In this document: positions 1 through 39,379 of the stretch, piece by piece
Layout of the letters: the number at the start of each line of letters is the position of its first letter
Position numbering within the stretch: the first letter of the stretch is position 1
NCBI GenBank assembly: GCA_027068765.1
Contig: JAMOMC010000071.1
Location: 1-39,379 of the forward strand
DNA length: 39,379 nucleotides
Direction of reading: 5' to 3'
DNA from: Campylobacterales bacterium
Lineage (GTDB): Bacteria; Campylobacterota; Campylobacteria; Campylobacterales; QNZT01
Translations under genes and position numbers: made by a program
The notes under the pieces: model-generated
What the model was told of the DNA's origin: nothing
Seen by the model: only the letters and a program-made list of their open reading frames with translations
Databases searched by the model: none

Positions 1-347
1 TAACTATAGATAAAGGAAGAACACATGACTTTAATCTTTTCAAAAAAAGTAAAGCAACTAGAAAAATAATATTGAGTCAAGTTCTTGCTGATTTAGGTTA
101 TGTAGGTATAGATAAAATCTGCCCAAATTCTAAGATACCAAATAAAAAAACTAAAAAGAATCCTTTGAGTAAAGATGATAAAAAAGAGAATCGTAAACTA
201 TCAGCTAAACGAATAATTAAAGTATTTAAAATCGTTAAATATCCTTATCGAAATAGGCGAAAAAGATTTGGTTTGAGGATGAACCTTATTTGTGCTATTG
301 TTAATATTGATTCAGAACCTATAAAAACGGTTGTTTGTGGTGATTGA
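1..347 (+). pseudogene. IS5-type transposase, C-terminal fragment lacking the catalytic Glu region
   Basis: The frame is open from the window edge (first full codon at base 3) to a TGA at 345-347, so the gene starts outside the window. The residues read like the end of a DDE transposase of the IS5 superfamily: an early HDF-LFK stretch, ADLGYVGI (the region of the second catalytic Asp), a basic KKTKKNPLSK segment and the closing YRNRRKRFGLR-NL motif. Between SAKRII (about base 220) and KVFKIVKYP this family normally has a short segment with the catalytic Glu (EHV or ENV, followed by RRLK). Here it is missing while the frame stays open, so a small in-frame deletion is likely and the product should be inactive. 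The family call is from memory of the motif pattern. Confidence 0.75.
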
Positions 348-494
348 AGTTTGTTTTAGGAGAAGTCTATTATACATTCAAAAGAATTATAAGAAATGTT
401 AGATAGTTTGGTTCATATTCTCTCGCCCGTAGCATTTATAAAATCTATACTTTTGCTTTCTTTAGATTTAATCTCAATAACATAATTATTTAGA

Positions 495-500
495 TAAAAT
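495..500 (+). promoter_or_regulatory. Possible -10 box for thrS-infC-lgt
   Basis: TAAAAT lies about 30 bases before the GTG start of thrS, in an AT-rich stretch between the transposase remnant and thrS. Campylobacterota housekeeping promoters usually have a recognisable -10 box but a weak -35, so this is a motif call only. The rest of 348-530 shows no gene; it probably holds the IS end and this promoter. Confidence 0.3.
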
Positions 501-530
501 AGCGACTATTTTAAAAACAGTGAGGTTTAT

Positions 531-2345
531 GTGGACGAAATACTAATAGGCATAAAAAAAGATGGTGAGATTTTTGATATTCAAAGTGCTGATATAGAAA
601 ATTTAACTGGTGAAAATATACTGTACGATAACTCAAGTGAGGCTTTAGAAATTATTCGCCATTCAACCGCACATTTGATGGCACAAGCTATAAAGATATT
701 ATATCCAGATGCAAAGTTTTTTGTAGGACCGGTGATTGAAGATGGGTTTTATTATGATTTTAGAACCAAAGAGAAGATAAACGATACAGACTTAAAAGCT
801 ATCGAAAAACAGATGAAATCTCTTATCAAGAAGAAACTTCCAATTGAAAAATATAGTATAAGTAAAACTGATGTATTGGAAAAATTTGCAGATGATGATT
901 TGAAGCAAGAGGTGCTAAAAAGAATTGAAGATGAAAATATAACTATCTATAAACAAGGTGAGTTTGAAGATTTGTGTCGGGGTCCTCATGTGCCAAACAC
1001 TAAACTGCTACACAACTTTAAACTAACTCGTGTAGCAGGTGCATATCTTGGTGGAGATGAAAAAAGAGAGATGCTTACACGAGTTTATGGTACTGCATTT
1101 GCTGATAAAGAGAGTTTGAAAGAGCATCTTGCGATAATTGAAGAGGCAAAAAAAAGAGACCATAGAAAATTAGGTAGAGAGTTAGATCTTTTTACTTTTG
1201 ATGATGAGATTGGAGCGGGACTTCCTATATGGCTTCCAAATGGTGCAAGACTTAGAAGTAAACTAGAAAATCTTCTTTTTAAAGCTCATAGGAAAAGAGG
1301 TTATCAACCTGTTCGTGCTCCTGAGATTTTAAAATCAGATGCTTGGAAAGTTAGTGGGCACTATCAAAACTATGGTGAAAATATGTACTTTACTACTATT
1401 GATGATGTTGAGTATGGGATTAAACCTATGAACTGTTTGGGGCATATCAAGGTTTATCAAAACTCTCTTAGAAGTTATCGTGACTTGCCACTTAAGTTTT
1501 TTGAATATGGTGTGGTTCATCGGCATGAAAAAAGTGGTGTTATGCATGGGTTGTTTAGAGTTCGTGAATTTACTCAAGATGATGCACATATATTTTGTAT
1601 GCCTTCGCAGATTAAAGATAATGTTATAGAAGTTTTGGGCTTTGTTGATGATATTATGAAAAGTTTTGGTTTTTCGTATGCTCTTGAAATCTCAACTAGA
1701 CCAGATAAAGCAATTGGTGATGAAAAAGTTTGGGAAGTTGCTACAGATGGCTTAAAAGATGCACTTGATGAAAATGGCATCTCTTATGAAATTGATGAAG
1801 GTGGTGGAGCATTTTATGGTCCAAAGATTGATATCAAAATCACAGATGCACTAAAAAGAAAATGGCAATGCGGAACAATCCAAATTGATTTTAATCTACC
1901 AGAGAGATTTGGACTAACATACAATAATGAAAACAATGAAAAATCCCAGCCTGTGATGATACATCGTGCAATTCTTGGCTCTTTTGAGAGATTTATCGGA
2001 ATTTTGATTGAGCATGTTGGTGGAGAGTTTCCATTTTTTATAGCTCCTACTCAGATTATTGTTATTCCTGTTGCCGAGACTCATTTGGATTATGCTAAAG
2101 AGATTGCAAATGAGCTTATGGAGATGGAGATTGATTGTGAGATTTCAAGTAAAAATGAGAGTTTAAGTAAACGAATTAGAGTAGCAGAAAAACAAAAGCC
2201 TCCTATGATTTTAGTAGTAGGAGATGAAGAGATTGATAATAAAACCGTTGCTTTAAGGGATAGAAGAGAAAGAAAACAGTATAATTTAACAAAAGCTGAA
2301 TTTTATAACATAATAAAGGAGAAAATGGATGAGGTACACTTTTGA
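531..2345 (+). CDS. thrS: Threonine--tRNA ligase
   Basis: Charges tRNA-Thr with threonine in the cytoplasm. The 604-residue protein has the editing-domain motif HSTAH (His44 and His48) and CRGPH, then the class II catalytic core: PMNCLGH with a zinc-binding Cys, motif 2 around [16 protein letters not shown] with a zinc-ligand His, and motif 3 [11 protein letters not shown]. The C-terminal anticodon-binding domain starts near [11 protein letters not shown]. Only about 40 residues precede HSTAH, against about 70 in the E. coli enzyme, so the N-terminal TGS domain is shortened or absent. The start is GTG with GAGG upstream at about 522-525. The stop overlaps the infC start by four bases, so the two are translationally coupled. 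Confidence 0.97.
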
Positions 2346-2875
2346 ATAGAGGCAAAGGCAAAAGAGACGAAACAAGACTAAATGAAGATATAAGATTTCC
2401 AGAAGTTCGCTGTATGAGCGATGATGGAGAACAACATGGTATAATTTCCTCAAGAGATGCACTTGAAATTGCAAGAGATAAAGGTATGGATTTGGTGTTA
2501 ATAGCAGCAGATGCAAAACCTCCTGTTTGTAAGATTATGGATTATGGTAAATTCAAATATCAACAAGAGAAGAAGAAAAAAGAGGCAAAGAAAAACCAAA
2601 AAAAGATAGAAGTCAAAGAGATAAAGCTGTCTGTAAAAATCGCCGACAATGACATAAGCTACAAGATAAAACATGCAAGAGAATTTTTAGAGTCTGGAAA
2701 ACATGTAAAATTTAGAGTATTTTTAAGAGGTAGAGAGATGTCAAACCCACAAGCTGGAAAAGATGTGCTAAATCGTGTCTGGCCAATGGTTGAGGATGTT
2801 GCTATAAAAGAGCATGAGCCTAAATTTGAAGGACGATATATAAATATGTACACAGTTCCCAAAAAAGATACCTAA
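2342..2875 (+). CDS. infC: Translation initiation factor IF-3
   Basis: Binds the 30S subunit, keeps it apart from 50S and checks start-codon selection. The 177-residue protein has the N-terminal domain with NEDIR and the [19 protein letters not shown] signature (about residues 49-68), a Lys-rich linker (about 73-88) and a C-terminal domain with KHAREFL and RGREM. It starts at a TTG that overlaps the thrS stop, with GAGG about 10 bases upstream. A non-AUG start is typical of infC, where IF-3 discriminates against its own start codon. That autoregulation is known from E. coli (AUU start) and inferred here. The usual followers rpmI and rplT are absent; lgt comes next. Confidence 0.97.
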
Positions 2876-2901
2876 AATTTGGACTTTAAAAAGGCAAAAA
2901 G

Positions 2902-3729
2902 ATAGTATCGTTTTGGAACAACATATATGCAAACTTCAATCCAGTAGCATTTGAATTTTTTAGTATTCAGGTTCGCTGGTACGGCATTATGTATGTTACA
3001 GCTTTACTTACAGCTACTCTTTTTGCATATTACATTGTAAGAAAAGACAAACTCCCCATACCAAAACCTTTACTTGATAGCTATATAATTTGGGTTGAAA
3101 TAGGCGTGATTTTAGGAGCAAAACTAGGGTATGTTTTATTTTATGACCCTTATTTGTCTGATTATCTTTTAGAGCCTTGGCAAATGTTTAATCCATTTGA
3201 TGAGCAAGGAGAGTTTGTGGGAATTGCTGGATTTAGCTACCATGGGGCTTTGCTTGGATTTTTTTTGGCATCTACTCTGTTTTCATTTGTGCATAAGATT
3301 AACCAATGGTATATGCTTGATGTTGTCTCTATCGCAATTGCCTTAGGGTATACTTTTGGCAGAGTTGGAAACTTTTTAAATCAAGAGCTTATTGGAAGAG
3401 AGACTAACCTTCCTTGGGGAATTTATGTAGATGGAGTATTAAGGCATCCTTCTCAACTTTATGAAGCATTTTTGGAAGGGGTTGTTGTTTTTACTATCTT
3501 ATATTTATATAGAAAACAAAAAAGTTTTAATGGAGAGTTAATTGCACTTTATATGTTATTATATGCTATTGCAAGATTTGTAGCGGAGTTTTTTAGAGAG
3601 CCAGATATACAGATAGGATATGTCTACTTTGGTTGGATGACAAAAGGACAAGAGTTCTCAATCTTGATGATGATTTTTGCTTTTATACTTTATATGTACC
3701 GTAAAAAAATAGGAGAGACGACGCTGTGA
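2902..3729 (+). CDS. lgt: Prolipoprotein diacylglyceryl transferase
   Basis: Transfers diacylglycerol from phosphatidylglycerol to the lipobox Cys of prelipoproteins, at the inner membrane. Visible motifs are YHGALLGF (usually HGG), GRVGNFLNQELIGRET (catalytic Arg and Glu region), HPSQLYEA and ARFVAEFFREPD, with several hydrophobic segments. The first ATG in frame is at 2989, but the frame encodes a convincing Lgt N-terminus upstream of it (WNNIYANFNPVAF, then VRWYG). No ATG, GTG or TTG occurs between the in-frame stop at 2887 and 2989. ATA at 2902 lies seven bases after AAGG (2891-2894) and would give 275 residues, close to the family length; I chose it as the probable start. The conservative alternative is 2989. 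The stop overlaps the next gene by four bases. Confidence 0.93.
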   Translation: MVSFWNNIYANFNPVAFEFFSIQVRWYGIMYVTALLTATLFAYYIVRKDKLPIPKPLLDSYIIWVEIGVILGAKLGYVLFYDPYLSDYLLEPWQMFNPFDEQGEFVGIAGFSYHGALLGFFLASTLFSFVHKINQWYMLDVVSIAIALGYTFGRVGNFLNQELIGRETNLPWGIYVDGVLRHPSQLYEAFLEGVVVFTILYLYRKQKSFNGELIALYMLLYAIARFVAEFFREPDIQIGYVYFGWMTKGQEFSILMMIFAFILYMYRKKIGETTL

Positions 3730-5180
3730 ATGATATTTTTAATGCAATAAATGGATTTTTATCAGATATACTTTTTTTTGATATTTTATTTGGACAAGTT
3801 GAAGATACAACTATACCTTTTCTTGTGGCTTGGCTGATTGTTGGTGGAATTTTTTTAACACTAAAAATGGGCTTTGTAAACTTAAGAATGCTAAAACACT
3901 CTTTTCAAATAGTAACAGGAAAGTACAAAACCAAAGATGATAAAGGTCAAATCACGCCATTTGAGTCACTAACAACCGCACTCTCAGCAACAGTTGGACT
4001 TGGAAATATCGCAGGTGTTGCCATAGCTATCTCAATCGGAGGTGCTGGGGCTACATTTTGGATGATTATAGCTGGATTTTTAGGAATGACCTTAAAATTT
4101 ACCGAAGTTACATTATCTGTTAAACATAGAGAATTTTTAAAAGATGGTTCTATCATGGGTGGTGGTATGGAGTATCTATCTCGTGGACTTGCTGAAAAAG
4201 GGATGGCTGGTTTTGGAAAAGTATTGGCAATCATCTTTGCGATATTTATGATAGGTGGTGCAATTGGTGGAGGAAATACTTTTCAAGTATCTCAAGCACT
4301 TGGAGTTGTTCAGCAAGAGGTGCCATTTTTAGAGCAGTATCCTATAGTTTTTGGTATAACACTTGCATTGATTACTGGTGCGGTTATCATAGGTGGTATA
4401 AAAAGAATTGCCCACACTACTGTAAAAATTGTCCCTTCGATGGTTCTTATATATGTGAGTGCTTCACTTTGGATACTCTTAACAAACTTCACACAAATTC
4501 CAGCTGCATTTTCTTTAATTTTTAGCGAAGCTTTTGCCCCAACAGCAGTTGCAGGAGGTATGATAGGTGTTATCGTTCAAGGTTTTCAAAGAGCAGTATT
4601 TTCTAGTGAAGCGGGTCTTGGCTCAGCTGGTATAGCCCATGCTCCTGCTCGTGTAAAATACCCCGTAAGACAAGGAATGGTCTCTTTGTATGAGCCTTTT
4701 ATAGATACAATTGTGGTCTGTACCATGACTGCACTTGTAATCATCATAACAGGTGTTTATGACCCTGCAAACGGCTACAAAGAACTCATAGATAGCGGAC
4801 AAGGAGCAGCTTTAACGGCCGCAGCTTATGGAACTGTCATAAGTTGGTTTCCGATTATCTTAACTATATCTATAGTTTTGTTTGCATTTAGCACGATGAT
4901 CTCTTGGTCATATTATGGTGAGAGAGCTTGGGTTTATCTTTTTGGATCTAAATACTCTATTGTTTTTAAAGTTTTGTTTTTAATTTTTATTGTGATTGGA
5001 TCTGTTGTTAATACCTCTATCATGGTTGATTTTAGTTTTATGTTGTTGCTAGGGATGGCTCTACCTAATATCTTGGGGCTTTATATACTTAGTGGAGATG
5101 TGAAAAGAGAACTTGATCTGTATCTTGAAAAGTTGAAAAGTGGAGAACTGGATAAAGAGGCGATTAGGGATAGTTTTTAG
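3726..5180 (+). CDS. Alanine/glycine:cation symporter (AGCS family)
   Basis: Inner-membrane sodium-coupled uptake of alanine or glycine is the usual role of this family. The 484-residue protein is hydrophobic through most of its length. It carries family-typical stretches: a TALSATVGLGNIAGVA segment (about residues 83-98), GATFWMI, GGGNTFQVSQ, and SSEAGLGSAGIAHAPA (about 293-308). The C-terminus is charged. It starts at GTG overlapping the lgt stop (GTGA), suggesting translational coupling, though the two functions are unrelated. The exact amino-acid substrate and coupling ion cannot be read from the sequence. Confidence 0.92.
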   Translation: MNDIFNAINGFLSDILFFDILFGQVEDTTIPFLVAWLIVGGIFLTLKMGFVNLRMLKHSFQIVTGKYKTKDDKGQITPFESLTTALSATVGLGNIAGVAIAISIGGAGATFWMIIAGFLGMTLKFTEVTLSVKHREFLKDGSIMGGGMEYLSRGLAEKGMAGFGKVLAIIFAIFMIGGAIGGGNTFQVSQALGVVQQEVPFLEQYPIVFGITLALITGAVIIGGIKRIAHTTVKIVPSMVLIYVSASLWILLTNFTQIPAAFSLIFSEAFAPTAVAGGMIGVIVQGFQRAVFSSEAGLGSAGIAHAPARVKYPVRQGMVSLYEPFIDTIVVCTMTALVIIITGVYDPANGYKELIDSGQGAALTAAAYGTVISWFPIILTISIVLFAFSTMISWSYYGERAWVYLFGSKYSIVFKVLFLIFIVIGSVVNTSIMVDFSFMLLLGMALPNILGLYILSGDVKRELDLYLEKLKSGELDKEAIRDSF

Positions 5181-5258
5181 GATATATCTCTAATCTTTAA
5201 ACTAAAGAGAAACTTCATACCAACTTAGATAATATTATTCTAAATTATAGAGGGAATA

Positions 5259-8009
5259 ATGTTAGAAATTTTCAAACAACAAAATAGTTTTTTAACAAGA
5301 GCAAAAGAGAATAACAGTATAAAGTATATACTTGATTTTGATAAAAATGGCTCTTTTGTTGAAGTTTGCGATAAAAAGTTAAAACCTATAAATAGTATCG
5401 ATTTTAGAGTTTATAATGGGCTTGATAGAGAGATTTTACAGCTTATTCAAAAAAGCCAACAAGATGATTTTTTTCAGATAAGTTGGGAAGAAGAGAGCTC
5501 TTGTGTCTATCTTCATAAACACTTAAGGCTTTTGGAGCTTTTGAGAGTTAGTGATAAGTTTTTTACAAAAGATGATAAACAAATTGTATTTGAAGAGGGT
5601 ATATTTGAGATTGATTTAAAGGTTTTAAAGAGTAAAGATGGCAAGCTTCTTTGTCATCCTTTCATAATTGGTAGTGAAAATTTTAAATTTTTGACTCCTA
5701 GTTATGTACTAGATAAAAACACAATCAAACAAATCAAAAGTATAGGAGAAAACTTTAATCAATTAGAGAGTTTTGATACAGTTATAGATGCAGATAAGCT
5801 AGAGGAGTTTTTGACTATATTTGTTACTCATTTTGAAAATATAAATATCAAATATGAAGAGTATGAGCTTAGTTTTGAAAAAGAGAAAAAGCTTATAAGA
5901 CCTGCTGTTATATTTGAAAAAGTGACAGTTGACAATGAGCTGGTTTTAAGGCTCTCTGCTACCATTGGTAAGCTTCATCCTGCTTTTTTTAATGATTTTA
6001 ATATCACTAAAATTGTACTTGTAAATGATTTATCTCATACTATCAAAGTTTATGAGTGTGATTTTAGTGAAGTTTTTGAAATTTATAGTTTTATTTTTAA
6101 GAGTTTAACATCACTAAAGAGAGCTAAAAAAGCTAATTTTAGTGAAGAAGATGGGCTTTTTGTCATAGATGAAGAGCTTTCAAGTGAGTTTATATTTAAA
6201 AATCTACAAACCATCATAAGCAAAGCCGAACTTTTTGGAAGTGATAAACTAAAAGCATACAAATACTCAACACTCAAACCGACTTTAAATGTCTCTTTTA
6301 AAGATAAAGTTGATTTTTTAGGAAATGATGAAGTTACTGTTAGCATTGGCGAAGAGAAGTTTAATATATTTGATATGATATCTCTGTATAAAAAACACTC
6401 CTATATTCCGTTAAAGAGTGGTGAAAAATCGATAGTAGAGAAATCATATATCTCAAAATTGGAGCGGATTTTTAAAAAAGATGGCAAAAAAATTAAGGTA
6501 TCTTTTTTTGATTTACCAGAGATTGAAGAGCTTATATCGCAAAAAAACCAAAAAGCTTTTAGCGATAGTAGAGAGTTTTACAATGGATTTAATTCACTAA
6601 AATCATCAAAAGCAAGACTTCCAAAACTAGAGGGCATAGTATTAAGAGATTATCAAAAATATGGAGTAAAATGGCTAAAGTATCTATATGACAACGATTT
6701 TGGTGGCTGTTTGGCGGATGATATGGGACTTGGAAAAACTATTCAAGCTATCTCTTTACTCTCATATATCTATCCAAAAACAAAAACTCCTTCACTAATT
6801 GTCATGCCAAAAAGTCTACTTACAAATTGGCAAAATGAGATAGACAAATTTAATCCAAATCTATCATATTATCTCTATTATGGGCAAGATAGAGATACAA
6901 AAATGTTTAAAACTCACAATTTAATTTTGACAACTTATGCCATAACTAGAAATGATATAGAGAAACTAAAAGAGTATAAATTTGACACCATAATCCTAGA
7001 TGAGTCACAAAATATTAAAAATAGTGACTCAAAAATATCAAAAGCGGTTATGTTACTTGAAGCTAAACATAAATTTGCCCTTAGTGGTACACCGATAGAG
7101 AACTCTCTTTTTGAACTCTACTCACTTTTTAGGTTTATAAACAATGGAATGTTCTCAACTATAAGTGCATTTAAAAAAGATTTTGTAGTTCCTATCCAAG
7201 CAGGGGCAGATGAAAATACGGCAAAAGTGTTGAAGGCAAAAATTTCACCATTTTTATTAAGACGATTGAAAATGGATGTATTGAGTGATTTGCCTCCAAA
7301 ACAAGAGCAAGTTGTTTATGTTGATATGGACGAAGAGCATAAGAAGTTTTATGAGAAAAAAAGAGCATATTATAAAACTATCTTAAATGACCAGATAGCA
7401 ACAAGTGGCATAGAAAAATCAAAATTTGCAATTTTTCAAGCCTTTAATGATCTTAGACAGATAGCCTCAGCACCTGAGCTTAAAAGTGACAATACCATAG
7501 CTTCTTCAAAAATTGAAACCCTTTTTGAGATGCTAGGCGATATCATAGCCAATAATCACAAAGTGTTGATATTTGCAAACTTTTTAGGCTCACTTGATCT
7601 CATAGCAAATAGAGCTACAAGTGAGGGATATGAGTATCTTTTGATGACAGGAAGTACAAGAGATAGACAGAGCCTTGTTGATAAGTTTCAAAATGATAAA
7701 AAATATTCACTATTTTTGATGACACTCAAAGTTGGAGGAGTTGGATTAAATCTAACTTCTGCTGATTATGTTTTTATATTTGATCCATGGTGGAACAAGG
7801 CGGCTGAAAATCAGGCGATTGATAGGACACATAGAATTGGACAAAAAAACAGAGTTTTTAGTTATAGAATGATCACAAAAGATAGTATTGAAGAGAAGAT
7901 ATTGGAGCTTCAAAACCAAAAACAGGATTTGACTGATATGATTATAAGTGGTGATGAAGGTGGGCTAAAACAGCTTACTAGTTCGGATTTAAATTATATA
8001 TTAGGGTAG
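5259..8009 (+). CDS. SNF2-family helicase with SNF2-associated N-terminal region
   Basis: A 916-residue ATP-dependent DNA translocase. The C-terminal half has the full SNF2 motif set: LRDYQKYGVKWL, Walker A DMGLGKT (about residues 487-494), the motif II box DESQ (about 581-584), SGTPIENS, and in the second lobe GGVGLNLTSAD, FDPWWN and QAIDRTHRIGQ (about 850-860). Residues 1 to about 450 lack zinc motifs. The stretch near 350-410 (GEEKFNIFDMISLY, YIPLKSGEKS) resembles the SNF2-helicase-associated region of bacterial RapA-like proteins. It has its own RBS (AGAGGG at 5249-5254), an upstream gap of 78 bases, and directly abuts the next gene. Cellular role unknown; chromatin-style, repair or defence functions are all possible. 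Confidence 0.93.
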   Translation: MLEIFKQQNSFLTRAKENNSIKYILDFDKNGSFVEVCDKKLKPINSIDFRVYNGLDREILQLIQKSQQDDFFQISWEEESSCVYLHKHLRLLELLRVSDKFFTKDDKQIVFEEGIFEIDLKVLKSKDGKLLCHPFIIGSENFKFLTPSYVLDKNTIKQIKSIGENFNQLESFDTVIDADKLEEFLTIFVTHFENINIKYEEYELSFEKEKKLIRPAVIFEKVTVDNELVLRLSATIGKLHPAFFNDFNITKIVLVNDLSHTIKVYECDFSEVFEIYSFIFKSLTSLKRAKKANFSEEDGLFVIDEELSSEFIFKNLQTIISKAELFGSDKLKAYKYSTLKPTLNVSFKDKVDFLGNDEVTVSIGEEKFNIFDMISLYKKHSYIPLKSGEKSIVEKSYISKLERIFKKDGKKIKVSFFDLPEIEELISQKNQKAFSDSREFYNGFNSLKSSKARLPKLEGIVLRDYQKYGVKWLKYLYDNDFGGCLADDMGLGKTIQAISLLSYIYPKTKTPSLIVMPKSLLTNWQNEIDKFNPNLSYYLYYGQDRDTKMFKTHNLILTTYAITRNDIEKLKEYKFDTIILDESQNIKNSDSKISKAVMLLEAKHKFALSGTPIENSLFELYSLFRFINNGMFSTISAFKKDFVVPIQAGADENTAKVLKAKISPFLLRRLKMDVLSDLPPKQEQVVYVDMDEEHKKFYEKKRAYYKTILNDQIATSGIEKSKFAIFQAFNDLRQIASAPELKSDNTIASSKIETLFEMLGDIIANNHKVLIFANFLGSLDLIANRATSEGYEYLLMTGSTRDRQSLVDKFQNDKKYSLFLMTLKVGGVGLNLTSADYVFIFDPWWNKAAENQAIDRTHRIGQKNRVFSYRMITKDSIEEKILELQNQKQDLTDMIISGDEGGLKQLTSSDLNYILG

Positions 8010-9821
8010 ATGATGGAGTTTTTGAAATTAGACAAAAGAGAGTTAGAAAAAATCTTAATAGAGCCTACTAAAAATCAACTACTTGAGCTTTTAAACTTTA
8101 TATATGATATTTTAACACTAGATGAGATGATGGCAATTCCCGAAAAATTAAAATCTAAAAAGAGCCGAAATCAAATAGCAAAATATACCATTAGTGATCT
8201 ATTTATAAAGCTATTAAAGAGTGAAGATCTTCGTACAAGAGTTTACAAAAAGCTTACTCAAACTCCTATATCAAAATATTTGTATGAGCGATTAGTATGG
8301 GAAAAAAATCGTATTTTAGCTTATGAAATTACAGAGAAATTTAAATTAGAATTTAGACCAATTGAAACAGCTAGATATGGTTGGAATGAACAAAACTTAG
8401 ATGATGAGCTAGTTTTAATTACTCAAGGGTGTAACTTTGGATATGGTGATAGTAGTGAAATTTTATATATAAATGATGATATAAAATCTATCTTAAAAAT
8501 ATTTATGGCACTTCCAAAAGATTATTATCTCTCACCTTCACCTAATCAAATTGAGAGTGAGTACAATTATAACAATGAGTCTGAGATTTTAGAGTTTATC
8601 AATGTCATATCTGGCATGTTAAAAAGCAACTTGGTAGAGATTGGAAAAACAGGTGATAAGCCACTAAATAAAACTCTAAATATTTTAAAATCCTCCACCT
8701 CTATAAGAGAGTTTTTTAGCCAAAAAAAGATGGATATTTTAGCAACTGACATGTTAACTAGAAGTTTTTATAATTACTACTTTACCAAGGGTTTTAAAGA
8801 AGATGAGCTTTTGAGCTTAAAAGAGTTTGTGAAGTTAAAGTTTGAAGATAGGCTTTCATTTTTCATATCAAGAATTTTCGCTTCGCATCTTAAAAAAGTT
8901 AGATTTGATGACTATTATACAAAAGAGATAGAGCTTTTTGATTTGTTAAAAAAGATTATAAATGAGATGCCAAAAGATGAGTTTATAGAGTTTGACAATA
9001 TCTTATCTTATTGTAAATATAGAGATTATAGATTTGATTTTGAAAGCAGATATAAAACTTATGATTACTATATGGATTGTGAAATACTCACATTTGACCA
9101 AGATGTTGTAACAGATACTCTTTATGCAAATGCAAATTATGAGATTATATTTTTTGAACCTATATTAAAAGCTTCATTTTTTTATCTAGCATCTTTAGGA
9201 TTAGTGGAGATAAAGTATAGCGAGCCTGTTTCTCTTTATGCAGTTACAGCGGTAGGGAAACCATACTTAAGTGTGTGGGATGGTTTAGAGGAGATTAAAC
9301 TAACTAGCCTTGGTAAATATATATTTGATTTTAGTAAAACTTACACAAAAAAAGAGTTAAAAGTACAAAAAAGAGAGGTCAAATTTGATGAATACAAACC
9401 GATAATCACACTGCAAAATGAAGATGCACTCATGATTGCAAAACTAGACCCATATACAGAGAAGTATGATACAAATAGATATATATTAAGTTATAGCAAA
9501 ATCTTTAAAGATTGCAAAACATATAAAGCTTTAGAGTTTAAGATAGATGGCTTTTATAAAAATATCGAAAAAAATCCTCCAAAAATCTTTGTAGATTTTT
9601 TTGAAGATATCAAAAAATCATCTAACCTTCTAAAAAGAGAGTTAAAACTAATCACCATCAAGCTTCACAACAACAAAAAATTACTAGAGCTATTTATGAC
9701 AAATAAAAAATTACAAGAGATTATCATAAAAGCAGAAGGACATAGAATTGTCGTCTCAAAAGACAATCTTGCTAAACTTACAAAGATAGTTAAGGAAAAT
9801 GGGTTTTTTATAGACTTTTAA
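8010..9821 (+). CDS. Uncharacterised 603-residue protein paired with the SNF2 helicase
   Basis: I do not recognise this protein with confidence. Its ATG follows the helicase stop with no gap (TAGATG), so the two are almost certainly co-translated. It has no signal peptide, no membrane segment and few Cys residues. The N-terminal part (about 1-120) is helical and Lys/Leu-rich, with repeated Leu-rich stretches (for example LLELLNFIYDILTLDEM). The last part (about 455-603) has a beta-like segment followed by KIFVDFFEDIKKSS and a closing GHRIVVSKDNLAKL. This layout faintly recalls the XPB/Ssl2-like helicase-associated domain found beside some bacterial helicases; that resemblance is an impression only. 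Working guess: a nucleic-acid-binding or regulatory partner of the helicase. Confidence 0.85.
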   Translation: MMEFLKLDKRELEKILIEPTKNQLLELLNFIYDILTLDEMMAIPEKLKSKKSRNQIAKYTISDLFIKLLKSEDLRTRVYKKLTQTPISKYLYERLVWEKNRILAYEITEKFKLEFRPIETARYGWNEQNLDDELVLITQGCNFGYGDSSEILYINDDIKSILKIFMALPKDYYLSPSPNQIESEYNYNNESEILEFINVISGMLKSNLVEIGKTGDKPLNKTLNILKSSTSIREFFSQKKMDILATDMLTRSFYNYYFTKGFKEDELLSLKEFVKLKFEDRLSFFISRIFASHLKKVRFDDYYTKEIELFDLLKKIINEMPKDEFIEFDNILSYCKYRDYRFDFESRYKTYDYYMDCEILTFDQDVVTDTLYANANYEIIFFEPILKASFFYLASLGLVEIKYSEPVSLYAVTAVGKPYLSVWDGLEEIKLTSLGKYIFDFSKTYTKKELKVQKREVKFDEYKPIITLQNEDALMIAKLDPYTEKYDTNRYILSYSKIFKDCKTYKALEFKIDGFYKNIEKNPPKIFVDFFEDIKKSSNLLKRELKLITIKLHNNKKLLELFMTNKKLQEIIIKAEGHRIVVSKDNLAKLTKIVKENGFFIDF

Positions 9822-9840
9822 AAAAACAAAGGAGTCTAAA

Positions 9841-9864
9841 ATGTTTTTTAGATTATTTTCATAA
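9841..9864 (+). CDS. Possible seven-codon leader ORF before the methyltransferase
   Basis: ATG at 9841, seven codons and a TAA at 9862-9864. It has a strong Shine-Dalgarno sequence, AAAGGAG, at 9828-9834, whereas the methyltransferase ATG at 9868 has no obvious one. The two starts are in the same frame, three bases apart across the stop. Either ribosomes re-initiate after the short ORF, or an original longer N-terminus was cut by a stop codon. It also contains a weak AT-only inverted repeat (9835-9841 with 9846-9852). Confidence 0.35.
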   Translation: MFFRLFS

Positions 9865-9867
9865 ACG

Positions 9868-10551
9868 ATGAAACATCTTGATTTGTACTCAAAAATTGAA
9901 CCTCTTATAGGTTTTTATAATGAGTATGAAAAACTCTATAAACTCTATCTAAGAGAGCTTTTAAACTATGATGTAAAAACTATTTTAGATGTTGGATGTG
10001 GAAATGGAACACTTCTCTCATATCTTCAGCCAGGGTATTTTGCCAAAGGTATTGATTTAAGTTCTCATATGGTGGGAATTGCAAAAGCAAAAGGCTTAGA
10101 TGTAACTTGCAAAGGTATAGGTGCAGTTGATGAAAAGTTTGATGTTGTTTTAGCAGTTTCAGATGTGTTGAATTATCTTGATTTTAGCCAGCTTGAAAAA
10201 TTTTTGGTAAATGTGGAGAGAGTTCTTAATGATGATGGTATTTTTATCTGTGATATAAATACACTTTTTGGTTTCGAAGAGATTACAGCAGGATGCATGA
10301 GCGTTGATACAGATGAGCAATTTTTATCAATTGAGGCAGATTTTAATGATAATGTTTTAGTAACTTGTATAACACTTTTTGAAAAACAAGATAAGCTCTA
10401 TGCAAAAGAGAGTGCGGAGATTTTGCAATACTATTATGAGATTAGTGAGATAATCTCTCTATCAAACTTAACATTCATAAGCAGTAAAAAAGTAGCACTT
10501 TTCTCAGACCAAGCAGATAAAAATTTACTTATTTTTAAAAAAGATACATAA
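9868..10551 (+). CDS. Class I SAM-dependent methyltransferase, small-molecule type
   Basis: The 227-residue protein has the Rossmann SAM-binding motif I DVGCGNGTLL (about residues 42-51), an acidic residue at the end of the second strand (GIDLSSHM), and a post-motif region with FDVVLAVSDVLNYL and VLNDDGIFICDIN (about 115-140). There is no NPPY or DPPY motif, so it does not look like a DNA adenine or N4-cytosine methyltransferase, and no PCQ motif of a C5 enzyme. The substrate is unknown. It follows the helicase pair by 46 bases and is probably transcribed with it, but a functional link is not shown. The start has a poor RBS; see the leader ORF at 9841. Confidence 0.85.
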   Translation: MKHLDLYSKIEPLIGFYNEYEKLYKLYLRELLNYDVKTILDVGCGNGTLLSYLQPGYFAKGIDLSSHMVGIAKAKGLDVTCKGIGAVDEKFDVVLAVSDVLNYLDFSQLEKFLVNVERVLNDDGIFICDINTLFGFEEITAGCMSVDTDEQFLSIEADFNDNVLVTCITLFEKQDKLYAKESAEILQYYYEISEIISLSNLTFISSKKVALFSDQADKNLLIFKKDT

Positions 10552-10656
10552 AGTAACAAAATATCTAAAAATATCTATTTATACTAACTTTCAATAAACA
10601 ATTTTTCTTATTATCCGATGTCTCTTATAACTTAAAATAAACTATAAGGGAAATTA

Positions 10657-11751
10657 ATGATACAAAAGAAAAAAATGGCTTTATCGCTTAGTTTAGTGGC
10701 GATGCTTTTTGCAGGGTGTGGTACTATAGTTGATGAGAGTAGCGAAGATGTTGATAAGGGTAAAAGAGATATAAATACACCTATCGAAAATACCGCTGTA
10801 AATAATGCCCCAATAGCAACTTCACAAAAAATCACATTAGATGAAGATGGAAGCAAAACTATTGTGCTTTCAGGAATGGATTTAGATAGTGATGCTTTAA
10901 CTTATAGAGTTATTAAAGCTCCAATCAGAGGTACACTTGATGGATTAACTTATATTCCAGATGCAGATTTTAATGGGAACGATAGTTTTACTTTTGTAGC
11001 AAATGACACAACTATAGACTCAGATGAAGCTACAGTTAGTATCATAGTTAACTCTATAAATGATGCTCCCACAGTTAGTGCAGAGGACAATATAAATATC
11101 ACTGAAGGAGATAGCTTTTCCCCAACTCTTGCATACAATGATATAGATGGTTATATTTCTGAAGAAAATATTGTTTGGAAAGAAGATGGAAATATTATCA
11201 CCTTTCCTAAAACAGATTTTAGTGCAGGTGAGTACAATTTAACAGTTACTGTTACAGATAACGAAGGTTTGAGTGCAACTGATTTTTTAACTCTTATAGT
11301 TAAAAAACCTTATATACCTCTTTTGGCGACAGGTCAGAGCATCTCTTATTATGCAAATGATGATGGAAATTTAACAAAAGGCGCAACTAGAAGTTTTACA
11401 AGAGATGATGCAACTGAGATAGTAACTGATAATGTCACTAAACTTATGTGGCAAGATGATGTAGACTCTGGAGTAAAAAGTCTTGAAGATGCACTCATAT
11501 ATTGTACTAGTCTTACTTTAGGCGGATATGAAGATTGGAGACTTCCTGAAATTAAAGAATTGATTTATCTAGTAGATAGAAGTAAAAATGCTCCTTCAGT
11601 TGATGTAGCATTTCAAAACTTTAAGAGCAATAGTTATCAATCATACACTATGAAAAATACAAATGAAGCATGGTATGTTAACTTCTATAGTGGTACTTAT
11701 AACTATACAAGTTGGAATCTTTATACTCGTTGTGTCAGAGAAGTAGAATAA
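10657..11751 (+). CDS. Lipoprotein with Ig/cadherin-like repeats and a C-terminal DUF1566 domain
   Basis: The N-terminus is a lipoprotein signal: basic residues, a hydrophobic core and lipobox FAGC with Cys21. Residues about 45-135 form a cadherin/Big-like repeat (NNAPIATSQ, DEDGSKTI, DFNGNDSFTF, SINDAPT). A second, PKD-like repeat follows (about 140-220, ending in GLSATDF). The last 120 residues are a DUF1566 (Lcl_C) domain: TKLMWQDD, AL-YC, GGYEDWRLPEIKELIYLVD and a final RCVRE. The usual YWSS segment is replaced by YQSYTM. This points to an outer-membrane or surface-exposed protein. RBS AAGGGA lies upstream and the following gene encodes a smaller DUF1566 protein, so they form a pair. The ligand is unknown. 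Confidence 0.88.
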   Translation: MIQKKKMALSLSLVAMLFAGCGTIVDESSEDVDKGKRDINTPIENTAVNNAPIATSQKITLDEDGSKTIVLSGMDLDSDALTYRVIKAPIRGTLDGLTYIPDADFNGNDSFTFVANDTTIDSDEATVSIIVNSINDAPTVSAEDNINITEGDSFSPTLAYNDIDGYISEENIVWKEDGNIITFPKTDFSAGEYNLTVTVTDNEGLSATDFLTLIVKKPYIPLLATGQSISYYANDDGNLTKGATRSFTRDDATEIVTDNVTKLMWQDDVDSGVKSLEDALIYCTSLTLGGYEDWRLPEIKELIYLVDRSKNAPSVDVAFQNFKSNSYQSYTMKNTNEAWYVNFYSGTYNYTSWNLYTRCVREVE

Positions 11752-11778
11752 TTTTAATAAAAAAATAGGAGAAAATAG

Positions 11779-12225
11779 ATGATAAAAAATATATTAGTAA
11801 CAACTCTTTTACTTGCAAGTAGCATATCAGCAGATCTTATAAGAGATGATAATTTGGATGTAGTAAATGACGATACAGCTTACTTGATGTGGCAAGATAA
11901 TTCAGATGTTCGTTTGCTTGCAAAAAACTGGCAAGATGCGATAGATTATTGTGCGGATTTAACACATGCAAACTACACTAACTGGAGACTTCCAAACTTT
12001 AATGAGCTTTATAGCATTGTAGATAAAGATGCATCTGATCCTGCGATAAATAGCTCATTTGTAAATGTAGCAAGTGATATGTTCAGTCCAAATATTTACT
12101 GGTCATCAACCTCTTATAGTCTATATACTACTCAAGCTTGGACCATAATATTTAGTGATGCCAATAACGGTAAAATATCTAAAACTAACTCAAACTATGT
12201 CCGTTGTGTTAGAGACAATCACTAA
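11779..12225 (+). CDS. Secreted DUF1566-domain protein
   Basis: A 148-residue protein with a Sec signal peptide (KN, a hydrophobic run, then SSISA before DLIRDD). After it comes a single DUF1566 domain: TAYLMWQDN, DYCADL, NWRLPNFNELYSIVD, IYWSSTSYS and a closing YVRCVRDNH. It keeps the YWSST segment that the upstream lipoprotein has lost. The gene starts 27 bases after that lipoprotein gene, behind AGGAG, so both are likely co-transcribed; the order suggests duplication of the domain. Its stop codon lies inside the left arm of the hairpin at 12217-12248. Function unknown; the family is common in secreted proteins of Gammaproteobacteria and Campylobacterota. Confidence 0.88.
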   Translation: MIKNILVTTLLLASSISADLIRDDNLDVVNDDTAYLMWQDNSDVRLLAKNWQDAIDYCADLTHANYTNWRLPNFNELYSIVDKDASDPAINSSFVNVASDMFSPNIYWSSTSYSLYTTQAWTIIFSDANNGKISKTNSNYVRCVRDNH

Positions 12226-12248
12226 GTGAAATTTCTCACTTAGTGATT
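12217..12248 (+). terminator. Perfect 13-bp hairpin ending the DUF1566 pair
   Basis: Left arm 12217-12229 (AATCACTAAGTGA) is the exact reverse complement of right arm 12236-12248, with a six-base loop. The right arm ends in ATTT, but there is no long T-run beyond it, so termination may be weak or depend on context. The left arm contains the stop codon of the gene before it. Confidence 0.7.
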
Positions 12249-12276
12249 TCTAACGACTCTCTTAGACACAATTTAC

Positions 12277-12282
12277 TATAAT
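12277..12282 (+). promoter_or_regulatory. -10 box for pyrG-recJ
   Basis: A perfect TATAAT sits 28 bases before the pyrG ATG and just after the hairpin that closes the previous unit. A transcript starting near 12289 would carry a leader of about 20 bases with the RBS TAAGG at 12296-12300. No clear -35 is seen. Confidence 0.5.
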
Positions 12283-12309
12283 CTCTCTTTTAAAATAAGG
12301 TAATATTAA

Positions 12310-13950
12310 ATGGCAGATAAAAAGACAAGATATATATTTGTAACAGGTGGAGTTTTAAGCTCTCTTGGAAAAGGCATTGCATCTGCGAGTATTGCAACTC
12401 TTTTAAAACATACAGGCAAAAAAGTGAGTATGTTAAAAATTGACCCTTATATCAATGTAGACCCTGGAACTATGAGTCCTTTGGAACATGGTGAAGTTTT
12501 TGTTACAGATGATGGAGCTGAGACTGATTTGGATATTGGTCATTATGAGAGGTTTTTAGATATTAGTCTTACCAAAAGCAATAACTTTACAACAGGACAA
12601 GTTTATTCTAGTGTGATTGAGAGAGAAAGAAGAGGAGATTATCTTGGTAAGACTATTCAAGTTATTCCTCACATTACAGATGAGATAAAAAGTCGCATTA
12701 TTAAATCTGCTGAGGGAAGCGATATACTTATCGTTGAGGTTGGTGGAACTGTTGGCGATATTGAGAGTTTACCATTTTTAGAGGCAATTCGTGAGCTTAA
12801 AACTGAGCTTGGAAAACAAAGAGCTATGTATATACATCTCACTTTGGTTCCATATCTAAAAGCAGCAGGTGAGCTTAAAACTAAACCAACTCAGCACTCA
12901 GTCCAAGAGCTTCGTCGTATCGGTATCTCTCCTCATATTGTTATATGTAGAGCTGAGATGCCTATACCTAAAAACTTAAAACTAAAGCTAGCCCTATCTT
13001 GTGGTATAGAGAAAAACTCAATCATAGAAGCATTAGATGCACAATCTATCTATGAAGTGCCTATGAATTTTCAAAGACAACAAATTTTAGAGCCTATTTG
13101 TGAAGCTTTAGGTTTTGAAGAGTTGACTCTTGATATGGATGAGTGGAACCATCTTGTTAAAAATATAATCACACCAAGAAAAGATGTCACAATCGGATTT
13201 GTTGGCAAATATCTTGAGTTAAAAGAGTCATACAAATCTCTAACAGAATCATTTGTTCACATAGGAGCACATTTAGATGCAAAAGTAAAACTAAAATGGA
13301 TAGACAGTGAGAAGATAGACCCTGATGAGTGTGAAGAGCTTTTAGGAGATGTTGATGGCATCTTGGTTGCTGGTGGATTTGGGGAGCGAGGAGTGCTGGG
13401 GAAAATTGATGCGATTAAGTATGCAAGAGTAAATAAAGTCCCATTTTTAGGTATTTGTCTTGGGATGCAACTTTGTTTAGTTGAGTTTGCACAAAATGTT
13501 TTAGGCATTGAAGATGCAAACTCTGTAGAGTTTGATTCATGTACGAAAAATCCTGTTATTTATCTTATCGACTCTTTTATGGATGCAAGTGGAAACAGAC
13601 AACTTCGAACTCACAAAAGCCCACTTGGAGGGACTATGAGACTTGGCTCTTATGAGTGTAATATAAAAAAAGGCTCACTTTTACAAAAAATATATGAAGG
13701 CAAAAAAAAGATACATGAGAGACATCGACACAGATATGAAGCAAATCCAAAATATAGAGAAGAGTTTGAAAAAAATGGGATGATTGTGAGTGGTGAATCT
13801 GATGGACTTATCGAAGTGGTAGAGTTAAAAAAGCATCCTTGGTTTTTGGGAGTTCAGTTTCATCCTGAGTTTACATCAAGACTTCAAAATCCAAATAGTG
13901 TGATATTGGAGTTTGTAAGTGCTGCTATGGAGTATAAAGCTTCATCATGA
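12310..13950 (+). CDS. pyrG: CTP synthase
   Basis: Converts UTP to CTP using ATP and glutamine-derived ammonia. The 546-residue length is normal. The N-terminal synthetase domain has [13 protein letters not shown] (P-loop, about residues 10-22), [23 protein letters not shown] and [12 protein letters not shown]. The C-terminal glutamine amidotransferase domain has GGFGERG, the nucleophile motif GICLGMQL (Cys near 382) and [11 protein letters not shown] (His and Glu near 517-519). recJ overlaps its stop by four bases (ATGA), so the two are coupled, an arrangement I associate with Campylobacterota. Confidence 0.98.
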
Positions 13951-15521
13951 GTGAAAAGCTTTCACTTAAAGATATTCAGACAATCTTGACAAAAAGATTT
14001 GCTGAAGATAGTTGTCACAATTTAGCATCTATTCCTCACCCTTCAAAATTAAAAGATATAAAAAAAGCTACAAAAAGAGTAAAAGAGGCGATTTTAAATA
14101 GAGAAAAAATCGCAATTGTAGGAGATTATGATGCAGATGGAGTTATTTCATCAGTTATCATGATGGAGTTTTTTGAAGATATTGGGGCAGATGTAGTTTT
14201 AAAAATTCCTAACCGATTTGAAGATGGATATGGCATAAGCCCAAAAATCATTAAAAACCTAGATGCAACATTGATAATTACGGTAGATAACGGCATATCA
14301 GCAGTTGAAGCTGCAGATGTTTGTAGGGAGAAAAATATAGATCTTATCATAACAGATCACCATAATATACCTGATATTTTACCAAAAGCTTATGCTATCA
14401 TAAATCCAAAACAAGACGATTGTACTTTTCCTAACTCTGAGATATGTGGTGCTCAAGTTGCTTGGTATTTTATCGCATCTATTAAAAATGAGCTTGATAT
14501 ATCTTATAATCTTTCTAAATTTCTTGATATTTTAGCAATTGCAATTGTTGGTGATATGATGGAGCTTAAAGATATGAACAGAGCAATGGTAAAAAATGGA
14601 TTAAAAAATATAAACAAAATTCAAAGACCATTTTTAGGAGCAATACAGAGTTTTTATAAAAAACATAGTTTTAAAAGTGATGATATATCATTTTTGTTGG
14701 CTCCTTTGATAAATAGTTCAGGAAGATTAGAAGATGCAACATTATCATATGAGTTAATACGAGCAAAAACTCCTTATGAGGCTGTAGAAAAACTAGAGTA
14801 TATAACCTCTTTAAATACCCAAAGAAAAGAGATAGAACACGAACTTTTTAAGCACTCTATCTTGAAAGTAGATGATAAGCAAAATATCATCATAGTTTGG
14901 GGAGAGAGCTGGCATGAGGGTGTTATAGGAATTGTCGCTTCAAAATTGTCAAGACGATATAAAAAGCCTGCAATTGTATTTTCCATAACAGACAACATTG
15001 CAAAAGGGAGTGCTAGAAGTGTTGGAAATATCAATATACTTGAGCATATATCTAAACAAAAAAAGCATCTTTTGGGATATGGAGGTCATAAAGGGGCTGC
15101 TGGTATGTCGTTGATGGTTGAGAATTTGGAAGAGTTTAAAAAAGATATTCAAGAAGATCTATTGCAAGTAGATAAGGATGAATTTATAGAGAGAAGTGAA
15201 GTTTTAGGTGAGATAGATCCAAGTGCTATAAATTTTGATTTATTAGATATTTTAGAGACTTTTGAGCCATATGGACAGAAAAACCCTAAACCATCTTTTT
15301 TGATAAAAAATGCTTATGTTGAGAGTGCAAAAGTGATAGGACAAAATCAAAATCACCAAAAATTAACCCTAATAAGCGAAGAGAAAACTTTACAATCTAT
15401 AGAGTTTAATTTTAATAAACAGATTGATCGTGGACACCACATAGATATCATCTGCAATATCTCAAAAAATGAGTTTAGAGGAGATGTTTCTGCTCAAATT
15501 ATGATAAATCATATTTTATAA
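13947..15521 (+). CDS. recJ: Single-stranded-DNA exonuclease RecJ
   Basis: A 5'-3' exonuclease on single-stranded DNA used in recombination and mismatch repair. The 524-residue protein begins with the DHH phosphoesterase domain: VGDYDADGV (about residues 57-65), [15 protein letters not shown] (about 135-142) and VGDMMEL. The DHHA1 part follows with [36 protein letters not shown] and [12 protein letters not shown]. The C-terminal OB-like domain has [10 protein letters not shown] and [12 protein letters not shown]. It is shorter than E. coli RecJ (577), as is usual for this phylum. The start overlaps pyrG. No hairpin is evident behind it. Confidence 0.95.
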
Positions 15522-15627
15522 TTTAAGGGTTTTTAGAGATACAACTGTCTTTTTATCTACAATAAACACAAAAAATGCAAATCATAAACTTTGTGCCGAA
15601 AACTTAAAACTATTAGATGAGTTTTAA
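15508..15627 (+). other. Orphan open frame after recJ without a start codon; possible gene remnant
   Basis: From 15508 to a TAA at 15625-15627 one plus-strand frame is open and reads like real protein near its end (TTVFLSTINTKNANHK, then CAENLKLLDEF). It contains no ATG, GTG or TTG and overlaps recJ and, at its end, the minus-strand thioredoxin-like gene. I could not name a family. It may be the tail of a decayed gene, or chance. Confidence 0.2.
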
Positions 15628-16103
15628 AACTTTTCTAAAATTTCCAAAATTTCCAAAAATCCCATAGATTCTAAGTTTCCATGTTTATCAATCATAACAT
15701 GAAATGGTACAGCTCCTATCCACATATTTATACCTTTCAGATACTCCACTAATTTTACGCCATCATTATACGATAAAACTTCAAACTTTATATTTTTATT
15801 TTCTATAAAAGTTTTTAGATTTTTATCTGAAATTTCATACTCTGCATGGATGCCTAAAACTACTAGATTTTCTCTATCTTTGTTTAGTCTATTTATATCT
15901 GGTATCTCTTTTATGCAGTAGTGGCAATTTGTGCCAAAGAAAAAAAGTAAAATATTTTTTTTATTATATTTTTTTTCTTCAAAAACAAAATTTCCTTCAT
16001 AGTTTGTTATATTTATTGTTTGTTTATCTAATGTTTTAAGGGTGAAATTTTCTGCAAAAAGTGAAAGTGTTAAAAATAGAGCTACTAAGATAATCTTTTT
16101 CAT
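15624..16103 (-). CDS. Periplasmic thioredoxin-like protein (TlpA/ResA type)
   Basis: The 159-residue protein has a Sec signal peptide ending SLFA (residues 14-17) before ENF, so it should act in the periplasm. The thioredoxin fold is marked by FFFGTNCHYC with active-site Cys60 and Cys63 (CHYC), and the cis-Pro site in GAVPFHVMID (about residues 130-139). This fits a disulfide reductase or a cytochrome-c maturation helper; the partner is not clear, since no ccm or dsb gene is adjacent. It is on the opposite strand to its neighbours and diverges from fabG with 65 bases between the starts. Its 3' end meets the unexplained frame behind recJ. Confidence 0.85.
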   Translation of the reverse strand: MKKIILVALFLTLSLFAENFTLKTLDKQTINITNYEGNFVFEEKKYNKKNILLFFFGTNCHYCIKEIPDINRLNKDRENLVVLGIHAEYEISDKNLKTFIENKNIKFEVLSYNDGVKLVEYLKGINMWIGAVPFHVMIDKHGNLESMGFLEILEILEKF

Positions 16104-16168
16104 AAATATTGAGCCTTTTTATTTGATTTTCTATATGATAACCAAAAAGTTTTAATTTAGGAAAAAAG

Positions 16169-16912
16169 ATGAATTTTAGTGGAAAAAATGTACTAATTAC
16201 TGGGGCAAGCAAAGGAATAGGTGCTGAGATAGCTAAAGTATTGGCTTCTTATGGACTTAAAGTTTGGATAAATTATCGCCGAAATCCGCAGTTAGCAGAT
16301 GCACTTAAAGAGCTTATTGAAAATGAGGGAGGGAGTGCTGCTGTTATCTGTTTTGATGCAAGTGACGAGGATGGTTTTGTTGCTGGTGTTAAAACGATTA
16401 TTCAGAGTGATGGAGAGTTGTCTTATCTTGTAAATAATGCAGGAATTACAAATGATAAACTAGCTCTTCGTATGAAAATGGAAGATTTTGATACTGTTAT
16501 CAAGGCAAATTTAAATTCTGCTTTTATTGGGTGTCGTGAAGCTCTTAAAGCCATGAGCAAAAAGAGATTTGGTGCGGTTGTAAATATTTCTTCGATTGTG
16601 AGCGAGAGTGGAAATATTGGTCAAGTAAATTACTCAGCTAGCAAAGGTGCTATGAATTCTATGACTAAAAGTTTTGCATTAGAGGGATCTGCAAGAGGCA
16701 TAAGATACAATGCAATAACTCCTGGGTTTATAGCAACTGATATGACAGATGAACTAAGTGACGAGGTTAAAAAGAGCTATACAGACAAGATACCTCTTAA
16801 AAGATTTGGTGAGTCTAGAGATGTAGCTGAGGCTGTGGCATTTTTACTTAGTGATAATTCTAGTTATATAACGGGTGAAATATTAAAAGTAAATGGTGGA
16901 TTATATGTTTAG
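16169..16912 (+). CDS. fabG: 3-oxoacyl-[acyl-carrier-protein] reductase
   Basis: NADPH-dependent reduction of 3-oxoacyl-ACP in type II fatty-acid synthesis. The 247-residue short-chain dehydrogenase has the cofactor motif TGASKGIG (residues 11-18), NNAG (89-92), ISS with the catalytic Ser (140-142), and YSASK with Tyr155 and Lys159. The end YITGEILKVNGGLYV is typical. The RBS is AGGAAAA just before the ATG. It is followed at 60 bases by acpP and then fabF and accA, a fatty-acid synthesis cluster that supports FabG over the many other short-chain reductases. Confidence 0.95.
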   Translation: MNFSGKNVLITGASKGIGAEIAKVLASYGLKVWINYRRNPQLADALKELIENEGGSAAVICFDASDEDGFVAGVKTIIQSDGELSYLVNNAGITNDKLALRMKMEDFDTVIKANLNSAFIGCREALKAMSKKRFGAVVNISSIVSESGNIGQVNYSASKGAMNSMTKSFALEGSARGIRYNAITPGFIATDMTDELSDEVKKSYTDKIPLKRFGESRDVAEAVAFLLSDNSSYITGEILKVNGGLYV

Positions 16913-16972
16913 TTTACGATTTTTTAACAATTTTTCGATAAACTAACGACGAATATTTAAAAAGGAAATAAG

Positions 16973-17206
16973 ATGGCATTAATTGATGATGTAAAAGAAG
17001 TAGTAGTAGAGCAGTTAAATTGTAATGCGGATGAAGTTAAAGAGGAGTCAAAATTTGTTGAAGATTTAGGGGCTGATTCTTTAGATGTTGTTGAGCTTGT
17101 TATGGCTCTTGAAGAGAAGTTTGATATAGAGATTCCCGATAGTGATGCTGAGGCAATAGCAACTGTTGGAGATGCAATCAAATATATCGAAAATCATAAT
17201 TCATAA
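16973..17206 (+). CDS. acpP: Acyl carrier protein
   Basis: Carries growing acyl chains on a 4'-phosphopantetheine arm. The 77-residue, strongly acidic protein has the modification motif [18 protein letters not shown] with Ser36 as the attachment site, followed by [11 protein letters not shown]. The RBS AAAGGAAA is close to the ATG. It lies between fabG and fabF, the usual place. Confidence 0.98.
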
Positions 17207-17277
17207 ATAAATTTTTCTTTGTAAATGGGCTTAGTATTGCCCATCGCAAAGTTTTAAAATCACATAAGGATGTAGAC

Positions 17278-18495
17278 GTGAAAAGAGTTGTTATAACTGG
17301 CATGGGCATGATAAATGCTGTTGGAAATGATAAAGAGAGTTCTTTTAAAGCCATTGTAGATGGAGAGTGTGGCATTAGAAGTATTACTCTATTTGATGCT
17401 AGTAAGCACTCTGTAAAAATCGCTGCCGAAGTGAGTGATTTTGATCCAAACTTAATTATGAATCCTAAAGAGGTTAAAAAAGCAGATAGATTTATACATC
17501 TTGGTATAAAAGCGACACAAGAGGCTATGATAGATGCAAATTTTAGTGAAATTGATAGTGATAGATTTGGGATAGTCTCTGCATCTGGAATTGGTGGTCT
17601 TATAAATATTGAGAAAAATTCAATTATTCTTGAAAATAAAGGACCTAGAAGAATATCTCCGTTTTTTATACCTTCTTCACTTGTAAATATGCTTGGTGGT
17701 TTTATATCAATTGAGCATAAGTTCAAAGGACCAAATTTGTCCGTTGTTACAGCCTGTGCCGCAGGGACACATGCGATAAGTGAAGCTGTAAAAACTATTA
17801 TGCTTGGTGGAGCTGATAGTATGCTTGTTGTTGGTGCGGAGTCTGCAATTTGTGGTGTTGGTGTTGGTGGATTTGCGTCTATGAAAGCATTATCTACAAG
17901 AAATGATGACCCAAAAGGATCTTCTCGTCCATTTGATGGAGAGAGAAATGGCTTTGTTATGGGTGAGGGTGCTGGTGCTTTGGTTTTGGAAGATTTAGAG
18001 AGTGCTCAAAAAAGAGGAGCAAGAATATATGCAGAGGTAATTGGTTTTGGAGAGAGTGGAGATGCTAACCATATAACATCTCCTGTAGTAGATGGGCCTT
18101 ATCGTGCTATGAAAGCTGCTTATGAGATGGCAGGAAAACCCAAAATTGATTATGTAAATGCACATGGAACAAGCACACCGGCAAATGATAAAAATGAAAC
18201 GGCAGCTCTTAAGATGCTATTTGATGGTAAAGAGAATTGTCCACCAGTTAGTTCTATAAAAGGGCAAATAGGACATTGTTTAGGTGCTGCTGGAGCTATG
18301 GAAGCTATAGTGTCTATCATGGCTATGAGAGATGGTATTATGCCTCCAACTATAAACCAAGAGACACCTGATGAAGATTGTGATTTGGATTATGTTCCAA
18401 ATGCTGCAAGAAAAGCTGATATTGATATTATCATGAGTAACTCATTTGGTTTTGGTGGTACAAATGGTTCAATTATTTTAAGAAAATTTAGATAG
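17278..18495 (+). CDS. fabF: 3-oxoacyl-[acyl-carrier-protein] synthase II
   Basis: Elongating condensing enzyme of type II fatty-acid synthesis. The 405-residue protein has the catalytic triad of the family: Cys160 in VVTACAAGTHAISEA, His297 in NAHGTSTPANDKNE and His334 in GQIGHCLGAAGAMEA. The end SNSFGFGGTNGS is the usual glycine-rich closing segment. The start is GTG with AAGGA upstream; the ATG at 17269 is followed at once by TAG and cannot be used. The typical KAS II order after acpP supports FabF over FabB. Confidence 0.97.
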   Translation: MKRVVITGMGMINAVGNDKESSFKAIVDGECGIRSITLFDASKHSVKIAAEVSDFDPNLIMNPKEVKKADRFIHLGIKATQEAMIDANFSEIDSDRFGIVSASGIGGLINIEKNSIILENKGPRRISPFFIPSSLVNMLGGFISIEHKFKGPNLSVVTACAAGTHAISEAVKTIMLGGADSMLVVGAESAICGVGVGGFASMKALSTRNDDPKGSSRPFDGERNGFVMGEGAGALVLEDLESAQKRGARIYAEVIGFGESGDANHITSPVVDGPYRAMKAAYEMAGKPKIDYVNAHGTSTPANDKNETAALKMLFDGKENCPPVSSIKGQIGHCLGAAGAMEAIVSIMAMRDGIMPPTINQETPDEDCDLDYVPNAARKADIDIIMSNSFGFGGTNGSIILRKFR

Positions 18496-18507
18496 AAGGT
18501 TTTGGCA

Positions 18508-19554
18508 ATGGTTACTTATCTTGAATTTGAAAAAGGGATACAAAAAATCGACCAAGATTTGCAAGAGGCAAAATCTCTTGGTGATTTTGTAACTGTAGCT
18601 ACACTAGAAAAAAATTTAAATAAAGAGATTTTAAAAACTTACAAAAGCTTAAGTGATTACCAAAAACTTCAATTAGCTCGCCATCCTAGTCGTCCTTATG
18701 CACTAGATTTTATTCGTGGAATGATGGAAGATGCTTATGAGATTCACGGTGATCGTGTTTTTGCTGATGATCAAGCTATAGTCTGTTATATCGGTACAAT
18801 TTCTGGTAAAAAAGTTATAGTTATAGGTGAACAAAAAGGGCGGGGTACAAAAAACAAAATTAAAAGAAATTTTGGTATGCCTCAACCAGATGGCTACAGA
18901 AAAGCTTTAAGAGTTGCAAAAATGGCTGAAAAGTTTAAAATACCTATACTTTTTCTCATAGATACACCGGGTGCTTATCCTGGTATTGGTGCTGAAGAGA
19001 GAGGACAAAGTGAGGCGATTGCCAAAAATCTTTATGAACTTAGTGATTTAAATACTATTACAGTCTCTATTGTTATTGGTGAGGGTGGAAGTGGTGGTGC
19101 TTTAGCCATTGGAGTGGCTGATAAATTTGCGATGATGCGATACTCTGTTTTTAGTGTCATCTCTCCAGAGGGTTGTGCCGCAATTTTATGGAATGATCCA
19201 AAAAAGCAAGAACAAGCTACAAAAGCTATGAAAATCACATCTGGAGACTTAAAAGAGTTAGGTTTAATTGACGATGTGATAGATGAGCCAATTTCTGGTG
19301 GACATAGAGATAAGAGTGCCTCTATCTTGGCACTTAAAAAGTATTTCTTAGATACTTTAGAAGAGTTAGAGCAGTTAGATGATAAAACAAGACTTGACAA
19401 TAGATATGAAAAACTAATCTCTGTTGGTGCTTTTGTTGATGAATCGATAGTGCAAGAAGAGCCTAAAGAGAGTGAATTAAAATCAGACTTGGCAAATAAG
19501 TTTAATAGCTTTTTTGACAAAATTCAGTCAAGTAGTGATAAAAAAGAGAGTTAA
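18508..19554 (+). CDS. accA: Acetyl-CoA carboxylase carboxyltransferase subunit alpha
   Basis: With AccD it transfers the carboxyl group from biotin to acetyl-CoA, giving malonyl-CoA. The protein has [60 protein letters not shown] (split here by meaning into the CoA-site region near residues 130-155), [11 protein letters not shown] and [10 protein letters not shown]. About 30 residues beyond the usual core form an acidic/Ser-rich tail. The frame also offers TTG at 18502, but GAAGG at 18495-18499 is too close to it and well placed for ATG at 18508. Placed seven to twelve bases after fabF, so co-transcribed. Confidence 0.96.
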
Positions 19555-19635
19555 ATTGTTTATATTTATTGTAGCTTTTTAGGCTAAAATCATCACTTTT
19601 TAATTTTTTCCTCCCAAAAATATATAAGTATTTAT

Positions 19636-19866
19636 ATTGAAAAAAATCAGTGCTATTACTGCCAGTTGTGGATTATTGAATGTTCATTTTTTAATGCTCT
19701 AGAAATCAGTAAATATTATAGGTTGCACAAAAAACATATGCCAATAAAATATCAACAAACATGTCCAGCTATGAATAGTTCATTTAGGAAAAGATATATT
19801 CAAGATATTAATGATTCTTGGTCAAAGGAGAGTTGCAGATTGATGAAAATTTGTAGAGTAAACTAA
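19636..19866 (+). CDS. Small Cys-rich hypothetical protein, start uncertain
   Basis: A plus-strand frame open from 19588 to TAA at 19864-19866. The first standard start is TTG at 19666 (66 residues). The frame reads protein-like slightly upstream, with CYYCQLW beginning near 19651; ATT at 19636 would be needed to include it. The body is rich in Tyr, Lys and Cys (LEISKYYRLHKKHMP, QQTCPAMNS, KRYIQDINDSW, SCRLMKICRVN), with CxxC plus several later Cys. No RBS is evident. It could be a small metal-binding protein or a remnant. The rest of 19555-19897 holds only the hairpins described separately. Confidence 0.35.
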   Translation: MEKNQCYYCQLWIIECSFFNALEISKYYRLHKKHMPIKYQQTCPAMNSSFRKRYIQDINDSWSKESCRLMKICRVN

Positions 19867-19887
19867 AGGAGTTAAACTCCTTTAGTT
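19861..19887 (-). terminator. 11-bp hairpin, bidirectional terminator between the small ORF and petC
   Basis: AACTAAAGGAG (19861-19871) pairs exactly with 19877-19887 around a five-base loop. Read on the minus strand it follows petC and is trailed by TTTAC; read on the plus strand it overlaps the stop of the small Cys-rich frame. It probably ends the petABC transcript. Confidence 0.65.
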
Positions 19888-19890
19888 CAT

Positions 19891-19910
19891 AAAGCTACTA
19901 ATGTAGCTTT
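19891..19910 (-). terminator. Second hairpin overlapping the petC stop
   Basis: AAAGCTAC (19891-19898) pairs with GTAGCTTT (19903-19910) with a TAAT loop. It spans the petC stop codon and lies directly before the larger hairpin, giving a tandem structure at the transcript end. It may stabilise the 3' end rather than terminate. Confidence 0.4.
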
Positions 19911-20845
19911 CTCCAAACAGACTGCTTCCAAAGGTAAGCTAGAACTGTAAAGATGATGAAAAATAGTACTACTTTCCATCCTAGTGAATTTCGTGCATCT
20001 TTTGCAGGATCTCCAGACTCAGTTAGGTATCCCATAACTTTTGTAGCCCCTTCTTCTGTAAGACCAACTCTTGGCATTGCAGTGCCCTCTTTGTGGCTTT
20101 GAGGATTCTCTATAAAGGTAGTAAGAAATGAACCGCTTCTTGCTACTATTATTGTTGAGAGATCAGGAGGTGTACTTCCCATATATGCAGATAGATGATC
20201 TTTATACTCTAAGATTTTAATCTTATGAGCAAGAGTATCTTTCTCAAATTTAAACTTTGGAGTATCTCCTAAGCCTGACATTTTCATATATCTCATATCA
20301 TGACATCTAGCACAAGCATTTTCAAAAGCTTGCTTGTTTGTGTACTCTGCAGGTGCTATAGATTTAAGATAAGCTACCATATCAGCAACTTCTTGATCTA
20401 AATCCCCACCAGCTCCAGCAAAACCTGGCATAGGGTGTGGACTATCAGCAGAAAATTTATGTTCAACTTTTAGAGCTTTTGTTGGATTTTTGATAAGTTC
20501 AGCTAAAAACTTCTCTTCATAAAGTACTCCTGATAAACCTAAATCAGGAGGATTTACACCATAAGCACCAGCAGCACTTAGTGCATCCATAGGTGCTGGC
20601 ATACCTTGTGATTCTATACCATGACAACCTGTACAAGCTCCTGCTCCTGTTACTAACTCTTTACCTCTTACAGCATCACCTGTTTTTGATAGTGCTGCTA
20701 AATCTTTGTACTCATACTTTTCACTCTCAACAGTTTTGTGCATTACCGAGTGAGCATATGTTTCAACTCCTAAATATATAACTAGTGAGAAGAAGACAAC
20801 TACGCCTAAAATTATGAGTTCTTTATCTAATTTCTTTTTTTTCAT
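19898..20845 (-). CDS. petC: Cytochrome bc1 complex, di-haem cytochrome c subunit
   Basis: Electron-accepting c-type cytochrome of the quinol:cytochrome c oxidoreductase, facing the periplasm. The 315-residue protein has an N-terminal membrane anchor (about residues 10-28), haem site CTGCH (71-75) with MPGFAG as a likely Met-ligand region, a second haem site CARCH (178-182) with AMPRVG, and a C-terminal membrane helix (about 290-306). Two haems replace the mono-haem cytochrome c1 of mitochondria and alphaproteobacteria; the di-haem form is known from Campylobacterota. It is last in the petA-petB-petC cluster, nine bases after petB. Confidence 0.93.
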   Translation of the reverse strand: MKKKKLDKELIILGVVVFFSLVIYLGVETYAHSVMHKTVESEKYEYKDLAALSKTGDAVRGKELVTGAGACTGCHGIESQGMPAPMDALSAAGAYGVNPPDLGLSGVLYEEKFLAELIKNPTKALKVEHKFSADSPHPMPGFAGAGGDLDQEVADMVAYLKSIAPAEYTNKQAFENACARCHDMRYMKMSGLGDTPKFKFEKDTLAHKIKILEYKDHLSAYMGSTPPDLSTIIVARSGSFLTTFIENPQSHKEGTAMPRVGLTEEGATKVMGYLTESGDPAKDARNSLGWKVVLFFIIFTVLAYLWKQSVWRKLH

Positions 20846-20854
20846 TTCGCCCTC

Positions 20855-22090
20855 CTACTTTTTTTTCTCTAGCATTGTTATGATAGGAAGTGCAATAAAT
20901 AGACCTAAAAATGTCCATACAGCAACCCCGCCAATTACATTAAATATACCTTCAGGTGGTAATTTACCCATGATGGTAAGTACAATCATATCTACAAGCA
21001 TTACCCAAAACCAAATAGCAAATAGTCCTCTTTTATTTGCCGGAGCAACATTTGGACTTCTATCTAAAAATGGTATCAAGAAAAATGCAACTTGTGCAAA
21101 CATAAATGCAACTAAGCCTGGATCTTTAGCAAAAGGTCTAAGAACTTCGTAACTCCACAAGAAGTACCACTCAGGGTAAATATGTGCAGGAGTTTTAAGT
21201 CCATTTGCAGGATCTAAGTTAACAGGGTCTAGTGCAAATGTAAAATGGTAAAACACTAGATAGAAAAAGAATGTTAAAAAGACACCAAGAACAAAGATAT
21301 CTTTACTTAAGAAATCAAACTGAAATCTCATAACTTTTGAACCTTTAGTATCACCTGCTAAATACTTTTTACTCTCTACTTCAAAATCGATATCCTCACC
21401 ATCTTGGTTATTAACATGTGGAATTCTAAGAGCTCCAAAATGAAGACCAATTAGTCCTAAAATTGCTAAAGGAAGCAAAAGAACATGAAGCATATAAAAT
21501 CGTGTTAAAAATGCATCTCCTGGAACAAAATCACCTCTAAGCCATTCAACAAGTCCTGGAGCATTAAGCATACCTCCTGCAATTTCTGGAGAGAAGCCTT
21601 CAAAAATATTAGTGATAACCATACCAGCCCAGTAACTCATCTGTCCCCAAGGTAACATATATCCGCTAAATGCTTCAGCAGAAAATGTCACAAAAAGTAA
21701 CATACCAGAGATCCATATCATCTCACGACCTTGTTTATATGAGCCGTAATAGATAGCTGTAAACATATGTATATAGACAATCAAAAAGATTACAGATGCC
21801 GCAACTGCATGAATATGCCGCCATAACCAACCATAACCAACCTCTGCCATAATCGTATAGTTAACACTATCAAATGCCAAGTCTACATCTGGTTTATAGT
21901 ACATCATTAGAAAAATACCAGAAATAAGAAGTAACTTAAATGTTATTGCCAACACCATACCCATAGCCCATAAAAAGTTAATGTTTTTTGGAATCCAATA
22001 CTCGCTAGCCATTATTTTTTCAATTTTTTTAGTACCTAATCGCTGGTCAAACCAGTCGCCGATTGAAGTCGCTTTTTTAAAATTTGCCAT
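20855..22090 (-). CDS. petB: Cytochrome bc1 complex, cytochrome b subunit
   Basis: Membrane di-haem b subunit holding the quinol oxidation and quinone reduction sites. The 411-residue protein has haem-ligand His pairs in WRHIHAVAAS/YIHMF and in FYMLHVLLLP/GLHFGALR, and the quinol-site motif PEWY in IYPEWYFLWSYEVLR. Hydrophobic helices cover most of it, and its length fits a full-length cytochrome b rather than a split b6/subunit IV pair. An RBS (AGGAGAG on the coding strand) precedes the ATG. Nine bases separate it from petA and from petC, so the three form one operon read on the minus strand. Confidence 0.96.
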   Translation of the reverse strand: MANFKKATSIGDWFDQRLGTKKIEKIMASEYWIPKNINFLWAMGMVLAITFKLLLISGIFLMMYYKPDVDLAFDSVNYTIMAEVGYGWLWRHIHAVAASVIFLIVYIHMFTAIYYGSYKQGREMIWISGMLLFVTFSAEAFSGYMLPWGQMSYWAGMVITNIFEGFSPEIAGGMLNAPGLVEWLRGDFVPGDAFLTRFYMLHVLLLPLAILGLIGLHFGALRIPHVNNQDGEDIDFEVESKKYLAGDTKGSKVMRFQFDFLSKDIFVLGVFLTFFFYLVFYHFTFALDPVNLDPANGLKTPAHIYPEWYFLWSYEVLRPFAKDPGLVAFMFAQVAFFLIPFLDRSPNVAPANKRGLFAIWFWVMLVDMIVLTIMGKLPPEGIFNVIGGVAVWTFLGLFIALPIITMLEKKK

Positions 22091-22099
22091 CTCTCCTCC

Positions 22100-22609
22100 T
22101 TATGTTAATAAATTAGCAGCTTTTAATGCTTTATATTCACTGCCTTCTTCACCGATAACTAACTTAGTACCATCAAGTTTAAATGGTGGAATAAGAAGAG
22201 CTTTCTCAGGTGGTAGCTTAGTAGCTTCACCGCTTAAGTTAAATGTTCCCCCATGGCAAGCACAGAGAAAGTTTTTGTCCGCAGGCTTGTAGGCTGGTAT
22301 GCACCCTAGATGAGTACAAAGTCCTATGGATATATGAAATCTAGATCCATTTACTATGACATCTCTCTCATTTTCTTCATCATTTGGACCTTTTTTGAGA
22401 ATAAATATAGGTTTACCTCTCCATTTTTCAACATTTAAGACATCTTCTTCCATCGTGCTTAAATCTACAGTAGTAAAACCTGCAGCTTTAACACTAGGGA
22501 GAGGATCCCAAGTTCTTTTCATTGCACCAAGTGCAGCGATACTACCGATAGCAGTAAAACCACCTAAAGCAAATCCAAGAAAATTTCTTCTCTCTTTTTC
22601 AACAGCCAT
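22100..22609 (-). CDS. petA: Cytochrome bc1 complex, Rieske iron-sulfur protein
   Basis: Takes the first electron from quinol through a 2Fe-2S cluster. The 169-residue protein has a Tat-like N-terminus with RRNFLGF (residues 7-13) and a hydrophobic anchor (about 12-30). Cluster box 1 is CTHLGC (98-103) and box 2 is CACHGG (116-121); the usual Pro between the box 2 Cys residues (CPCHG) is Ala here. First gene of petABC; the promoter should lie in 22610-22699, between it and mnmG, though both are read on the minus strand so mnmG may also read into it. Confidence 0.95.
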   Translation of the reverse strand: MAVEKERRNFLGFALGGFTAIGSIAALGAMKRTWDPLPSVKAAGFTTVDLSTMEEDVLNVEKWRGKPIFILKKGPNDEENERDVIVNGSRFHISIGLCTHLGCIPAYKPADKNFLCACHGGTFNLSGEATKLPPEKALLIPPFKLDGTKLVIGEEGSEYKALKAANLLT

Positions 22610-22699
22610 GTAATCTCCTTAATATAAAAATTTATAATAACTCAAATTGTAACCCATGTAATATTAAAAACTGTTGATTTAAATTAAATAGTTAAATAT

Positions 22700-24577
22700 T
22701 TAGCTTAAGCTTTTTCTTTTTTGCTCCATCTTTATGTATATATGCAAGATGTCAATAGCAGCTGGAGTTACTCCGCTAATCTGGCTTGCATTAAAAAGTG
22801 TTGGAGGATTAAATGTTTGAAATTTTTCGATAATTTCATTGCTTAGACCCGCTACACTCGCAAAATTAAAATTTTTTGGAATTTTTATATTTATTAAATT
22901 TTTCATCTTATCTATCTGTTTTTGCTGTTTTTCTATGTAGTTTGCATACTTGGATTCTATTAGAATTTGTTCTTTTGTATCTTTGGCAAATTCTGCAAAC
23001 TCTGGTATGAGTTTATCTAGTTTTTCTATATTAAAACTCTCTCTTCCTACCACACTTTTTAGTGCTATTTTATCTGTTGCAGGACTTTCATTGATCTCTT
23101 TTAATATCTTAGAATTCTCTTTTGATGGAGTTGTAAAATTTTCATTTAGATAACTTTTTGCAAAAGCTAAATCTTTTGCTTTTAGTGCTATTTTTTCAAA
23201 AAAAGTATTTTCTATAAGTCCTAATCTATGACCATGGTGGCTAAGTCTTAAGTCAGCATTATCCTCTCTTAAAAGTAGACGATACTCAGCTCTACTTGTA
23301 AACATTCTATATGGCTCTTTTGTTCCTTTTGTCACTAAATCATCTATCATTACACCGATGTAAGCTTCATCTCGTCTCAAAATAAAACTCTCTTTTTCAT
23401 CTATTGATAAAACAGCATTAATTCCAGCCATCAATCCTTGAGCTCCTGCCTCTTCATAACCTGTTGTTCCGTTTATCTGTCCTGCTAAATAGAGACCTTT
23501 TATCTTTTTTGTCTCTAAAGTATGTTTAAGTTGTGTAGGGTTTACATAATCATACTCTATCGCATAACCATATCGTGTAATCTTGGCATTTTCTAAACCT
23601 TTTATGGAGCGGAGCATCTCTAACTGTACATCTGAAGGAAGAGATGTTGTAAGTCCATTTATATAGTATTCATTTGCTTCTATGGTTTGAGGCTCTATAA
23701 AAAGATGATGTCTATTTTTTTCACTAAATCTATTTACTTTATCTTCTATGCTTGGACAATATCTAGGTCCAACACCCTCAATTTGCCCTGTAAACATTGG
23801 AGCTTTATGAAAATTTTTAGATATTAAATCGTGAGTATTTGTATTTGTGTATGTGATGAAGCAAGGGAGCTGTTTTGGGCTAAAGCTCTCTTTGTTGGTT
23901 TTGAAACTAAAAGGGATAGGGTTTTTATCTCCTCCTTGTTGTTCCATTGCCGAAAAATCGATAGTTGTTGCATCTATTCTGGCACAAGTTCCTGTTTTTA
24001 ATCTTCCTAAAATTAATCCAAGTGAGGTTAAGCTATCACTTAATTTATAAGATGCAAACTCTCCTTGCCTGCCTGCTTTTTTTGTATACTCTCCAATATG
24101 AATGAGACCTTTTAAAAATGTACCTGATGTTATGATAACTTTTTTTGTTTCGTAGATATTTTGCAAATCAGTCTTTACAGCACTTATTTTGCCGTTTTTT
24201 TCAAGTATTTCGTCTGCCATCTCTTGTTTTATAGTTAAATTTTCACAATTTAAACAGATATCTCTCATATAGATGCTATATCTATCCATATCAATTTGAG
24301 CACGACTTCCTCTAACAGCTGGTCCTTTTGATGAGTTTAGTATGCGGTATTGGATTCCTGTTTTATCTGTGCAAACTCCCATCTCTCCACCAAGAGCATC
24401 TATCTCCTTTACAAGATGACCTTTTGCAAGTCCTCCAATTGCGGGGTTACAGCTAATTGCCCCTATTTTCTCTATCGAAATTGTTAAAAGAAGAGTATTT
24501 TTCCCCATTCTTGCACTTGCTAGTGAGGCTTCTATGCCAGCATGCCCTGCACCTATAACTATTATATCGTATCTCAT
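22700..24577 (-). CDS. mnmG: tRNA uridine-5-carboxymethylaminomethyl modification enzyme MnmG
   Basis: FAD enzyme that with MnmE (GTPase) modifies the wobble uridine of several tRNAs. The 625-residue length is standard. It has the FAD dinucleotide-binding motif GAGHAG (residues 9-14), [44 protein letters not shown] and [18 protein letters not shown]. The C-terminal helical part ends with [13 protein letters not shown], the MnmE-binding region. Upstream, 24578-24752 separates it from the divergent reductase gene and probably carries both promoters. Confidence 0.97.
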
Positions 24578-24752
24578 AAATTATTCTTTTTTTAACCTAT
24601 TATATATCACAATAGGTTCAGGATTGATAAACGATGCAATGATTTTTGCATTTTAAATTTTCATTGATTAAAATATAGGCAGATAATAAGTTAAAAGTTT
24701 TGCATTATTTAGTAGAATGATTATAACTTATAATTAAGGAAGCTATATACAG

Positions 24753-26654
24753 ATGTTGGAAAAGTTGATAAAAGTTAGCCAAGAGAGAAATGAAAAAATT
24801 AATAAAATTGAAAAAATCAAGCCAAATAGAACTGTTGATGAGGCCATTTTAAAATTAAAAGAGTATGCAAAAAGTGGCTATGATTCGATAGAACAAGATG
24901 ATAAAGCGGTTTTTTTCAAATATTTTGGTATCTTTGACAAGGAGAAACCAAATGGAAAAAATCACTTTATGCTTCGTATAAGAGTGCCTGGCGGACAACT
25001 TAGTGTAGAACAAGCGAAAAAAATAGGTGAAGTTGCTAAAATCTATGGCAATAACTATATCGATATTACTACACGGATGCAAATTCAACTTAGGTACCTA
25101 AAGATTGAAGATTTGCCAACTCTCTTAGAGGATTTAGATAGTGTTGGTATAACTACCTATCAAACAGGTATCGATAATCTTAGAAATATTGTAACAGATC
25201 CACTTGATGGGATAAGTTATGACAATGTCATAGATACAATGCCTATTATGAGCAAGATGCAAGATATTTTTTTAAAAATTGATAAATGGATAGGTACACT
25301 TCCTCGAAAATTTAACACTTCTATTAGTGCAAATTATGCAAATAGATGTAATGTTTTTGCACATGATTGCTGTTTTACTCTAGCTCAAAAAGATGGTATT
25401 TTTGGTTTTAATGTCTATTTGGGTGGTAGAGTAGGGTTTTTGGCTAAAAGTGCGAATATTTTTTTAAAACAGGAACAAGTTGTCATCTTTTTTGAGGCTT
25501 TAATTGAGATTTTTAAAGAGTATGGTTTTAAGGATAATAGAAATAAAAACCGTTTACATTTTTTTATAGAAGCTGTAGGAATGGAAAATCTGGTAGAGTT
25601 AATAATTCAAAGAGCTAAATTAGAACATGTTTTGGCTGGTCAAAATTTGATAGAGATGGAGCATTTTGATGCCAAATATGGAAAAGTCGCTTTAAAAGAT
25701 GGTTCATATGCACTTCATGTTGTTGTGCCTGCTGGTATATTTGATGGAGATGCTATGGTTGAAGCTAGTGAGATAGCTAAAATCTATGGCAGTGAGATTA
25801 GGCTTAGTGTGGATCAAAATTTATATATTACTGGTATACAAGATGAAGATATCTCAAATATTTTAACTTGGGATCTCTTTGGTAAATATAAAAATATAAA
25901 TACACCATTTTATAACAATATGATTTCATGTCCTGGGAGTGATACTTGTTCATTTGGTGTAATTCGTGGGAAGATAGATGCTATAGAGATGTCAGAATAT
26001 CTTAGTAAAAATGTAGCGATTGAAGATGCAATGATTCGTATATACTGGTCAGCATGCATAAAAGGTTGTGGGATTCATGAGCTTGGAGATATAGGACTCT
26101 TGGGGTGCAAAACAAAATTAGAGTCTAAAACGGTTGCTGGAGTTGATATTATACTTGGTGGAAAACTTGTGAGTGAGAGTGTGGAGGCTAGGATGGTTTT
26201 AAAAGCTATACCGATTGTATTTGCTAAATATTATATTGAAGAGTTAGTTTTGGAGTACAAAAGATTAAAACTTTCAAATGAGAGTTTTGAGAAATTTTTT
26301 GAACGCATCTTAACAAAATACTCTTTGGGTTCTATCTCCTTTTTGATGAGTTTTAACTATCTTGTATCTAGAAAATATGATTTACAACATCTTAAAATTT
26401 CACTAAAATCTAAACCAAAAACAGTAACTTATGAAGCATTTGAAATTTTTGATTTTGGACAGATAATCTATAAAAATCTTGAAAATAAAAATCCTTATAA
26501 GATGGTGCATAATTTTCACACAAAAGAGAGATGTGCTAAAGTATCTAAAGGTGTTCCTACTCAAATTGCTACTATCGTTAATAAAATGATAGATCCATCC
26601 GATAAAGGAGCGGAAGTGTTTTCTGAACTTCTAATGGAAATTAATCAATTTTAA
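24753..26654 (+). CDS. Sirohaem/4Fe-4S nitrite or sulfite reductase
   Basis: Six-electron reductase of the ferredoxin-nitrite/sulfite reductase family. The 633-residue protein has the pseudo-duplicated layout: a first half with RIRVPGGQLS, DITTRMQIQLRYL and NIVTDPLDG, and a second half with DGSYALHVVVPAG. The cofactor Cys are C393 and C399 (CPGSDTC) and C435 and C439 (CIKGC). About 110 residues follow after YIEELVLEY, longer than in a minimal enzyme. I favour assimilatory nitrite reductase (NirA-like); sulfite reductase (CysI-like) cannot be excluded without an alignment of substrate-site residues. RBS is AAGGAAG at 24736-24742. No nitrate reductase or flavoprotein partner is adjacent. Confidence 0.85.
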   Translation: MLEKLIKVSQERNEKINKIEKIKPNRTVDEAILKLKEYAKSGYDSIEQDDKAVFFKYFGIFDKEKPNGKNHFMLRIRVPGGQLSVEQAKKIGEVAKIYGNNYIDITTRMQIQLRYLKIEDLPTLLEDLDSVGITTYQTGIDNLRNIVTDPLDGISYDNVIDTMPIMSKMQDIFLKIDKWIGTLPRKFNTSISANYANRCNVFAHDCCFTLAQKDGIFGFNVYLGGRVGFLAKSANIFLKQEQVVIFFEALIEIFKEYGFKDNRNKNRLHFFIEAVGMENLVELIIQRAKLEHVLAGQNLIEMEHFDAKYGKVALKDGSYALHVVVPAGIFDGDAMVEASEIAKIYGSEIRLSVDQNLYITGIQDEDISNILTWDLFGKYKNINTPFYNNMISCPGSDTCSFGVIRGKIDAIEMSEYLSKNVAIEDAMIRIYWSACIKGCGIHELGDIGLLGCKTKLESKTVAGVDIILGGKLVSESVEARMVLKAIPIVFAKYYIEELVLEYKRLKLSNESFEKFFERILTKYSLGSISFLMSFNYLVSRKYDLQHLKISLKSKPKTVTYEAFEIFDFGQIIYKNLENKNPYKMVHNFHTKERCAKVSKGVPTQIATIVNKMIDPSDKGAEVFSELLMEINQF

Positions 26655-26657
26655 TTA

Positions 26658-26666
26658 TGATACAAT
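26658..26666 (+). promoter_or_regulatory. Extended -10 box directly before ribE
   Basis: TGATACAAT is a good extended -10. Its last base is six bases before the ribE ATG, so transcription from it would begin at or next to the ATG and give a leaderless mRNA. There is no Shine-Dalgarno sequence between the reductase stop and ribE, which fits. Confidence 0.4.
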
Positions 26667-26672
26667 AAATCT

Positions 26673-27287
26673 ATGTTTACAGGATTGATAAGAGAGTTGG
26701 CAATAGTCAAAAATATGCAAAATGATTTTTTAACACTAAAGGCTGATTATGTGCCTAGTATCGGGGATTCTATCGCTGTTAATGGAGCTTGTCTTACTGT
26801 TGTTAGATTTGGTGATGGAGAGTTTACTGTGGAACTTTCAAATGAGAGTAAGTCTTTGTTGGCAGTTGAAAATTTAAAAGACAAGGTTCATATAGAGCCT
26901 GCAATGAAGCTTAGTGATAGGTTAGAAGGTCATATAGTTCAAGGGCATGTTGATGTGATTGGAAAGATTTTAAAGATTGATAAAGATGCAAAATCTTATG
27001 ATTTTTTTATACAAGTCCCAAAGAAATTTATCAAGTTTATAATTCCTAAAGGAAGTATTACGATAGATGGTGTGAGCTTGACTGTAAATAGTGTAAAAAA
27101 AGATAGTTTTAGATTGACGATAATTCCTCATACTATGAAAAATACTCTTTTTAAAAGTTATAAAATTGGAACTCGTGTAAATATAGAGACAGATATGTTT
27201 GCAAGATACCTATATCATATGTTTGCAAAAGATGGAGATGGAGATATTAGTTGGGATGATGTAGATAGTATAATGGCTAGATATTGA
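26673..27287 (+). CDS. ribE: Riboflavin synthase, alpha chain
   Basis: Converts two 6,7-dimethyl-8-ribityllumazine molecules to riboflavin. The 204-residue protein shows the internal duplication of the family: MFTGLI and VNGACLTV in the first lumazine-binding domain, HIVQGHVDVIGKI and IDGVSLTVNSV in the second, and a C-terminal trimerisation helix. The gene is alone among rib genes here. pgeF starts inside its last codons (TTG overlapping TGA). No FMN riboswitch is visible in the 18-base gap. Confidence 0.95.
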   Translation: MFTGLIRELAIVKNMQNDFLTLKADYVPSIGDSIAVNGACLTVVRFGDGEFTVELSNESKSLLAVENLKDKVHIEPAMKLSDRLEGHIVQGHVDVIGKILKIDKDAKSYDFFIQVPKKFIKFIIPKGSITIDGVSLTVNSVKKDSFRLTIIPHTMKNTLFKSYKIGTRVNIETDMFARYLYHMFAKDGDGDISWDDVDSIMARY

Positions 27288-28003
27288 TATTTACACCTTT
27301 TGAAAATGAACTGTTTTTTGCAATTACTACTAGATATGGCGGAGTAAGTGAAGTTCCTTATGATAGTTTAAATTTAGCTCTTCATGTTGGAGATAACTCT
27401 TTAAAAGTTTTGGAAAATAGACTTTTGAGTGCTAAAAAATATAATTTTTATATAGAAAATCTTATCTACATGGATCAAGTCCACGGGTGCAATGTAGAGG
27501 TTATAAAAGATTGTTCTATAAATAAAATTGAAAATTGTGATAGTGTGATTACAAATTTAAAAAATATACCGCTTATGGTTATGGTTGCTGATTGTATACC
27601 GATACTTTTTTTTGATAAGGTGAAAAAAGTGATAGGGGTAGCTCATGCTGGTAGAAATGGAACTTTAAAGGAAATTGCAAAAAAGACGATTTTAAAGATG
27701 AAAAGTGAATTTAACTCTTGTGCAGATGATATTTTAGTCTATTTGGGTGCGTCAATTGGTCAGTGTTGTTATGAAGTTGGAGAGGAGATTGCAAATATTG
27801 TTGATTCAAGATATATTCAAAACAGAGATGGAGAGTTTTATTTGAATATTTTAAGTATGAATATTCATCAGATGCAAAGTGTTGGCATAAAAGAGAAAAA
27901 CATACAGGTGCAAGGGATTTGCACTTGCTGCGATAAAAATTATTATTCGTATAGAAGAGAGGGAATTACTGGTAGATTTGCTGGTATTTTAAAGTTAAAA
28001 TAA
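27284..28003 (+). CDS. pgeF: Peptidoglycan editing factor PgeF (multicopper polyphenol-oxidase/laccase family)
   Basis: Family members keep L-Ser out of peptidoglycan stems and also show purine nucleoside phosphorylase-type activity. The 239-residue protein has FFAITTRYGGVS, SLNLALHVGD, MDQVHGCNV (metal His), VADCIPILF (metal Cys), GVAHAGRNGT (metal His; usually HAGW), LGASIGQCCYEVG and a closing TCCDKNYYSYRREG. It starts at TTG overlapping the ribE stop by four bases and ends one base before the flhX ATG, so the three genes form a tightly packed unit. Confidence 0.93.
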   Translation: MIFTPFENELFFAITTRYGGVSEVPYDSLNLALHVGDNSLKVLENRLLSAKKYNFYIENLIYMDQVHGCNVEVIKDCSINKIENCDSVITNLKNIPLMVMVADCIPILFFDKVKKVIGVAHAGRNGTLKEIAKKTILKMKSEFNSCADDILVYLGASIGQCCYEVGEEIANIVDSRYIQNRDGEFYLNILSMNIHQMQSVGIKEKNIQVQGICTCCDKNYYSYRREGITGRFAGILKLK

Positions 28004-28270
28004 ATGGATAAAAAAGTAGTAGCTTTAAAATACGAAGAAAATGGAAATTCCGCTCCAAAAGTAGTAGCCCAAGGAAAAGGAAAAGTTGCTGAGAGCATAA
28101 TGCAAAAAGCCAAAGAGTTTGATATACCAATTTTTCAAAACAAAGCTTTAGCTGAGAGTCTTTTAAATTTAAATTTAGATGAACAGATACCGCCAAATCT
28201 TTATAAAGCTGTGGCGGAGGTTTTTGTCTGGCTTATGAAGAGTGAGAAAAAAGCTCAAATGAGTCGTTAA
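28004..28270 (+). CDS. flhX: FlhB C-terminal-domain homologue (FlhX)
   Basis: An 88-residue protein equivalent to the cytoplasmic C-terminal half of FlhB, the substrate-specificity switch of the flagellar export apparatus. It has VVALKY, APKVVAQGKGKVAESI, DIPIFQNKALAESLL and IPPNLYKAVAEVFVWL. It begins just after the place where FlhB has its NPTH self-cleavage site, so it matches the cleaved CC fragment made as a separate protein. In H. pylori the FlhX homologue (HP1575) has been reported to stand in for the FlhB C-terminus. It directly follows pgeF; its end overlaps the convergent EAL gene by four bases. Confidence 0.85.
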   Translation: MDKKVVALKYEENGNSAPKVVAQGKGKVAESIMQKAKEFDIPIFQNKALAESLLNLNLDEQIPPNLYKAVAEVFVWLMKSEKKAQMSR

Positions 28271-30027
28271 TCACCTTGTAAATTACTAGGTTTCCCTATG
28301 TAATAACCTTGAACATAATCAACACCCAAAAGTTTAACTTTATCAAAAACATCTTGTGTGCTTACAAACTCTGCAATAGTTTTCAGACCCATCTCTTTAG
28401 CAAAAGATATAATTGACTTTGTCATAATCTCACAATCTCTGTTTGTATCTATGTTTTTTATTAGTGATGCATCAATTTTAAGATAGTCTATATCGAGTTT
28501 TAAGAGTTGCTCAAAGTTTGAGTAGCCACTACCAAAGTCATCAATTGCAATTTTGCATCCTAGGGATTTTACTTTTTTTATAAAATTTACCACTTTTATA
28601 TGACTTTTTATCTCTTGAGATTCTACGATTTCAAAAGTGATAAGATGCCCGTTTTGTGCATGATTTAGTCTTCTTAGTATAAAGTTAGATACTTTTTTAT
28701 CTAGTATATCTTCTATTGATATATTTATGGTTATTGGAAATTTTAGAGATTCTAGTTTTTCAAAACTACTTTTAATCATAGATTTTGAGAGAGACAAATA
28801 AAGCTTGGATTTTTTAGCAATATCTAAAAATTCATTAGGTTTTAGTATCACATTGTTTCTGCTTTGAATTCTTATGAGAGATTCAAATTTTTCTATTTTG
28901 TTGGTTTTTAAGTTGTAGATTGGTTGAAAAAATGGTATAACTCTGTTTTCAGTGATTGCATCTTTTATAATTTGAGTCATTTTGATGTTTTCTAAAAAGC
29001 GTGTCTCATGGTTGCAACTTTTATTATATATTTTATATGGTTTTTTCAAATTTTGTGCATCTTTTAGAGCTAAATATGTACATTTTACCAAGTCGGCTTT
29101 ATTGTAAGCTGCTCCTAAAGTAAAAGAGATATTTAGTGCAGTATTTTTAAAGTAAAAATTCTTTTTTTCAATTTCGATAGATATCTTTTTTAGATACTCT
29201 TGCAAGTTTAAAAGAGTTAGCTTTTTGGCACTTAAAATTGCAAAGTTATTTATATCTAGTTTATATAGTTTTGAATCTACGCTTGGTAATCTATCTTCGA
29301 GCCAAGAGGCAACATGAGATATTATTTTACTTCCTGCATCTAATCCAAAAAACTCATTTACTTCATCGAAAGAGTCTATATTTATATAGATTAGTGTACT
29401 TGCTGTGCAGGAGTATTTGGACTCTTCTACATCATCTAAAAGTTTTGTTTTTGTTGCAAGCCCTGTTAGTTTGTCCACTAAAAATTGCTCTTTTAATTTT
29501 TTATCATGCATAAGAGAGTTTGTTACATCATGAGAGATTACAAAAAACTCTTTTTTGCTATCTTCTATTGTTGGCTCAATTATTAGACTATGATAGCTTA
29601 ATTTATTGTTTTTTGTTGATTCAACTACACCTTTAAAGTTTCCATGCTCTTTTACTGTTTTTAAAATATTTTGGGGACTAATGTGTAGAATATCAAAGAG
29701 ATTTTTTCCTAAAAGAGTTCTATTTTGTGATATATGTTCTGCTAAAAATTCTTTATTGAAACAGGTTATATTAAACTCTGCATCAAAAGTTGCATAGTGA
29801 TTATTAGTTGTTGGTTCACTTTGCTTGATAGTCTCTTTCTCTTTTTGCTTGTGTATAAAAACTTTATAATATATGATAGTAGCTATAAAAATAGTTACTA
29901 TTATATAAGCATTAACACCTATACTACTTAAAAGAAGTGCGATTATAGTAGATAAGAGAGTATTAACAGATATATAAGCAAAGTTATCATCGAATAGTTT
30001 TAAGAATTTATCCACACCAAGGCTCAC
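28267..30027 (-). CDS. Membrane PAS-GGDEF-EAL protein, probable c-di-GMP phosphodiesterase
   Basis: A 586-residue signalling protein. Two hydrophobic helices lie near residues 15-60, then a PAS-like segment (about 75-165), a GGDEF-type domain (about 185-340) and an EAL domain (about 350-580). The GGDEF signature is lost: the site reads YKLDINNFAIL, so cyclase activity is unlikely and the domain may bind GTP or act as a sensor. The EAL domain keeps its acidic and metal residues: FESLIR (E-S-L for E-A-L), NISIED, FEIVES, IAIDDFGSGYSN, YLKIDASLI, TIAEFV and VQGYYIGKPS. It should therefore hydrolyse c-di-GMP. Transcribed toward flhX; divergent from the gene at 30163. Confidence 0.92.
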   Translation of the reverse strand: MSLGVDKFLKLFDDNFAYISVNTLLSTIIALLLSSIGVNAYIIVTIFIATIIYYKVFIHKQKEKETIKQSEPTTNNHYATFDAEFNITCFNKEFLAEHISQNRTLLGKNLFDILHISPQNILKTVKEHGNFKGVVESTKNNKLSYHSLIIEPTIEDSKKEFFVISHDVTNSLMHDKKLKEQFLVDKLTGLATKTKLLDDVEESKYSCTASTLIYINIDSFDEVNEFFGLDAGSKIISHVASWLEDRLPSVDSKLYKLDINNFAILSAKKLTLLNLQEYLKKISIEIEKKNFYFKNTALNISFTLGAAYNKADLVKCTYLALKDAQNLKKPYKIYNKSCNHETRFLENIKMTQIIKDAITENRVIPFFQPIYNLKTNKIEKFESLIRIQSRNNVILKPNEFLDIAKKSKLYLSLSKSMIKSSFEKLESLKFPITINISIEDILDKKVSNFILRRLNHAQNGHLITFEIVESQEIKSHIKVVNFIKKVKSLGCKIAIDDFGSGYSNFEQLLKLDIDYLKIDASLIKNIDTNRDCEIMTKSIISFAKEMGLKTIAEFVSTQDVFDKVKLLGVDYVQGYYIGKPSNLQGD

Positions 30028-30162
30028 ATAATTAATTTATAGATTTTGAATTATACATAGTTAAACTTAATAATTTATTGTAATTTTGATAAATAATAAA
30101 TTATTTTAAAATTAAGTAAAAATAGTGTACTATCTCAGCTTCAAAAATTTAAAGGAGTTTTT

Positions 30163-30654
30163 ATGGTTCTAAAATATACTAAGGTGTTATTTTTACTCAT
30201 TTGCTTGAGTGCTTTTTCATCATTGTCGGCACAGTCTTTAAAGCAGAAAGGTTTTTATGCAGGTATTCAATCTTCATCATATGCTTATGGGCTTAGTGGG
30301 AAGATGGATTTTACTGATAAGATAACAGGACAGGCGATAATAGGGTTTTTGGGTGTAATTAATTCTTATACAGCTCGTGGGCTTTATAAATTTAAACAAG
30401 ATAGATTTTATGATGTTTATGCTTTTGGAGCTTTAGGTATTTTGACTTGGGATGGTTATTACTCTCTTGGTAATAAAAGTGAGAGTGTGATCTCTTTTGG
30501 AGCTGGAGGGGGAGTTGAGTATGACCTTAGAGGATTAGATAGTAATTTTATACCACTTTTTGTAAATGTTGAACTTCAAGCTACTATGGCTAGTTTTGAT
30601 TATTATGATTTTGGTTATATAGCACTTGGTTTGGGGCTTCATTATAAATTTTAA
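30163..30654 (+). CDS. Small exported protein, outer-membrane-barrel-like, unknown function
   Basis: A 163-residue protein with a Sec signal peptide (hydrophobic run, then SSLSA before QSLKQKG). The mature part is rich in Gly, Tyr, Phe and Ser in an alternating pattern (GFYAGIQSSSYAYG, GAGGGVEYDLRGL, FGYIALGLGLHYKF) and ends in an aromatic (F), as outer-membrane beta-barrels do. It resembles short OmpW/OprF-like barrels in layout but I do not recognise the family. RBS is AAAGGAG at 30151-30157; a strong hairpin follows, so it is a single-gene unit. Confidence 0.75.
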   Translation: MVLKYTKVLFLLICLSAFSSLSAQSLKQKGFYAGIQSSSYAYGLSGKMDFTDKITGQAIIGFLGVINSYTARGLYKFKQDRFYDVYAFGALGILTWDGYYSLGNKSESVISFGAGGGVEYDLRGLDSNFIPLFVNVELQATMASFDYYDFGYIALGLGLHYKF

Positions 30655-30668
30655 CATCACTTAAAACT

Positions 30669-30705
30669 AAAGATATGTGTATTTATGAATACACATATCT
30701 TTTTC
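30669..30705 (+). terminator. Strong rho-independent terminator
   Basis: A 14-base arm at 30669-30682 (AAAGATATGTGTAT) pairs exactly with 30689-30702, with a six-base loop and a T-run at the 3' end (TCTTTTTC). It separates the small exported protein from the rpsB unit. Confidence 0.85.
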
Positions 30706-30743
30706 TACTTCTTAATTTAATCATAAATTAAACAACTTTTTAG

Positions 30744-30749
30744 TAAAAT
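30744..30749 (+). promoter_or_regulatory. Likely -10 box for rpsB-tsf
   Basis: TAAAAT 111 bases before the rpsB ATG and just after the terminator of the preceding gene. A start near 30756 would give a leader of about 100 bases. Confidence 0.35.
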
Positions 30750-30755
30750 CCATCG

Positions 30756-30859
30756 CTTTAAATTCACATACACCAATCCTTAGAGATGGTTGCAAACTTA
30801 GTTTGTTGATGGGTGTAGAGGCGATAAACCAAATTTTTTAACACAAGGAGATTATTGTT
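30756..30859 (+). promoter_or_regulatory. Structured rpsB leader, possible S2 autoregulatory RNA
   Basis: TACACC (30769-30774) can pair with GGTGTA (30812-30817), enclosing hairpin CAAAC/GTTTG (30793-30797 with 30801-30805). An alternative stem CCAATC/GATGG (30773-30778 with 30785-30789) uses two of the same bases, so the forms exclude each other. RBS AAGGAG lies at 30844-30849. S2 represses its own mRNA through the leader in E. coli; the same logic is inferred here. Confidence 0.35.
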
Positions 30860-31918
30860 ATGGTTACAATGAAAGATTTATTAGAGTGCGGAGTCCATTT
30901 TGGACATCAAACAAGAAGATGGAACCCAAAGATGAAACCTTATATTTTTGGAGAGAGAAAAAATATCTATATTATAGATTTACAAAAAACATTAAGATAT
31001 TTTAGATACACATACAACATCGTAAGAGATGCAGCGGCTGAGGGTAAGACGATTATGTTTGTTGGTACTAAAAAACAAGCAAGTTCAGCTGTAAAAGAGC
31101 ATGCAGAGTCTTGTGGTATGCCTTATGTTAACCACAGATGGTTGGGTGGTATGCTTACAAACTTTCAGACAATTAAAAAATCAATTAGAAAATTAGATAT
31201 CATCGAAAAGATGGAAGAAGAGGGTCAAATAGACCTTATGACAAAAAAAGAGGCTTTAATGCTTTCGAGAAAAAAAGGCAAACTGCTTGATTATCTTGGT
31301 GGAATTAGAGATATGCAAAAAGCTCCTGATATGATTTTTATCATAGATACAGTAAAAGAGAAGATTGCAGTTGCTGAGGCAAACTGTCTTGGTATTCCAG
31401 TAGTTGCTCCGATAGATACAAACTGTGATCCTGATGTTATCTCTTTTCCAATTCCTGGAAATGATGATGCTATCAGATCTGTTCAACTTTTTTGTAAAGA
31501 GATGGCAGAGGCTATAAATGAAGGAAAAGCATTAAGAGAGCAAGATGCGATAGATGCAGGGGAAGAAAATACAGGTAAAGGTGCACCAGTAGCTGATATC
31601 TCAGATAAAGAGAAAGAAAAATTAATTGCAGAATCTGTAAAAGAGGGTGAGAGTGAAGATGCAAAAGCACCTACTGAAAAAGAGACTAAAGTTACTGAGA
31701 GTGTAGCTACTGATGAGAGTAACACTACTAAAGGTGATGATTTAACAAAACTTGCAGGAGTTGGTAAAGTATATGCTCAGACATTAAACTCTATGGGTAT
31801 TTATACTTTTGCTGATGTTGCAAATGTTACAGATGCTCAACTTGAAACATTAGAAAATGAGCATAAATTTAAAGGCGATTTTAAAGATGTTATCGCTGAA
31901 GCTAAAACGAAAGTATAG
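30860..31918 (+). CDS. rpsB: 30S ribosomal protein S2 with long C-terminal extension
   Basis: Binds the back of the 30S subunit. Residues 1 to about 228 are ordinary S2: [47 protein letters not shown] and [15 protein letters not shown] (each a family motif). The protein is 352 residues long, about 90-110 more than usual. After the S2 core comes a Glu/Lys/Thr-rich, probably unstructured stretch (about 229-288), then a compact domain (about 292-352) containing [20 protein letters not shown], which looks like a helix-hairpin-helix fold with the GVG hairpin. The role of the tail is unknown. The stop is nine bases before tsf. Confidence 0.96.
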
Positions 31919-31927
31919 GAGGATTTT

Positions 31928-32992
31928 ATGAATGTATCTGCAGGAATGGTAAAAGAGCTTAGAGAGCTTTCTGGAGCTGGCATGATGGATTGTAAAAAAG
32001 CTTTGGTTGAGTGTGATGGCGATATTGAAAAAGCGATGTCACATTTGAGAGAAAAAGGGCTTGGAAAAGCTGCTAAAAAATCAGATAGACTTGCTAGTGA
32101 AGGTTTGGTGAGTGTTGTTGTAAATGATGATTTTACAAAAGCTACTATCAGTGAGATAAACTCTGAAACAGATTTTGTTGCGCAAAATGATGAGTTTATA
32201 AACTTGACTAAAAACACTACACTTCATATGCAAGAGAGTGGTGTTTCAACACATGAAGAACTTTTAAAAACTACAGTTGATGGTGTAGTTTTTGAAGAGC
32301 ATTTTGGAGTCGAAGTTTCAAAAGTTGGAGAGAATGTTGTCATAAGAAGATTTGCGACTATAACAGGTGGTGACAATGTAGTTGTAAATGGATATCAACA
32401 CTCAAATGGAAGAGTTGGTGTTATAATTGGTGCTATTTGTGATAGTGCTAAAACGGCAAATGGATCCAAAGAGCTTCTTAAAAATATCTCGATGCATGCA
32501 TCTGCTATGAAGCCAACAGTTTTAAGTTATACAGATTTAGATCCTGAGTTTATCGAAAAAGAAAATAGTGCAATTATCGCAGATATTGAAAAAGAGAATG
32601 AAGAGTTAAGACGACTTAAAAAACCAGAAAAAAGAATTCCTAAGTTTGTAAGTAAGTTGCAGTTAACTGACGAAGCTTTAGCAAAAGCAAAAGTTGATAT
32701 GGAAGCTGAACTAAAAGCCCAAGGTAAACCTGAGAAGATTTGGGATAAAATCATACCTGGTCAACTAGAAAGATTTATAGCAGACAATACTCAGCTAGAT
32801 CAGCAATTAGCACTTCTTAGTCAATTTTTTGTAATGGATGATAAGAAGACAATCGAGCAAGTTGTTTTAGAAAAAGCAAAAGAGCTTGGCGGTACTATAA
32901 AACTTGTAGATTATGTTAGATATGATTTAGGTGAAGGTTTAGAGAAAAAAGTTGATGATTTTGCTGCTGAGGTTGAAGCACAATTAAAATAG
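31928..32992 (+). CDS. tsf: Elongation factor Ts
   Basis: Exchanges GDP for GTP on EF-Tu. The 354-residue protein has the N-terminal UBA-like domain (VKELRELSGAGMMDCKKAL, about residues 9-27), the EF-Tu contact motif SETDFVAQND (about 79-88), and the core with HASAMKP. The length matches Campylobacterota EF-Ts (longer than E. coli's 283). RBS AGGAGG at 31917-31922. The rpsB-tsf pairing is the usual one. Confidence 0.97.
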   Translation: MNVSAGMVKELRELSGAGMMDCKKALVECDGDIEKAMSHLREKGLGKAAKKSDRLASEGLVSVVVNDDFTKATISEINSETDFVAQNDEFINLTKNTTLHMQESGVSTHEELLKTTVDGVVFEEHFGVEVSKVGENVVIRRFATITGGDNVVVNGYQHSNGRVGVIIGAICDSAKTANGSKELLKNISMHASAMKPTVLSYTDLDPEFIEKENSAIIADIEKENEELRRLKKPEKRIPKFVSKLQLTDEALAKAKVDMEAELKAQGKPEKIWDKIIPGQLERFIADNTQLDQQLALLSQFFVMDDKKTIEQVVLEKAKELGGTIKLVDYVRYDLGEGLEKKVDDFAAEVEAQLK

Positions 32993-33012
32993 AACAAAAA
33001 AGGTAGGTGACT

Positions 33013-33708
33013 ATGGATAGAGATATAAAAGACCAAAGTCATCTACCAGCAAATGATGCAAAGAGTCTTATGTGTGCATCTAATCTCTCTCACTCATTTG
33101 ATTATAAACTGTTTGAAAATGTAGATATAAATATACACCAAAGAGAATCTATCGCTGTTTTAGGTGTGAGCGGGAGTGGTAAATCAACTCTTCTTCATAT
33201 ATTATCAACTCTATTAAAACCGCAAGTTGGAAAAGTTATCTTTGATAAAGGTTATCTTTATGAACAAGGTTCAAAAAGACTTCTTGAAATTAGAAGAGAT
33301 GATATAGGGATTATCTTTCAATCTCATTATCTTTTTAAAGGTTTTACTGTAAAAGAGAATTTAGAAATATCATCTTTGATTTCTGGAAATAAGCTTGATT
33401 TAGAGATAGTTAAAAAGTTAAAAATTGAAGATACTTTAAATCAAAATGTATCAGAACTCTCAGGTGGACAACAGCAACGAGTTTCAATAGCAAGGGTTCT
33501 TTTAAAAAAACCAAAATTAATTTTTGCAGATGAACCAACAGGCAACTTAGATATGCAAACAGCAAATGATGTCATGGATGTTTTGTTAGATTATACAAGA
33601 CAAAATGATGCAGGTCTTTTTATAGTTACTCATGATGAGAAAATTGCAAGCCGTTGTAATAGCTCATATAGACTTCAAGATAAGAGGCTTTCTCTGGTTT
33701 ATCTGTAA
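33013..33708 (+). CDS. ABC transporter ATPase, LolD-like
   Basis: A 231-residue nucleotide-binding protein with Walker [11 protein letters not shown]-loop IIFQSHYL, signature [13 protein letters not shown], Walker [13 protein letters not shown] and switch VTHD. These fit the MacB/LolD/FtsE group, in which the ATPase works with a FtsX/LolC-type permease; no permease is next to it here. LolD (lipoprotein release) is my best guess. The frame also contains GTG at 33007; AGGTAGG at 33001-33007 is best placed for ATG at 33013. It overlaps fliR by one base (TAATG). Confidence 0.85.
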
Positions 33709-34472
33709 TGCAAATAGCTGACTTTATAACTGGTGATAATGTTATTGTTTTTTTTCTGCTTTTTGCTAGGATTGGTGGTGTTTTAGCATTTTTCCCATTT
33801 TTTTCTCATATCTCAATCTCTGTTCCTATTAAAACTGCTTTGGTATTTTATTTAAGTATACTTTTTTTCCCTTCAATCTCGATTTCTGAAATACCTATAG
33901 ATGCTACTCATATTGTTTTGATGGTTTTATCAGAGTTTATGTTGGGGCTAATCGCTGGTTTAATTTTAAATATGATTTTTGGAGCTTTGGGGCTTGCTGG
34001 TATGCAAATTTCAATGGTTATGGGTTTTTCAATGGCATCTGTTATGGACCCTAGTACGGGTGAAAATGCACCTATAATTTCACAAATTTTAACTCTTTTG
34101 GCAATTTTGATACTTCTTGCATTTGATGGGCATCACCTTATGCTACTCTTTTTAAATGAGACGATGGGAAGCATTGAACTTGGAGGATTTTACCCTGAAC
34201 CTTTTATCTGGGAGTATCTTAGCAAAGCTGTTACTCATATGTTTGCGATGGGGTTTATTTTATCTTTTCCAATTATCGCTTTATCGATACTCTCAGATGT
34301 TATCTTTGGGATGCTTATGAAGACTATGCCACAGTTTAATCTACTTGTTGTTGGTTTTCCTATCAAGATATTTTTGTCTGTACTTGTTTTGTCGGCGGTT
34401 TTATCAGCTATGATGAGTATATTTAAAAGGGAGTTTATCACAGCATTTGAGTTTTTAAAGTATCTGTTATAG
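33708..34472 (+). CDS. fliR: Flagellar biosynthesis protein FliR
   Basis: Inner-membrane component of the flagellar type III export gate. The 254-residue protein is hydrophobic with six or so membrane segments and family-typical parts: FARIGGVLAFFPFF near the start, EFMLGLIAGLILNMIFG, GMQISMVMGFSMASVMDP (about residues 98-115), LLFLNETMGSI and the C-terminal MPQFNLLVVGFPIKI. It follows the ABC ATPase without a gap and converges on nucT with no spacer. The rest of the export apparatus (fliP, fliQ, flhA, flhB) is not in the window, apart from flhX. Confidence 0.95.
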   Translation: MQIADFITGDNVIVFFLLFARIGGVLAFFPFFSHISISVPIKTALVFYLSILFFPSISISEIPIDATHIVLMVLSEFMLGLIAGLILNMIFGALGLAGMQISMVMGFSMASVMDPSTGENAPIISQILTLLAILILLAFDGHHLMLLFLNETMGSIELGGFYPEPFIWEYLSKAVTHMFAMGFILSFPIIALSILSDVIFGMLMKTMPQFNLLVVGFPIKIFLSVLVLSAVLSAMMSIFKREFITAFEFLKYLL

Positions 34473-35021
34473 TTATTTAAATTGTTTACTATTTTTTTTC
34501 ATCTCTTCAAAATATTTATTAAACTTTTTAGAGATTGCATAATCTTTTGTGATGTAGATTAGCTCATAGTTTCTAGAAAATGCGGAGTTACTCCAGTTTG
34601 CAGAGCCAAATAAGACTTTGTTGTGGTCAAATAGAGCGGTTTTTAGATGCATTATACCGTGATATTTTTTGTTTTTTGAGATTTTGCCTTTTAATCTGTA
34701 TGTGGTTATGTTTTTGTATTTTGCTAAGTAATAAATTAGGCTTATTTTTTTCTGCTGTTTTGTGGTTCTTTCATCAAAAATAATCTCTACTTTTACTCCA
34801 CGAGCAGCTGCTTTTTTTAGACTTTTTGCTATCTTCTTATGAGTGAAGTTGTAGATTGTTATCTTAATTGATTTCTTAGATTGGTCGATACTATCTATAA
34901 TAGCTTTTAAGGCGATATCTGCATCTTTTGGGAGTAGATAGAAACTCTCTTTTGCAAGGGCAGAGGTGCTAAGGCTAATAAAAACTATTATTAGATAAAA
35001 TAGGTTAATTTTTTTTCTCAT
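34473..35021 (-). CDS. nucT: Phospholipase D-family nuclease NucT
   Basis: A 182-residue secreted nuclease with a Sec signal peptide (residues 1-23, ending STSALA). It has one HKD motif: HLKTALFD, followed by GSANWSNSAFSRNYE, so it should act as a dimer like Nuc/EndA. In H. pylori NucT (HP0323) is a surface nuclease reported in DNA uptake and purine use from DNA. The neighbours support the assignment: nucT, chePep, gmk, tatA and argS in the H. pylori order. Here nucT is read opposite to chePep and shares the 63 bases between them. Its stop abuts that of fliR. Confidence 0.9.
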   Translation of the reverse strand: MRKKINLFYLIIVFISLSTSALAKESFYLLPKDADIALKAIIDSIDQSKKSIKITIYNFTHKKIAKSLKKAAARGVKVEIIFDERTTKQQKKISLIYYLAKYKNITTYRLKGKISKNKKYHGIMHLKTALFDHNKVLFGSANWSNSAFSRNYELIYITKDYAISKKFNKYFEEMKKNSKQFK

Positions 35022-35084
35022 GAAACCTCGTTTTGGTGATTTGAGAGTTTAATTTAGCGAAAATATTATAAAGATTGGGGAATT

Positions 35085-36182
35085 ATGACACCTACTATTC
35101 TACTTATTAATGAAAATAAAATTGTTTCAAGATTACTTGGGCTTAGTTGTGAAAAAAATGGGTACAAGCTTGAGGAGGTTAAGACATTGGATTCAAGAGC
35201 AGACTCTTATGATGTAGTTTTTGTTGATAGTGAATTATATAGCAATGAACTTTTAACAGAGATTGAAGAGAAGTTAAAATATACAAAGCTTGGATATATT
35301 GGCACAAAACAAGATGACTCTCCAGATGGTTTTGATCTTGTTATTGAAAAACCATTTTTACCCACTGATTTTGTAGATATGATAAAAAATAAGGTGATAG
35401 GCGGAGCATCTGAAAATAATACAGATTTATCAGCAGAAGATGATGATATGGATTTATTGATGGATGATGAGGATTTAAATCTTGATACACTTGATGATGA
35501 TGTGGATGAGTTGTTAAAAGGAGATGAAGAGCAGCTTGATGATTTAGATGATTTGGATAGCCTTGATGAAGGTGTGGACGATAATGTAGATTTATCTTTA
35601 GACCCAACAACCGTTATGACTACAGGTATAGCAGCCTCAATGGCACTCTCAGATGAAGATACTAAGAATGAAGATTTAGCAAATATGGTTTCTGAAATTG
35701 ATGATATGTCAGAGGATGAAATTTTAAGTGAAATTGATATAGATGAGAAGATAGAGCCACAAAAAGAGAAGGTTGAAGAAAATATAGAAGAGATAGTAGA
35801 GCAAGAGGAAAAAGATGACTCGCTAGGTTTAGATGCATTGGCAACTGGTGTTGGTGCGATAGCTGCTGGAGCTGTAGCGGTTAAAGCTTCTGAAAATATA
35901 CAAAAAAGAGCTTTGGAGATGGATGATATAGAAGATTTAAAAGAGTTGGATATACAAGAAGCTTTGGGTGAGAGTGTGAATGAAATTAGTGAAGAAATAG
36001 TATCTGAAGAGGTAGATCAAGTAGAAGAGACAGTTGTTGAGTCAAATGATGTTGAGCAGTGGATTAGAGATGCTGTTTCAAAGGCTATTACACCTTCTAT
36101 GATAAAAGAAGCATTAGATGGTATGGATATAAATGTAACACTTAGTTTCTCAAGCAAAAAAGAAGATAAAGATACTGTATGA
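35085..36182 (+). CDS. chePep: ChePep-like chemotaxis regulator (acidic protein with receiver-like N-terminus)
   Basis: ChePep (HP0322) is a Campylobacterota-specific chemotaxis regulator that localises at the flagellar pole in H. pylori. The 365-residue protein has an N-terminal receiver-like domain (about 1-105): Asp48 in VVFVDSEL as the possible phospho-site and EKPF as the switch Lys, while the usual acidic pair after strand 1 is Glu10-Asn11. Residues 110-320 are extremely acidic, with Asp clusters early and Glu later, interrupted by a hydrophobic ATGVGAIAAGAVAV segment (about 252-265). The conserved C-terminus has VEQWIRDAVSKAITPSM (about 325-341). It precedes gmk with a four-base overlap, as in H. 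pylori. Confidence 0.85.
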   Translation: MTPTILLINENKIVSRLLGLSCEKNGYKLEEVKTLDSRADSYDVVFVDSELYSNELLTEIEEKLKYTKLGYIGTKQDDSPDGFDLVIEKPFLPTDFVDMIKNKVIGGASENNTDLSAEDDDMDLLMDDEDLNLDTLDDDVDELLKGDEEQLDDLDDLDSLDEGVDDNVDLSLDPTTVMTTGIAASMALSDEDTKNEDLANMVSEIDDMSEDEILSEIDIDEKIEPQKEKVEENIEEIVEQEEKDDSLGLDALATGVGAIAAGAVAVKASENIQKRALEMDDIEDLKELDIQEALGESVNEISEEIVSEEVDQVEETVVESNDVEQWIRDAVSKAITPSMIKEALDGMDINVTLSFSSKKEDKDTV

Positions 36183-36781
36183 ACGGAGTTTTACTAGTTA
36201 TATCAGGTCCTAGCGGTTGTGGTAAAAGTTCACTTTTAAATAGTGTTTTAGATAAACACAATGATATTTACTTTTCGATTTCAACCACTACAAGAGAGAT
36301 TAGAGATGGTGAAAAAGAGGGTATTGATTATTATTATATCTCAAAAAAGCAGTTTCAAAATGAGATACAAGAGGGGCTTTTTTTGGAGTGGGCAGAGGTT
36401 CATGGTAATTTTTATGGAACCTCTATTAAGCCGATTGAAAAAGCTATAGGTGAGGGTAAACTTGTCATATTTGATATAGATGTTCAAGGACATAAGATAG
36501 TTAAAAAGAGATATAGTTCTATCTTAACAAGTCTTTTTATCACCACACCAAATCAAGAAATTTTAAAAGATAGACTTATAAAAAGAGCAACCGATAGCGA
36601 AGATGTAATTAAACAGAGAATTATAAATGCCAAAAGTGAAATGGCTAGAATTGATGAGTATGATTATCTACTTGTAAATGATGATTTTGAATTAGCACTT
36701 TCTCAGTTTGAGGCGATTTTAAGTGTTGCTAGATTAAAAAGAGATAAGAATCAGATAGAGAAATTTGCATCTTTGTGGTAA
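36179..36781 (+). CDS. gmk: Guanylate kinase
   Basis: Phosphorylates GMP (and dGMP) to GDP. The 200-residue protein has the P-loop SGPSGCGKSS (about residues 9-18), the GMP-binding STTTREIRDGEKEGIDYYYI, EWAEVHGNFYGTS, and DIDVQGHKIV. The C-terminal half has the Arg-rich lid region (RLIKRATDSEDVIKQRI). It starts inside the chePep stop (ATGA). Confidence 0.97.
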   Translation: MNGVLLVISGPSGCGKSSLLNSVLDKHNDIYFSISTTTREIRDGEKEGIDYYYISKKQFQNEIQEGLFLEWAEVHGNFYGTSIKPIEKAIGEGKLVIFDIDVQGHKIVKKRYSSILTSLFITTPNQEILKDRLIKRATDSEDVIKQRIINAKSEMARIDEYDYLLVNDDFELALSQFEAILSVARLKRDKNQIEKFASLW

Positions 36782-36828
36782 TTCATTAATTTTTAATGGT
36801 ATAATAGAAAAAAACAGAGGATTTTAAA

Positions 36829-37062
36829 ATGGGAATGCCTAGCGGAATGGAGCTTATTATCATCGCACTTGTAGTGCTTTTGCTATTTGGGGGGAAGAAG
36901 ATACCCGAGCTTGCTAAAGGTCTTGGTAGTGGCATAAAAAATTTCAAAAAAGCTGTAAAAGATGATGGTGATGATGTAGCAGATGCAACAAAAGATAAGA
37001 TACAAGATAGTGCCAAAGATATAGCAGATGCAACAAAAGCGGAAGATTTAAAAAAAGTATAG
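36829..37062 (+). CDS. tatA: Twin-arginine translocase subunit TatA
   Basis: Pore-forming subunit of the Tat system for folded proteins. The 77-residue protein has a short N-terminus, one membrane helix ([20 protein letters not shown], residues 8-27), the conserved hinge [17 protein letters not shown] and an amphipathic helix ([12 protein letters not shown]), then an acidic tail with a repeated ADATK motif. RBS GAGGAT upstream. The Rieske protein (petA) in this window carries a Tat-like signal and is a plausible client. It ends directly at the argS ATG. Confidence 0.96.
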
Positions 37063-38649
37063 ATGAAAAAAAGTGTTCAAAATGCAGTTAAAAAACAGAT
37101 AGATAGTGAGTTTATACTAGAAAAACCAAAAGATTTATCGTTTGGTCACTATGCTACCCCTTTGGCTTTTTCATTGGCAAAAGAGCTTAGAAAATCTCCT
37201 ATGATTATCGCTGATGAGCTTTGTTTGAAGTTTTCTGAGGCAAGTGTTTTTGAGAGTGTAACAGCTATCAAAGGTTACCTAAATTTTAAACTTAGTGATA
37301 AGTTTTTAAATGAGAGAGCAACAGTAGCTATAAAAGAGAATTTAGAGTTTGCAAAGGGTGAAAAAAACGAGACAATTTTACTAGAGTATGTTAGTGCAAA
37401 TCCAACGGGACCTATGCATATAGGTCATGCTAGAGGTGCGGTTTTTGGTGATACTTTGGCGAAAATCGGGGAGCATTTAGGCTATAAAATCACAACAGAG
37501 TACTATGTAAATGATGCAGGAAGTCAGGTGGAAATGCTTGGACTATCTGTTTTTTTAGCAGGTGTCGATAAATATACAAACAAAGATGTGCAGTGGCCAG
37601 AAGAGTATTATCGTGGAGAGTATATTTATGAGCTTTGCGATGAGGCGAAAGAGGAGTTTGGGAAAGATATCTTTTTAGATGAGAAAAATATCTCTAAACT
37701 TTCAACTTGGGGAAAAGATAAGATGCTTTTTCTTATCAAAGAAAATCTTAAAATGGCAGGCATAGAATTTCAAAATTTTGTAAGTGAAAAAGAGCTTTTT
37801 AAATCTTGGGACGCATCATATGAGAAGTTGAAAGCAAAAGATGCTCTTTATGAAAAAGATGGAAAAATTTGGTTAAAATCATCTAAAATGGGAGATGAGA
37901 AAGACCGTGTAGTTGTTAGAGAAGATAAAAGACCAACTTATCTAGCAGGAGATATCATCTATCATGATGATAAGTTTCAAAGAGAGTATCATAGATATAT
38001 CAATATCTGGGGAGCAGATCACCACGGGTATATAGCAAGAGTGAAGTCTGCTATACATTTCTTAGGATATGATGAGAATAAATTAGAAGTTATTTTATCT
38101 CAAATGGTCGCACTTTTAAAAGGTGGAGAGCCTTACAAGATGAGTAAAAGAGCTGGAAATTTTATACTCATGAGTGATGTGATTGATGAGATTGGAAGTG
38201 AAGCTTTGAGGTTTATTTTCCTTACGAAAAAGAGTGATACTCATTTGGAATTTGATGTTGAGCTTTTAAAGCAACAAGATAGTTCAAATCCTATATATTA
38301 CATTCAGTATGCTCATGCTCGTATAAATCAAGTTTTTCAAAAAAGTGGAAAAAGTGTTGATGATGTTATAGATGTAGAGCTAAAAGAGCTTGATGAAGAT
38401 TCAAAAAATCTACTTTTTACTGCCCTTTTACTTCCTGAGATTTTAGAAGATGCATTTGAATCAAGACAGTTACAAAAATTAACAGAGTATCTTAGAAACT
38501 TAGCCGCCTCTTATCATCAATTTTACAATAAACATAAAATTGTTGGGAGTGACAATGAAGATGAGCTTTTAAAACTCTCCTCTTTAGTTGCTACATCTAT
38601 TCGTGTTGGACTTAGTTTGATGGGGATAGAAGCTAAATCAAAGATGTGA
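37063..38649 (+). CDS. argS: Arginine--tRNA ligase
   Basis: Charges tRNA-Arg with arginine. The 528-residue class I synthetase has the N-terminal additional domain (FGHYATPLAFSLAKEL), the HIGH motif in PTGPMHIGHARGA (about residues 119-122), YYVNDAGSQVE, YLAGDIIYHDDKF, WGADHHGYI, and the KMSKS-type motif KMSKRAGN (about 359-362). The DALR anticodon-binding domain has IQYAHARI and a closing RVGLSLMGIEAKSKM. It directly follows tatA. No hairpin was seen behind it; the next 400 bases hold no clear gene. Confidence 0.97.
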   Translation: MKKSVQNAVKKQIDSEFILEKPKDLSFGHYATPLAFSLAKELRKSPMIIADELCLKFSEASVFESVTAIKGYLNFKLSDKFLNERATVAIKENLEFAKGEKNETILLEYVSANPTGPMHIGHARGAVFGDTLAKIGEHLGYKITTEYYVNDAGSQVEMLGLSVFLAGVDKYTNKDVQWPEEYYRGEYIYELCDEAKEEFGKDIFLDEKNISKLSTWGKDKMLFLIKENLKMAGIEFQNFVSEKELFKSWDASYEKLKAKDALYEKDGKIWLKSSKMGDEKDRVVVREDKRPTYLAGDIIYHDDKFQREYHRYINIWGADHHGYIARVKSAIHFLGYDENKLEVILSQMVALLKGGEPYKMSKRAGNFILMSDVIDEIGSEALRFIFLTKKSDTHLEFDVELLKQQDSSNPIYYIQYAHARINQVFQKSGKSVDDVIDVELKELDEDSKNLLFTALLLPEILEDAFESRQLQKLTEYLRNLAASYHQFYNKHKIVGSDNEDELLKLSSLVATSIRVGLSLMGIEAKSKM

Positions 38650-39056
38650 GTTTCGTTTTTCTTGATATTGGAAATGTGCCATAAAATCTATATTTTGCTT
38701 TTTCCCCTACTGTTATTGGGAACTCATGTGCTAACTCTTCATCACAGATAATACTATCATTAGACATACTAGAAGCTATAAATCAAAAGAAAGCTAAACA
38801 TAAATACTAAAAATTTAAGATTAAGATATGCATAATGAATATTTACCCCATTCCAATTCTCACAACTATCTAAGGAAACTATACTCCAACCTCACCATAG
38901 AAACTAACGATAAAGCCTCAGCCAAATCATAATTAGTCAGTCCTAAAAAACGAACAAAGTCCCTAAACCAAAGGCTTTAATAGCATATTTACGCTATAAT
39001 TTCGACCAGAAACCAATAAATAAAGACTAAGTTCTTGGTCGAAATAGGATAAGAAA
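38650..39056. other. Gene-poor stretch between argS and the IS elements
   Basis: No convincing gene. A minus-strand frame of 44 codons (ATG at 38767, stop at 38633, overlapping the argS end) has no RBS and looks like a remnant. The last part is probably the left end of the IS5-type element; it includes an inverted repeat, TTCGACCA (39001-39008) with 39036-39043, just before the transposase ATG at 39057. TATAAT occurs at 38995-39000. Confidence 0.5.
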
Positions 39057-39260
39057 ATGCTTCCAATATCCACTAAAAGCAATCAAGCAAATCTCTTTTA
39101 TGGCTTACTAGCAGATATGCTTGATTTAAAAGATCCATTAATAGTTCTTGCTGATAATATTCAATGGGAAATATTTGATGAAAACTTTAAAAAATATTAT
39201 TCAAAAAAAGGGAGGCTTGCTAAACCAATAAGAGTAATGGTTGGATTATTAATAACCTGA
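39057..39260 (+). pseudogene. IS5-type transposase, N-terminal fragment cut by a second element
   Basis: The 67-residue reading frame begins like transposases of the IS5 group: a start with STKSNQANLFYGLLADML, then DPLIVLADNIQW, FDENFKKYY, and GRLAKPIRVMVGLLI. Family members continue with LKQL or LKHL and several hundred more residues; here the frame changes after VGLLI and stops at 39258-39260. The break coincides with ACCTGAGTTCGAC at 39255, the likely edge of an IS982-like element. The fragment differs in type from the transposase remnant at 1-347, so it is not the other half of that copy. Confidence 0.8.
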
Positions 39261-39379
39261 GTTCGACAAGAAAAGAGGATAAAAGAGAAGTCATCTTATA
39301 ATTTCAAACCAAATAAAACTAAAAAGATGACCGAAAATGTTAACAAAAATATTCTGTGAGATAGATGATTTTATGCAAG
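39255..39379 (+). mobile_element. IS982-like element, left end, continuing past the window
   Basis: Begins at ACCTGAGTTCGACAAG, where homology to the interrupted IS5-type transposase stops. About 80 bases later a transposase frame opens (39337). The exact terminal repeat cannot be confirmed, as the right end is outside the window. The order of events is clear: this element entered the older IS5-type copy. Confidence 0.6.
39337..39379 (+). CDS. IS982-family transposase, first 14 residues
   Basis: ATG at 39337, open to the window edge: MLTKIFCEIDDFMQ. The FCEIDDF start is typical of IS982-family transposases. Too short to judge whether the gene is intact. Confidence 0.6.
   Translation, partial: MLTKIFCEIDDFMQ

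Follow-up and report, generated by a model that had tools for sequence, protein, structure and literature searches.

AUA serves as a natural start codon in Staphylococcus aureus, where such starts have been mapped for infC and ccpN and identified for citZ (PMC13009471). According to the excerpted text of that report, reporters with non-canonical starts, including those of ccpN and citZ, give about 10% of the AUG value in poor medium, and the ccpN reporter reaches up to 30% of AUG in rich medium; the infC and ccpN AUA sites have extended Shine-Dalgarno (SD) sequences. The enzyme concerned here is best described in Escherichia coli. Six residues of E. coli Lgt, Y26 among them, are named as absolutely required in the excerpted text of one study (PMC13251419), and the variants Y26A, Y26F, Y26Q, G27L, G27Q, and G27W are inactive in that of another (PMC4728403).

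The lgt gene discussed below belongs to a Campylobacterales bacterium known from a 2.34-Mb draft genome in 211 contigs (G000). It lies on contig C71, which constitutes the window, i.e., the whole stretch of 39,379 nucleotides that was analyzed, and the gene order there is thrS-infC-lgt-transporter (Table 1). The lgt frame (2890-3729) remains open for 279 codons, ends with TGA at 3727-3729, and contains no disabling stop or frameshift of the kind that marks a pseudogene. Its product scores 223.8 bits with TIGR00544 (curated cut-off 118.9), exceeds the cut-off for PF01790, matches E. coli Lgt (5azb), and carries at full length all the residues that are absolutely required in E. coli (Y26, H103, R143, N146, G154, and R239). 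Judged by these matches, the frame is a genuine prolipoprotein diacylglyceryl transferase gene, the product of which is referred to as Lgt1. The downstream gene, presumably of the sodium:alanine symporter type, has a GTG start that overlaps the lgt stop (GTGA, 3726-3729) and a strong SD of its own (-7.3 kcal/mol); the overlap suggests that translation of the transporter may be coupled to that of lgt.

Table 1. Coordinates of features at the infC-lgt-transporter locus (positions refer to the window).
Feature	Coordinates	Strand	Remarks
infC (IF3)	2342..2875	+	TTG start; stop 26 bases before ATA 2902
TAA stop opening the lgt frame	2887..2889	+	Bars in-frame starts farther upstream
AAGG, weak SD-like site	2891..2894	+	Best duplex AAGGC, -2.6 kcal/mol
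ATA, near-cognate start candidate	2902..2904	+	Aligns with ATA just upstream of ATG in G003, G002, G001, and L013
GTA at the ancestral start-codon slot	2905..2907	+	Slot is ATG in 23/24 and GTG in 1/24 distinct relatives
Conserved Lgt N-terminus (FWNNIYANFNPVAF...RWYGI)	2911..2988	+	Holds the equivalents of Y26 (2980) and G27 (2983)
Remainder of lgt from the first ATG	2989..3729	+	Identical equivalents of E. coli-essential H103, R143, N146, G154, and R239
Transporter gene, downstream of lgt	3726..5180	+	GTG start overlaps lgt stop; same neighbor in G004 and G003

No ATG, GTG, or TTG is present in the lgt frame between the TAA at 2887 and the ATG at 2989. From 2887 onward the frame reads TAA AAA GGC AAA AAG ATA(2902) GTA TCG TTT TGG AAC, and the first canonical start, ATG 2989, is found 29 codons downstream of ATA 2902. 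This lack is not improbable in itself, as the chance of 29 codons without ATG, GTG, or TTG is ~0.18 given lgt's own codon frequencies. The unusual feature is the conserved coding sequence upstream of the first canonical start: from F 2911 on, the protein aligns with its relatives, and the alignment with E. coli Lgt begins at query residue 13. In the stop-to-stop frame listing, a control that covers the window's own frames rather than the whole genome, no frame runs longer before its first canonical start than lgt (33 codons; the next longest is 27). The first-pass annotation had pointed to a conserved Lgt sequence lacking a canonical start before 2989 and to an AAGG seven bases before ATA 2902, and both observations are borne out by the sequence.

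Ahead of the conserved Lgt stretch the frame offers a single near-cognate codon, ATA 2902. The AAGGC duplex available to it equals in strength those of the relatives L003 and L005, provided that the 16S 3′ end is canonical, from which this genome's own 16S may differ. The sequence features of a natural AUA start are thus found together: conserved coding sequence that no canonical start precedes, an in-frame AUA, and a suitably spaced (weak) SD. Other candidates were considered and set aside. GTA 2905 occupies the ancestral slot but ranks far below AUA, because GTA mismatches the initiator anticodon at two positions. The canonical starts TTG 2879, TTG 2913, ATG 2927, TTG 2951, and ATG 2993 are out of frame and are followed by 6-29 open codons, and the TAA in the lgt frame rules out a frameshift or readthrough from infC.

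Comparison with relatives places the ancestral start one codon downstream of ATA 2902. The five congeners share 67-72% identity in Lgt. Twenty-four lgt1-type loci have distinct readable N-termini (L003-L007, L012-L023, L037, L038, L042, L049, L050, L090, and L091; the fragments L024, L025, L051, and L052, loci with a sequence already represented, and copies of the window itself were left out). The codon aligned with GTA 2905 is ATG in all of these except L014, which has GTG, these starts being positional inferences rather than mapped sites. From this start to the G of WYG the distance is 27 codons, except in G001 and G005, where one extra internal codon makes it 28. The first-pass annotation had suggested comparing close relatives for an ATG at position 2902; none of the 24 uses the AUA position as a start. 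The proposal that lgt starts at AUA stands in part: AUA is the sole plausible start if full-length protein is made, but the relatives start at the slot now occupied by GTA. In G003, G002, G001, and L013, the triplet matching ATA 2902 is untranslated and directly precedes the ATG. Because the ancestral slot is GTA 2905 and the ATA is shared upstream of the ATG in several congeners, ATA 2902 is not simply the ancestral ATG after mutation; either the start would have moved up by one codon or the slot has decayed.

Loss of the start at a rearrangement breakpoint was considered but is not favored, as nine bases separate AAAGGC from the slot both here and in G004, and other congeners have the ATA too. 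These two features suggest, although they do not prove, that lgt brought a short flank with it and that the slot was changed by substitution. Against a flank moved in this way, the MAFFT alignment of the window with G004 has gaps in this region, and G004, the closest relative, has AAA and not ATA before its ATG. In G004, the ~240 bases upstream of lgt (L003:1276-1512) end in an apparent degenerate second copy of the Fe-S gene 3′ end, which suggests that the region upstream of lgt is unstable in this genus.

The neighborhood of lgt has also changed. An Fe-S oxidoreductase-type gene (named from its sequence) lies upstream of lgt in 10 of the 12 relatives examined, and infC is followed by rpmI and rplT in three of the four relatives with infC in view; the homology search gave no infC match in G001. 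In the present genome no lgt follows the Fe-S gene (on C18) and no infC precedes rpmI-rplT (on C5). By this comparison the infC-lgt adjacency is derived and lgt has been relocated behind thrS-infC. A simple mis-join at infC-lgt is made less likely by the rearrangement of the Fe-S and rpmI-rplT ends as well. G004 and G003 have the same lgt-transporter order; when 60 kb of each was compared with the window, the real shared genes were lgt and its downstream neighbor only. The infC product ends in KKDT here vs KKDKEK, KKDKDK, or KKDNEK tails in four relatives, and the infC start overlaps the thrS stop (TTGA, 2342-2345), an overlap that the same number of relatives share. At the contig edge, upstream of thrS, lies an IS5-family transposase fragment (3-344; 53 bits, below the cut-off of 140), and one further partial match is found on C19. 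An element of this family might have had a part in the local rearrangement.

The position of infC, which encodes the factor that rejects such codons, directly upstream of lgt had been noted in the first-pass annotation. The adjacency is real but offers no evidence of an IF3-linked start: the arrangement is derived, and on this branch IF3 evolves unremarkably (omega 0.020 vs 0.040 elsewhere, not significant). For the latter reason, and given that infC precedes rpmI-rplT in three of the four relatives examined, the infC link was discarded as evidence for an AUA start.

The reading that we prefer, though with somewhat less than even confidence, is that lgt1 is a relocated, partly redundant gene translated weakly from AUA. 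In this reading, lgt has moved behind thrS-infC and lost its ancestral start codon, and GTA now fills the slot. Full-length Lgt1 would start at AUA 2902; the AAGG seven bases ahead of it would help initiation, as might ribosomes that complete infC 26 bases upstream. Output would probably reach only a minor part of what AUG would give, and such a weak start could be tolerated if the demand on Lgt1 is reduced, as might be expected from its new place after a translation-factor operon and from the presence of a second Lgt gene.

Early decay of the gene is a close rival and a real possibility. According to this alternative, lgt would be dispensable beside the second Lgt, the loss of the start would be the disabling step, and no meaningful full-length protein would be made. 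It has to be taken seriously because of the second lgt and the fast evolution of Lgt1. The second gene (Lgt2; G000:C164:29822-30613, minus strand, locus L008) has an ATG start and encodes 264 amino acids, 31% identical to Lgt1; it adjoins an activase-like gene, as in G006. The five congeners, three of them at least 90% complete, gave no gene of this type. A search of 298 genomes of the order gave the Lgt2 type in 33 (at least 231 bits). It is the only Lgt match in 28 of these 33, one of them G006 from the same family, so it evidently suffices by itself, which favors decay of lgt1. Searched with Lgt2, G012, G042, G087, G136, and G293 (at least 93% complete) gave no Lgt match, and G012 also gave none with PF01790; assembly gaps are the likely cause.

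The idea that the second Lgt simply takes over is weakened by the state of Lgt2 itself, which goes against decay of lgt1. In an alignment of 30 sequences from the 33 genomes, this genome's Lgt2 departs at 5 of the 58 columns that are invariant in its 29 relatives. Among these relatives, 25 show no such departure and the remaining four show one or two each. Three of the five departures are Gly to Ala changes in catalytic motifs, and the equivalent of G145 is now Ala, a replacement (G145A) that is reported to inactivate E. coli Lgt (PMC4728403). However, G142A, G142I, and G142V are likewise inactive in the E. coli enzyme (PMC4728403), and the Lgt2 clade already has V or I at this position, so the E. 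coli mutant data do not transfer cleanly to Lgt2. The departures at invariant columns, that at the G145 equivalent included, mean that Lgt1 may still be needed. Moreover, G062 and G096 carry both Lgt types and keep ATG in lgt1; hence a second Lgt does not by itself bring about start loss.

The evolution of lgt on this branch bears on both readings. In a codon model with a separate branch omega, lgt has an omega of 0.10 here vs 0.027 elsewhere (2dlnL 10.3), as would be expected in decay, and an omega of 1 is rejected (2dlnL 16.3). Synonymous sites are near saturation, which makes all the selection figures rough, and the branch tests are noisy, as lgt with G004 as foreground gave an omega of 0.39 (2dlnL 3.96). 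None of the four controls (transporter, infC, Fe-S gene, and thrS) shows a significant rise in omega, thrS being borderline (2dlnL 3.6). Purifying selection on lgt is real but appears weakened. Relative-rate counts of unique Lgt changes in G000 and G004 are 41:14, 49:10, and 46:13 with G003, G002, and G005 as outgroups (p = 4e-4, 3e-7, and 2e-5, respectively), an excess that again suits decay. Control counts lean the same way without being significant (27:14, 21:10, 19:12, 8:6, and 7:4), and the rise may therefore reflect in part the genome as a whole.

Columns invariant in 12 relatives make up 99 of the 221 scorable columns but took only 6 of the 49 changes unique to G000 (p 1e-6), so the changes avoid conserved columns. 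Still, when each copy was left out in turn, this one departed at 6 of 99 invariant columns vs 3 of 96 in G004, 2 of 95 in G003, and none in the other three congeners, a difference that speaks for decay together with the lost start slot and the relocation; the more distant L017 and L018 have 10 and 9 departures. The intact 279 codons and the retained E. coli-essential residues speak against it. In a neutral simulation of an untranslated lgt, the probability of no stop fell from 0.31 at 0.02 substitutions per site to 0.17 at 0.03. Because a neutral copy would soon gain a stop, lgt, if dead, must have died very recently.

For an AUA start, the features that count are accordingly those just described, namely the intact frame, the essential residues, the rejection of omega = 1, changes that avoid invariant columns, the stop that an untranslated frame would soon gain, and an altered Lgt2; by analogy, the S. 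aureus precedents (PMC13009471) count as well. Against it count the weak SD, the placement of the AUA off the ancestral slot, the presence at ATG 2989 of an SD-like site of similar strength, and the apparently faster evolution of Lgt1 than of the four control genes, as expected if it matters less.

It is unlikely that a wrong consensus base in the draft has masked a normal ATG (in the simplest case, one with G instead of A at 2904). One change would create a well-spaced ATG, and a draft in so many contigs may contain such errors. However, the corrected ATG would precede by one codon the slot at which all 24 distinct relatives start, and an ATG at the ancestral slot would need two changes. To judge from the canonical starts listed above, no single-base indel joins one in another frame to a relative-like N-terminus. 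Fast evolution and the second Lgt would, moreover, be coincidence.

It seems highly improbable that the AUA has been kept as a translational damper, which would offset strong transcription of the new operon and, because IF3 disfavors AUA, would lower Lgt output when IF3 from the same mRNA is plentiful. If true, lipoprotein maturation would be tied to the supply of an initiation factor.

Least probable of all, and barely credible, is that the gene starts at ATG 2989 and that a short protein of 246 amino acids works: ATG 2989 is the first canonical start in frame, its product scores 198 bits with TIGR00544 and so exceeds the cut-off, and an SD-like GGTA (-2.8 kcal/mol) ends seven bases before it, yet the product would lack the conserved N-terminus with the equivalents of Y26 and G27, which the alignment with E. 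coli Lgt places upstream of this ATG. None of the 24 distinct relatives starts at the corresponding position, an outcome that would have spoken against the AUA start as first proposed; all use the upstream slot. Second-position differences over the 26 codons of 2911-2988 number 1, 1, 1, and 3 vs G004, G003, G002, and G005, a coding-like pattern, although it could be largely inherited. Since 198 bits still pass TIGR00544, annotation software is likely to call this truncated Lgt without essential residues.

Natural AUA starts are already known, and lgt would be at most one more AUA-initiated gene; in the open-licence literature we recognized no report of an AUA-initiated lgt or of AUA starts in Campylobacterota. 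If the AUA start is real, an enzyme essential in most Gram-negative bacteria joins the short list of AUA-initiated bacterial genes, and the locus provides an example of a start that slips by one codon after a gene has moved. If lgt is instead dying, it shows an old essential enzyme in the course of replacement by another version.

Some bacterial pseudogenes at an early stage of decay lie beside an acquired functional equivalent. The present lgt resembles them in its lost start codon, raised omega, and second gene of the same family; it differs in having no stop or frameshift and in that the second gene is itself unusual. The E. coli infC gene starts with AUU, a codon that, like the lgt AUA, IF3 would be expected to disfavor. 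Here, by contrast, infC starts with TTG, and the odd start is on a neighbor brought in by rearrangement. The non-canonical start of E. coli infC and IF3 autoregulation are referred to in PMC13009471. E. coli Lgt (5azb/5azc; PMC4728403, PMC13251419) belongs to the same family, and the residues reported there as absolutely required are present in Lgt1, which differs from it by the equivalents of R73K, M100F, and H24R and by an N-terminus without a canonical start. The closest parallels are infC, ccpN, and citZ of S. aureus, likewise real genes with AUA where a canonical start is expected, and low-yield initiation of the kind reported for them is what we propose for lgt (PMC13009471). For S. aureus, ribosome profiling located the sites, the SDs of infC and ccpN are extended, and the ccpN AUA is shared with Bacillus subtilis and the citZ AUA with one strain lineage (PMC13009471), whereas lgt has a weak SD and is known from the sequence of one genome.
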